From IMG/VR virus record IMGVR_UViG_3300031999_000083, positions 1 to 39,436 of that record: 39,436 nt of DNA; one strand, given 5' to 3'. Below are positions 1-39,436 of the stretch, in pieces (the first letter of the stretch is position 1; each line of letters starts with the position of its first letter). The notes under the pieces are model-generated. The model was not told where the DNA came from. It was given only the letters and a program-made list of their open reading frames with translations, and did not search any database. A program made the translations under genes and the position numbers. The stretch comes from a virus.

Positions 1-527
1 GAGTTTGCAACCTTGCCCGTCGAGGTGACCACCGAGTAGGCGGCGAGGTCCTCCGTGGCGGTAATTGACAGGGCCCCGCCAGCGGCACCCGCAGCGCCCG
101 TTGCGCCCGTTGCGCCCGTTGCGCCCGTTGCGCCCGTTGCGCCCGTTGCGCCCGTTGCGCCCGTTGCGCCCGCTACACCAGTGGCACCGTTCGTACCGTT
201 GGTTCCTGCGGGGCCTGCGGGGCCTGCGGGGCCTGCCGTACCGCCCGAACTAGAACCGCTGCCCGTCGCGGGGTCTTCAAAAGTAAAACTCCAACCCCGA
301 TACTTCCCCGTCCCGGATACCGTATCAACCAGCACTAAAAGGGCCTGCCCCTCCAGCGAGGTCACGCTGCCCCGCATGGTTACCTGCGAATTGGTATCCG
401 CCGTGGCAATCAGTCGAGTCCCTACGCCGACCGTCAGGCCGTTGACCGGGGATTGCAAGACCCAGCGCACTGAACCCGTGGCGATTTCCACGAGGTCAGA
501 CGAGGCTGTCTTGAAGGACAGATTCAT
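1..527 (-). CDS. Collagen-like tail fiber/decoration protein, 3' end missing
   Basis: The minus-strand reading frame is open from an ATG at 527 to the window edge, so about 175 residues are visible and the C-terminus is missing. The first ~95 residues form a probable beta-rich domain starting MNLSFKTASSDLVEIATG. A collagen-like tract follows: GPAGPAG, then many Gly-Ala-Thr triplets. It ends with a segment (TATEDLAAYSVVTSTGKVAN) like those found in phage head decoration and fiber proteins. The ATG lies two bases after the TAA of the upstream gene, which supports both the start and co-transcription. It is probably a virion surface fiber. The receptor-binding end, if any, is beyond the edge. Family is inferred from the Gly-X-Y pattern only. 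Confidence 0.75.
   Translation of the reverse strand, partial: MNLSFKTASSDLVEIATGSVRWVLQSPVNGLTVGVGTRLIATADTNSQVTMRGSVTSLEGQALLVLVDTVSGTGKYRGWSFTFEDPATGSGSSSGGTAGPAGPAGPAGTNGTNGATGVAGATGATGATGATGATGATGATGATGAAGAAGGALSITATEDLAAYSVVTSTGKVAN
94..165. repeat. 9-bp tandem repeat (8 perfect copies) coding Gly-Ala-Thr
   Basis: The unit GCGCCCGTT is repeated eight times without error, and a ninth degenerate copy follows. On the minus strand it encodes Gly-Ala-Thr triplets in the truncated collagen-like protein. Such perfect codon repeats can expand or contract by slippage without a frameshift. Confidence 0.95.
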
Positions 528-529
528 GT

Positions 530-1141
530 TTAAACGACGGGCTTCTTGAGGGAGGCGAGGATGCTGCCCTGCCGGTCAGGTGAGCCCCCCGAGGCGCTAT
601 CGATACGAGCGGTGGCCATCTTGTTCTGGACAGAAGCCGCCGGGGGTGCCGGAAGGGGACCGGCTGAGGTGGGAACGGCGGGAGCGGTGGGCGCGGCCTT
701 GGCCGCTGCTTGGTCCTCCGAAATCAGTTGGTCGTAGGACGCCTTCACCTCGGAGAAGGGCGTAGCGACGTCGTCCAGACGGTTCTCGGAGTCGGCCTTT
801 GCGAGGTCCGCCAAGTCCATCTTCAGGGCGTTGAACATCACGTTGACGGGCTTCGATTCAGCCGAGTAGAAGCCAAACCCGGCCTTGATGAGCTCCGGGG
901 CGTGCTTCATAATGACGGCCAAATCCGGAGACTTCTCTCCGTTCGGCGAGTAGATGGCCCCGGGCCTGCCCTCCAACAGCGCGTTAAATGCCGGAATACG
1001 AAGCACTTCCTCCGGGACCTCCCCGTCTTGGGCAATCAAGGAGTTGAGCCCTTGCTCGGCTGGCGCGGCTGGCGCGGCTGGCGCGGCTGGCGCGGCTGGC
1101 GCGGCTGCGGGAGCGATGTCTGTCGGAAGAATTTCTGGCAT
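530..1141 (-). CDS. Ala/Pro-rich virion-associated protein, unknown function
   Basis: This encodes 203 residues. Residues 1-8 (MPEILPTD) lead into an Ala-Pro tract coded by a 9-bp repeat, then a compact domain at about residues 30-135 (SLIAQDGEVPEEVLRIPAFN...). A second Ala/Pro-rich linker and a Gly/Ser-rich tail follow. I do not recognise the central domain. An in-frame ATG at 1177 would add 12 residues, but the ATG at 1141 is preferred because a promoter-like TTGACA/CATCTC pair lies directly in front of it. The gene follows the internal virion proteins and precedes a fiber gene, so a minor virion role is likely. No signal peptide or membrane segment is seen. Confidence 0.7.
   Translation of the reverse strand: MPEILPTDIAPAAAPAAPAAPAAPAAPAEQGLNSLIAQDGEVPEEVLRIPAFNALLEGRPGAIYSPNGEKSPDLAVIMKHAPELIKAGFGFYSAESKPVNVMFNALKMDLADLAKADSENRLDDVATPFSEVKASYDQLISEDQAAAKAAPTAPAVPTSAGPLPAPPAASVQNKMATARIDSASGGSPDRQGSILASLKKPVV
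1062..1106. repeat. 9-bp tandem repeat (5 copies) coding Ala-Pro-Ala
   Basis: Five perfect copies of GGCGCGGCT encode the AAPAAP-type tract near the N-terminus of the 203-residue protein on the minus strand. Confidence 0.9.
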
Positions 1142-1145
1142 ACAA

Positions 1146-1295
1146 TTAAGAGATGGGGTCTGGGTCCGGGATGTCAACCGGCCTTTCGTCTTCCGGCTCG
1201 GGCGGCAGATACTTCTGCGAGCCGGTCACGAGGATTTCAATCTGCTCGGGGGTGGCCCCGATGTCCGCCAGTGTAATCGGTGTGAATTTCTTCAT
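1146..1295 (-). CDS. Small protein of 49 residues, unknown function
   Basis: This encodes a 49-residue protein beginning MKKFTPITLADIGATPEQIE and ending in an acidic, Pro-rich tail (PPEPEDERPVDIPDPDPIS). The ATG overlaps the TAA of the giant internal virion gene by one base (TAATG), which is the coupling pattern used throughout this genome and is the reason to believe it is a gene. The N-terminal half looks like a short helical unit and the tail is probably disordered. No family is recognised. Its position suggests a small accessory virion or assembly factor. Confidence 0.6.
   Translation of the reverse strand: MKKFTPITLADIGATPEQIEILVTGSQKYLPPEPEDERPVDIPDPDPIS
1150..1177 (-). promoter_or_regulatory. 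Putative promoter, TTGACA-N16-CATCTC
   Basis: On the minus strand, TTGACA (1177-1172) is followed after 16 bases by CATCTC (1155-1150), then eight bases (TTAATTGT) and the ATG at 1141. The promoter at 36137-36164 has the same spacing, the same -10 hexamer and the same TTGTATGCC start context. The similarity between two unrelated loci is the main support. The site lies inside the 49-residue gene upstream. Confidence 0.5.
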
Positions 1296-4200
1296 TATTT
1301 CTTGGGGTTGATATCGTCCAGATTTAGCCCCAAGTCGAGCTCGGGAGCCACCTCGGATTCCGTGCGTTTCAACAGTCCCTTGGACGTTCGCTCGGTGGTG
1401 GACAGGAGGCTGTTAAAGTCGGATTTAGCGGACGATATTGACGACTTGGTCCAGCCCTGTTTGGTCCAGTGGTCTTTCTCGGCGAACCACAGGATAGCCT
1501 GCAACGCATCTGGGGAGATGCCGATGGCGTCAGCGGCCTTGCGAAAAGCCTTCTGTCCGATAAAGAAGTCCGTGTTCGAGACTCCGGTCTCGTTGCCGGG
1601 CAGGAGTCTCCAGCGTTTCTCGTTGCCGAGGTTCGCCAGCCGGTGTAGCAGTCGCATTGCCCACACATCGACGGTCGCCTCAAAAGTGGTGCCTGCGAGG
1701 TTGCCGGTGAAGTTGGGGGTCTTCGGACCCTGCACTTCGGACGCCCATGAGCCGTCCAGCACCTTGAGGACCGCGCGGGAGTTCATCCCGAACTTCTTCC
1801 CGTTCGATTGCAGCGGGGTCAGGTTGTGCTTCTCAATCCACCAATCGAGGTAGGCGGCCCGAGTGGGCGGTTTCTGCTGGTCGGGATATCCCTCGAAGTC
1901 CCCCGCGTCGAAGTTCTTCTTGCCCTCGCGATACTTGTCGAGGAGGCCGTCGTAAGCCCCGGATTTGAACTGGTTGTAGGCTTCCAACGAGAACTTGAAA
2001 TTCAGGTCCACTGCGGTGCGCGCCGAGGTAGCCCCCAACAGCTCCGTGAAAAGTTTCACGTCAGTGCCAAGCAGGTTCTTCAGGAGGGTGCGCGCCGTCG
2101 AATACCACGTCTCGCCTGCCTTGACTTCCGGGTTCTTGGCTGCCTTGGCGTGTTCCTTCACGAGGCGTTCCGCCAGCGCGTCCACCAGCGCCTGCTCGCG
2201 AGGACCCTCCCCACGAATTCCCTTTGCCGCTTCGGCGGCCAGCGGGGACTTGTTCAGCTCGTACTCCTTCACGATGGGGGTCGGCTTGCCGCCCTGTATC
2301 CGGTAGGAGCCGTCGTCGTTCTTCGCGAATTCCAAGGGCAGGGCTTCGGGGAAGTCCCGGCTCTCCGCGATTCGATTCCGCACGGTGCGCTGGTCCTCGC
2401 GGGTTCCGCCCTTCCCGGAGAAGCCGGGGAGCGGCCGCTCATCGCCGGGCAGGAAGTCTCCGCCCATCGCGCGAGCCCGGGCGATAGCGCCGGGGCCCTT
2501 GGTGGCGGGAGCAGCCGTTCCCGACTTCAGTCCGTTCAGCATGTCCGTGGCGACAGCGACGGGATTCTCGGCGTCGAAAAACTTCCCGACGGCGGAGTCC
2601 ACCACGTTTCCGGCGTTGTCCAACAGGCTGACCCGGAGCTTGTCGATTGAGTCGAGCCCGCCGAGGACCCGGTCTTCAATGGCCTTCTTGAGCGCGCCCT
2701 TGTAGAACTTCTGGTTGAGTTCGATGGCGGTTGAGCCGTTGATATCCCGGATGCGTACGAAGCCGCTGTTGAGTGCCACGAGGCGGTCTTCAAGGTTGCC
2801 CGTCTTGCTGAGGAACTCGGTGCCGAACTGGTCATTCAGGGCCACCCGATTCTTCGCGAGGAAGTCTTGGTGGTAGGCGTCGTCGAGTGCGACGAACTCG
2901 CCGTCCGGAAGAATCCAGCCGGTGGGCTTGGAGGACTCCGGGGCTTCCTTGTCCGACACCGCGTACTTGCTGAAGTTGGTGGTGGCGTCGGAGGCGGCCT
3001 GCGCGGCTTCCTTCTGCTTCGCGAGCTCCCGATAATACTTCGGGTAGTCTACGAGACCATCCTTCGTCACGGGGCGTCCCTGCTCGTCCCGGCGGCCCTT
3101 CGGCTTCACGTCGTCAGGGAGAAACGCGGCCTTCTTCGGGTCCTTGCGAACGTCGTTAAAGAGCGTCGTTTCCAGAGAGTTGTCCGAGGTGGCCACCGGG
3201 AGCTCTTCAGCTCGGTACGCCTCAATCTGAGCCCTGTAATCCTCGGGTGTCATCTGCTTTAGCTCCACCGCGCGATTGAACGCCTCTTCCCGCGTGAGAA
3301 AAGCTCCGTCGTTGGTCACGAACCCGTCCACGAGTCGTTCGAGAGCCTTGTCTGAAAGCCCGGCTTCTTGAGCAACCTTAAAAGCCGCCATGTGGTAACT
3401 TCCCGAGTACAGTTCCCCCGTCTCCGGGTCTCGGAATGAAGCCTCCTTGACCGCGCGCGGTTCTTTCGAGGGCAGGAACTTGCTGTCCGGTCGGATGCGG
3501 TTCACCGCGTTGACGAACTTGTGGTCGCCGGGCTCGAAGGAGAGGTTCTTAATCTCCTCCGTCGCGTCGAACGCCTGCTCCAGCGTAGCCTTCTTACGGT
3601 TGACCGTGAGGGTCTCGAACTTGCCGAAAAGCTTCTTGCGAATCGCGAGGGGCTCGGGTGCGATAACGTCCCCGCTGACCAGCTCGACTCCGTCCGCCTT
3701 GAGCTGCGTGAACACCTCCCGGTAGAGCGCCTCGCCGAGACCGGCTCCGCGCTGGTTCGAGTCGATATTGACCATCACCACTTCGGCCTTCTTGGGGCTG
3801 CGCTGAACCGAGCTGATGTACCCGACAGACTTTCCGCCCTTCGTCACCGTCACCGTGCGGTTGCCGAGAATGCCCGAGATGGTAAAGTTGAATCCGTCTT
3901 TGGCCATCTCTTTCCCCATCTCTGTGGCGGGGAGGAACGCCCGGGACTTCTTGAACTCGTCGGACTCCAGCACTCCAGCTTCGCGGAGACTGCCCTTCTC
4001 AGAGTAGCCGTCCTTGAGCTGATTGATTTTTTCCGCGTGCGTCAGCGCATCCGCGCGGTTGAGGAACTTTCCGGACTTGGTTGTGAACCCGTCTTCGACC
4101 CATCCGACGGCGGCGGTCTTGCCTTCCATCACCGAGTCCAAAAAGTCGGTAAGACTCTTCACGCCCGGGGGGAGTTTTTCGTTGACTTCTCCGCGACCGA

Positions 4201-7200
4201 TGGCATCCGCCAGATTGAGCATCGCCTCTCCGTGCCACGCGCCCTCGAACACGACCCCGCCCTTGGTACGGATTGCTGCGCGAGCAATCGGGTCAACCCC
4301 CTCCGGAACTTCCGAATCCGGGAGGAACGTGCGCCCGAGCTCGCCCTTGTCTCCGACCTTCGGAGCTGCTGCGTCGGCCTTCGCCTCGGGGAAGGGGGCC
4401 TTCGCGTCCGGATGACTGCGACGCCAGCCTGCGCGAGGGTTTGCTGCGCTGCCGGTGTCCGTCGCTGCGCCGTACGCCTCCGCGAACATCTGGGACTTCG
4501 TCGCAAACGGGTAGGCGGCGTCGAGGTCTCCCGAGGTCATCGCCTCACGGAACTTCGCCATTGCGGCGTCGCGGTGGGCCGCAAGACGGGCCACAAACTC
4601 AAGGCTCGGAGCGCCCAGCCCCATACGGTAGGCTTCGCCCGTGATGCCGCCGTCCACCGTCGAGCCGTATTTGCCCCACTCTTCGGGGGACATCCCGAGG
4701 GCTTTTTCGGCAAGACTGTCGAGAGCCGCCACATCCTTCGGAGTCTCGTAAACACTGTTCCCGGCCTTGCTGGCCTTCTCACGCGCCTCGCGGATGAGTT
4801 CGTCCGGAATCAAAATATTCTTCTGCTCGCCGAAGGGTCGTTCCGTCGGACCTTTGTAGCCCGGCTGGCCTTTCTGCGGAATGTTCCCAGACGCATCCCG
4901 GAGGTGCTTACCGTAGTTCACCCACGAGTTCTGGGCCAAGGTTTCAGCAGCGAGAGCGCCCTGCGCCTCTGGCGAGAACATCTCTGCGTGAGTGCGCCAC
5001 GCGTTGAACTCTCCACGGGGTCCGAACTGGTAGCCTTCCTTTCCGTGCCCGAAGAAGTCGTGAACCGCGCGGAAGATATCGTTGACAGGAAGCCGCTGGC
5101 CTCCCACGACGATTCCCGAGTCGGCCAGCATTGGATTATTTGTCGGTTTATCCGCCCCGAATCCGAACGCCTTGTCGGTCTGCAAAAAGTACAGGTGCTT
5201 GTTGTCCCGGATGTCCGCGACTGCTTCCGCGCTGGACTTGTAGGGCTCTCCCTCTCCGGAGAAGGGCTCGATGGAATATCCCTTCTCGGTCATCGCCTTA
5301 TACTGGTCCAGCACTTCGCGGGCGAGGGCGTTGTAGGAGGCGGCAACTGCCGGGTCTTCGGGAGCCGATACCGCCGACTCGTAGAAGTCCGCGAGCCTCT
5401 TCGAGAGGTCCGGGTCAATCGCTCCGTACTCGCGGGAGGGCTTGTATTCAACCCCGGCCCGCTTGGCGTAGGTTGAAGCGAGGTCCCGAATTGAAGCGTC
5501 CGGGGTCGGTGTCGAAGGCTTGGGGTCCGACAGGAATCCCGCGCGCACGGCTTTGTCGGTCTCGTTTCCGGGCAGGAAAAAGGTGGCCCGGTTCGGAGCC
5601 GGTTTGCCTGCGGTGCCCGTTCGTACCGCTCGCTCGGCCTCCTCACGGGCCTTCCGGCGAACCACCTCCGTGAGGTCGATTCCAGCGGCCTTCTTCACCC
5701 CGAGAATTCGGGCGTTCTCGATTTCGACGGGGGACTTTCCTTCGGGCAGGAAGCCGCCGCGAATGGTGTCCGTCACCGGAGCCTTGAATCCAATCTCCGG
5801 GCGAGGAGTGGTCTTGGCGATGTCCTCGACGGCGACTCGCTCAGTCACTTCGAGCAGCTCGCGGACCTTCACGCCCCGGGCGGCCAGTTCGTTCCGCAGC
5901 GGGTTCGTCTCTTTGACGGTGCGTCCGTCGAATCCTTTGAACTCCTGCTTCGCGACGTTCTCGGGCTTGATGACCGTCGGCGTCATCGGTTGCTTGGCAT
6001 TAACTTCCGCGAGCAACTGACCCTTGACGTTCCCGGGGGTCAGACCCTTCTGCACGCGACCCGTCTCAGGCGGGTTCAGGCCCTGCAAGAGGTTCGCAAA
6101 ATTCATCGCCTGCTCCGACAGCGGCTTCGGCGTGTAGTTCGTGTTCTCGGCTGGGATGGACATCCCGACGTCCTCTGCTGTCCGGGTCAGCTTCTGCCCG
6201 TCTCCGCGATACCCGTTCGACTGGTTCTCAGCGTACGTCTTAACGTCCTCGACGACTTGTTTCCAACCGGCGTCCGTCAGCTTACCACCCTCGACGGGGT
6301 ACGGGATGAGACTCTCTGCGCCCCGCTTGACGGTGTCCGCGACTACGCGGGACACGTTCGAGATGACCTTGTCCAACGACATCGCAATCAGCGTCGGCTT
6401 GCCACCCTGCGTGGTGAAACGGACGGGCACGAAGGTCTTCTGGTGCGTGTTTACGACATCGGCTGGTGCGTCGATGCGGTTCTGGACTTGAAGCTTCTCA
6501 AGCTCCGCGTAGCCGCTGGCCTGCGTCGAGCGGCGGGAGGTGCGACTCTCCGGAGCTCCCGGGGTCCCTTCGCTGACGATTCCGCGATGCTCGATTTCGA
6601 GGACCGGGTTTCCGTTGGTCATCGACTCGGCAATCGCGTCCACCGTAGCGCGTGCCTCGGGGTTGGCTTCCGTCGCCTTCTGGGCTTCGGCGATGCCGGT
6701 CTCCTCGGCGCGCTTGGCGGCAAAGTCTCCCTGCTGCTCGGGGGTCACTCGGATGTTCGGCTTTGCCGGTGCCGGTGCGGGCTTGGATGCAGTCGGGGCT
6801 GGAGCGGGTGCTGGAGCGGGTGCTGGAGCGGGTGCTGGAGCGGGTGCTGGAGCGGGTGCTGGAGCGGGTGCTGGAGCGGGTGCTGGAGCGGGTGCTGGAG
6901 CGGGTGCTGCTGCGACCGGAACCGGAACCGGAACCACAGGCTTGGCTGCGGTGGGAGGAGGAATGGCAACAGGAGCCGCTGGAGCCGCCGGAGTAGGCAT
7001 CGGGATGGGTCCCGCCGGAGCCGGAGCCGGGGCGACGGGGGCGTTCTGGGGGCCCGAAAAAGGAGCCTCGGGCCGGGTCAAAACTTCCTGCGCGGCGTTG
7101 CGGAGGATACCTTGAAGCCGATACGAGGGTGTGGCCTGCAAGTCGGGAGTGACCCGACCGCCGGTAAGGTCGATGCCGAGGGATTCCCCGGCGTCCAGAG

Positions 7201-9256
7201 CCATCTGCCCGAGCTCCTTGAGGAACCCGCGCGGGGCCCGTAAGTCGTTCAGCGAGGTGTTGCGGAAGAGCTGGCCATAGTTCTCGGCAATCAGCTCGTC
7301 GGCGGCCTTGGCATTCCCGGCTTCCTCTCCAAGCTTGGTGAAGAAGTCGGCCTCCCCAATTCGGGCGGCGTATTCCGCTTTGAATGCCTCGATTTGCTCG
7401 GGGGTATAGTGTTTCAACGCTGAGTCCCGGAGCTTCTGCTGTGAATCGGGGGAGAGCAGCGACTGGAAAAGATGTCCCGCGTCATGCTGGAGTCCCTTCG
7501 CGGAGCTGTTCAGATAGACTACCCGGCGCTGGTTGCCGTCGGCGTCCACGCGCGTACCGTCAAACTCGGCGTGGGTCTTCGCATAGAGCTCCGCCTGCGC
7601 CACTTGGTCGGGAGTAAGAGGTGCCCCCGACGCCTTTTCCATCTCCGCCTTGATGCGTTCGAGATAGCCCGCTGCGTCCTGCACATAAATCTCGCCCTTC
7701 GCTGCCCGGATGGCTTCCCGGAACGCATTGACCGCGTTCTGAGCCTGCGGGGTGAGGTTCTGCATCGCGGCCTCATGGGAGGCATCCAGCAGGGCGTCGA
7801 TTCCGTACCCCGGGGACTTCGTCGGGTCAAAAGAAATCTGGCGAGGGTCGAGGTAGTTCTTCGCGATGGAGTCGATGGCAATCGTCTTCGCCGTTCCGAG
7901 ACCGCCCGCGATTCCGCCGAGAGCTGCGCCCGCTCCGAGCAACGCGCCCGCTGTCTGGCTGTCGTCCGAGGCTAGGGCCAGCGGAACCCCGGTAACCACG
8001 CCCTGCACGGCTCCCCCGGCGGTGCCCTTGGCAAGCTGGGCAGGCCGACTGGCCGCAATGGTTTCGAGCCGCTGCATTGCAGCCGTCTTAGGTCCGGTAA
8101 ACCCGGGAGAAAGCTGGCGTCCAAACTCCGCGAGGTTTGCTCCTTTGGAAGCGAACTGCCCTGCCGATTCAACTACAATCTTCTTGGCGGCCTCGCCTGC
8201 GGCAGCCCCAACGGCTACCCCCGCGAGAGTGCCAGTCTGGACCCCGCCGACAACGGAGCCCAGCGACTTCGCCGGGACCACCTCGGCAGCCGCCTTCACT
8301 CCGCGACCCGTCGCCGCCAATCCACGGCCCGAAAGTTCGATGGACTTAGCCGCAGCCGTCTTCAGCCCGGCCATCACGGTCTTGGCTCCCAATTTCGTCG
8401 CCGCCTTAGCGAGCACCTTGCCTCCGAGCCCGACCACCTTGAACGCGCCCGCTGTGCCAATGAGCGTCACCGGGTCCACAAGGGACAGGCGCTCGATAGC
8501 GTCCTTGTCAAGCACGATGCCCTCTTTCGCGAGGGTGTCCTTGTCGATTCCCAAGGCGACCGAGGCATCGCCGGAACCTTCGGAGAGCGCCTTCATCGTC
8601 TTGGAAAACGCGGCGTCTGTATAAAGGTCGTCCGACAGTTCAGAGTCCGTCGATTTCTCGGGGGACTTGCCAAAAACCTTTCTGAGGCCCTGCTGCGCGA
8701 GTTGCCCGAGCCCCGTGACGGCGGTTTCTGTACCCGCGACGATTTCGCTGGCGGCCTTGAGTTGCTTCTTGCCCTGTTCAGCCTCAATACTCTTTCGAAT
8801 CTCCGGGGGAGTTCCGGTCACAAACCCAAGGACCTTGTTAACCGCCGGTTGAATCCCGAGTTCGATGGCTCGTTCGCCTAAATCACGCAGGCCGAGCACC
8901 GTACTCTTGACGAGGCCCGGGGCTTCGGTGACCGCAGCCTTCGCTACCTTCCCCGCCTCAAGCCCCCGGATGCGGCGAGCTCGATACACGTTCAGCAGCT
9001 TCTGATACTTCTCGGCATCCTTCGACACGTCGGGGTTCGCCGAGAGGTAGTCTGCTGGACGAAAAGCGTCGTCGTCCTTCAGCGCAGACTCGTCCTTCAG
9101 GTCCAGCTCATCAGCTTTCTTGAGACCCGCGTAGAGTGTCGGGTCCTCAGCCGAGGGCGGGGTGGCCTTTTGCAGTCCCGCATAGATGTCCTCGGGGGCA
9201 GCCGCAGCCGATGGCAGGGGGGCCCTTTGCAATCCAGCGTAGATGTCTTCAGGCAT
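1295..9256 (-). CDS. Giant multidomain internal virion protein (polyvalent type)
   Basis: At 2653 residues this is the largest protein here and sits where T7-like phages encode gp16, so it is probably ejected into the host. The N-terminus repeats a PEDIYAGLQ motif three times. Gly/Ala-rich, possibly membrane-active stretches cover ~260-460. A zincin-like site QHDAGH (~590, HDxxH rather than HExxH) is followed by ELIAENYG. A 36-residue Pro-Ala linker (~783-819) comes next. A domain with AVHDFFGHGKEGYQFGPRGEF lies at ~1400, and an acetyltransferase (GNAT) domain with NQRGAGLG at ~1770-1890. Two short GFxTxxGxFLxRxxA units are recognisable. The C-terminal domain (~2320-2640) includes PKTPNFTGNL. 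Phage 'polyvalent' proteins carry such mixes. Enzyme activities are inferred, none demonstrated. The ATG follows the upstream stop by three bases. Confidence 0.85.
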   Translation of the reverse strand: MPEDIYAGLQRAPLPSAAAAPEDIYAGLQKATPPSAEDPTLYAGLKKADELDLKDESALKDDDAFRPADYLSANPDVSKDAEKYQKLLNVYRARRIRGLEAGKVAKAAVTEAPGLVKSTVLGLRDLGERAIELGIQPAVNKVLGFVTGTPPEIRKSIEAEQGKKQLKAASEIVAGTETAVTGLGQLAQQGLRKVFGKSPEKSTDSELSDDLYTDAAFSKTMKALSEGSGDASVALGIDKDTLAKEGIVLDKDAIERLSLVDPVTLIGTAGAFKVVGLGGKVLAKAATKLGAKTVMAGLKTAAAKSIELSGRGLAATGRGVKAAAEVVPAKSLGSVVGGVQTGTLAGVAVGAAAGEAAKKIVVESAGQFASKGANLAEFGRQLSPGFTGPKTAAMQRLETIAASRPAQLAKGTAGGAVQGVVTGVPLALASDDSQTAGALLGAGAALGGIAGGLGTAKTIAIDSIAKNYLDPRQISFDPTKSPGYGIDALLDASHEAAMQNLTPQAQNAVNAFREAIRAAKGEIYVQDAAGYLERIKAEMEKASGAPLTPDQVAQAELYAKTHAEFDGTRVDADGNQRRVVYLNSSAKGLQHDAGHLFQSLLSPDSQQKLRDSALKHYTPEQIEAFKAEYAARIGEADFFTKLGEEAGNAKAADELIAENYGQLFRNTSLNDLRAPRGFLKELGQMALDAGESLGIDLTGGRVTPDLQATPSYRLQGILRNAAQEVLTRPEAPFSGPQNAPVAPAPAPAGPIPMPTPAAPAAPVAIPPPTAAKPVVPVPVPVAAAPAPAPAPAPAPAPAPAPAPAPAPAPAPAPAPAPAPAPTASKPAPAPAKPNIRVTPEQQGDFAAKRAEETGIAEAQKATEANPEARATVDAIAESMTNGNPVLEIEHRGIVSEGTPGAPESRTSRRSTQASGYAELEKLQVQNRIDAPADVVNTHQKTFVPVRFTTQGGKPTLIAMSLDKVISNVSRVVADTVKRGAESLIPYPVEGGKLTDAGWKQVVEDVKTYAENQSNGYRGDGQKLTRTAEDVGMSIPAENTNYTPKPLSEQAMNFANLLQGLNPPETGRVQKGLTPGNVKGQLLAEVNAKQPMTPTVIKPENVAKQEFKGFDGRTVKETNPLRNELAARGVKVRELLEVTERVAVEDIAKTTPRPEIGFKAPVTDTIRGGFLPEGKSPVEIENARILGVKKAAGIDLTEVVRRKAREEAERAVRTGTAGKPAPNRATFFLPGNETDKAVRAGFLSDPKPSTPTPDASIRDLASTYAKRAGVEYKPSREYGAIDPDLSKRLADFYESAVSAPEDPAVAASYNALAREVLDQYKAMTEKGYSIEPFSGEGEPYKSSAEAVADIRDNKHLYFLQTDKAFGFGADKPTNNPMLADSGIVVGGQRLPVNDIFRAVHDFFGHGKEGYQFGPRGEFNAWRTHAEMFSPEAQGALAAETLAQNSWVNYGKHLRDASGNIPQKGQPGYKGPTERPFGEQKNILIPDELIREAREKASKAGNSVYETPKDVAALDSLAEKALGMSPEEWGKYGSTVDGGITGEAYRMGLGAPSLEFVARLAAHRDAAMAKFREAMTSGDLDAAYPFATKSQMFAEAYGAATDTGSAANPRAGWRRSHPDAKAPFPEAKADAAAPKVGDKGELGRTFLPDSEVPEGVDPIARAAIRTKGGVVFEGAWHGEAMLNLADAIGRGEVNEKLPPGVKSLTDFLDSVMEGKTAAVGWVEDGFTTKSGKFLNRADALTHAEKINQLKDGYSEKGSLREAGVLESDEFKKSRAFLPATEMGKEMAKDGFNFTISGILGNRTVTVTKGGKSVGYISSVQRSPKKAEVVMVNIDSNQRGAGLGEALYREVFTQLKADGVELVSGDVIAPEPLAIRKKLFGKFETLTVNRKKATLEQAFDATEEIKNLSFEPGDHKFVNAVNRIRPDSKFLPSKEPRAVKEASFRDPETGELYSGSYHMAAFKVAQEAGLSDKALERLVDGFVTNDGAFLTREEAFNRAVELKQMTPEDYRAQIEAYRAEELPVATSDNSLETTLFNDVRKDPKKAAFLPDDVKPKGRRDEQGRPVTKDGLVDYPKYYRELAKQKEAAQAASDATTNFSKYAVSDKEAPESSKPTGWILPDGEFVALDDAYHQDFLAKNRVALNDQFGTEFLSKTGNLEDRLVALNSGFVRIRDINGSTAIELNQKFYKGALKKAIEDRVLGGLDSIDKLRVSLLDNAGNVVDSAVGKFFDAENPVAVATDMLNGLKSGTAAPATKGPGAIARARAMGGDFLPGDERPLPGFSGKGGTREDQRTVRNRIAESRDFPEALPLEFAKNDDGSYRIQGGKPTPIVKEYELNKSPLAAEAAKGIRGEGPREQALVDALAERLVKEHAKAAKNPEVKAGETWYSTARTLLKNLLGTDVKLFTELLGATSARTAVDLNFKFSLEAYNQFKSGAYDGLLDKYREGKKNFDAGDFEGYPDQQKPPTRAAYLDWWIEKHNLTPLQSNGKKFGMNSRAVLKVLDGSWASEVQGPKTPNFTGNLAGTTFEATVDVWAMRLLHRLANLGNEKRWRLLPGNETGVSNTDFFIGQKAFRKAADAIGISPDALQAILWFAEKDHWTKQGWTKSSISSAKSDFNSLLSTTERTSKGLLKRTESEVAPELDLGLNLDDINPKK
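6798..6905. repeat. 12-bp tandem repeat (9 perfect copies) coding Ala-Pro linker
   Basis: The unit GCTGGAGCGGGT is repeated nine times without a mismatch. It encodes alternating Ala-Pro on the minus strand in the giant virion protein, forming a rigid extended linker between the N-terminal and central domains. Confidence 0.95.
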
Positions 9257-9259
9257 AGC

Positions 9260-10441
9260 TTAGGGGGTCGGAATGTAACCGGGGTTTATGTACGAATTGC
9301 CGTCCGGCATCAGAATGAACTTGGCGGTCGTGGGAGCCTCTTTTGGATGGTTCACGCGCACCGGGGTGTTGGCGTCGGCGGGAGCCGCAGCCGGAGCAGC
9401 GGCCTTTTTCCGGACGGGCGCGCTCGGGCCGATGGTTTCGTACATCGACCGCTCGGCGGCCTCCCGGCGCTGTTTCTTGAGTTTCACCCCCGACTCGCTG
9501 TCGCCGTCAATCGGGAAGTATTGACTCCCGGCGTCCTTATACTCCTTCGCCGAAATGGCCGCACCGGACTCCTTACGAAGGTTGGCCGAAATCCAGCTGT
9601 CTTTCGCTGCGGTGTAATCTTGCAACTGAGGTCCCTGCAATCGGTTAAATAGATACGTCTTAACCGTGTTCGCGGCGGCTGTCGGGTCGAAGCCCCCCTG
9701 CTCCAACTTCCCGAGAATCTCTTCGTTGAGAGCCATCCGCTCAGAGTATCTCTTGGAGCCCGCCTGTTGTTCGTTCAGTTCGTACGGGCTTCTGGAGAGT
9801 TCCGTTTCGCTGACCCTCAGCCCGGTCACCTTGTTGTATTGCACCGCCTTCGTAACTTGCATCCCGGTATTGGGGTCAGTCTCCTTGACTTCTCTCGTTT
9901 CAATGTTTGCAGCGCCCGCTTTCGCGGCTTCAAGGTTCTTGCGACGGGTCACTTCCGTCTCCATGGCTTCGGCACCCCCCTCGTAGTCAATCGTGCCGTC
10001 AGGCTTGCGCGGAAGGGCTCGTCCGGGGAAAAGTTGACGGTGTGTGTCGATGTAGGCTTTCGGGTCGCCGCCAGCCTTGAAGTCAGTCAGGGCTTCCTTG
10101 GCCTTGCCCAGTGCAGTCTCCGCCTCCGTGGTCGAGAGCTCGACGGCTTGGGGCAGCGCCTTCGCTTGGGCGTCGAGGGACTGCGACTGTAGGTCCAGTT
10201 GCTTCTCGGCGGTTTCCCGCTTCTTCGGTCGGATGAGATTTGTGTCTTGCAAGTCTTGACTACGTTGCGCGTTTTCCAGCGGTTTGTCAAGAGCGCGTTT
10301 TGCGATATCTTCGGTGGTGATGAACCCGTCCTTAAAGGCTTTCATCAGGTCCCCCACGCCGGGGGTCACCTTGAAGTCCCCCGCGTACGCGGCGGAGTTG
10401 AGCTGGAGCGGGGCTACTGGAGAGTCTGCGATTCCGGGCAT
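9260..10441 (-). CDS. Internal virion protein (DNA-ejection type, gp15-like position)
   Basis: This encodes 393 residues. The most telling part is near residues 275-325: ISANLRKESGAAISAKEY, then YFPIDGDSESGVKLKKQRRE. This 'LRkESGAaIs...YFPxxGDs...K...R' pattern recurs in phage ejection and internal virion proteins. The N-terminal half is helical and rich in Gln, Ala and Lys (about residues 60-140). The C-terminus is Ala/Pro-rich and ends SYINPGYIPTP. The gene sits between the putative membrane-interacting protein (10445-11440) and the giant protein, three bases from each, in the order of T7 genes 14, 15 and 16. The T7 analogy is by position and not by detected homology. Confidence 0.7.
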   Translation of the reverse strand: MPGIADSPVAPLQLNSAAYAGDFKVTPGVGDLMKAFKDGFITTEDIAKRALDKPLENAQRSQDLQDTNLIRPKKRETAEKQLDLQSQSLDAQAKALPQAVELSTTEAETALGKAKEALTDFKAGGDPKAYIDTHRQLFPGRALPRKPDGTIDYEGGAEAMETEVTRRKNLEAAKAGAANIETREVKETDPNTGMQVTKAVQYNKVTGLRVSETELSRSPYELNEQQAGSKRYSERMALNEEILGKLEQGGFDPTAAANTVKTYLFNRLQGPQLQDYTAAKDSWISANLRKESGAAISAKEYKDAGSQYFPIDGDSESGVKLKKQRREAAERSMYETIGPSAPVRKKAAAPAAAPADANTPVRVNHPKEAPTTAKFILMPDGNSYINPGYIPTP

Positions 10442-10444
10442 AAG

Positions 10445-11440
10445 TCAATATTGTGAGCGGATTTCGTTAGCCATCTGTTTGACGGTTCCTGCTTTGCCTC
10501 CGAGAGCGAGGCCAGCCCCGTGGGAAGCCCCGAAAGAGCCGAGCGCAGAAGTCGCAAAGGAGGTGGCCGCTCCGAGGTACGCAGCGTTGGCCGCACCGGA
10601 ATTGAGCGCCTGTTGCGCCTTGATATCGCCCTGCTGCCCCTTAATCTTCATCAGCGTGTTTCCGCGATTCGTCTGGATATTCGCGGCCTCCCGACCGGTC
10701 AGACCCGACTCAGGGAGGGTAGCCTCTCCGATGCCGAACATGGAGGCAGCGTCCGCCTTGCGGGAATCCTCAGCGGCCTTTACCGTCGGAAAAATACTGG
10801 AGAGGATGCTGGCTCGGGAACTCTGCATGTTGGTGGCCGCGCCCGCGAGGGACACCGCCTGCTGCTGCCGCGCCTGCTTGAGCTGCTCGCCTCCCAGCCC
10901 CAGCGCCCGCGCGATTGAGCCCCCGATGGACTTGGATTCCGGACGGAACCCCGCCTGCCCGCCCTGCCCTACTCCCGCTCGGACGAGGTCCGCTTGGAAC
11001 TCCGGCGGAAGGGACGAGCCCGAGTCGAGCTCCTGCTGCGCCCGACCGATGATGGATTCCTTGAGCGCCTCAAGTCGGGGGTCTGCTTGAAGGTTCTCCT
11101 TCACCAACTGGGACGCAATCTTCTGCGTGCCCTGCGATTCCGAGGGACGCTGGGCTTCCTCCAGCAGCTTCTGCTTCCCGAGCTCCCGCACCTTTGCCAG
11201 CTCAGGGTCAATCTCTTTTTGGAGCGCCAGCCGGTTCTGGGCGCGGAGCCGGTCCGCCTCGGTAGCTGCTTGGTTGATGCGCCCGAAGGACAGTTCCTCT
11301 GACAGAATCTTCTGCTGGCCCTTCAGCGCGGCCATCTGCGCCCCGGCGGCCTTGTCCCCGGCCTTCTTCTGCAAGTATGCGCTACCGGCGGCACCCGCCG
11401 CTGCAACTCCACCCACGACCAAAGCTGTTACGATTCCCAT
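10445..11440 (-). CDS. Internal virion protein (gp14-like, membrane-associated)
   Basis: This encodes 331 residues. A hydrophobic Gly/Ala-rich N-terminus (MGIVTALVVGGVAAAGAAGS) could be a membrane segment. A long Gln/Glu/Lys-rich helical region follows (~30-130), then Gly/Ser/Ala-rich segments. The C-terminus has a second Ala/Gly-rich patch (GAANAAYLGAATSFATSALG). This layout, small and Ala-rich with hydrophobic ends, is typical of podovirus internal virion proteins that form the first ring of the ejection channel. It is the first gene of the three-gene ejectosome cluster. No enzyme motif is visible. Function rests on composition and gene order. Confidence 0.65.
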   Translation of the reverse strand: MGIVTALVVGGVAAAGAAGSAYLQKKAGDKAAGAQMAALKGQQKILSEELSFGRINQAATEADRLRAQNRLALQKEIDPELAKVRELGKQKLLEEAQRPSESQGTQKIASQLVKENLQADPRLEALKESIIGRAQQELDSGSSLPPEFQADLVRAGVGQGGQAGFRPESKSIGGSIARALGLGGEQLKQARQQQAVSLAGAATNMQSSRASILSSIFPTVKAAEDSRKADAASMFGIGEATLPESGLTGREAANIQTNRGNTLMKIKGQQGDIKAQQALNSGAANAAYLGAATSFATSALGSFGASHGAGLALGGKAGTVKQMANEIRSQY

Positions 11441-11443
11441 AAA

Positions 11444-11896
11444 TTATGTGTCTAGGACCTTGACGAAGGTCTTCTCCCGGAGCTGATACCCCTGCGACTC
11501 GTAGAATTTTTGGAGCTTCTCGTCGCCGAGTCCCACGAGATGCACCATGACGAATTTCTTGACGTTGCGGGCGTGGCCCGCCGACTCGAACCCGAAAAAT
11601 AGATTGAGCCCCGCGCGTGTGGCGCGGAACGGTTTTCGCACGAACCAGAAATTCTCCAGCGCAACGGGATGCCCCGAGAAGCCGTCCGAGACGAAGGCCA
11701 TGCCGAGCGCCCCGGAAAAGCTCCCGTCGGACTCCTCGGAGACGAGAATCTGTCCGAGCCCCGAGGAGATTACCGGAGCCCACACTTGACAGAAGGCGTC
11801 GCGGGAGAACCCTCCCGGATACTGGGCCTCAGCGGCAAACTCGTGGCCGATTTCTTCCATCCGGGCGATTTCGTGGAGCTCTAGGGTTCTAATCAT
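11444..11896 (-). CDS. GNAT-family acetyltransferase-like protein
   Basis: This encodes 150 residues with the outline of a GNAT N-acetyltransferase. The N-terminal helix carries IARMEEIGHEF, a central strand is ENFWFVRKPFRATRAG, a helix-strand follows with NVKKFVMVHLVGL, and the C-terminal GDEKLQKFYESQGYQ resembles the family's motif B. The usual R/QxxGxG/A acetyl-CoA loop is weakly matched by RATRAGLNLF. The ATG overlaps the stop of the oxygenase-like gene (ATGA), so the two are co-translated. Phages often carry such proteins in the tail and ejection cluster, and their substrates are largely unknown. A virion or host protein substrate is speculation. Confidence 0.65.
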   Translation of the reverse strand: MIRTLELHEIARMEEIGHEFAAEAQYPGGFSRDAFCQVWAPVISSGLGQILVSEESDGSFSGALGMAFVSDGFSGHPVALENFWFVRKPFRATRAGLNLFFGFESAGHARNVKKFVMVHLVGLGDEKLQKFYESQGYQLREKTFVKVLDT

Positions 11897-12486
11897 ACGA
11901 GTCCGAAAAACATGGCCACAATCATCCGGGCGTCCGCCGTGCTTGTCCCGAACGCCGCAATCGGCCAGCGGGAGTGAAAGGCTTCGGTCTCGAAGACCAC
12001 CAGCCGGTTAAACTTCATCTCCACCACATGGGTCTGCTCCCACTGGTCCGGGTCGTTGTACGCTTCGTGAAGGTCTGTGTAAACGCGGAGCGGCTTCTTG
12101 CCGATGCGGCGGATTTCGTGCTCCTCCGGGAAATGCGTGAAGCCGTACTTCTTGTGCCGCCAGAACGCCGTCCCTCCCCGACACTGCTCGGGTGGGTTGA
12201 GGTACAGAACGCCTGCGTATCTCTCGTACGAGTTGTCCGAGTGGATTGCGTTGTTGGGCACCTCGGTATCGTAGTTCACCCGGAGCAGGCTGTACCCGAC
12301 CTTCGCGGCGGCCCCAAGCCTCTGCGACAGAGGAGCTTCAAACTCGTGGCTTGGTCGCACGTTGATGTGCTTGTACATCTCTCCATCGGGGCCTCGGATG
12401 TCGTAGAAGGGTGCCTTGGTCGCTAACTCTCTGAAAGCCAAGGGCTCCGGGAGGAAGTCGTCAAAGGTTTCTAGTTTAAGGCTCAC
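11893..12486 (-). CDS. 2-oxoglutarate/Fe(II) oxygenase-like protein (hydroxylase-like)
   Basis: This encodes 197 residues. The double-stranded beta-helix signature is visible: His82-x-Asp84 (IHSDNSY), YAGVLYLNPP, GGTAFWRHK, then the distal His171 (VFETEAFHSRWP) and a basic residue at Arg187 that could hold 2-oxoglutarate. The arrangement resembles small prolyl-hydroxylase-like proteins and the DUF6445 group, so metal- and cosubstrate-binding residues look intact. The start is GTG, with no ATG until residue 37, and a promoter-like pair lies directly upstream. It shares an ATGA overlap with the acetyltransferase gene. The substrate is unknown. Collagen-like fibers in the same cluster are an interesting candidate. 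Confidence 0.7.
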   Translation of the reverse strand: MSLKLETFDDFLPEPLAFRELATKAPFYDIRGPDGEMYKHINVRPSHEFEAPLSQRLGAAAKVGYSLLRVNYDTEVPNNAIHSDNSYERYAGVLYLNPPEQCRGGTAFWRHKKYGFTHFPEEHEIRRIGKKPLRVYTDLHEAYNDPDQWEQTHVVEMKFNRLVVFETEAFHSRWPIAAFGTSTADARMIVAMFFGLV

Positions 12487-12491
12487 AAGTA

Positions 12492-12520
12492 AGAGTAGCC
12501 CCGGCGGGAGTGGATGTCAA
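12492..12520 (-). promoter_or_regulatory. Putative promoter, TTGACA-N17-TACTCT
   Basis: On the minus strand, TTGACA (12520-12515) overlaps the TGA stop of the tail protein gene. TACTCT (12497-12492) follows after 17 bases, and the GTG start of the oxygenase gene lies five bases after the -10 box. A leaderless GTG mRNA would result. The short -10-to-start distance matches other promoters in this window. Confidence 0.4.
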
Positions 12521-13572
12521 GTTTTCACGAGACACCAGAAATACACCGTCGGAGGAAGGTTGTCGTGTCCAACCGCCACACCGGTATATGCCACCGTCGT
12601 AATCTGCCGGGACGTAATCAGCATCGTGCCCGCGTTGCCGGTTCCAGCCGTTCCGAGCTTGGTGCCGTTACCGCTGCCCTCGCCCTTGACCTCGAAGTAG
12701 TTCGGGGGGACAATTGGGGGGATGGTAATCGTCTCCGCGTCGTCAACCCGATGCAGCCAGACGTTGTTGTCGCTGTTCAGGAGGGTGGCGTGGCCAATTA
12801 AGTGGGTGTGCTGCGGGATTTCGTCGTTGGAGAGCACGCAGGTTTCCGCACCGAGCTTCGTTCCAGAGGCTTGCGCCGTGATTCCCGAATCCGTTGCGTA
12901 CGAGCTGACCGGGGTCGCCCCGGGGTCCTTCGCGGCTACCGCCAGCGAAAGTCCGCGAACAGACTGGTCGCTCTCGCCAAGATACAGCCATCCCGGATTC
13001 GCCGCAAGGGCGTCCGTCAGCAGGGAATGGACGACGAACTTGATGTCCCCGGGGACACCCGTTACCGTTCTCCACGCCCCGCGCTCCCAATGCAAAAGGG
13101 CGTTGATGGTCGTGTCCCAGAAAAGTTCGAGGTCCGCCGGAGCCGTGGGCCGTAACGCCGTGGCTCCGCTCGGCGGGGTCGGGCTGACCGCGCGCCATGT
13201 GGTGCCGTCCCAAGTATACCACCCCACCGACCGGGTGCCGCTAGTCCGCAGCCATACCAGCGGGTCTGACGTGCCCGGAGTCGCCGGTACCGTCTCTCCG
13301 ATGGAGAACAGGGCCACATCAGACTCCGAAATGTCGAGGGGACTGTACCGACCCGAGACGATATCAAATACCCACCACTGCGAGCCGCCCTTGAGCCACG
13401 GCCCTTGATTGCTTGAGGGCTCTACGTCGCCAACCACGAAAAAGTTAGTGCCGACGGGAGACTGGATTTCCATCCGCTCAATCATGGACTCGTAGAACTC
13501 TTGGGGAGTCCCTTCAAAATCCGCCGGAAGGGGGGCCGCTACGATGACCAGATTAGTTTTATTAAGTGCCAT
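12517..13572 (-). CDS. Tail fiber/collar-type virion protein
   Basis: This encodes 351 residues. The N-terminal half includes a module containing DPLVWLRTSGTRSVGWYTWDG, of a kind seen in phage fiber proteins. The C-terminal third has HTHLIGHATLL and ends PPTVYFWCLVKT, close to the ending of phage tail-collar domains (a His-rich turn followed by a final hydrophobic strand after 'Pro-Pro'). The position after the nozzle gene and before the ejection cluster fits a tail-tip or fiber component. The ATG lies two bases after the previous stop. Receptor specificity cannot be read from the sequence. Confidence 0.65.
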   Translation of the reverse strand: MALNKTNLVIVAAPLPADFEGTPQEFYESMIERMEIQSPVGTNFFVVGDVEPSSNQGPWLKGGSQWWVFDIVSGRYSPLDISESDVALFSIGETVPATPGTSDPLVWLRTSGTRSVGWYTWDGTTWRAVSPTPPSGATALRPTAPADLELFWDTTINALLHWERGAWRTVTGVPGDIKFVVHSLLTDALAANPGWLYLGESDQSVRGLSLAVAAKDPGATPVSSYATDSGITAQASGTKLGAETCVLSNDEIPQHTHLIGHATLLNSDNNVWLHRVDDAETITIPPIVPPNYFEVKGEGSGNGTKLGTAGTGNAGTMLITSRQITTVAYTGVAVGHDNLPPTVYFWCLVKT

Positions 13573-13574
13573 GA

Positions 13575-14000
13575 TTAGGGAAGTGTGAAGGGTCCGACGA
13601 TATCTGAGGCGTAGGTTTCGCCCGCGCTCGGCTCAATGCCGGTAACTTTGTAATAGTAGGTGCCGGGTGGAATGCTGGTGTCCGTGAACGTCTCGGCGAT
13701 GACGTTGGCCGTCACTTGTACGAAGGGGCCAAGGGCACTTGTCGCTCGGTAAACCACGTAGGAATAGATGTAGGTCTGCTCGGTCCACGTCAACGTCAAA
13801 CTTGTCGCGGAGGCCACAACCCCCGCGAGGTTGGTGGGTCCCGCCCGGCGGGCGACGGCGAGGATGTCAAGCAGGGCGGCCACTCCAGAGCCCGAGCCCG
13901 AGCTCGAAGAAATCGCCGAAAGGGTACACACGAGCGGCGAGCGATACTCGATTCGCAATGCCCGGCGAGTGATAGCGGAGAGGCTGCGTAAAGGGTTCAT
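13575..14000 (-). CDS. Small fibronectin type III domain protein
   Basis: This encodes 141 residues. Residues ~50-140 form one fibronectin type III domain: PTNLAGVVASATSLTLTW, YSYVVYRATSALGPF, then TFTDTSIPPGTYYYKVTG. The N-terminus is basic and a Ser/Gly linker (SSSSGSGSG) precedes the domain. Such Ig-like folds on phages usually bind surfaces or decorate virions. The ATG overlaps the stop of the nozzle gene (ATGA). A second single-domain FN3 protein is encoded at 32990-33277, but the two are not obviously close paralogs. Confidence 0.7.
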   Translation of the reverse strand: MNPLRSLSAITRRALRIEYRSPLVCTLSAISSSSGSGSGVAALLDILAVARRAGPTNLAGVVASATSLTLTWTEQTYIYSYVVYRATSALGPFVQVTANVIAETFTDTSIPPGTYYYKVTGIEPSAGETYASDIVGPFTLP

Positions 14001-15994
14001 GCGAGTGCTAGACCGACGCTGACAATCCGGGGGAGGTTAATCTGGAGTTCCCGCACCGCCTTTTTGGACGCTGCGTGGTTCGCCACCTTGTCGGCGTCCG
14101 CTTGGGAGATGACGCTGGTGGCATAGCCCGTCTGCACTGAAGTCATCCCGTCCTGCGTCACTGTGGCAGTGCGGTTGGACACGTACACCGGGATGTCCGC
14201 TGAGAGGCGCGTGATGGCCTCCTCGAAGTCGTGGGAGTCTGCGGCTGCCCCGTCGAACCGTACGAAATTCTCGTCGGTCTCGTCCTCCTCAACGGCCCCG
14301 GAGACCTCTTTATTCGGGCTCACTGAGCCGCGCTGTCCCTGCGGGGGCTCGAAAAAGTACCTCAGCCCCTGCACCGCGCCCGGTCCAGAACCGACGATGA
14401 GAATCTGGAAGGACTCGTCGATGAACTCGGCCAGCGCCGATTCGATATCCGTCGAGGTCAGTGTCTCGGCTCCTGCCAAGTCCCGGGCGTCCTGCGTGCG
14501 GATGGTTCGGGTCTGCTTCTTCATCGCAAAAAGGGTGCTGTCGTATCGGAGGGCCGAGCCGGTGCGGATGGAGCCGCGTGACGCCTTAATTCGTTTGGTG
14601 AGGATGCGCTTATATCGGCCCCGGGAAGCCCCGGCCCAGAACACCGCGATATCCACGTCGCCCTCCAGCTCTTGGAGGAATACGTCCGCGTACCGAAAAG
14701 TTTTCAGTTGCAGCGGGAGCCCCGCGTCAACTCCACGGGATTCCAGATACCACGTAATCTCGCAGCCGTCGTCCAGCCGGTCGGGGGTGAAGCTCTCCCA
14801 CAACCGGGTCTCCCCGTCGTAGTCCTTCGAGAAGTGGAAGATTTCCTCGCTCCCTGCAAAGTTTCCGTACACCCACTGAAGGGGGCGGGTTCCCGTCCAG
14901 AAGCTATTCCACGCTGCCCCCGCCTTCTTTTCGGCAAGCTGAATCGGGGCGTTATCGAGCACCCACGTATGTCGGTTGTACTTGTCGCAGTACGGCACGC
15001 TGACAAGGAGGTAGTTCTCAAAGAAGGCCATCGCCACGCCAGTCAGGTCGGAGGAGAGTCGGGATTTGCTGTCCGCCATTTCGTTGTCGCGGTACGGAAG
15101 CACCGAGCTAACTTGGGTAACCCCCGCCGAGTCCAGCGAGGTGAGCCCGAAATTGGAATACCACCAGAGCAGCCCCAAGTGGGAAGTAATCGACCTATCC
15201 GATAGGCACCCAACCGCCGGGAAGAGCACCCGTTGAAAGTTGGGGGTCGAGTTCCACGTTTCCCGGTTCCGCACACCGCTCTGGATGAGCGACGTGGTGG
15301 AGCTGGTGAAGACGAGCAACTGGGCAATGCTGGAGTTCGGGACCTCCGCAAGTGCCGTGATTTCTCCCGGGAGTGTAAACGCTGATACCGTGGCGAAGTA
15401 GTCGGGCTCCCGGAAGGAAAACGGGTTGGCGATGTCCGACGCAAAAAGGTTCGCTCCGCGCGCTACCCAGAGCCGGTCCCCCGACCAAGCCATCACTCCC
15501 CCGAGCGGGATTGACCCCTCTCCCCGGTAGGTCTGCGCTGAGGTGCCGTCGTACACGGCGGGAGCCGAGAGCGCCCCGTCTTGGATTACCATCACGTTTC
15601 GGGGCGTGATGAGTGTGAGGGACCCGTCGTCGTTGTACTGGAGGCTCTGTTCGGCCTGCTGGAAGAAGAGCTGCCGGGCCTGCTCAGAAAAGGAAGCGCC
15701 CGACTCGACCGAAACCTCCCGGAACGGATACTGGCTCACGTACAGGACCCCGGCCACCGCATAGAGGAGCACCACGTTTCCCTGCTTTGGTCGGAACACC
15801 GCCGCCCCTTGGAAATTCCCGGAGGCTGCCGCAAATCGGCACCGATATCCGGGCCTGCACTGAACCACCCCGCCACGGTTCACCGTGTTCATACTTCGGG
15901 AAAAGTAGTCCGGTCCGAGTGAGCCGGGCTCGGACAGGGAGTCCATTCCGGAGAGGAACCGGACATCCAAATCTTCAATGCGGGGAGTCGCCAT
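13997..15994 (-). CDS. Tail nozzle protein (T7 gp12-like / P22 gp10-like position)
   Basis: This encodes 665 residues, mainly beta-strand in appearance. The N-terminal part (SRSMNTVNRGGVVQCRPGYR, AAVFRPKQGNVVLLYAVAG) resembles the start of short-tail nozzle proteins, which fold as a beta-propeller-like ring. Repeating strand-turn units with Trp and Asp follow (GGVMAWSGDRLWVARG, LLWWYSNFGLTSLDSAG). The insertion around residues 540-590 is acidic. Placement directly after the connector gene matches the gp11-gp12 order of T7-like and related phages. Start and stop overlap the neighbouring genes by one and four bases. It is likely the DNA exit channel. Confidence 0.65.
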   Translation of the reverse strand: MATPRIEDLDVRFLSGMDSLSEPGSLGPDYFSRSMNTVNRGGVVQCRPGYRCRFAAASGNFQGAAVFRPKQGNVVLLYAVAGVLYVSQYPFREVSVESGASFSEQARQLFFQQAEQSLQYNDDGSLTLITPRNVMVIQDGALSAPAVYDGTSAQTYRGEGSIPLGGVMAWSGDRLWVARGANLFASDIANPFSFREPDYFATVSAFTLPGEITALAEVPNSSIAQLLVFTSSTTSLIQSGVRNRETWNSTPNFQRVLFPAVGCLSDRSITSHLGLLWWYSNFGLTSLDSAGVTQVSSVLPYRDNEMADSKSRLSSDLTGVAMAFFENYLLVSVPYCDKYNRHTWVLDNAPIQLAEKKAGAAWNSFWTGTRPLQWVYGNFAGSEEIFHFSKDYDGETRLWESFTPDRLDDGCEITWYLESRGVDAGLPLQLKTFRYADVFLQELEGDVDIAVFWAGASRGRYKRILTKRIKASRGSIRTGSALRYDSTLFAMKKQTRTIRTQDARDLAGAETLTSTDIESALAEFIDESFQILIVGSGPGAVQGLRYFFEPPQGQRGSVSPNKEVSGAVEEDETDENFVRFDGAAADSHDFEEAITRLSADIPVYVSNRTATVTQDGMTSVQTGYATSVISQADADKVANHAASKKAVRELQINLPRIVSVGLALA

Positions 15995-16938
15995 TAGTCG
16001 AGGGTGTCGTACCTGTCAGAGATAGAGTTGCGGTCTTCTACCTGTATCGGAGAGCCGCCGACACCCGTGAGGGTGGCCTCGCGTTCCGTCAGCAACCGAG
16101 TAGCGTTCGCCTCGTACGCCTGCCCGTTCGCGAGGTCGGAGTCCCGGTAAAACTTCAGTGCGTGGAGCGCCAGTAGCAGCGCGGGCCGCGAATGTAGCAG
16201 AATCCGGTCATGCACGCTGCGAATCTGCGCGGTCCGCTTCCGGTAGCACAGCCGAATCCAACCGGAGCTGTTGTACACCTTCAGGCGGCGATACCGGGGA
16301 ACCGTTTCGTCGGGCTCGAACACCCCCAGAAGGGTGCCCGTTGAGGTGGAGCTGTCAAAGCTGGAGAGGCGGATATTCCCGGCTGTAACGTCCTTGACGA
16401 TACCCGTGATTCTGGAGATTGTGGGGGCTCCGTTCTCGGGGAGTGCGTACCCGTAGATGGTGGGAACGATGTAGCCGTCCTGCCACTCGGCACCGACCTT
16501 GGTCCGGAGCGGTCGGTTCTGTTCGTCAAACCCGAACACGCGGAGTTCTTTCCCGTCGTCCTCGGTGTTGTCGAGGAACGCCACGACCTTGGAGGGGCAC
16601 TTCAAATCCCGGTACACCGGATGGAGTCCCGAGTCGTCCCAAGTGTAGTCACACCGGGTCTGGAAATCGCCCGGACCGTTGAGGTGAAAGGAAAAGAGCT
16701 GGTCGTGACCGAGCGACGGGTGCCCGCCGATATTGCAAGCCAGCACCGTCTCGACCTCGCGCGGGAGCGTAACGCACCCGCTGTCGATGCAGAGGTCTAC
16801 GAACCCAACAAGCGGGTCAATCTCACCCTTCTGCGCGAGCAGCTCCACCGCGTCGGTAATCCAGAGGAATAGCTTTTCCTCCTTGTTGAATCCGAGGATG
16901 GTCTTTGCGTCGTCGATGATGTGCGAAGCTAGAAACAT
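15994..16938 (-). CDS. Head-tail connector/adaptor protein (T7 gp11-like position)
   Basis: This encodes 314 residues. The N-terminal helical part (DDAKTILGFNKEEKLFLWIT, then ELLAQKGEIDP) and the C-terminal helical part (LLALHALKFYRDSDLANGQA) flank a beta-rich core. This is the usual arrangement of podovirus tail-tube A/adaptor proteins, which form the ring between portal and nozzle. One of the few clear Shine-Dalgarno sequences in this window (GGAGGA) lies 7 bases before the ATG, within the 3' end of the acidic gene, suggesting high expression. The one-base overlap with the nozzle gene supports joint synthesis. Confidence 0.65.
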   Translation of the reverse strand: MFLASHIIDDAKTILGFNKEEKLFLWITDAVELLAQKGEIDPLVGFVDLCIDSGCVTLPREVETVLACNIGGHPSLGHDQLFSFHLNGPGDFQTRCDYTWDDSGLHPVYRDLKCPSKVVAFLDNTEDDGKELRVFGFDEQNRPLRTKVGAEWQDGYIVPTIYGYALPENGAPTISRITGIVKDVTAGNIRLSSFDSSTSTGTLLGVFEPDETVPRYRRLKVYNSSGWIRLCYRKRTAQIRSVHDRILLHSRPALLLALHALKFYRDSDLANGQAYEANATRLLTEREATLTGVGGSPIQVEDRNSISDRYDTLD

Positions 16939-17270
16939 TAGTCGTCCTCCCCATCGTCGGCCTCTTTGGCAAGTTTGTCAAGGGCGTCTCCCGAATCCTC
17001 CTTCGTCTCGTCCTCGGTGCTCTCCACTTCGCAGATTTCTTGGACCTCAAGCTCCACCGAGTAGTCGGTCTTCCCGTCGCAAGTGGATTTGGTCTCGCTG
17101 AGCTTCTTAAACTTGAGCGTAATCTCCCCCGACTCCGGGAGGGACACCTTGACGCCCGAGATGTAGAGCGATGGGTAGTGGACCTTCGAGTCGTCTTCCG
17201 ACTCCTTCGGCATGGCCATCATGGAGTGGTCGGACTTTTTACCTAGGTCGATGGGATATTTCTGTTGCAT
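16938..17270 (-). CDS. Small acidic head protein, possible capsid-stabilising protein
   Basis: This encodes 110 residues. The core (HYPSLYISGVKVSLPESGEI, then LKFKKL and SVELEVQEI) is a compact beta fold resembling small phage capsid staple or cement proteins. The C-terminus is strongly acidic (about residues 83-110). It lies between a collagen-like fiber gene and the connector gene. Assignment to a staple or cement family is by pattern memory and is tentative. It may instead be a chaperone-like or scaffold-like acidic factor. Start and stop are fixed by neighbours at 2 bases and by overlap. Confidence 0.45.
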   Translation of the reverse strand: MQQKYPIDLGKKSDHSMMAMPKESEDDSKVHYPSLYISGVKVSLPESGEITLKFKKLSETKSTCDGKTDYSVELEVQEICEVESTEDETKEDSGDALDKLAKEADDGEDD

Positions 17271-17272
17271 AT

Positions 17273-18493
17273 TTAGGCGATTTTTCGGACAGCGTAGGCG
17301 GCAATCTCAATCGGATTGAGAGCATTCTCCCACCAAAAGTTGACGGTGTCGATTACCCCGGGGGTTTCCGTGGTAGTTCCCGCGAAGTCGTTTCCCGTGT
17401 GAGTGGTCATCTGAAGGGGGAAGTCCGCCGCAACGGAGAGTATCGGCGTGAGCATCATCTCTTGAAACAGAGATCGGGTAACGTGAAATTCCCCTTTGGC
17501 ATTGGAGTTCGGCGCGGAGGCTGCGAAGGAGTACAGGACCGACGTGGCCCCGGTGAAGACTGGCCGAATAATCTCCACCATGTAGCAGCAGAGATACCCC
17601 TCCGTGGACGGAGCGGTCATCTTGGCGGAGGTGAATGACCCGACCATTCCGTTGTCGACACCCCCCACCCGTCGGACGGGTTCGTAGGCACCGTGAAGGA
17701 ACGTCGAGTTCTGCGTGTTCGCAGCCAGAGTGAAGTCGTCGTTCGTCCCGCCGTCAAACCCCCCAACCACGCTCACCGAGTTCGTACAGGTCGCTGCCCC
17801 CGCTCCGTACATGAGCGTAGTACCGCTGCAAGCTCCGAGCGAGTACTGGCTCGCGAAAGTAGCCGCCCCGTTGATGCGGATGAGGAGCCCGATGCGAATT
17901 GTATTCCACTTCCCGAGCCACGGCATCTTCCGTCCGAACTCTCCGGGGCCGGTGAGTGAGAGCCGATTCTGGGCTAGCGAGCCGTGCGTGGTTCGAGAGA
18001 CAATGGTTCCGTTCGTTACTACCCCGTTGGCTCCCCATCCGACTCCGCCGTTGAGGGTCGCGATAGCGCCCGCTGAGTAGGACTCGATGTAGTCGAGACA
18101 GAATCCGTCGTAGTCTCCGAGCTTAGTGTCGGTGATGCCCGAGATGGACCCGGCTGGACCCGTTGCGCCGGTTGCGCCTGCTGCGCCATTGGCACCCGCT
18201 GCACCCGCTGCGCCCGTTGCGCCCGCTGCGCCCGTTGCGCCCGCTGCGCCCGTTGCGCCCGCTGCGCCCGCTGCGCCCGTTGCGCCCGCTGCGCCTGCGG
18301 GTCCAGTAGGACCGACGGAACCAGCTCCTCCCGGACCGGCGGGGCCTTGAGGCCCGACAGGACCTTGAGCTCCCAACACTGCGGGAGCGACCTTCTTAGT
18401 CTCAAAAGTGCCGTTCCCTTGGTCTACCGCCATGAGCAGAAATCCATCAGGAGAACTGCTCAGCTCAGTAGGATATTCAGAAATCTTTGCCAT
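17273..18493 (-). CDS. Collagen-like fiber protein with globular C-terminal head
   Basis: This encodes 406 residues. The N-terminal anchor (MAKISEYPTELSSSPDGFLL) is followed from ~45 to ~125 by a Gly-X-Y collagen tract dominated by Gly-Ala-Ala/Thr and Gly-Pro-Ala. The remaining ~280 residues form a beta-rich head (GFCLDYIESYSAGAIATLNG, then KWNTIRIGLLIRINGAATF). The arrangement of anchor, triple-helical stalk and head is typical of phage collagen-like fibers and predicts trimers. The gene has a good Shine-Dalgarno (AAGGTG) before its ATG. Thr in the GAT triplets could be O-glycosylation sites, by analogy with bacterial collagen-like BclA. This is inference. Confidence 0.75.
   Translation of the reverse strand: MAKISEYPTELSSSPDGFLLMAVDQGNGTFETKKVAPAVLGAQGPVGPQGPAGPGGAGSVGPTGPAGAAGATGAAGAAGATGAAGATGAAGATGAAGAAGANGAAGATGATGPAGSISGITDTKLGDYDGFCLDYIESYSAGAIATLNGGVGWGANGVVTNGTIVSRTTHGSLAQNRLSLTGPGEFGRKMPWLGKWNTIRIGLLIRINGAATFASQYSLGACSGTTLMYGAGAATCTNSVSVVGGFDGGTNDDFTLAANTQNSTFLHGAYEPVRRVGGVDNGMVGSFTSAKMTAPSTEGYLCCYMVEIIRPVFTGATSVLYSFAASAPNSNAKGEFHVTRSLFQEMMLTPILSVAADFPLQMTTHTGNDFAGTTTETPGVIDTVNFWWENALNPIEIAAYAVRKIA
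18210..18290. repeat. 9-bp tandem repeat (9 copies) in collagen-like gene
   Basis: GCGCCCGCT and GCGCCCGTT units alternate nine times. On the minus strand they encode Gly-Ala-Ala/Thr. The unit is nearly identical to the repeat at 94-165 in another collagen-like gene. Confidence 0.9.
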
Positions 18494-18494
18494 A

Positions 18495-18713
18495 TTACAC
18501 CTTCAAGTCGTCGTAGATAAAACCGTTGGTTAACTCGTCTTTCACTGCCAGCCCGTCCTCGTCTTGGAGTACATCTTCGGACCCCGGGTTTGAGACCGCC
18601 CGAGTGAGCGGTACCCTCGGGACCCGGTGGAGTTCTTTGATGCCTTCCGGGGAGTCGCAACAGTCCGAGGTGAGCTCGGCGTTGGTATCGCGAATCGTCG
18701 GAAGGTTGTTCAT
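18495..18713 (-). CDS. Small hypothetical protein, 72 residues
   Basis: This encodes 72 residues beginning MNNLPTIRDTNAELTSDCCD and ending NGFIYDDLKV. It lies between the two collagen-like fiber genes with a one-base gap on each side, so it is likely part of the same operon. The composition is polar and mixed, with two adjacent Cys and no signal peptide or membrane segment. No family is recognised. Its location suggests a fiber-assembly or minor structural role. Confidence 0.55.
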   Translation of the reverse strand: MNNLPTIRDTNAELTSDCCDSPEGIKELHRVPRVPLTRAVSNPGSEDVLQDEDGLAVKDELTNGFIYDDLKV

Positions 18714-18714
18714 C

Positions 18715-19815
18715 TTAGGAGAGCTTCACGTACATAATCGCGGAGCCCGTCACGTTGATAGTCTGGGTTATCGTGGCAGAGTTGCTGGAGGCGTAGAGCT
18801 GAATCACATTGTTCGCCGCTGCGGTCGTCACCAGCCCGAGGCACCACCTCTGGTGAGGATTTATACTACCGTCCACCGTGCTCGAAAAGGTCTCGGAAGC
18901 CGAGACGTCGGTAGCTGTCGTGGAGTTGTAGAGCTTGAAGGACCAGAGGCGGGTCGCTCCCGAGTTCTGGATTCCGCCAATCTGGGCGATGACTAGATAC
19001 GTCCCGGCTGTCGGGAGGGTGACTTCCAAATCGTTAGCCCCGAAGTCCACCTTCGCGTAGGAGGTCGTCATCACGTAGTCCGTGGGTCCTCCGGTCACCG
19101 TAGAGTTCTGGTTGGTAACCGCCGTGCCCGCTGCTCCGGTCACACCTGTGGGGCCGACTGCCCCCGTGGCTCCAGTGGCTCCCGTTGGGCCGATGGCTCC
19201 TGTGGCCCCCGTTGGGCCTGCGGGGCCCGTAACGGTGAGACCGCGCGGTCCGGTGGGTAGGACGAGGGTTCCCGGGGTAACTGTCACCACCGGAATGGCG
19301 ATGAGCTCCACGAGGGTCGTGAAAACGGTGGTGCTCTGGAAAATCTGGTCCACCAGTAGCCAACCGACGCCCGGGACGAAAATGGTCTGACCCTCCGACA
19401 CTACGAGGCTCGGAATGATATTAAACTGGCTGATGGGGCTCCCGACCGTGGGAGCCGTGAAGGAGGTGGTGACAACCGTGTAGGCGTTGTTGCCCGGAAC
19501 ACCTGCGGCACCCGCCGCGCCTTGCGGCCCGACCAACCCGACAATGCCCTCGTCGAAGAGCCGCAGAAAGTAGCACGCCAGACCCTCGGTGGAGCCCCGG
19601 GGGTTACCGGGAAGCCCGATGTCTAGGCTGCACGGAAGAGTCCAAGTGACCGCTCCGTTCACCTCGGTCTTCGTGACGTCCCCGAAGAACTGCTGGGAAA
19701 AATTCTCAATCTGAGAGGGCAACGACTCAGCATCCGCGCTGTTCGTCGGGCAGGACCCACACGGCACGCAGCCCGAGTTATTGTTCTCCGTACCGTTGGT
19801 GCAATCGCAAGACAT
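18715..19815 (-). CDS. Collagen-like fiber with TNF/C1q-like C-terminal domain
   Basis: This encodes 366 residues from the ATG at 19815. The frame stays open upstream to 20091, but that stretch is out of frame with and overlapped by the lipoprotein gene. The N-terminus is Cys-rich (MSCDCTNGTENN, then CVPCGSC), which could give metal- or disulfide-linked anchoring. A short Gly-X-Y piece at ~115 and a longer one at ~190-235 (GPAGPTGATGAIGPTGATG) form the stalk. The final ~130 residues look like a C1q/TNF jelly roll: MTTSYAKVDFGANDLEVTLP, TAGTYLVIAQIGG, AIMYVKLS. Such heads trimerise and bind ligands. The fold is inferred from the strand pattern. Confidence 0.7.
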   Translation of the reverse strand: MSCDCTNGTENNNSGCVPCGSCPTNSADAESLPSQIENFSQQFFGDVTKTEVNGAVTWTLPCSLDIGLPGNPRGSTEGLACYFLRLFDEGIVGLVGPQGAAGAAGVPGNNAYTVVTTSFTAPTVGSPISQFNIIPSLVVSEGQTIFVPGVGWLLVDQIFQSTTVFTTLVELIAIPVVTVTPGTLVLPTGPRGLTVTGPAGPTGATGAIGPTGATGATGAVGPTGVTGAAGTAVTNQNSTVTGGPTDYVMTTSYAKVDFGANDLEVTLPTAGTYLVIAQIGGIQNSGATRLWSFKLYNSTTATDVSASETFSSTVDGSINPHQRWCLGLVTTAAANNVIQLYASSNSATITQTINVTGSAIMYVKLS

Positions 19816-19817
19816 AA

Positions 19818-20411
19818 TTATTTGGCGCGGTCGTCGATTCCGTCTCGGTTGGCATCCACGAACCCCTGCAACCTGCCGTGGCGGTGGGAGAACCAGTAGA
19901 GCACTGCTGCGCCGACGGCGACGCCCATGATGACGAGCTCGTTCCCGACGATTAGGGTGGGGAGGACAATCATAGCCAGACCCGACAGCGCGATGACCGC
20001 GCTGGTGGTCACGCTGCCCCCGACAATGACCTTGAGAGGCGGGTAGGCGAAGCTGGCCGCGCCGAATAGGAAGACCAGAGTGCCCACCCATACGACGCCC
20101 TTCAGGGCCCCGAGCTTTGCTCCGATTTCGCGAGCGGTATCCTTCTGGGCTGGGCCGATGACCGTGGTAATCTCCTCGGTCGTGACCTTGGCCTCCCGGG
20201 GTACCGTCCCGCCGTTTCCGATATTCGGTTCCGAGACCGTGCGTTTATACAACTGGGTTGTAGTTCCGTGCGGGTTCTGGGACTGCTGGACGTTGCCAGC
20301 GGTGCCCGAGCTGGACACAAAGCCCGACCGACCCGGTTTCAAAGGCATGACCCCGCACCCGGTCACTAGGACCGAGAGCAGGGCGGAAAGAAGCAGGTAA
20401 CGAGCTTTCAT
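19818..20411 (-). CDS. Membrane lipoprotein, possible lysis-related factor
   Basis: This encodes 197 residues from the ATG at 20411, fixed by an ATGA overlap with the preceding gene. The N-terminus is a lipoprotein signal peptide (MKARYLLLSALLSVLV) with lipobox V16-T-G-C19. The mature part starts with a polar linker, then two to three hydrophobic segments (about residues 105-170) and a short basic/acidic tail containing DANRDGIDD, which resembles a calcium-binding loop. The holin-like gene next to it suggests lysis or membrane remodelling. The multiple membrane spans argue against a classical spanin. No family is recognised. Confidence 0.5.
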   Translation of the reverse strand: MKARYLLLSALLSVLVTGCGVMPLKPGRSGFVSSSGTAGNVQQSQNPHGTTTQLYKRTVSEPNIGNGGTVPREAKVTTEEITTVIGPAQKDTAREIGAKLGALKGVVWVGTLVFLFGAASFAYPPLKVIVGGSVTTSAVIALSGLAMIVLPTLIVGNELVIMGVAVGAAVLYWFSHRHGRLQGFVDANRDGIDDRAK

Positions 20412-20611
20412 TTCTTGCGACGGATGGACTTGGCCACACTCCGACACTTGAGAGAGATGTACACGATGGTCGCAACGGCAACCCCAAACTGACCGAAAAG
20501 CACGAGTACTTTCAGTACGGGCTCCCCGATGTCCAGTATCCAGTTGGTGCTCGGGGCACCGAACCCGAGGACCGAGGCCGAGAATACCTTGAAGTTGTCA
20601 GTTGTCCACAT
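20408..20611 (-). CDS. Small membrane protein, holin-like
   Basis: This encodes 67 residues from the ATG at 20611. The sequence has one to two hydrophobic helices (about residues 25-55) and a strongly basic C-terminal end (SIRRKK). That size and charge pattern is common in phage holins. It overlaps the lipoprotein start by ATGA, so the two are translated together. No endolysin gene is recognised nearby, so the lysis role is uncertain. A longer start at 20668 is possible but would include a hairpin-forming segment. Confidence 0.45.
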   Translation of the reverse strand: MWTTDNFKVFSASVLGFGAPSTNWILDIGEPVLKVLVLFGQFGVAVATIVYISLKCRSVAKSIRRKK

Positions 20612-20646
20612 GATTAGTTGGGTCCGCAATGTTTTCCTGAAGAGCC

Positions 20647-20666
20647 GCCCGGCTTCCGTGCCGGGC
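20647..20666 (-). other. 7-bp hairpin between capsid and holin-like genes
   Basis: On the minus strand, GCCCGGC, a six-base loop and GCCGGGC form a strong stem 23-42 bases after the capsid stop codon. No T-run follows, so it is a poor intrinsic terminator. It may slow RNA decay of the highly expressed capsid transcript or reduce read-through. Confidence 0.5.
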
Positions 20667-20688
20667 AACCCACGAACTGACCAAACTC

Positions 20689-21957
20689 TTAGCAGACGCC
20701 TACGGTGCCGAACTGGTCGCCACCCGTGTAGGTGCTGGAGCTAAGCACATCGCAATCGGGGAGGCCGATGTCGTACGTGCAGCGTTTGTAGATAATGGGG
20801 CAGATGTGCTGCGGGCGCTGCGGCTGGTAGGCGCGAGTAATCTGATACTTGTGCCAACCGTAGTCGCCGAACACGTTGCAGTCGTTATCGACGTGGTAAT
20901 GCCAGTCGAGCTCGCCCATGTGGAGCTGCGGCGCGAACTTGAAGGAGCCCTCGCCGACATAACGCTCCGGGACGAGGCGTTTGAAGGAGTTGTCCGCGAT
21001 GAGGAAGCCAATCTCGTACGGGGCAGTGAGCCACGCCGGATTGACCTTTGCGTAGGCAGTGTTCTTGCTCGCATTGGAGACAATCACCACCGGGTCAACC
21101 AGAGCCGGAACACCCGAGCCCGAGATGGAAGACGCACGCAGCGGGCGTTGGTCCACACCGAAGGTGATGCCACGGTACGCGGCTGCCGTCTCGAAGGAGT
21201 ATGCCGTGAGGCTCTGCTCGCCGAACTTGAAGGAGCCGTTGGTGAGCGCGATGAGCACTTCCTTCACGCCGGTTTCATTGCGAAAAGACTCGATGATGTC
21301 CGAGCTGCCGATGAACCGGAACATGCCGCCGTTACCCTCGCCGAAGGTTTCCGCGAACAGCGCCTCTTTCATGTAGCGCGCAATCGCGTGCAGCGCCTTG
21401 AAGGAGACCGGACCCGTGGGGTTCAGCGGGGTGAACTTGACGCCGATATCCGTTTCGCTGCCGCCCGTAAACAGCGAGTTGAAGTCGTATCCCTTGGTCG
21501 CGTTGAACTTGGAGGCGGAGCGCAGATAGAGCTGCGCGCGGACGTCCGAGTTGACGTACTGAGTCACGAGCTTCTTCATGCTGTCCTCGGCAGAGAGGTA
21601 GCTGGACTTGAAGGCTGCGTAGCCTTTCTTCACGCACACGCGAGGACCGAAGCCACGCTTCGATTCGAGACGAGCCGTAAAATCGACGGCGTCCGTGAGG
21701 TCTTGAAGACCGACGGTGCCGCAAAGTTCGGTGTCGCAGACGAAGGTCGGCAGGGCGAGAGAGTCGCCGGGGGCCGCCTGCATCTGGACGGAGTTGCGGA
21801 TTTCGTCAGAGACGCCAGACGGGAAGGTGCCGCCGCCGATGACGTTGATGAAGGGGGAGTTGGCCGCGAGGGACTTGGCGATTGTGCCAGTGAGGCGCGA
21901 AGTGTCCTTGCGAGCGATATCCGAGAGGGTTGCGGGAGTGAGACATTGACCGGCCAT
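20689..21957 (-). CDS. Major capsid protein
   Basis: This encodes 422 residues. Its size, its place after the scaffold and portal genes, and its sequence pattern identify it as the major capsid protein. Particularly suggestive are SPFINVIGGGTFPSGVSDEI near the N-terminus, the middle part (YMKEALFAETFGEGNGGMFR), the C-terminal HMGELDWHYHVDNDCNVFG, and a Cys-rich end (CPIIYKRCTYDIGLPDCDV). The fold is presumably HK97-like, as in other tailed phages. The gene has a ~140-base leader with several possible hairpins. A purine-rich AAGAAAGA lies within one of them, upstream of the ATG. Confidence 0.85.
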   Translation of the reverse strand: MAGQCLTPATLSDIARKDTSRLTGTIAKSLAANSPFINVIGGGTFPSGVSDEIRNSVQMQAAPGDSLALPTFVCDTELCGTVGLQDLTDAVDFTARLESKRGFGPRVCVKKGYAAFKSSYLSAEDSMKKLVTQYVNSDVRAQLYLRSASKFNATKGYDFNSLFTGGSETDIGVKFTPLNPTGPVSFKALHAIARYMKEALFAETFGEGNGGMFRFIGSSDIIESFRNETGVKEVLIALTNGSFKFGEQSLTAYSFETAAAYRGITFGVDQRPLRASSISGSGVPALVDPVVIVSNASKNTAYAKVNPAWLTAPYEIGFLIADNSFKRLVPERYVGEGSFKFAPQLHMGELDWHYHVDNDCNVFGDYGWHKYQITRAYQPQRPQHICPIIYKRCTYDIGLPDCDVLSSSTYTGGDQFGTVGVC

Positions 21958-21958
21958 A

Positions 21959-22096
21959 AACTAAAATCTTTCTTGGACCCCCCAAAGGGGTCGGGTTAAC
22001 TTGTGCCACAGGGGGTTGTGGCGGACCTTGCCTCGCGAGCCAACCGAGACATTTAGGCTCAAGTCCTTCCCGGAACGTGGAAAGAAGATTTTAGTT
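21959..22096 (-). promoter_or_regulatory. Structured leader of the capsid mRNA
   Basis: The ~140-base leader of the capsid gene contains a perfect 12-bp inverted repeat, AACTAAAATCTT (21959-21970) against its complement (22085-22096), which would pair start-proximal RNA with the 5' region. Two small hairpins lie inside, GACCCC/GGGGTC (21976-21992) and GCCACA/TGTGGC (22005-22022). The closing helix would partly sequester the AAGAAAGA segment close to the ATG. A regulatory or stabilising RNA is inferred. Confidence 0.45.
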
Positions 22097-22103
22097 CCAT
22101 TTT

Positions 22104-22133
22104 AATATCTGTGCCAAGTTGTCCCGATGTCAA
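22104..22133 (-). promoter_or_regulatory. Putative capsid promoter, TTGACA-N18-GATATT
   Basis: On the minus strand, TTGACA (22133-22128) overlaps the TGA stop of the upstream glycosyltransferase. GATATT (22109-22104) follows after 18 bases, and the capsid start is ~147 bases downstream. A dedicated promoter for the capsid gene would make sense, but spacing is slightly long. Confidence 0.35.
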
Positions 22134-22861
22134 TGTACAAAACGATTCCTCACGTAGTCCAACACCGAGTCGTCCTTGATTCCGTGCAGGAAGCACAGCT
22201 CCGCGTCAATCAGCGCGTTTAAACGCTCCGCCGAGATAGTCTTCTCCTGCCAGAAGCTGTTGATTAGAGGGCAGTCGGCCCACCCGGCCCGGGAAAAGTC
22301 CTTGGTCAGGTGGAAGTCCCACCCGTACATCGGGGGACATCCGCCAATTTTCCGGCTTATCAGGTGGAGGAAAGCAAGGTCGCCGCTGAACATCGCATTG
22401 CCGTTGACGTGGGGCTTCGGGTAGGGGACCATGGCCCCGAATACCTTCACGGGCTTCATCGGGTTGGCATTCACCTTCCGCCAAGCCGCCATCAGTCGGC
22501 GGTGCCAATCCGGCACAAGAGGGCTCGAATCCGCTTCCATGCTCAGAATTGCCTCGTACTGGGGAAGCCTTTTGGCCTCCACGAAAGAGTAGATGTGGTC
22601 CATGGTACCGAACCAGAGGTCGTTGCACCCCGCAGGCCATCCGGTCCCGCGTCGATGGCGGTTGATGTAGTGGTGAACCTTGAACTTGGAGGACACGTAC
22701 TCGATGGTCTTCATGTCGTGCTCGCAGTCGAACCGGGACACGAACAGCACGTCCACTTCGTCATTGTGCCGGGGCTCTAGGTCTGCCACGAGTCTCGCGA
22801 GCCGCATAGCCTGCGCCCGGTCCCCGTTCCAATATTGGATTGCCAGCAGTAGCTTGCTCAT
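22130..22861 (-). CDS. Glycosyltransferase-like protein (GT-A type)
   Basis: This encodes 243 residues from the ATG at 22861, which overlaps the upstream stop (ATGA). The N-terminus is a nucleotide-sugar binding strand-loop (LLLAIQYWNGDRAQAMRLAR) and the metal site is probably Glu109-Ala-Asp111 (AILSMEADSSPLVPDWHRR), a DxD variant. Towards the C-terminus, MFSGDLAFLHLISRKIGG and YGWDFHLTKDFSRAGW look like the acceptor region. The gene lies between scaffold and capsid genes, unusual for a host-modifying enzyme. The donor and acceptor are unknown. The DxD variant lowers certainty. Confidence 0.6.
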   Translation of the reverse strand: MSKLLLAIQYWNGDRAQAMRLARLVADLEPRHNDEVDVLFVSRFDCEHDMKTIEYVSSKFKVHHYINRHRRGTGWPAGCNDLWFGTMDHIYSFVEAKRLPQYEAILSMEADSSPLVPDWHRRLMAAWRKVNANPMKPVKVFGAMVPYPKPHVNGNAMFSGDLAFLHLISRKIGGCPPMYGWDFHLTKDFSRAGWADCPLINSFWQEKTISAERLNALIDAELCFLHGIKDDSVLDYVRNRFVH

Positions 22862-23892
22862 GCGATTGACTTTATGTTGTTGGGGCCGTAAACATGGTCC
22901 CCTACGTGCCCACACACGAGGCCCATGTCTACGTGGGGCTGGTGTCCCGACTGGGCGGCCCGGATGCAGAAGGTCACGTCCTCGCCCATCCCTAGACTGG
23001 AGTGGACGTTGGACCGGGCGCGACCGGTCGATATGACACTCCTTGCCTCGGCGATTCTTGCGGACTCGGACACCGAAGTATCCCCGAGAATGGCGAGAGC
23101 TTGCTCGGTGGCAGTCTTAATATCATGTTCACTGCTTGTGAACCAGTGCCCATAGTCCCCGGAAGCATTGCGGGCGAGATGGGGGAACTGGGTCTCGATG
23201 TCGAGGAACACAGAACGGTGGATGAGCATACAGCCGGTGCCGACCCACTTTGTGGGCTTGCAGAGGTCATGGGGAGCCCGGCGGGCGTACGCCTCTTCCT
23301 GCCGGTCCGCGTGGCCCTCTGCGTAAACCGGCTTGCCATGCGCCCAGCGTCCGAAATATAGGCCCCCAACCAGTGTTTTACCGTGGGAAAGCAGACGGTT
23401 AATGGAGTGGAGTCCGGAAAAGAATTCCGAATGGCCGAAGCGAGTGAATGAATTAAAAAGTTGAGCATTTCCAAAGGGGACAATCATGTCGTCATCGACC
23501 GTAAAAGCCCATTCAATTTTCGATTTCAGGAAGTTATCAGCAAGCTTGTTTCGGGAGTGCGCGATGAACGCGTCCCCGAAGTCCAGCATCACCGCCATCT
23601 TCTGCCGGTCCAGTAGGTTGAGAATCGAGAAGGCGGTGCGCGGGTTGGTGTACTTGTAGCTCGGGGTCAGGATGCACACTGACTTCCCTTCCCACATGGC
23701 CTCTTGCACCTTGGACATCCCGGGAACCGCCCGGACGTCAAACACTTTCTCGACCGCCGACAGGGAGATAGGTTTTGAGCCCGCGTCCCACTGCTTGACC
23801 AGACCCTCCCCGACCTCGAAGAAGTTCGCCGCCTCCTGTAGTGTAGGGAAGCTGCGAACCTTCTGGAGGACGAGTTCTCTTAGGTAGGACAT
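22858..23892 (-). CDS. Glycosyltransferase with N-terminal helix-turn-helix-like segment
   Basis: This encodes 344 residues. Residues ~15-55 (SFPTLQEAANFFEVGEGLVK, then AVEKVFD) look like a helix-turn-helix. Residues ~70-344 form a GT-A-like glycosyltransferase, with SVCILTPSYKYTN at the nucleotide site, TVDDDMIVPFG (DDD at 133-135) as metal site, VGTGCMLIHRSVF in the acceptor half, and GEDVTFCIRAAQ near the end. A DNA-binding-like segment fused to a GT is unusual and may instead be a protein-interaction helical pair. It is translationally coupled to the following GT gene. Confidence 0.7.
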   Translation of the reverse strand: MSYLRELVLQKVRSFPTLQEAANFFEVGEGLVKQWDAGSKPISLSAVEKVFDVRAVPGMSKVQEAMWEGKSVCILTPSYKYTNPRTAFSILNLLDRQKMAVMLDFGDAFIAHSRNKLADNFLKSKIEWAFTVDDDMIVPFGNAQLFNSFTRFGHSEFFSGLHSINRLLSHGKTLVGGLYFGRWAHGKPVYAEGHADRQEEAYARRAPHDLCKPTKWVGTGCMLIHRSVFLDIETQFPHLARNASGDYGHWFTSSEHDIKTATEQALAILGDTSVSESARIAEARSVISTGRARSNVHSSLGMGEDVTFCIRAAQSGHQPHVDMGLVCGHVGDHVYGPNNIKSIA

Positions 23893-23896
23893 GAGA

Positions 23897-25117
23897 TTAT
23901 TGGGCGGAATCAGCTGCCTCGCGAGCGTATCGGTCGAGGGCCTCCTCGGCAGTCTCGCTGTGAGCGGGCTTGCCAGACTTGCCCTCCGCTGAGGTGTTGC
24001 GGAGGCGGCCTGTGGAGCCGTTCTTGACCTTCGCCAAAAGGTCGTTCGAGGCTTTCAGCTCGCCGGTGAGCTTCGTAATCTGGGCTTCCGAGGTGCTCTT
24101 CAGGGCGCTAAGCTCGGCACGGGCGCGGAAAAGCTCGGGGCCCGCGAGGGCTAGGGTGGCACGCATCTCCGGAGAGTCGTCGGCAATGGCTTCCTTCATA
24201 TACTGCTCGGACTCTTTGACCAGCTCGTTGTGCTTCGCAACTTCCGCCTTCTGCGCGGCGGTGGCCTTCGCATCTGCCGTCTTCGGTTTCAGCCATTCAA
24301 ACTCTGGGAGGAGCCCCTTCAGGGTGGTCTCCGCCCGGACCTGTAAGGACTTTTTCTGCTCCTCGGTCTGGGCCGCGCGGGTCTTCAGAAACTGGTCGGA
24401 GTTCTGCTTCGCGACCTCGATTGCCTTGGCCTTCCTCTCGGTGATGTCTTCGTTCTCGACGAGTTTGCTCTCGATGGCACGGCGGGTGACCGGGCTCAGC
24501 TTGGCTAGGATGGGCTCCCAGTCCACTCCGTTCGGGCCCCCGAGCGCCTTAATCTTGTCGATGGTCTCCGACGTAGCGCCCGCTGCCAACAGCTTCGTGT
24601 AGATTGTGTCCGTGTTGGCCTGCGCCTTTGCGTCGAAGGCTTTGAACTCGGGGTCTGACTCAACGTCCAAGCCCCTGCGGAACGAGCGCAATTCTTCCAG
24701 TTCCTTCTTGATTTCGGGGGTCATCCCGTCGCCGAGAGACTTGACCTTGGTCTCCAGCTCAACCCTCGCGGCCTCCACTCCGGCGGCCTTCTTGGTGAGC
24801 TCAACAATCTTCTCGCGCGCGATGCGTTTGACCGTGTCGAACGCCTCCCCAGTCTTCGGCTTCGTGTGGGGCGGGAGCTCGACGGCATCCAGTTCGTCCT
24901 TCTCCACCTCGGGAGCGGCGGCTTCGGGAGCAACCTCGGGGGCAACCTTGGGAGCAACCTCGGGAGCAACCTCGGGAGCAACCTCGGGGGCCGAGTTGGA
25001 TTCGCCTTCGCCTCCGGTGGCTTCCTCCATCATCCGGTCGAGGGCGCTTGCCGTGTTGAGGTCCTCGGAGGGAAGTCCTTCGAGCTCGGGAATTTCGTCT
25101 TGGGTGTCAGCGGGCAT
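23897..25117 (-). CDS. Capsid scaffolding protein
   Basis: This encodes 406 residues, rich in Glu, Lys and Ala. The N-terminus is acidic and contains an unstructured Pro-Glu-Val-Ala repeat (coded by five 12-bp units). Residues ~100-370 are predicted long helices and coiled coil with few aromatics, for example KELEELRSFRRGL and AEVAKHNELVKESEQYMKEA. The basic C-terminus and the location directly before capsid genes (with two inserted GT genes) match scaffolding proteins. No protease motif is seen. The assignment is from composition and gene order. Confidence 0.75.
   Translation of the reverse strand: MPADTQDEIPELEGLPSEDLNTASALDRMMEEATGGEGESNSAPEVAPEVAPEVAPKVAPEVAPEAAAPEVEKDELDAVELPPHTKPKTGEAFDTVKRIAREKIVELTKKAAGVEAARVELETKVKSLGDGMTPEIKKELEELRSFRRGLDVESDPEFKAFDAKAQANTDTIYTKLLAAGATSETIDKIKALGGPNGVDWEPILAKLSPVTRRAIESKLVENEDITERKAKAIEVAKQNSDQFLKTRAAQTEEQKKSLQVRAETTLKGLLPEFEWLKPKTADAKATAAQKAEVAKHNELVKESEQYMKEAIADDSPEMRATLALAGPELFRARAELSALKSTSEAQITKLTGELKASNDLLAKVKNGSTGRLRNTSAEGKSGKPAHSETAEEALDRYAREAADSAQ
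24930..24989. repeat. 12-bp tandem repeat (5 copies) in scaffold gene
   Basis: Units of the form GCAACCTCGGGA are repeated five times with single-base changes. They encode Pro-Glu-Val-Ala on the minus strand in the disordered N-terminal part of the scaffold protein. Confidence 0.85.
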
Positions 25118-25119
25118 AG

Positions 25120-25446
25120 TCAGTTCGTGGGTTCGTTGGTGGTACCCTCAGAGTCTTTCCAGAGGGCGTCGTTGTCAATGGAGGGGTAGCTCTCAGAATT
25201 TCCCGCCGCTTCGACGGGGCGGGATGTCCGGAGAGAAAGTAGAAAAGCGATGGAGGCGGTGTAACCGGCGACCTCCCCGCTACGCACGAGGGTCTTGTTG
25301 ACGTGCGCGCCGTCCAAGAGTGCCGGGCAGGCCGACGACAGCAGGCTGAGGCACTTCTGCCCCGCTGAGCTCTCAACAAAGGCCCGGACGGTGGCCGCGT
25401 CTTCCGAGGTCCACTCTGGCAACACGTCTTCGTTTGGAATAAACAT
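25120..25446 (-). CDS. Hypothetical head-module protein, 108 residues
   Basis: This encodes 108 residues starting MFIPNEDVLPEWTSEDAATV. Residues ~10-75 look helical (RAFVESSAGQKCLSLLSSAC, then GYTASIAFLLSLR) and the C-terminus is polar. It lies between portal and scaffold genes with one-base and two-base gaps, so it is co-transcribed with the head module. I do not recognise a family. Small genes at this position in podoviruses are often head-assembly accessories, but function is unknown. Confidence 0.6.
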   Translation of the reverse strand: MFIPNEDVLPEWTSEDAATVRAFVESSAGQKCLSLLSSACPALLDGAHVNKTLVRSGEVAGYTASIAFLLSLRTSRPVEAAGNSESYPSIDNDALWKDSEGTTNEPTN

Positions 25447-25447
25447 A

Positions 25448-27538
25448 TCAGGCGGTGGGGGCTGCGTCGGTTATCACGTTGGCGGTGGCCGGGTCAACCG
25501 GGGCCCCGTCGATGGCGGCTCCTGCCACTTGTTTTTGCTGCTCGGCAGCTTGCTTCAGCTGTTCCATTCCCGCTCGGAGCTTCGTGATAATGTTGAGCGG
25601 CTCGGCAAGCTCCTGCTCGGTGGCTCCCGCTTGCAGCGCCATCTGCGCGTGACCCTCAGCGTGGGCAAGCATCGCGTTCAAAATCTCAACCGCGTGAGGG
25701 TCCTGCACGGCAGCCTGCGCGGTGCTCTCCATCGCAGGCAGCAGCACCGTGAAATGCACCAAGTGATTGTCTCGGGGGGACACCGGAACGTCAGCGCCCT
25801 GCCCGGCAATCAGTGTCAGCTCCAGCATCTGGAGCCGAGTCTGCTCGGCAGTGACCGTCGGGTCCTCTTCGGGGAGCAGCACCTCGTTGGCGAACTCGGC
25901 GTCGATGAGCGCCGTCAGCTTCTTCTCCTCCAGCTTGCGCTGGTTGTACAGCGGATTCCCCCGGGCCTCAGCGGCAACGGAGACAATCTGCTGACGCTTC
26001 TGCTCGGTGTAGTCCCGGACGGTCTCAACCACCGTCTGGGCGGACAGATAGTCCAGCTCCTCCCGAGTCATCACCTTGAGCATCCGCTCTTGCATCTTCT
26101 TGGCATCCTCTTCGCCTGTGTTGGCGTCGCACAGCCGCTTCTGCATGGACGACACCAGCGACGCGAACTGGACCAAAAAGCGGGCGATGATGCTGTCCTT
26201 TGTCTCCCCCTCTCGGGAAGCGAAGAACTCAACCTGCGCCTTTGTCACCCGTTCGCCCTCGAACACCTTCGGGGTGGTCGCCCCGGCCATGCTGTCGAGC
26301 AGCGAAGTCAGGAACTGGTCCAACTTGAGGAAGGGCTCCACGCCCGATTCCAGTTTCCGCTCAGAAATGTTGTAGCCCTGCCCGATGAGGATGGCGTTGC
26401 CGACCACGGACATTTTGAACCGGCGGAGCGCCTTGTCGTCCGCTTGGATAATCATCTTCCCGGCCAAGTTCAACCGGTCCACCACCTCGTTGCGGGAGCG
26501 GTCGAGGATTCCGGCCATCGCGTACAGTTCGCGCCCAATTCCCTTCGAGCCGTGGAGAGTTCCGTTGCCCTGCTGGAAAGCAAAGAAGGCCACCGCGTCG
26601 GCCATCGACGGATACTGGTCCTCCGACGTGAACAGCTCCTTGAACGTCAGGTCTTGGAGGATGTAGTGGGAGACCTTCCCGTCAATTTCAGCCGCGAACA
26701 GGTGCCAGACTGTGACAACCCGCGAACCGGCCTCGTGGGAGAGCCCTACGCTGGATTCCCGAATCAAATCTTCATGGACCCGACTCCAATCAGAGAAAGA
26801 GCTGCGCCGGTCGTCGGGCATCGACGCATTCAGCGCGGTGACCACGTTTTCCACGTTCCAGCCGCGCGTTTCCGCCGCTTTTGGGTCCTCGACGAGCAGA
26901 AAGAGCTCGTGAATCAGGAAGGTCTCCTTCATCACGACAATCTGGGCCGATTTGGGACTCTGCTTCATACCGGTGGGCACGAAGAACTGGTCCTGCCGGA
27001 AGAATTTGGGCATCCAGTGGAATTCGTCGAGCCAAGCAGCCGCCGCGAAGCCGAAAAGAGCGTTCTCCTGTGCTAAATCGGCGCAGAAGCTCCTCCACTC
27101 GGGATGGGAGCGGATGGTGGAGGTGATTTCGTTGCGGAATACCTCAGTTTTGATGCCCGAGCCGAGGGTTTCCTCGGGGAGAGCGGAGTTTGTGAGGTAC
27201 TTTACGCCGTCGATGGCCTGCACAAACCTCGGGGCCACCTTGTCAACCAGCATCGGGAGAGGTTTGGTGGTGAAGTTGGACTTCCATGATAGCCCCTCGG
27301 ACTCCAGCGCGCTGGTAGAGAATGGCCGCTCACTGTTGTACTTGGACATGATGCGCGCGTTCTTCACGTTGCGCTCTTTGCTCGCCATCTCGACCGTAGT
27401 GATGATGTTCTGGGCCTGCTTGACATCCCGAATCGCTCGGTTCCGGGGGGCCAGCGACTTGGACAGGTCTGGCTGGCTCACCGCGCCGTCGGATATCGTC
27501 TGGGTGGGCGAGGATTCGCTTAGATGGTCATTCGGCAT
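25448..27538 (-). CDS. Portal protein
   Basis: This encodes 696 residues, in the size range of podovirus portal proteins (500-750). The N-terminal region (KSLAPRNRAIRDVKQAQNII) and the core around residues 85-170 resemble portals: PMLVDKVAPRFVQAIDGVKY, FCADLAQENALFGFAAAAWL. The C-terminal half is long helical and Gln/Glu-rich, which fits a crown or barrel. Order terminase-portal-scaffold-capsid supports it. The start context TTTTGTATGCC lies directly after a TATATT box. This forms the DNA entry ring and seats the connector. Confidence 0.8.
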   Translation of the reverse strand: MPNDHLSESSPTQTISDGAVSQPDLSKSLAPRNRAIRDVKQAQNIITTVEMASKERNVKNARIMSKYNSERPFSTSALESEGLSWKSNFTTKPLPMLVDKVAPRFVQAIDGVKYLTNSALPEETLGSGIKTEVFRNEITSTIRSHPEWRSFCADLAQENALFGFAAAAWLDEFHWMPKFFRQDQFFVPTGMKQSPKSAQIVVMKETFLIHELFLLVEDPKAAETRGWNVENVVTALNASMPDDRRSSFSDWSRVHEDLIRESSVGLSHEAGSRVVTVWHLFAAEIDGKVSHYILQDLTFKELFTSEDQYPSMADAVAFFAFQQGNGTLHGSKGIGRELYAMAGILDRSRNEVVDRLNLAGKMIIQADDKALRRFKMSVVGNAILIGQGYNISERKLESGVEPFLKLDQFLTSLLDSMAGATTPKVFEGERVTKAQVEFFASREGETKDSIIARFLVQFASLVSSMQKRLCDANTGEEDAKKMQERMLKVMTREELDYLSAQTVVETVRDYTEQKRQQIVSVAAEARGNPLYNQRKLEEKKLTALIDAEFANEVLLPEEDPTVTAEQTRLQMLELTLIAGQGADVPVSPRDNHLVHFTVLLPAMESTAQAAVQDPHAVEILNAMLAHAEGHAQMALQAGATEQELAEPLNIITKLRAGMEQLKQAAEQQKQVAGAAIDGAPVDPATANVITDAAPTA

Positions 27539-27542
27539 ACAA

Positions 27543-27574
27543 AATATAGGTGTCTGAGGGTTCTACAATGTCAA
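27543..27574 (-). promoter_or_regulatory. Possible portal promoter, TTGACA and TATATT
   Basis: On the minus strand, TTGACA (27574-27569) overlaps the TGA of the Cys-rich gene upstream, and TATATT (27548-27543) lies four bases before the portal ATG. The 20-base spacing is too long for a standard sigma-70-type promoter, so either a different recognition mode or only the -10 element matters. Confidence 0.25.
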
Positions 27575-27816
27575 GGTGCATTCGTCACGGGCCACTTGCC
27601 CAAGTCACATTTCTTTGTGGCGACGTGGACCGCCAGCGGGAGCCAGCAGGAACACTCAAGGCACTGGTTGGTGCTCTTGTCGCGCCTCGGGCAGGTGTCG
27701 CAGATGTTCGTCCGGGCCTGCGCGACCGACTTCGAGACAAGTACGTTCTCTCCCCGGGCCATCGCGGCCATCGCCCGACCCGCCTCAGCGGCGGCCTTGA
27801 AGGGATTCGGAAGCAT
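27571..27816 (-). CDS. Small Cys-rich zinc-ribbon-like protein
   Basis: This encodes 81 residues. Cys39-x2-Cys42 (ICDTCPRRD), Cys52-x2-Cys55-x-Cys57 (QCLECSCW) and Cys70 (KKCDLGKWP) form a likely zinc-binding site. The ICxxCP...CxxCxC...KCxxGKW pattern recurs in small phage proteins of the DUF6171 kind. The N-terminal ~35 residues are an Ala-rich helix. The gene directly precedes the portal gene and follows a second Cys-rich protein, sharing one base with it. The function is not known. It may be structural or bind nucleic acids. Confidence 0.6.
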   Translation of the reverse strand: MLPNPFKAAAEAGRAMAAMARGENVLVSKSVAQARTNICDTCPRRDKSTNQCLECSCWLPLAVHVATKKCDLGKWPVTNAP

Positions 27817-28385
27817 TATTCGCGCCTCCAGCAGTCGGCGGGCTGGCCGACCTCGGAAACGGGCTCGTTCTTCAGGTGGATGGACGTTTGGCAGTCCTCC
27901 CCGAGGATACGGCAGGGAAAAAGGGCCTTGTTCACGGAGCCCTTCTCCCCGAGAATCGTACGACGAGCCCCTGTAACAGACGAGATGCAGCTCTCACACG
28001 CGGTGGATAGCGGCTGCTGCCGGGGGCACCGGAGGCAGATTTCAGAGCGTCGGATTGCCTCGGCCTCGTCAACCCGGGGGAGTGCGCCAAACTGTCTCAG
28101 TCTGGCGAGAGTGAGTGCAAACCAGTTTAGCACCCGGGAGTTTACACTGTCGTTTACACGCTGCGGGGGCTGGGGTTGCGAGTCTGGGCTACAGAGCCCG
28201 GGGTATAGGGCACACTGCTGCGTGTTTACCTCCGCCTCTGGGTTCCCGGGGGGCATCCCGTTTCGGACCCGGTAGGCAGCGACGGTGCGGAACAGGTCCC
28301 TCCACGAGTCCCCGCGATGTTTCACGCCTTGGGCGTCCGTGAAAATATACCCGTCAGGTGGGTAGAGGTTGGGATTGAATGTCAT
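27816..28385 (-). CDS. Cys-rich zinc-ribbon-like protein of 189 residues
   Basis: This encodes 189 residues. A central zinc-ribbon-like motif (EICLRCPRQQPLSTACESC) is similar in spacing to the small Cys-rich neighbour, and extra Cys pairs occur at QQCALYPGLC and FPCRILGEDC. The N-terminus (GYIFTDAQGVKHRGDSWRDL) reads like a short beta-helical module. It starts within the terminase stop (overlap of four bases), so it is co-translated with it. Function is unknown. Position between terminase and portal suggests a packaging or portal accessory. Confidence 0.55.
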   Translation of the reverse strand: MTFNPNLYPPDGYIFTDAQGVKHRGDSWRDLFRTVAAYRVRNGMPPGNPEAEVNTQQCALYPGLCSPDSQPQPPQRVNDSVNSRVLNWFALTLARLRQFGALPRVDEAEAIRRSEICLRCPRQQPLSTACESCISSVTGARRTILGEKGSVNKALFPCRILGEDCQTSIHLKNEPVSEVGQPADCWRRE

Positions 28386-30250
28386 AGGTAGTCGAATCGG
28401 TTGGTCTCGTCACATCGGGCTGAGTCCCGGTCGTCGTCGGAGTCGCTGATGTCCGCTATCGCGGCATCCTCGGTCATCGACGGGATGAACCCAGCCGCCC
28501 TCCGAACCGCGTGGACAATCAGGGTCACCGCGTCCGCTTTGTCCGGGGACTTGTTCTGGTTGCGGCTCTTGTACTCGGGCTTCGACTCCACCTTGCACTT
28601 CTTCCCCTGTGCGCGGAAGAGTCGGCTCGTGAGCTGCGGCTTCACGTCGGAGAGGTCCAAACCGGGGGAGGCGAAGCAACACCGGAACTCGATGAACTTC
28701 TTCAGCGCGAACCAGAGCTCCGACTGCATCCGGTCGTAGAGCTCTGCGCCGGTCCCAGTGTCCTCCATCATCAGCTTGGTATCGCTGGCACCCTCGGAGT
28801 AGTTCACCCCGACAATCTGTCCCCAGTTGTACCGCAGAAGGTCGTACACCCCCTGCCCGTTTCCGGTACGGTCAATCGCCAGCCACTCGGGCTCGATGCG
28901 CGCCAGCTTCGCCACGCGCTCGACCTCCGCTGCCATCGCAATGGTGTCCCCGACCGGCAACTGGAAAAGCTGTTCGATGAGCAGCAGGTGCCGGGGACGA
29001 GCCCGGCCCTTCTGGTCTTTGAAGAAGACGGTTTCGCCATCCGGGTGTGCGAGGGTGGCCGGGTACTTTACCGCCGTAGCCTGCCCAAACAGCCCCTTCG
29101 CGAACTCCGCCCGGTCTCCGCCCTCCAGCGCCATGTCCACCCCGCCGACAGAGCGTGGGACGTCGAACCAGATGACCTCGGCCTTCCACCGCTCCACCAT
29201 CCCGGGCGCGATGATGGTCATCACGGTTCCCGTGGGCGGGAAGCACCCGCGCGCCATGGACCAGTACCCCGGGGAGTTCATACCGCCCGAGTTCTGGATG
29301 ATGAGGTTGAACCCCTCCCGGGTCTGCAACCCTTCATAGACCACCCGACCCGTCAGCACGTTCTCGCTCTTGGCAGCGTCCAACCGGACCACGTACCACC
29401 CGCGCGAGGAGGTCCATTCAAAGTGTGCGTCGGGGTCGAAGGACGCCCAGCCGTCCGGGGGCTCGCATCGTTGCCCAACCGGGTCGTTCTGGTCGGTCGG
29501 GTTAAACGCCCCGATAATCTTCAGACCCGACCCGTTGGTATTGGAGAGGAGGTTGTCGATGTCCCGCCAGATGCCCCCGGGGATGTTTGCAATTTCGTCG
29601 AGGAAGATGAACAGCCGGGACTGCTTGCCGAACAGTGGGTGGGGCTTCTTGCGGTTGCTTCGCTTCACGCCCTGCAGTCGGCCAGCCGCCTTTTTGCCGA
29701 GCGGGATTACGACGCCCGAGATTGAGCTCTTGCGCTCGCGGAGGTTCAGCCCGATGAAGAGTTTCCCAACGGTGCCCGGGAGCGGGATGCGGGAGTTCTT
29801 GTGGAGCTGGACTAGGTGTGTAAACAGGTTGTCTTCCAAGTGCTGCTCACTCGGTCCGAGCACCTTGACCGTGGTGTACTCCGGGTCCCGAATCCATTCG
29901 AGGAAAAGTTTAATCGCCATCGAAAAGGATTTCGACATTGACCCTGCGCCCATCAGCAGAATGTTGTTGTGCTGCTCGAACGCGCGCCACACCCGCTGCG
30001 TGGAGTCCGGTCGCGGGTCGAACTGGGTGGTGCCCCAGAGCATCAGCGCGGCCTCCTCCAGCCCGTCGTTATTGAGCAGCCAGTGGAGCAGAATCCCGAG
30101 CAGCGTGAATGCCTGCTCCTTGGTCTCCACCCGGGTCTTGAGCGACGAGAAGTCCCGCACCAGCTTCGCCGCGTCAATCACCTTCTCCTCGGCGAGGAGC
30201 TGGGTAACCTGCTCGGCAAGCAGCTTCTGAGGACAGTCGGAGGCGAGCAT
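28382..30250 (-). CDS. terL: Terminase large subunit (DNA packaging ATPase/nuclease)
   Basis: This encodes 622 residues from the ATG at 30250, one base after the stop of a small membrane protein gene. A longer frame to 30340 would overlap that gene. The ATPase half contains a P-loop-like GAGSMSKS (101-108, Ser where the second Gly normally sits) and a Walker B FIFLDE (214-219). The nuclease half contains acidic residues at the expected places: Asp372 (GGVDMALEGGD), Asp460 (LAIDRTGNG) and Asp573 (SPDKADAV). It powers DNA packaging through the portal. Position next to the head genes agrees. The P-loop variation is unusual. Confidence 0.85.
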   Translation of the reverse strand: MLASDCPQKLLAEQVTQLLAEEKVIDAAKLVRDFSSLKTRVETKEQAFTLLGILLHWLLNNDGLEEAALMLWGTTQFDPRPDSTQRVWRAFEQHNNILLMGAGSMSKSFSMAIKLFLEWIRDPEYTTVKVLGPSEQHLEDNLFTHLVQLHKNSRIPLPGTVGKLFIGLNLRERKSSISGVVIPLGKKAAGRLQGVKRSNRKKPHPLFGKQSRLFIFLDEIANIPGGIWRDIDNLLSNTNGSGLKIIGAFNPTDQNDPVGQRCEPPDGWASFDPDAHFEWTSSRGWYVVRLDAAKSENVLTGRVVYEGLQTREGFNLIIQNSGGMNSPGYWSMARGCFPPTGTVMTIIAPGMVERWKAEVIWFDVPRSVGGVDMALEGGDRAEFAKGLFGQATAVKYPATLAHPDGETVFFKDQKGRARPRHLLLIEQLFQLPVGDTIAMAAEVERVAKLARIEPEWLAIDRTGNGQGVYDLLRYNWGQIVGVNYSEGASDTKLMMEDTGTGAELYDRMQSELWFALKKFIEFRCCFASPGLDLSDVKPQLTSRLFRAQGKKCKVESKPEYKSRNQNKSPDKADAVTLIVHAVRRAAGFIPSMTEDAAIADISDSDDDRDSARCDETNRFDYL

Positions 30251-30251
30251 A

Positions 30252-30428
30252 TCAGGGGAAGAGAATCTGGAGCCGGGTAGAGAGGCAGAGGTAGGAGGCG
30301 GAGACGCGCTGCATGTAGTTCCAGCTCCCCGCCCGGACAATTACGTCGTGGATGTTATCGAAGAGCACGGCGAACGGGATGAGAACCGCTACCAAGGTAG
30401 CGAGCAGGAGGATGAGTATGGACTTCAT
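30252..30428 (-). CDS. Small membrane protein, 58 residues
   Basis: This encodes 58 residues, beginning MKSILILLLATLVAVLIPFA. The first ~23 residues are a hydrophobic transmembrane helix (or uncleaved signal), and the rest is amphipathic (NIHDVIVRAGSWNYMQRVSA). The ATG overlaps the stop of the upstream glycosyltransferase (ATGA) and the stop lies one base before the terminase ATG, so it is very likely a real gene. It could be a holin, a membrane anchor for the nearby GTs, or an exclusion protein. None is demonstrable. Confidence 0.6.
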   Translation of the reverse strand: MKSILILLLATLVAVLIPFAVLFDNIHDVIVRAGSWNYMQRVSASYLCLSTRLQILFP

Positions 30429-31258
30429 AGATTCAAATCGCGGAGAACCTCACGCGGGGTTTTTCCAAAGGTAGACTTCCCGTTTGCGTACTTGAAGTCG
30501 ATGTCCGCCACCGCGTCGAATCCGCCGTGGCTCCAGAACTGTATCATCGGATTCGGCAGCGTCGCCATCTCTTCTGCATAGGCCCGGTCGAGGTTGACCC
30601 ACTCGTAATCGTCGCGCATGTACTGGTAGGCAAAGGCCCCCATGACATTGGACTCGGAGAAGTTCGCGGCGTCGCTTCGGTTGGACTTCTGGGCGTACGC
30701 GCCGACCCCATACACGTAGTCCTCGAAGGGCATCTGGTGCTGGTTGCTGACGTGGCCGCGCACGCGGGGGAACAGCGACCTCGGGTACATCAGCGGAAGC
30801 CGACGCATGAACTCAAACTCGGGAGTCCACCCGAGGGCAGCCTCGGTTCCTTTGCGCCACGGCTCAATTCCCGGCGCGTACTCGAGCAGCTCCTCGTAGG
30901 AGTTCATCAGCATGACCGGTTTCCCGTTGCGGAAAAAGGGCTCGGGGGTGAAGGCCCCGGAGACTACACAGTCCGAGCCGACCAGCCAAATGTATTCTGC
31001 CCGCGCGCAGAGCACGTCTCCCATCATCATGGAGACCTGTGCGCGGAGGTTGCCAAGACCGGGGGGTCCGTCCACCACCCATACCTCAGCTCCGGGGTAT
31101 TCGCGCGCAGCGATTGCCCGGGCATCCGCCGAGTCCTCATAGGAGACCGAGATGACCGGGGGGAGGAATCCCTTCATGTGCCGGTACAGCGACCGAAGGT
31201 TGACAGCCAACCACGGGAAATCTTTCTTGTACGAGGCGATGAGTACTTGATGAGTCAT
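30425..31258 (-). CDS. Glycosyltransferase-like protein
   Basis: This encodes 277 residues. The N-terminus (HQVLIASYKKDFPWLAVNLR) is typical of a GT-A nucleotide-binding strand. The candidate metal residue is in WLVGSDCVVSG (Asp96), and the C-terminal part has FEDYVYGVGAYAQ and PNPMIQFWSHGGFDAVADID. The SHGG motif near the end is shared with the two following GT paralogs. It overlaps both neighbours by four bases. With the next two genes it forms a three-GT cassette directly upstream of the terminase. Substrates are unknown. Confidence 0.6.
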   Translation of the reverse strand: MTHQVLIASYKKDFPWLAVNLRSLYRHMKGFLPPVISVSYEDSADARAIAAREYPGAEVWVVDGPPGLGNLRAQVSMMMGDVLCARAEYIWLVGSDCVVSGAFTPEPFFRNGKPVMLMNSYEELLEYAPGIEPWRKGTEAALGWTPEFEFMRRLPLMYPRSLFPRVRGHVSNQHQMPFEDYVYGVGAYAQKSNRSDAANFSESNVMGAFAYQYMRDDYEWVNLDRAYAEEMATLPNPMIQFWSHGGFDAVADIDFKYANGKSTFGKTPREVLRDLNL

Positions 31259-32019
31259 AGTCCGAGACGCGCAAAAACTTCACGAGCCGTTGATATACTG
31301 TCGAACCTGTCCGTCACTTTGTCAAGCCCCCCGTGGCTCCAGCCCTCCGCCACAAACCCCTTCGACGGGTTGGCGTGTTGCTTCAGGTCGAGCCACTCGT
31401 AGTCGTTGTGGAAGAACTCCTGCGCGATTGCGCCCAAGGTCTCGAACTCGCAGAACCCCTGCGGGAACTCGTTCTGACGCCCGAGCAGATACTTCTCCAG
31501 CCCCTCTGGGTGCTGCTTCTGCACCGCTCGCCGCAGCTCGACGTACACGCCCCGGTAGTGGACATACGGCGGCGTACACATGGTCGCCAGCTTCACATCG
31601 CCCCCGAGCGCCTCGTCCACCCGGCTCTTCCACATGCCCGGACCCCACGACTGGTCGAGGTCCGCGAACCGGTTGAAGATTCCGAGCAACTTGCCGTCGC
31701 GCATCCACCGGTCTGGGGACACCGGCTGGGTGAATACGGTATCCGCGTCGAGATGGAAAATGATGTCGGTGTCGAGCAGCAGGTCCGCGCAGCACTGCCA
31801 GAACTGGTGCCAGTTGAACCCCGCGCCCGGCCACTCCTCTCCGGTAACCAGCCGCACTCCGTACTTCGCGCACACCCCCGCAAACATGAACTCGTCCCGG
31901 CGCGGGACGAAGCACACGGCGTCATTGAACCCGCGCGCGAACTTGGCGTAGCTGCGGATGGAGTACTCGAACCACTCGATGTCTTTCCCGCAAGTGTTCC
32001 AGAGGAGCCCCGAGGTCAT
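31255..32019 (-). CDS. Glycosyltransferase, paralog of the next gene
   Basis: This encodes 254 residues from the ATG at 32019 (ATGA overlap). The DxD-type motif is HLDADTVFTQP (Asp91, Asp93), preceded by FNWHQFWQC and followed by PQGFCEFETLGAIAQEFF and WSHGGLDKV. The gene at 32016-32798 shares the same motifs in the same order and spacing, so the two arose by tandem duplication. A GT-A fold with metal-dependent sugar transfer is likely. Acceptor may be a virion protein, DNA or a host surface glycan. Confidence 0.7.
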   Translation of the reverse strand: MTSGLLWNTCGKDIEWFEYSIRSYAKFARGFNDAVCFVPRRDEFMFAGVCAKYGVRLVTGEEWPGAGFNWHQFWQCCADLLLDTDIIFHLDADTVFTQPVSPDRWMRDGKLLGIFNRFADLDQSWGPGMWKSRVDEALGGDVKLATMCTPPYVHYRGVYVELRRAVQKQHPEGLEKYLLGRQNEFPQGFCEFETLGAIAQEFFHNDYEWLDLKQHANPSKGFVAEGWSHGGLDKVTDRFDSISTAREVFARLGL

Positions 32020-32798
32020 AGCCCGAGCCTTCGGAACAGCTCCATCGGGCTCTGCACCCCGCCAAGGGCCGGGCCGAAGTCGTGCTGCCGGTTCAACCCT
32101 CCGTGACTGTAACACTGCGCGATGTGACCAATCGACGGATGGGTTTCCTTCTGAAGGTCGAGCCAGTAGTAGTCCTGCTCGTAATAGCGATAGGCGACGG
32201 AGCCCAGAGTCTCGAACTCGCAGAACCCCTGCGGGAAGCTATTCTGCTGCCGGTTGACGTAGGCTGCCCAGCTATGGTTGTGCTTCTCCACCGCCTCGCG
32301 GGTCTTGGCGTAGACGTTGCGGTAGTGGCAGTGCGGATGCCCGGTCATCGTGGCGCGCGTGGCGTCCCCGCCGATGGCGTCGTCCACCCGAGACTTCCAC
32401 TGCCACGGGCCTTCACGCCCGCCGGTCAGCAGATGGTCGAAGGAGACGTACGGACAAATCAATTTCCCTCCACGGACCCAGTCCTCCGGACCGGATGGAC
32501 TAGTGAACATGGTATCCGCGTCCATGTGCCAGATGGCGTCAGCCTCGGGAAAAGCCATGTCTGCCTCGCACTGCTTGAGCTGGTGCCAGTTGAAGGACTT
32601 GTCGGGCCAGTCGTTCTCAGCCAAAAGGGTTATGCCGTTGCGCTCGCACGGTTCGCGGAATGCGTCTCTGTGCCGGGAAGGGACCAGACAGGCAACGGAG
32701 TGGAACCGGCCACGGGCGAACTTAGTAAACGAGGCTGCGCTGTACCGGAACCACGGGAGGTCCCCTTGGTAGGTGTTCCAGAGTAGAGCGGTTTTCAT
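32016..32798 (-). CDS. Glycosyltransferase, paralog of the previous gene
   Basis: This encodes 260 residues. The DxD-type motif is HMDADTMFTSP (Asp93, Asp95), with FNWHQLKQC before it and PQGFCEFETLGSVAYRYY and YSHGGLNRQ after it. It is the first gene of the GT-GT-GT-membrane protein-terminase string. About 190 bases without a recognised gene precede it, so it may have its own transcription start. Divergence from its paralog is large enough to imply different specificity. Confidence 0.7.
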   Translation of the reverse strand: MKTALLWNTYQGDLPWFRYSAASFTKFARGRFHSVACLVPSRHRDAFREPCERNGITLLAENDWPDKSFNWHQLKQCEADMAFPEADAIWHMDADTMFTSPSGPEDWVRGGKLICPYVSFDHLLTGGREGPWQWKSRVDDAIGGDATRATMTGHPHCHYRNVYAKTREAVEKHNHSWAAYVNRQQNSFPQGFCEFETLGSVAYRYYEQDYYWLDLQKETHPSIGHIAQCYSHGGLNRQHDFGPALGGVQSPMELFRRLGL

Positions 32799-32989
32799 GC
32801 CTGAAGAGGCGGAGTTCTTTTTGTTGCGGGGCTGCCGGAATACGTTATGGCCCCAAATTACCGGTTCCTGCGCCCCCTCAGTTTTACTCCGCCTCGCGGT
32901 TGGATTTGTTGCCCCCGAAGGGATTCATTCCAATGGCCGCATGGTTTGAGTTGGCGCGGGTAGTTTAACGGGCTCAAGGCCCGAAAGCG
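32799..32989. other. Noncoding gap upstream of glycosyltransferases
   Basis: No credible gene is seen in this stretch of 191 bases. It contains one short hairpin, CGGGC-TCAAG-GCCCG (32969-32983), just after the stop of the fibronectin gene on the minus strand. It may end or separate the transcript of the FN3 gene. A promoter for the GT cassette is expected here, but I could not pick one confidently. Confidence 0.4.
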
Positions 32990-33277
32990 TTAACTGACGG
33001 TGACCACGATAGTCGGTGCCGGGGGCACAGACGGAATGGCCGGGCCGGTGGCGGACGCAGACAGTGCGCTGTTGCCCACGAAGTTCTCAGCGCGGACAGC
33101 CCAAGTATACACACCGGGCAGCGGGTTGAGAATGTTGAGGGACGGCACAGGTGAGGGTGCGACAGCAGCCTTGAAGGCGAGGGCGCTACCGTCTTTGGAT
33201 TCGTATACGGCGTAGCGAGTGACACCATCTTCGGAAGGGTTTGCGGGCCACGAAAGGGTAATTGTGGTAGAGGGCAT
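32990..33277 (-). CDS. Single fibronectin type III domain protein
   Basis: This encodes 95 residues, essentially one FN3 domain: TTITLSWPANPSEDGVTRYA, AVYESKDGS, PLPGVYTWAVRAENFVGNS. No anchor, signal peptide or catalytic residue is seen. Fibronectin domains of this type are widespread in phage virion proteins and in extracellular bacterial enzymes and may mediate weak surface binding. It lies downstream of the tRNA gene, 29 bases from its CCA, and could be read from the same promoter. Confidence 0.7.
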   Translation of the reverse strand: MPSTTITLSWPANPSEDGVTRYAVYESKDGSALAFKAAVAPSPVPSLNILNPLPGVYTWAVRAENFVGNSALSASATGPAIPSVPPAPTIVVTVS

Positions 33278-33305
33278 GTTTGTTTTTCTGTACTGTTCTG
33301 TTTTA

Positions 33306-33379
33306 TGGTTGCGGGGGCAGGAATCGAACCCGCGACCTCGGCTTATGAGACCGGTGTTTTACCACTTCACTACCCCGCA
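33306..33379 (-). tRNA. tRNA with CAU anticodon (Met, or possibly Ile2)
   Basis: The minus strand folds into a cloverleaf of 74 bases. The acceptor stem is TGCGGGG/CCCCGCA, the anticodon loop CTCATAA with anticodon CAU, and the T-arm GCGGG-TTCGATT-CCTGC. Discriminator A and a coded CCA end follow. The anticodon stem has one T-G pair and one mismatch. CAU reads Met codons, unless the C is modified to lysidine (Ile2). It is the only tRNA seen here. Confidence 0.9.
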
Positions 33380-33509
33380 GCAGGACCGACGCGGACCTGA
33401 AGGCTCCGGATGAGGGAGCGAGCTATAACCACAATCCGGAACTGGCGGGGTTTGCTGCCCTGCCAAAGTTGCGCTAACTTCACAGAAAGATATGCTCCGC
33501 GAGGTGGTG

Positions 33510-33803
33510 ATGTCAACCAAATATCGGGTCCAATTCCACATGCGAAAGCAGCACCCACCGACCCCCTATCGCGATGAAGTGCGACGCCGAGCGGCAGCAG
33601 TAGAAGACGGCTTCTTGGCCTTCGATGACCGGTGGCATGGAGCTCCTTTCTCCACTGCCTTCGGATGGCCGGAAAAACTGTTGGTCGCCCGTGCAATTAA
33701 ACGGCTCTTTGCTACGGAGTCCGCTGTGTTCATTTTTGAGATGGTACATAAATCAAACATGTTGGAAGGATACCCCACCCACCACCGACTTGTCAACAAC
33801 TAA
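33510..33803 (+). CDS. Orphan rightward hypothetical protein, 97 residues
   Basis: This encodes 97 residues, starting MSTKYRVQFHMRKQ and containing RDEVRRRAAAVEDGFLAFDD and ARAIKRLFATESAVFIFEM. It runs against its neighbours and overlaps the 3' end of the 77-residue gene on the other strand. It is favoured because it has one of the best ribosome sites here (GAGGTGG, three bases before the ATG) and a natural-looking composition. TTGCGC-N16-TATGCT lies upstream, as in the right-end promoters, though its spacing to the start is awkward. No family is recognised. Confidence 0.45.
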   Translation: MSTKYRVQFHMRKQHPPTPYRDEVRRRAAAVEDGFLAFDDRWHGAPFSTAFGWPEKLLVARAIKRLFATESAVFIFEMVHKSNMLEGYPTHHRLVNN

Positions 33804-33986
33804 GTACGCAACGCTGCGCCCCCCAGAGGCTTCCCTCACAACCAGCACTCCCGAGCCGTCCATCAGTCTCGGCACCATCCCCCGGAAGTTCTTCTGGTCG
33901 GTTCCACCGTCAAAGCGGGGAACCTTCCCCATCCGGCAGTCCACGGTCAGCCGCTGCGTCACTTCGTCAATTAGTTTTAGGTCCAT
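33753..33986 (-). CDS. Small hypothetical protein after the recombinase
   Basis: This encodes 77 residues, beginning MDLKLIDEVTQRLTVDCRMG and ending VVDKSVVGGVSFQHV. The beta-strand-rich C-terminal half (GSGVLVVREASGGRSVAYLV) looks like a compact small domain. The start lies within the last codons of the recombinase (20-base overlap), so it could be translationally coupled. It overlaps the orphan plus-strand gene at its 3' end. No family is recognised and function is unknown. Confidence 0.5.
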   Translation of the reverse strand: MDLKLIDEVTQRLTVDCRMGKVPRFDGGTDQKNFRGMVPRLMDGSGVLVVREASGGRSVAYLVVDKSVVGGVSFQHV

Positions 33987-34677
33987 TGAAATAGCCGTTC
34001 TGTTTTAATACAAACTGAATTGAGCTCTTGCTCCAGCGGCGGCCCCCGCTCGGGCTCGGGAACCGGTTCTCCAGCAAATCGTCGGACACCTCCGACAGCG
34101 ACGCGCCTCCAACCCACGAGCCTATCATCACACTCAACGCCCGCAACTCAATCTCGGCAGCCACCGGGTCCTTGTTGTCTCCGTAGCGGCGGGTTCCGCC
34201 ACAAGGGCGTCCCGTCGCAAGGGCCTTCTTCCGACGTCCCGACTGTAACTTCCTGCACAACTGCGACTTCTCCCACTGTGCGAGCGCCCCGAGGAGCTGA
34301 CGAATCAACACGCGGGTCGGGTCGCCCTCCGCGTTTACCAGCTCCTCACCAGAATCGGCGGAAAAGACTTGGATGCCCCGGCGTTTACACTCTGCGAAGA
34401 AAAGCTCTGAGACGATGAGGTCGCGCCCGAGACGGTCAACTCGTTCCACCACAATGGTATCGACGCCCAGCTCGGGCGTGCAGAGCTCGATAGCCTCCGT
34501 CAGGACTGGCCTGTCCATAACGGAGTCTCCTCCGGACTGCTGCTCGCGGAAATCCCGCAGAACAGACCACCCCTTGGACTCGCAAAACTTGCGAATGGAT
34601 TCAAGCTGGCGCGGAAAGCCATCCCCTTCAACCTGTTGGGCGGTGCTGACGCGCAGATAAGCAAAGACTCGTTTCAT
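33967..34677 (-). CDS. Serine recombinase (resolvase/invertase family)
   Basis: This encodes 236 residues. The catalytic domain is clear: YLRVSTAQQ with nucleophile Ser11, and ERVDRLGRD with conserved Arg79, Arg82 and Arg85. The C-terminal ~90 residues (SLSEVSDDLLENRFPSPSGG, SKSSIQFVLKQNGYF) resemble the start of the recombinase DNA-binding domain. It is longer than Tn3-type resolvases (~185) but far shorter than large phage serine integrases, so it may be a compact recombinase for integration, dimer resolution or inversion. It overlaps the metallopeptidase gene by ATGA. Confidence 0.85.
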   Translation of the reverse strand: MKRVFAYLRVSTAQQVEGDGFPRQLESIRKFCESKGWSVLRDFREQQSGGDSVMDRPVLTEAIELCTPELGVDTIVVERVDRLGRDLIVSELFFAECKRRGIQVFSADSGEELVNAEGDPTRVLIRQLLGALAQWEKSQLCRKLQSGRRKKALATGRPCGGTRRYGDNKDPVAAEIELRALSVMIGSWVGGASLSEVSDDLLENRFPSPSGGRRWSKSSIQFVLKQNGYFNGPKTN

Positions 34678-35018
34678 GCAGGCTTAATCTCGCACGCCTG
34701 CTTTATCCTGTCAAGCTCCCCGGACGCCGCGAAGTCGAGCAGCAGCTCGGCGTGTAAACGTATCCACTTCTCGTTGTGGTCAAAATGCGCCAGATGGGCC
34801 AGCTCGTGGCAAACCAGCTCCAGAACCCTGTACGGCTCCAGCCGCCGGAGGTCGAAGGCCAGTTCCCCTTCAACGCTACAGTGCCCATCCTTCCGAACGG
34901 CCTCCCGTGGCCGCAACTCCCGGATGGATTCCAGTCTGAGGCCGTGCTTATCGGCGTAGTGCCAACAGAGAGATTCGACAAGAAGCCAGATGGGGGTGCG
35001 GGGTGTGGTGGTCTTCAT
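34674..35018 (-). CDS. Small zinc metallopeptidase-like protein (SprT/YgjP-like)
   Basis: This encodes 114 residues from the ATG at 35018; a longer frame reads through the repeat region upstream and is rejected. The HExxH zinc site is H71-E-L-A-H75, and the nearby FDHNEKW gives the third ligand, probably His81. The layout, VCHELAHLAHFDHNEKWIRL, is close to YgjP and SprT-like minimal zincins. These process or bind DNA-associated proteins in some systems. The gene is the leader of the metallopeptidase-recombinase operon and overlaps the recombinase start. Confidence 0.7.
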   Translation of the reverse strand: MKTTTPRTPIWLLVESLCWHYADKHGLRLESIRELRPREAVRKDGHCSVEGELAFDLRRLEPYRVLELVCHELAHLAHFDHNEKWIRLHAELLLDFAASGELDRIKQACEIKPA

Positions 35019-35130
35019 TGCGAGGGTCGAAATTATGGTGGGATTTTTTATTCCGCGCGGGAAGGGCTGAGCGAGCTGCGCCCCCGGAATGTCCCCCCGG
35101 GCCGATTTCGGGTCGCCGGGTGCTCGAACG

Positions 35131-35208
35131 GTGTCCCGGACAGTGTCCCGACAGGACCGTCCAGCGTGTGGACACAGTCTGGACGCGGGACAGTCACATG
35201 GGACAGTG
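35131..35208. repeat. Four GGGACAG-type short repeats, two in each orientation
   Basis: GTGTCCCGGACAG and TGTCCCGACAGG are adjacent (35131-35155), and GGGACAGT occurs twice on the opposite orientation (35187-35194 and 35200-35207). All contain the core TGTCCC or its complement GGGACA. The spaced, oriented arrangement is typical of operator or iteron clusters. Assignment as binding sites is inferred. Confidence 0.5.
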
Positions 35209-35236
35209 CGACGCTCAGACGCTGCCCTACCCCCCG

Positions 35237-35261
35237 AGAATGCGCGGGACTCACGCATTCT
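35237..35261 (-). other. 8-bp hairpin downstream of possible small terminase gene
   Basis: AGAATGCG and its complement CGCATTCT are separated by nine bases. On the minus strand, the stem lies ~62 bases after the stop of the possible small-terminase gene at 35323. No T-run follows, so it is not a clear terminator. It may be a binding site or an attenuation structure. Confidence 0.4.
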
Positions 35262-35322
35262 GGGCGTACTAGTCGGCCTCGAATGTGCGCTCGGGCCGGG
35301 CTAATTTCGCTCAACCTGCGGT

Positions 35323-35976
35323 TCATGTAGGGGTTTCCCCCAAGCTGTCGTTCAACAGGTTGGGCGTCAGGGTCTTGGGGGCGGGGAAGTCGAGGTGCTC
35401 TTGGGCTCGGGCCATGAGGGTGGCGGGTGTCTCCTTCCGCATGGCGCTGCTGTTCAGGGCGGCCACCACGGCGGCGTGTAGCGCGTCGCCACTCACGGCA
35501 CCCTCTTCGGTCTCACCACGCTCGTTGCGTTCGGCCACCGAGTCCCCAAGCGCGGCGTAGCACATGTTCTGGGCGTTCTGGATGGCCGTGGACAGGTCCC
35601 GGACGAAGGAGCAACTCAGCTTCAAATCGTGGCCCGGCTTCTCCGACGATGCGCCATTGCGGACCATGCCGATGAGCTCGCGGGGGCCGCGCTCTTCATA
35701 GGCTGCCATGATGCCGGTCAAAAGGGAGCGGAACCGGTGGGCCTGCACGAAGTTCAATGCCCGGTTCTGGGCGCGTTCATAGTCGCCCGGCTTGTTGCTC
35801 TTCGACATCACAGAGAGCCGCCGCACCTTCTCGGACCAGCCCTCTTGCTCAGCAAGCGCCTGCACCAGAGCAGGTTCGAGGTCGAGCGCAGCCGCTGTTC
35901 GGCTCACGTCGCCGACCAACGTCATATAGGTCAGGAAAATCTGGCTGATGTCCAGCTTCGTCTTATCTATCTTCAT
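35323..35976 (-). CDS. Possible small terminase subunit (HTH protein)
   Basis: This encodes 217 residues from the ATG at 35976, overlapping the previous stop (TGATG). The N-terminal part contains a helix-turn-helix-like segment, GDVSRTAAALDLEPALVQAL, as in small terminase or packaging-recognition proteins. The middle is helical with a possible oligomerisation part (DLKLSCSFVRDLSTAIQNAQ). The C-terminus ends in FPAPKTLTPNLLNDSLGE. It is separated from the large subunit by 5 kb, which is atypical, so a transcription regulator remains possible. Confidence 0.5.
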   Translation of the reverse strand: MKIDKTKLDISQIFLTYMTLVGDVSRTAAALDLEPALVQALAEQEGWSEKVRRLSVMSKSNKPGDYERAQNRALNFVQAHRFRSLLTGIMAAYEERGPRELIGMVRNGASSEKPGHDLKLSCSFVRDLSTAIQNAQNMCYAALGDSVAERNERGETEEGAVSGDALHAAVVAALNSSAMRKETPATLMARAQEHLDFPAPKTLTPNLLNDSLGETPT

Positions 35977-36128
35977 CACAACGGTTTGCGTTTGTTCGCG
36001 TCCCACCAAATCGACCGCTCGACGCCACGTCGAAGCTTCTTACTGGCCTCGTGCAACTTGCGGATGTGCTCGGGGGCAGACTGGAAAAGGAAATCTGCGT
36101 CGGACTGTTTCTTCTTCGGCTCAGGCAT
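35976..36128 (-). CDS. Small basic protein, 50 residues, first gene of leftward operon
   Basis: This encodes 50 residues: MPEPKKKQSDADFLFQSAPE followed by a basic amphipathic part (HIRKLHEASKKLRRGVERSI). The frame is open far upstream through the inverted repeat, but ATG 36128 is chosen because a TTGACG/CATCTC promoter ends eight bases before it. The stop overlaps the next start by one base. Its basic nature hints at nucleic-acid binding. No family is recognised. Confidence 0.6.
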   Translation of the reverse strand: MPEPKKKQSDADFLFQSAPEHIRKLHEASKKLRRGVERSIWWDANKRKPL

Positions 36129-36136
36129 ACAAAAGA

Positions 36137-36164
36137 GAGATGCGAACGAAAAGCTCCGCGTCAA
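36137..36164 (-). promoter_or_regulatory. Putative leftward promoter, TTGACG-N16-CATCTC
   Basis: On the minus strand, TTGACG (36164-36159) and CATCTC (36142-36137) are 16 bases apart and eight bases before ATG 36128. The same architecture and -10 box occur at 1150-1177. The -35 box is eight bases from the left arm of the inverted repeat at 36173. Confidence 0.55.
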
Positions 36165-36172
36165 CTTGCGGG

Positions 36173-36366
36173 AGATTGCGCCCTTAAAGTGGGGGGTAGA
36201 GCTCCCAGCTATATCTACTAACACCAAAAATGGTATTCTGATATCTATTATGTGTAGTGAATAAATATAATAAAGAGAAGAGGTGGAAAGCACAAAGACA
36301 TGCCGTGCTCTTTCGGGTTAGTGGATATAGCTGGGAGCTGTACCCCCCACTTTAAGGGCGCAATCT
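36173..36366. repeat. 194-bp element with 50-bp near-perfect inverted repeats
   Basis: Arms at 36173-36222 and 36317-36366 are inverted copies of 50 bases with two mismatches, separated by 94 AT-rich bases that include a TATAAT box (36266-36271). Each arm contains AGCTCCCAGCT, itself a small palindrome. Divergent promoters start eight and nine bases outside the arms. Possible natures are a MITE-like insertion, a symmetric operator, a replication origin or an invertible switch. Confidence 0.95.
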
Positions 36367-36375
36367 GGGGCCTCC

Positions 36376-36403
36376 TTGACAGCCCTTTTCTTTGTGTTAG
36401 GTT
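36376..36403 (+). promoter_or_regulatory. Putative rightward promoter, TTGACA-N16-TAGGTT
   Basis: TTGACA (36376-36381) is followed after 16 bases by TAGGTT (36398-36403). The GTG of a 35-codon gene starts six bases later at 36409, allowing a leaderless or near-leaderless mRNA. The -35 box begins nine bases outside the right arm of the inverted repeat. Confidence 0.5.
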
Positions 36404-36408
36404 GGTAG

Positions 36409-36516
36409 GTGGAAGATATCCGGACACTTAAACGAAATGACACGGTGACGCTTGGTCGCAACTGCGAAACGCTGACCGGCACACTCTTGTACTCCTATCG
36501 CCTCTCCGTCGTATGA
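36409..36516 (+). CDS. Small protein of 35 residues with GTG start
   Basis: This reading frame encodes 35 residues: MEDIRTLKRNDTVTLGRNCE, then a short hydrophobic part (TLLYSYRLSVV). The stop TGA overlaps the ATG of the next gene (ATGA), as is usual in this genome. The GTG lies directly after the putative promoter -10 box, with no ribosome site in front. No family is known. It may be a short leader peptide whose translation couples to the next gene. Confidence 0.45.
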   Translation: MEDIRTLKRNDTVTLGRNCETLTGTLLYSYRLSVV

Positions 36517-36896
36517 GCGAAAAGTCTAATCCGCTGTTCTGGCAGTTCTGCTCCATCCGTTGGGTGGGGACCCAGCACGACACGAAGGAGGCGGGCACCA
36601 CGGGCAGACCGCCCCAGCCCCCGCACTGGGAGACCTATGTGAGGACGCCGTACGGCAAGTTCATCCTCGACTTCCCCTCGCGTGTCCGGGCTGCCGAGTA
36701 CGCAGACATCGTGAAGCTTGCCATGATGGAACAGAACCTCCTCCGCAACTCGACGCGCCCGGTGAAGTTCAACTTCCCGCGCGACCACTACCCCGGAGAC
36801 ATCAAGCCTCTCGTCGGCTCCAAGCTCCGCCAATTTCTCGACAAGGCCAACCACAAACTAAACTCCAAACTCCAAACTCAACCTGCCACTAAATGA
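36513..36896 (+). CDS. AP2-like small protein (127 residues)
   Basis: This encodes 127 residues. The stretch YGKFILDFPSRVRAAEYADI, followed by PVKFNFPRDHYP, matches the AP2/ERF-type pattern: a beta-sheet, then an 'AAxxAD' helix, then 'NFP'. AP2 domains bind DNA and occur in phage homing endonucleases and regulators. The C-terminus is Lys/Gln-rich. The ATG overlaps the stop of the 35-residue gene and its stop overlaps the next gene's start. An early DNA-binding regulator is a reasonable guess, but the match is from pattern only. Confidence 0.5.
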   Translation: MSEKSNPLFWQFCSIRWVGTQHDTKEAGTTGRPPQPPHWETYVRTPYGKFILDFPSRVRAAEYADIVKLAMMEQNLLRNSTRPVKFNFPRDHYPGDIKPLVGSKLRQFLDKANHKLNSKLQTQPATK

Positions 36897-37474
36897 ACAG
36901 CACATTTCAATACTCCGACCGCCACGAATCCTTTTTCGGCTATCGTATCTACATCAAGGGCATCATCGTGAAGGAGGTAGGCTTCGGCACCGAGGCCGAC
37001 GCCGGATGGGCCGCCGACAAAGCACGCAGACTCCTCACTCCCTTCATCGGCAAGAGCAGGCCCTACAACTTCCCGGACCGGGTCCAGCAAATGACGGAGT
37101 CTGAGATGGGCTCCCTCAGCGATGCGTTGCTGGCCTTTTACCATCAACTGTGCCTCGCGTTTCCCTCCGCGTTAGCACCTGCGCTCGCGGTGTCTCCGGC
37201 ACCAGCCGCTGCACCGGCACCGAAACGCGTGATGTCGGTCACCCAACGGGCGGACCTTCAAGCCCAGATTGCAGTGGCGTCTCATAAGCGGGACTGCCTT
37301 CTCGCGGCTGCAACGAACATCCGCGCGGCGTTCGGCGCATACCCGGAAGGTCGTCTCGGCACGACGGTAACCTACCTCAGCGGGCAGGCGGCCCGGCTTG
37401 ACATCGAAGTCTTCGGGTTGGAGAAGCAGCTCCCCGCGCCCGTAGTCTCCCCACTTGACACTGAGACCACCTGA
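36893..37474 (+). CDS. AP2-like protein with Ala/Pro linker and helical C-terminus
   Basis: This encodes 193 residues. The N-terminal domain, GYRIYIKGIIVKEVGFGTEA with WAADKARRLLTPF and RPYNFPD, follows the AP2/ERF pattern (sheet, helix, final NFP). A linker of Ala/Pro repeats (ALAPALAVSPAPAAAPAPK) leads to a C-terminal helical part (QAQIAVASHKRDCLLAAATN). The ATG overlaps the stop of the other AP2-like gene. The pair could be DNA-binding regulators of early genes. Function is inferred. Confidence 0.5.
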   Translation: MNSTFQYSDRHESFFGYRIYIKGIIVKEVGFGTEADAGWAADKARRLLTPFIGKSRPYNFPDRVQQMTESEMGSLSDALLAFYHQLCLAFPSALAPALAVSPAPAAAPAPKRVMSVTQRADLQAQIAVASHKRDCLLAAATNIRAAFGAYPEGRLGTTVTYLSGQAARLDIEVFGLEKQLPAPVVSPLDTETT

Positions 37475-37482
37475 TGTATCTT
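37455..37482 (+). promoter_or_regulatory. Promoter, TTGACA-N16-TATCTT
   Basis: TTGACA (37455-37460) and TATCTT (37477-37482) are 16 bases apart, just at the end of the AP2-like gene and 39 bases before the ATG of the secreted protein. The -10 box is identical to that of the second right-end repeat. Confidence 0.6.
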
Positions 37483-37521
37483 CCTCATCGACCCTAAACC
37501 ACAACCCAAAAGCATAACCCC

Positions 37522-39018
37522 ATGAAATACATAAGTGCCCTCCTCCTGTTCCTATTCGCAATGCTCACCGCACCGCTACAAGCACAGACCGCGAACAACT
37601 GGGTCCAGTTCTACATTGACCCGGCCATCGCAGCCACCGCAAGTATCGCCACCATCCGGGCCAACCTCGTGAAGTACGTGGAAGACCTGAACTTCATCCT
37701 CGCCAAGAACACCGGGCGCAAGTTCGACTTCAACCCGGCCACGGGAGTCATTGTCACCAGCACGCAACCCTTCGACGGAATAGTTCCGGCGGGCGGGGCT
37801 CCTCAAGTTGGGTATCAAATCCGAATCTGGGTCCAGAAAAGCAACGTGGACGCCAGCACGGGCGGGTTTCATTCCATCCACTCCAACGGGGACGCCGTGA
37901 TAAAAGACCTTTACTGGAACAAATTCTACAGCCCCTCCGCGCTGACCTCTCTCCAAGTCGTAGACTACGCTCGTCAGCTTAGGACCCTTCTGCGCCCCTT
38001 CGGTAACATCTGTGGCCTCAGCCGGGAGACTGGAAACTACTGGAACCTCGCCGACGCCATCAACCCGACGGGGTATCCGTCTTCGGTGCTGCCCGACATG
38101 CACGCCTTCAACGATTGGGCTGTGCCCATCTTCAACCCCACCGACACCTATTGGGGCACGAAGGGAGACTACGCCGGGGAACCAATGTTTGCCTTGCCCT
38201 TCCCGGCCGCTGACCGCGCGGCCATCCGGGCAACTTACGTCTTCAGCACCCTGTCGGCCAAGGTCATCCGGTCCAACTATCGCTGGCCCACTTCCAACCC
38301 GCCGATGGCCAGCACCACCGGGCTGCAAGTCACCGTCATCGACGCCGAGAGCTGCCTCCCCCTCACGGTCGCCCAAGTCTACCTCGACCGCACCGGCCCT
38401 TTCCAGACCCCCGGAATCATCTTCCCCTTGCCCGTTCGCACTGGCCCGGGCACCTACACCTTCGACTGGCAGCCGCTCGGGGGCGGAGTCGGAGTGTTCC
38501 TCGACCCCATCCGGGTCGTCGAGGTGACGTCCCCCGGATACACGTCAGAGTTTTTTTACCTGACCGGCATCGACCTCTTGAGTTCCGGCGTCTATGGAAG
38601 CCCCAACTGGACCCGAGAAGTCTATCTCCACCGACCCAACCTCCGGATTTCCATTGCGCCAAATCGTGCCGTGACGGTGTCCAAGCTGTGCCTTGGCCTT
38701 ACGTGGGAGCTTCAGTCTTCCGAGGACTTGGTAAATTGGACGACCATCTTTGCCAACACCCAGACGACGACCTCCTCGACTATGAACTTCCCGCACCCAA
38801 CGGGCGCACCGGAACGCCTCTTCTACCGCACCCGCATCCCCACGGCTTGCCCCGTCGTCGCCAGCCTGTCCGCACCCGAACAGTCAGCCACCACCACCAC
38901 CAGCGCGAAGACCGCTAGCACCACCACCAGCACCACCAGCACCACCAGCACCACCACCAGCACCAAGAAAATTGAGCTGCCGCCGCTGCCGAAGCCCGCC
39001 AAGCTACGGAAAAACTGA
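37522..39018 (+). CDS. Secreted beta-rich protein with Verrucomicrobiota-type C-terminal domain
   Basis: This encodes 498 residues. The signal peptide is MKYISALLLFLFAMLTAPLQ with cleavage likely after AQA (residue ~22). The central part (~30-250) is an unrecognised alpha/beta domain (YIDPAIAATASIATIRANLV). Ig-like or CNA-B-type strands (GTYTFDWQPLGGG) occupy ~260-370, then a beta-sandwich with SKLCLGLTWELQSSEDLVNW and GAPERLFYRTR (~385-450). A Ser/Thr-rich tail (~455-485) could be glycosylated. The sandwich pattern is common in extracellular proteins of Verrucomicrobiota. It looks host-derived and may act at the cell surface, for example as a superinfection barrier. Confidence 0.65.
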   Translation: MKYISALLLFLFAMLTAPLQAQTANNWVQFYIDPAIAATASIATIRANLVKYVEDLNFILAKNTGRKFDFNPATGVIVTSTQPFDGIVPAGGAPQVGYQIRIWVQKSNVDASTGGFHSIHSNGDAVIKDLYWNKFYSPSALTSLQVVDYARQLRTLLRPFGNICGLSRETGNYWNLADAINPTGYPSSVLPDMHAFNDWAVPIFNPTDTYWGTKGDYAGEPMFALPFPAADRAAIRATYVFSTLSAKVIRSNYRWPTSNPPMASTTGLQVTVIDAESCLPLTVAQVYLDRTGPFQTPGIIFPLPVRTGPGTYTFDWQPLGGGVGVFLDPIRVVEVTSPGYTSEFFYLTGIDLLSSGVYGSPNWTREVYLHRPNLRISIAPNRAVTVSKLCLGLTWELQSSEDLVNWTTIFANTQTTTSSTMNFPHPTGAPERLFYRTRIPTACPVVASLSAPEQSATTTTSAKTASTTTSTTSTTSTTTSTKKIELPPLPKPAKLRKN

Positions 39019-39096
39019 TTGACGCGGGGCACGGGGAAATAGTCGAAAATAATTCTTGCGCCGTAAGCGGTTTACTGTATATTGACGCCATGAAAA
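39015..39096 (+). repeat. 82-bp promoter repeat, copy 1
   Basis: The repeat spans the TGA stop of the preceding gene to ATGAAAA of the next one. The first 61 bases are identical to copy 2 at 39329-39410. Three mismatches lie in the following 21 bases. Confidence 0.95.
39056..39083 (+). promoter_or_regulatory. Putative promoter, TTGCGC-N16-TATATT
   Basis: TTGCGC and TATATT lie within repeat copy 1, and the ATG at 39090 starts seven bases after the -10 box. The start site would coincide with the start codon, giving a leaderless mRNA. Confidence 0.5.
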
Positions 39097-39332
39097 GACA
39101 CGCGAACGAAGAAGTGGTGGAAAAGCTGAAAGGCTACAGTGCGGCATCTGCCAGTCTCGCATCATGGGCGGCCTGTTTTAATGAAGCCAACGGTGCTGGC
39201 CGCATGACGGTGTGCTGGCCGCGCACGTCAGACTCCGAAGGCTCTGGAGAATATTACGAGGCGGTCTGTTTGAACATCAACGAGGCCGAATCGGCGGAAG
39301 CCGAACTCTACGAAATCGTGTCTGGCTGCTGA
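39090..39332 (+). CDS. Small hypothetical protein, 80 residues
   Basis: This encodes 80 residues: an N-terminal helix (RHANEEVVEKLKGYSAASAS), a Trp/Cys-containing middle (AGRMTVCWPRTSDS) and an acidic C-terminal helix (INEAESAEAELYEIVSGC). No signal peptide or membrane segment is seen and no family is recognised. It has its own copy of the promoter repeat, and the next gene has another copy, so the cassette is repeated. It may be a small early gene that acts against a host function. Confidence 0.6.
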   Translation: MKRHANEEVVEKLKGYSAASASLASWAACFNEANGAGRMTVCWPRTSDSEGSGEYYEAVCLNINEAESAEAELYEIVSGC

Positions 39333-39410
39333 TTGACGCGGGGCACGGGGAAATAGTCGAAAATAATTCTTGCGCCGTAAGCGGTTTACGGTATCTTGAA
39401 GCCATGAAAA
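39329..39410 (+). repeat. 82-bp promoter repeat, copy 2
   Basis: Copy 2 runs from the TGA of the 80-residue gene to ATGAAAA of the next gene. The start-to-start distance to copy 1 is 314 bases. The -10 box differs by one base (TATCTT). Confidence 0.95.
39370..39397 (+). promoter_or_regulatory. Putative promoter, TTGCGC-N16-TATCTT
   Basis: The second repeat carries TTGCGC (39370-39375) and TATCTT (39392-39397) with 16 bases between, and the ATG at 39404 starts seven bases after the -10 box. Confidence 0.5.
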
Positions 39411-39436
39411 CGAAATACGCAATCCGGCTGACAGAA
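39404..39436 (+). CDS. Start of another small gene, truncated by window end
   Basis: Only 11 codons are visible (MKTKYAIRLTE). It is called because it follows the second copy of the promoter repeat in exactly the place occupied by the 80-residue gene in copy 1. Product cannot be predicted. Confidence 0.5.
   Translation, partial: MKTKYAIRLTE

Follow-up and report, generated by a model that had tools for sequence, protein, structure and literature searches.

A long palindrome with apparently conserved shape and changing sequence at a candidate control region of an uncultured phage group

HSV OriL is a long palindrome with an AT-rich centre, the arms of which hold conserved UL9-binding boxes, and in the stem-loop origins of CRESS-DNA viruses and of rolling-circle replication the pairing of the stem is kept and its sequence varies. 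HSV OriL is located between the divergent early replication genes ul29 and ul30 (PMC10541914), and the inverted repeat of pT181-type origins can extrude as a cruciform, its removal impairing replication (PMC3176155). The phage palindrome described here is similar to HSV OriL in its divergent placement, as a functional analogy only between unrelated virus groups, but is different in that the OriL arms carry UL9 boxes whereas the phage arms carry no common motif, the origin activity of the phage site being putative. The pT181 origin consists of a short repeat served by a nicking Rep protein, whereas the phage palindromes have arms of 16-88 bp and no Rep nuclease was recognised beside the site. 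Likewise, the loop of the stem-loop origins is short and carries a conserved nick site, whereas the phage core of 45-176 nt is only AT-rich. Immunity regions of the lambdoid type share with the phage site the divergent promoters, the gene for a DNA-binding protein alongside and the swapping of sequence between close relatives, but that design lacks a long palindrome, and no repressor family was recognised at the phage site. AP2 domains of Xanthomonas phages occur in HNH endonucleases (PMC2248197), whereas the protein encoded next to the phage palindrome has long helices after its AP2-like domain and gave no detectable HNH domain. Known elements such as HSV OriL and the cruciform plasmid origins appear to work in a comparable manner, none being demonstrably identical to the phage palindrome.

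The window, that is, the whole stretch of DNA analysed, is a virus record of 39,436 bases without end repeats. IMG/VR contains at least 147 relatives of its capsid protein, and no isolate relative was found by capsid, portal or terminase among 50,697 phage records. The longer relatives measure 67-75 kb, and the window probably represents about half of a genome of that size. Contigs of two relatives close into circles, G006 by a 127-bp end repeat and G016 with the gene gA (see below) split over the contig ends. The sole match in GTDB was a 12.5-kb contig (L179, JABFSS010000096.1) binned in a Candidatus Peribacteraceae MAG, which may be a hint of the host or a case of misbinning. In the relative G005, one arm of the genome encodes DNA polymerase A, a helicase, a DUF5906-like protein, a PD-(D/E)XK nuclease, a sigma factor and a RuvC-like resolvase, and the other arm encodes terminase, portal, capsid and tail proteins. 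The palindrome is the point from which these two largely co-directional gene arms, replication vs structural, diverge. The features of the window around this point are as follows.

33967-34677, minus strand: serine recombinase of the resolvase/invertase type, conserved across most of the group
35323-35976, minus strand: gA, 217 aa, the anchor gene, with a helix-turn-helix-like N-terminus
35976-36128, minus strand: gB, 50 aa, nearest gene to the left of the palindrome and conserved among several relatives
36147-36153, minus strand: CTTTTCG motif, enriched in the left flanks of relatives
36159-36164, minus strand: leftward -35-like box TTGACG, 8 bases beyond the left arm
36173-36222, plus strand: left arm, 50 bp, extendable to 36228 at lower identity
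36223-36316, no strand: spacer or core, 65% AT, with TATAAT at 36266-36271
36317-36366, minus strand: right arm, complementary to the left arm at 48/50 positions
36376-36381, plus strand: rightward -35-like box TTGACA, 9 bases beyond the right arm
36513-36896, plus strand: first rightward gene, 127 aa, divergent AP2-like protein
36893-37474, plus strand: second rightward gene, encoding 193 aa with an AP2/ERF-like DNA-binding domain and long helices

The initial annotation had described two 50-base arms with two mismatches around 94 AT-rich bases, a TATAAT within the spacer and GGG on both sides. All of these were confirmed, with GGG or GGGG bordering the arms, and the pairing could be extended to 56 bp at 93%. 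The inverted repeat is far beyond chance: it scores 44, and 40 dinucleotide shuffles of the same 1.6 kb averaged 9.6 and did not exceed 12. Upon scanning of the whole window it was the sole inverted repeat with a score of 18 or more. A stable fold is predicted for either strand, with z = -13.7 for the single-strand fold.

For comparison with the relatives, the orthologous site was located by the anchor gene gA, and the 1.6 kb upstream of gA was scanned in a total of 42 distinct sites. An inverted repeat scoring at least 15 was identified at 28 of them, the controls of 1,680 shuffles giving a maximum of 16 and a 99th percentile of 12. With L156, in which the repeat is located slightly farther out, also counted as positive, and with L296 (positive) and L297 (negative) added by a later scan, 30 of 44 distinct relatives have one long inverted repeat at this intergenic site, and these come from all parts of the gA tree. 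The arms range from 16 to 88 bp and the spacers from 45 to 176 bp, the AT content of the spacers being mostly 0.65-0.8 as compared with about 0.45 around them, and whole genomes that carry the palindrome contain no stronger inverted repeat and usually no other. A strong palindrome was absent at the remaining 14 sites, some of which carry a degenerate repeat and most an AT-rich core, and therefore the palindrome is not indispensable. These negative sites are scattered over the gA tree, and gain and loss of the palindrome amount to 12 parsimony changes, with clustering no greater than that of shuffled labels.

The arm sequences of different relatives are unrelated. Among the 28 sites, no k-mers were common to the arms above the shuffled expectation, whereas the flanks do share words, and TTATATA or TATATAA was found in 14 of the 28 spacers. 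No iterons or conserved binding site were found in the arms across the group, although a co-evolving motif may exist within each phage. The turnover is best seen between L144 and L145, which are 97% identical in the gA protein and carry different palindromes: the DNA is about 98% identical to about 200 bp upstream of gA, and then almost nothing is alignable at the palindrome, where the arms have only the outer 14 bases (GAAGTCAACCAACT) in common and the two arms of each phage pair almost perfectly. The spacers of L286 and L144 share about 25 bases (AGTCAAC[AG]TGTTTACCTGAAAATGAGAA) in spite of unrelated arms, and this stretch is possibly a protein site or a leftward promoter inside the core.

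What seems to be kept is thus the shape of the palindrome and not its sequence. No match for such palindromes in phages was found in the open-access literature, and sequence searches are blind to an element whose shape and position persist while its letters change. The palindrome indicates where control of this uncultured phage group, without an isolate relative in the searched collection, is likely to be centred, and a single long inverted repeat at the divergence of gene arms may serve to locate control centres in other metagenomic phage genomes. If the arm sequences change under selection, the group would offer a natural experiment on how phages maintain an origin or switch of their own.

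The outward boxes TTGACG and TTGACA, which the initial annotation had placed eight and nine bases from the arms as -35 boxes of divergent promoters, were both found there. The term is fair for these boxes, and the promoters of the window are putative, a simple sigma-70 scan of the window detecting no complete -35/-10 promoter at the palindrome. Among the 28 sites of relatives, outward TTGAC was present on the right in 12 and on the left in 11, as compared with about 0.08 expected per site. TTGACA was found in eight right flanks (shuffled maximum, six), and on the left CTTTTC in 12 and TTTTCG in nine (shuffled maximum, seven). The words common to the right flanks are TTGACA and CACACTG(G), with TTGACA/CACACTGG recurring outward, and CTTTTCG is that of the left flanks. 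The conservation of the site at the divergence of the gene arms and the enrichment of outward TTGAC in relatives support the earlier suggestion, likewise made from the sequence, that the palindrome belongs to a shared regulatory or replication element.

The AP2-like gene holds a fixed position beside the palindrome. Its alignment profile matched AP2/ERF domains in PDB (best E, 2.4e-6), and the predicted model of the 36893-37474 protein includes, with high local confidence, a sheet-plus-helix unit in which a small antiparallel sheet is packed on a helix. AP2 ranked first upon Foldseek search with the model, the match being weak (best E, 0.17), and no Pfam match was obtained. In L145, extra sequence absent from L144 is present between the palindrome and the AP2-like gene, possibly a homing-endonuclease-like insertion.

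From these features we infer the function of the palindrome region, and our preferred, tentative reading is that the two gene arms of an uncultured phage group with genomes of about 70-75 kb are controlled from this divergent region, which is probably also the origin of bidirectional replication. As in palindromic origins, a long palindrome with an AT-rich centre stands between divergent units with the replication genes in one arm; all of these genes are in one arm diverging from the palindrome, but they are not directly adjacent to it. The minimum of GC skew is located 237 bp from the palindrome in G005, 75 bp in G038 and 1.7-4.6 kb in G021, G022 and G047, and the skew does not point to the palindrome in G012, G031, G033 and G044. 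Skew is confounded with gene direction; a gene-level regression on ten genomes gave +0.033 (95% interval, 0.013-0.052) for the effect of the arm, apart from that of the coding strand, the minority-strand genes in this regression being mechanical ORF calls. GC skew is partial evidence, a support for the origin and not a proof. The lack of an iteron or conserved arm site counts against an origin because a sequence-specific initiator would usually need one.

The mechanism that we propose starts from what was observed, i.e., the position, the pairing, the AT-rich core, the flank motifs, the AP2-like neighbour and the fast turnover of arms with pairing kept. The AT-rich core at the centre of the long palindrome would be easily opened, and of the outward promoters one would serve the early or replication arm and the other the packaging and structural arm. 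Under negative superhelicity, raised by the two diverging transcription units, the core would open and the palindrome would extrude as a cruciform. The region would be bound by a phage protein, the AP2-like product of the first rightward gene or genes being the most likely one, and replication, the early-late switch or both would start from there. A further proposal, which we consider unlikely, is that the origin is recognised by DNA shape. Pairing would be kept, while each phage would have an origin sequence of its own, replaced entirely even among close relatives and possibly along with the AP2-like protein that binds it, as a device for incompatibility or against parasites.

The enriched flank words (outward TTGAC, with TTGACA/CACACTGG right of the palindrome and CTTTTCG left of it) and the adjoining gene for a DNA-binding AP2-like protein would also suit a purely transcriptional switch, in which a divergent early/late promoter and operator is regulated by the AP2-like protein as in immunity systems, and the palindrome is a symmetric operator platform or a supercoil sink with no role in replication. 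The sharp replacement of the region between close relatives also resembles the exchange of phage immunity regions. However, the arms carry no common motif, near-perfect arms of 30-88 bp far exceed the needs of an operator, and the skew minimum coincides with the palindrome in some genomes, so that this explanation is possible but lies on the unlikely side.

The 12 gains and losses at one place, the unconstrained arm sequence and an AT-rich core that outlasts the palindrome could also be accounted for if the palindrome were an unselected by-product of replication, made and perfected by template switching at a fork stalling or restarting at an AT-rich origin. Template switching that perfects quasi-palindromes is established (e.g., PMC3820800). 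The presence of near-perfect long arms at 30 of the 44 sites, however, would imply a very high rate or else selection, and similar repeats are hardly present elsewhere in the same genomes; a by-product is improbable.

A packaging or genome-end element of pac or cos type, recognised by terminase, was considered because gA looks like a small terminase subunit. gA adjoins the palindrome site throughout the group, and several contigs end near the site. On the other hand, no family match was found for gA, leaving its role as a terminase subunit putative, the contigs of G006 and G016 are circular, contig ends occur in many places, and sites of this type are normally conserved in sequence within a group. 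We regard a packaging element as very doubtful.

Since either strand folds stably, a hairpin-forming non-coding RNA, or paired 5' leaders, might be transcribed from the core. Mismatches in the arms, however, include 17 G-T and 21 A-C, neither strand having a wobble bias, and therefore DNA pairing or homogenisation is favoured over an RNA helix; in addition, Rfam at the gathering threshold detected only a tRNA, in five relatives. An RNA element is highly improbable. A match of the window to MIR4240 in Rfam was rejected, its 41 bits being far below the threshold of 200 bits.

The initial annotation had also raised a MITE-like insertion and inversion of the spacer with a serine recombinase nearby. 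The terminal-repeat-like anatomy, the GGG on both sides and the recombinase gene speak for a MITE or a phase-variable switch, but either is scarcely credible. Unrelated sequence occupies the orthologous position in relatives. No other copies of the arms were found in the record, IMG/VR or GTDB representatives by exact 18-24-mers, a search that could miss diverged copies, and BLASTN against phages and plasmids gave no match to the palindrome. Relatives carry a palindrome, unrelated in sequence, at the same site in place of an empty one, and only GGG is found on both sides. The spacer was in the identical orientation in all assembled near-identical contigs compared, which represent several lineages and separate metagenomes. 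No conserved recombination sites were found in the repeats, the arms of which lack common k-mers.

The serine recombinase gene is indeed nearby, about 1.5 kb from the left arm, and no sign was found that its product acts on the palindrome. Genes for the serine recombinase and for a RuvC-like protein both occur in 25 of 27 genomes, independently of the presence of a palindrome. As obligate partners both were rejected: G060 (L175) keeps a palindrome of 51 bp with no resolvase-family match, which also speaks against an inversion switch, and G031 keeps one with no RuvC-like match. Between the serine recombinase and glycosyltransferase-like genes, the window carries a tRNA-Met (CAT) gene (33306-33379, minus strand), and homologous stretches are found in several relatives. 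The glycosyltransferase-like genes are arranged in tandem near terminase (30425-32798, minus strand), and their copy number varies between relatives.
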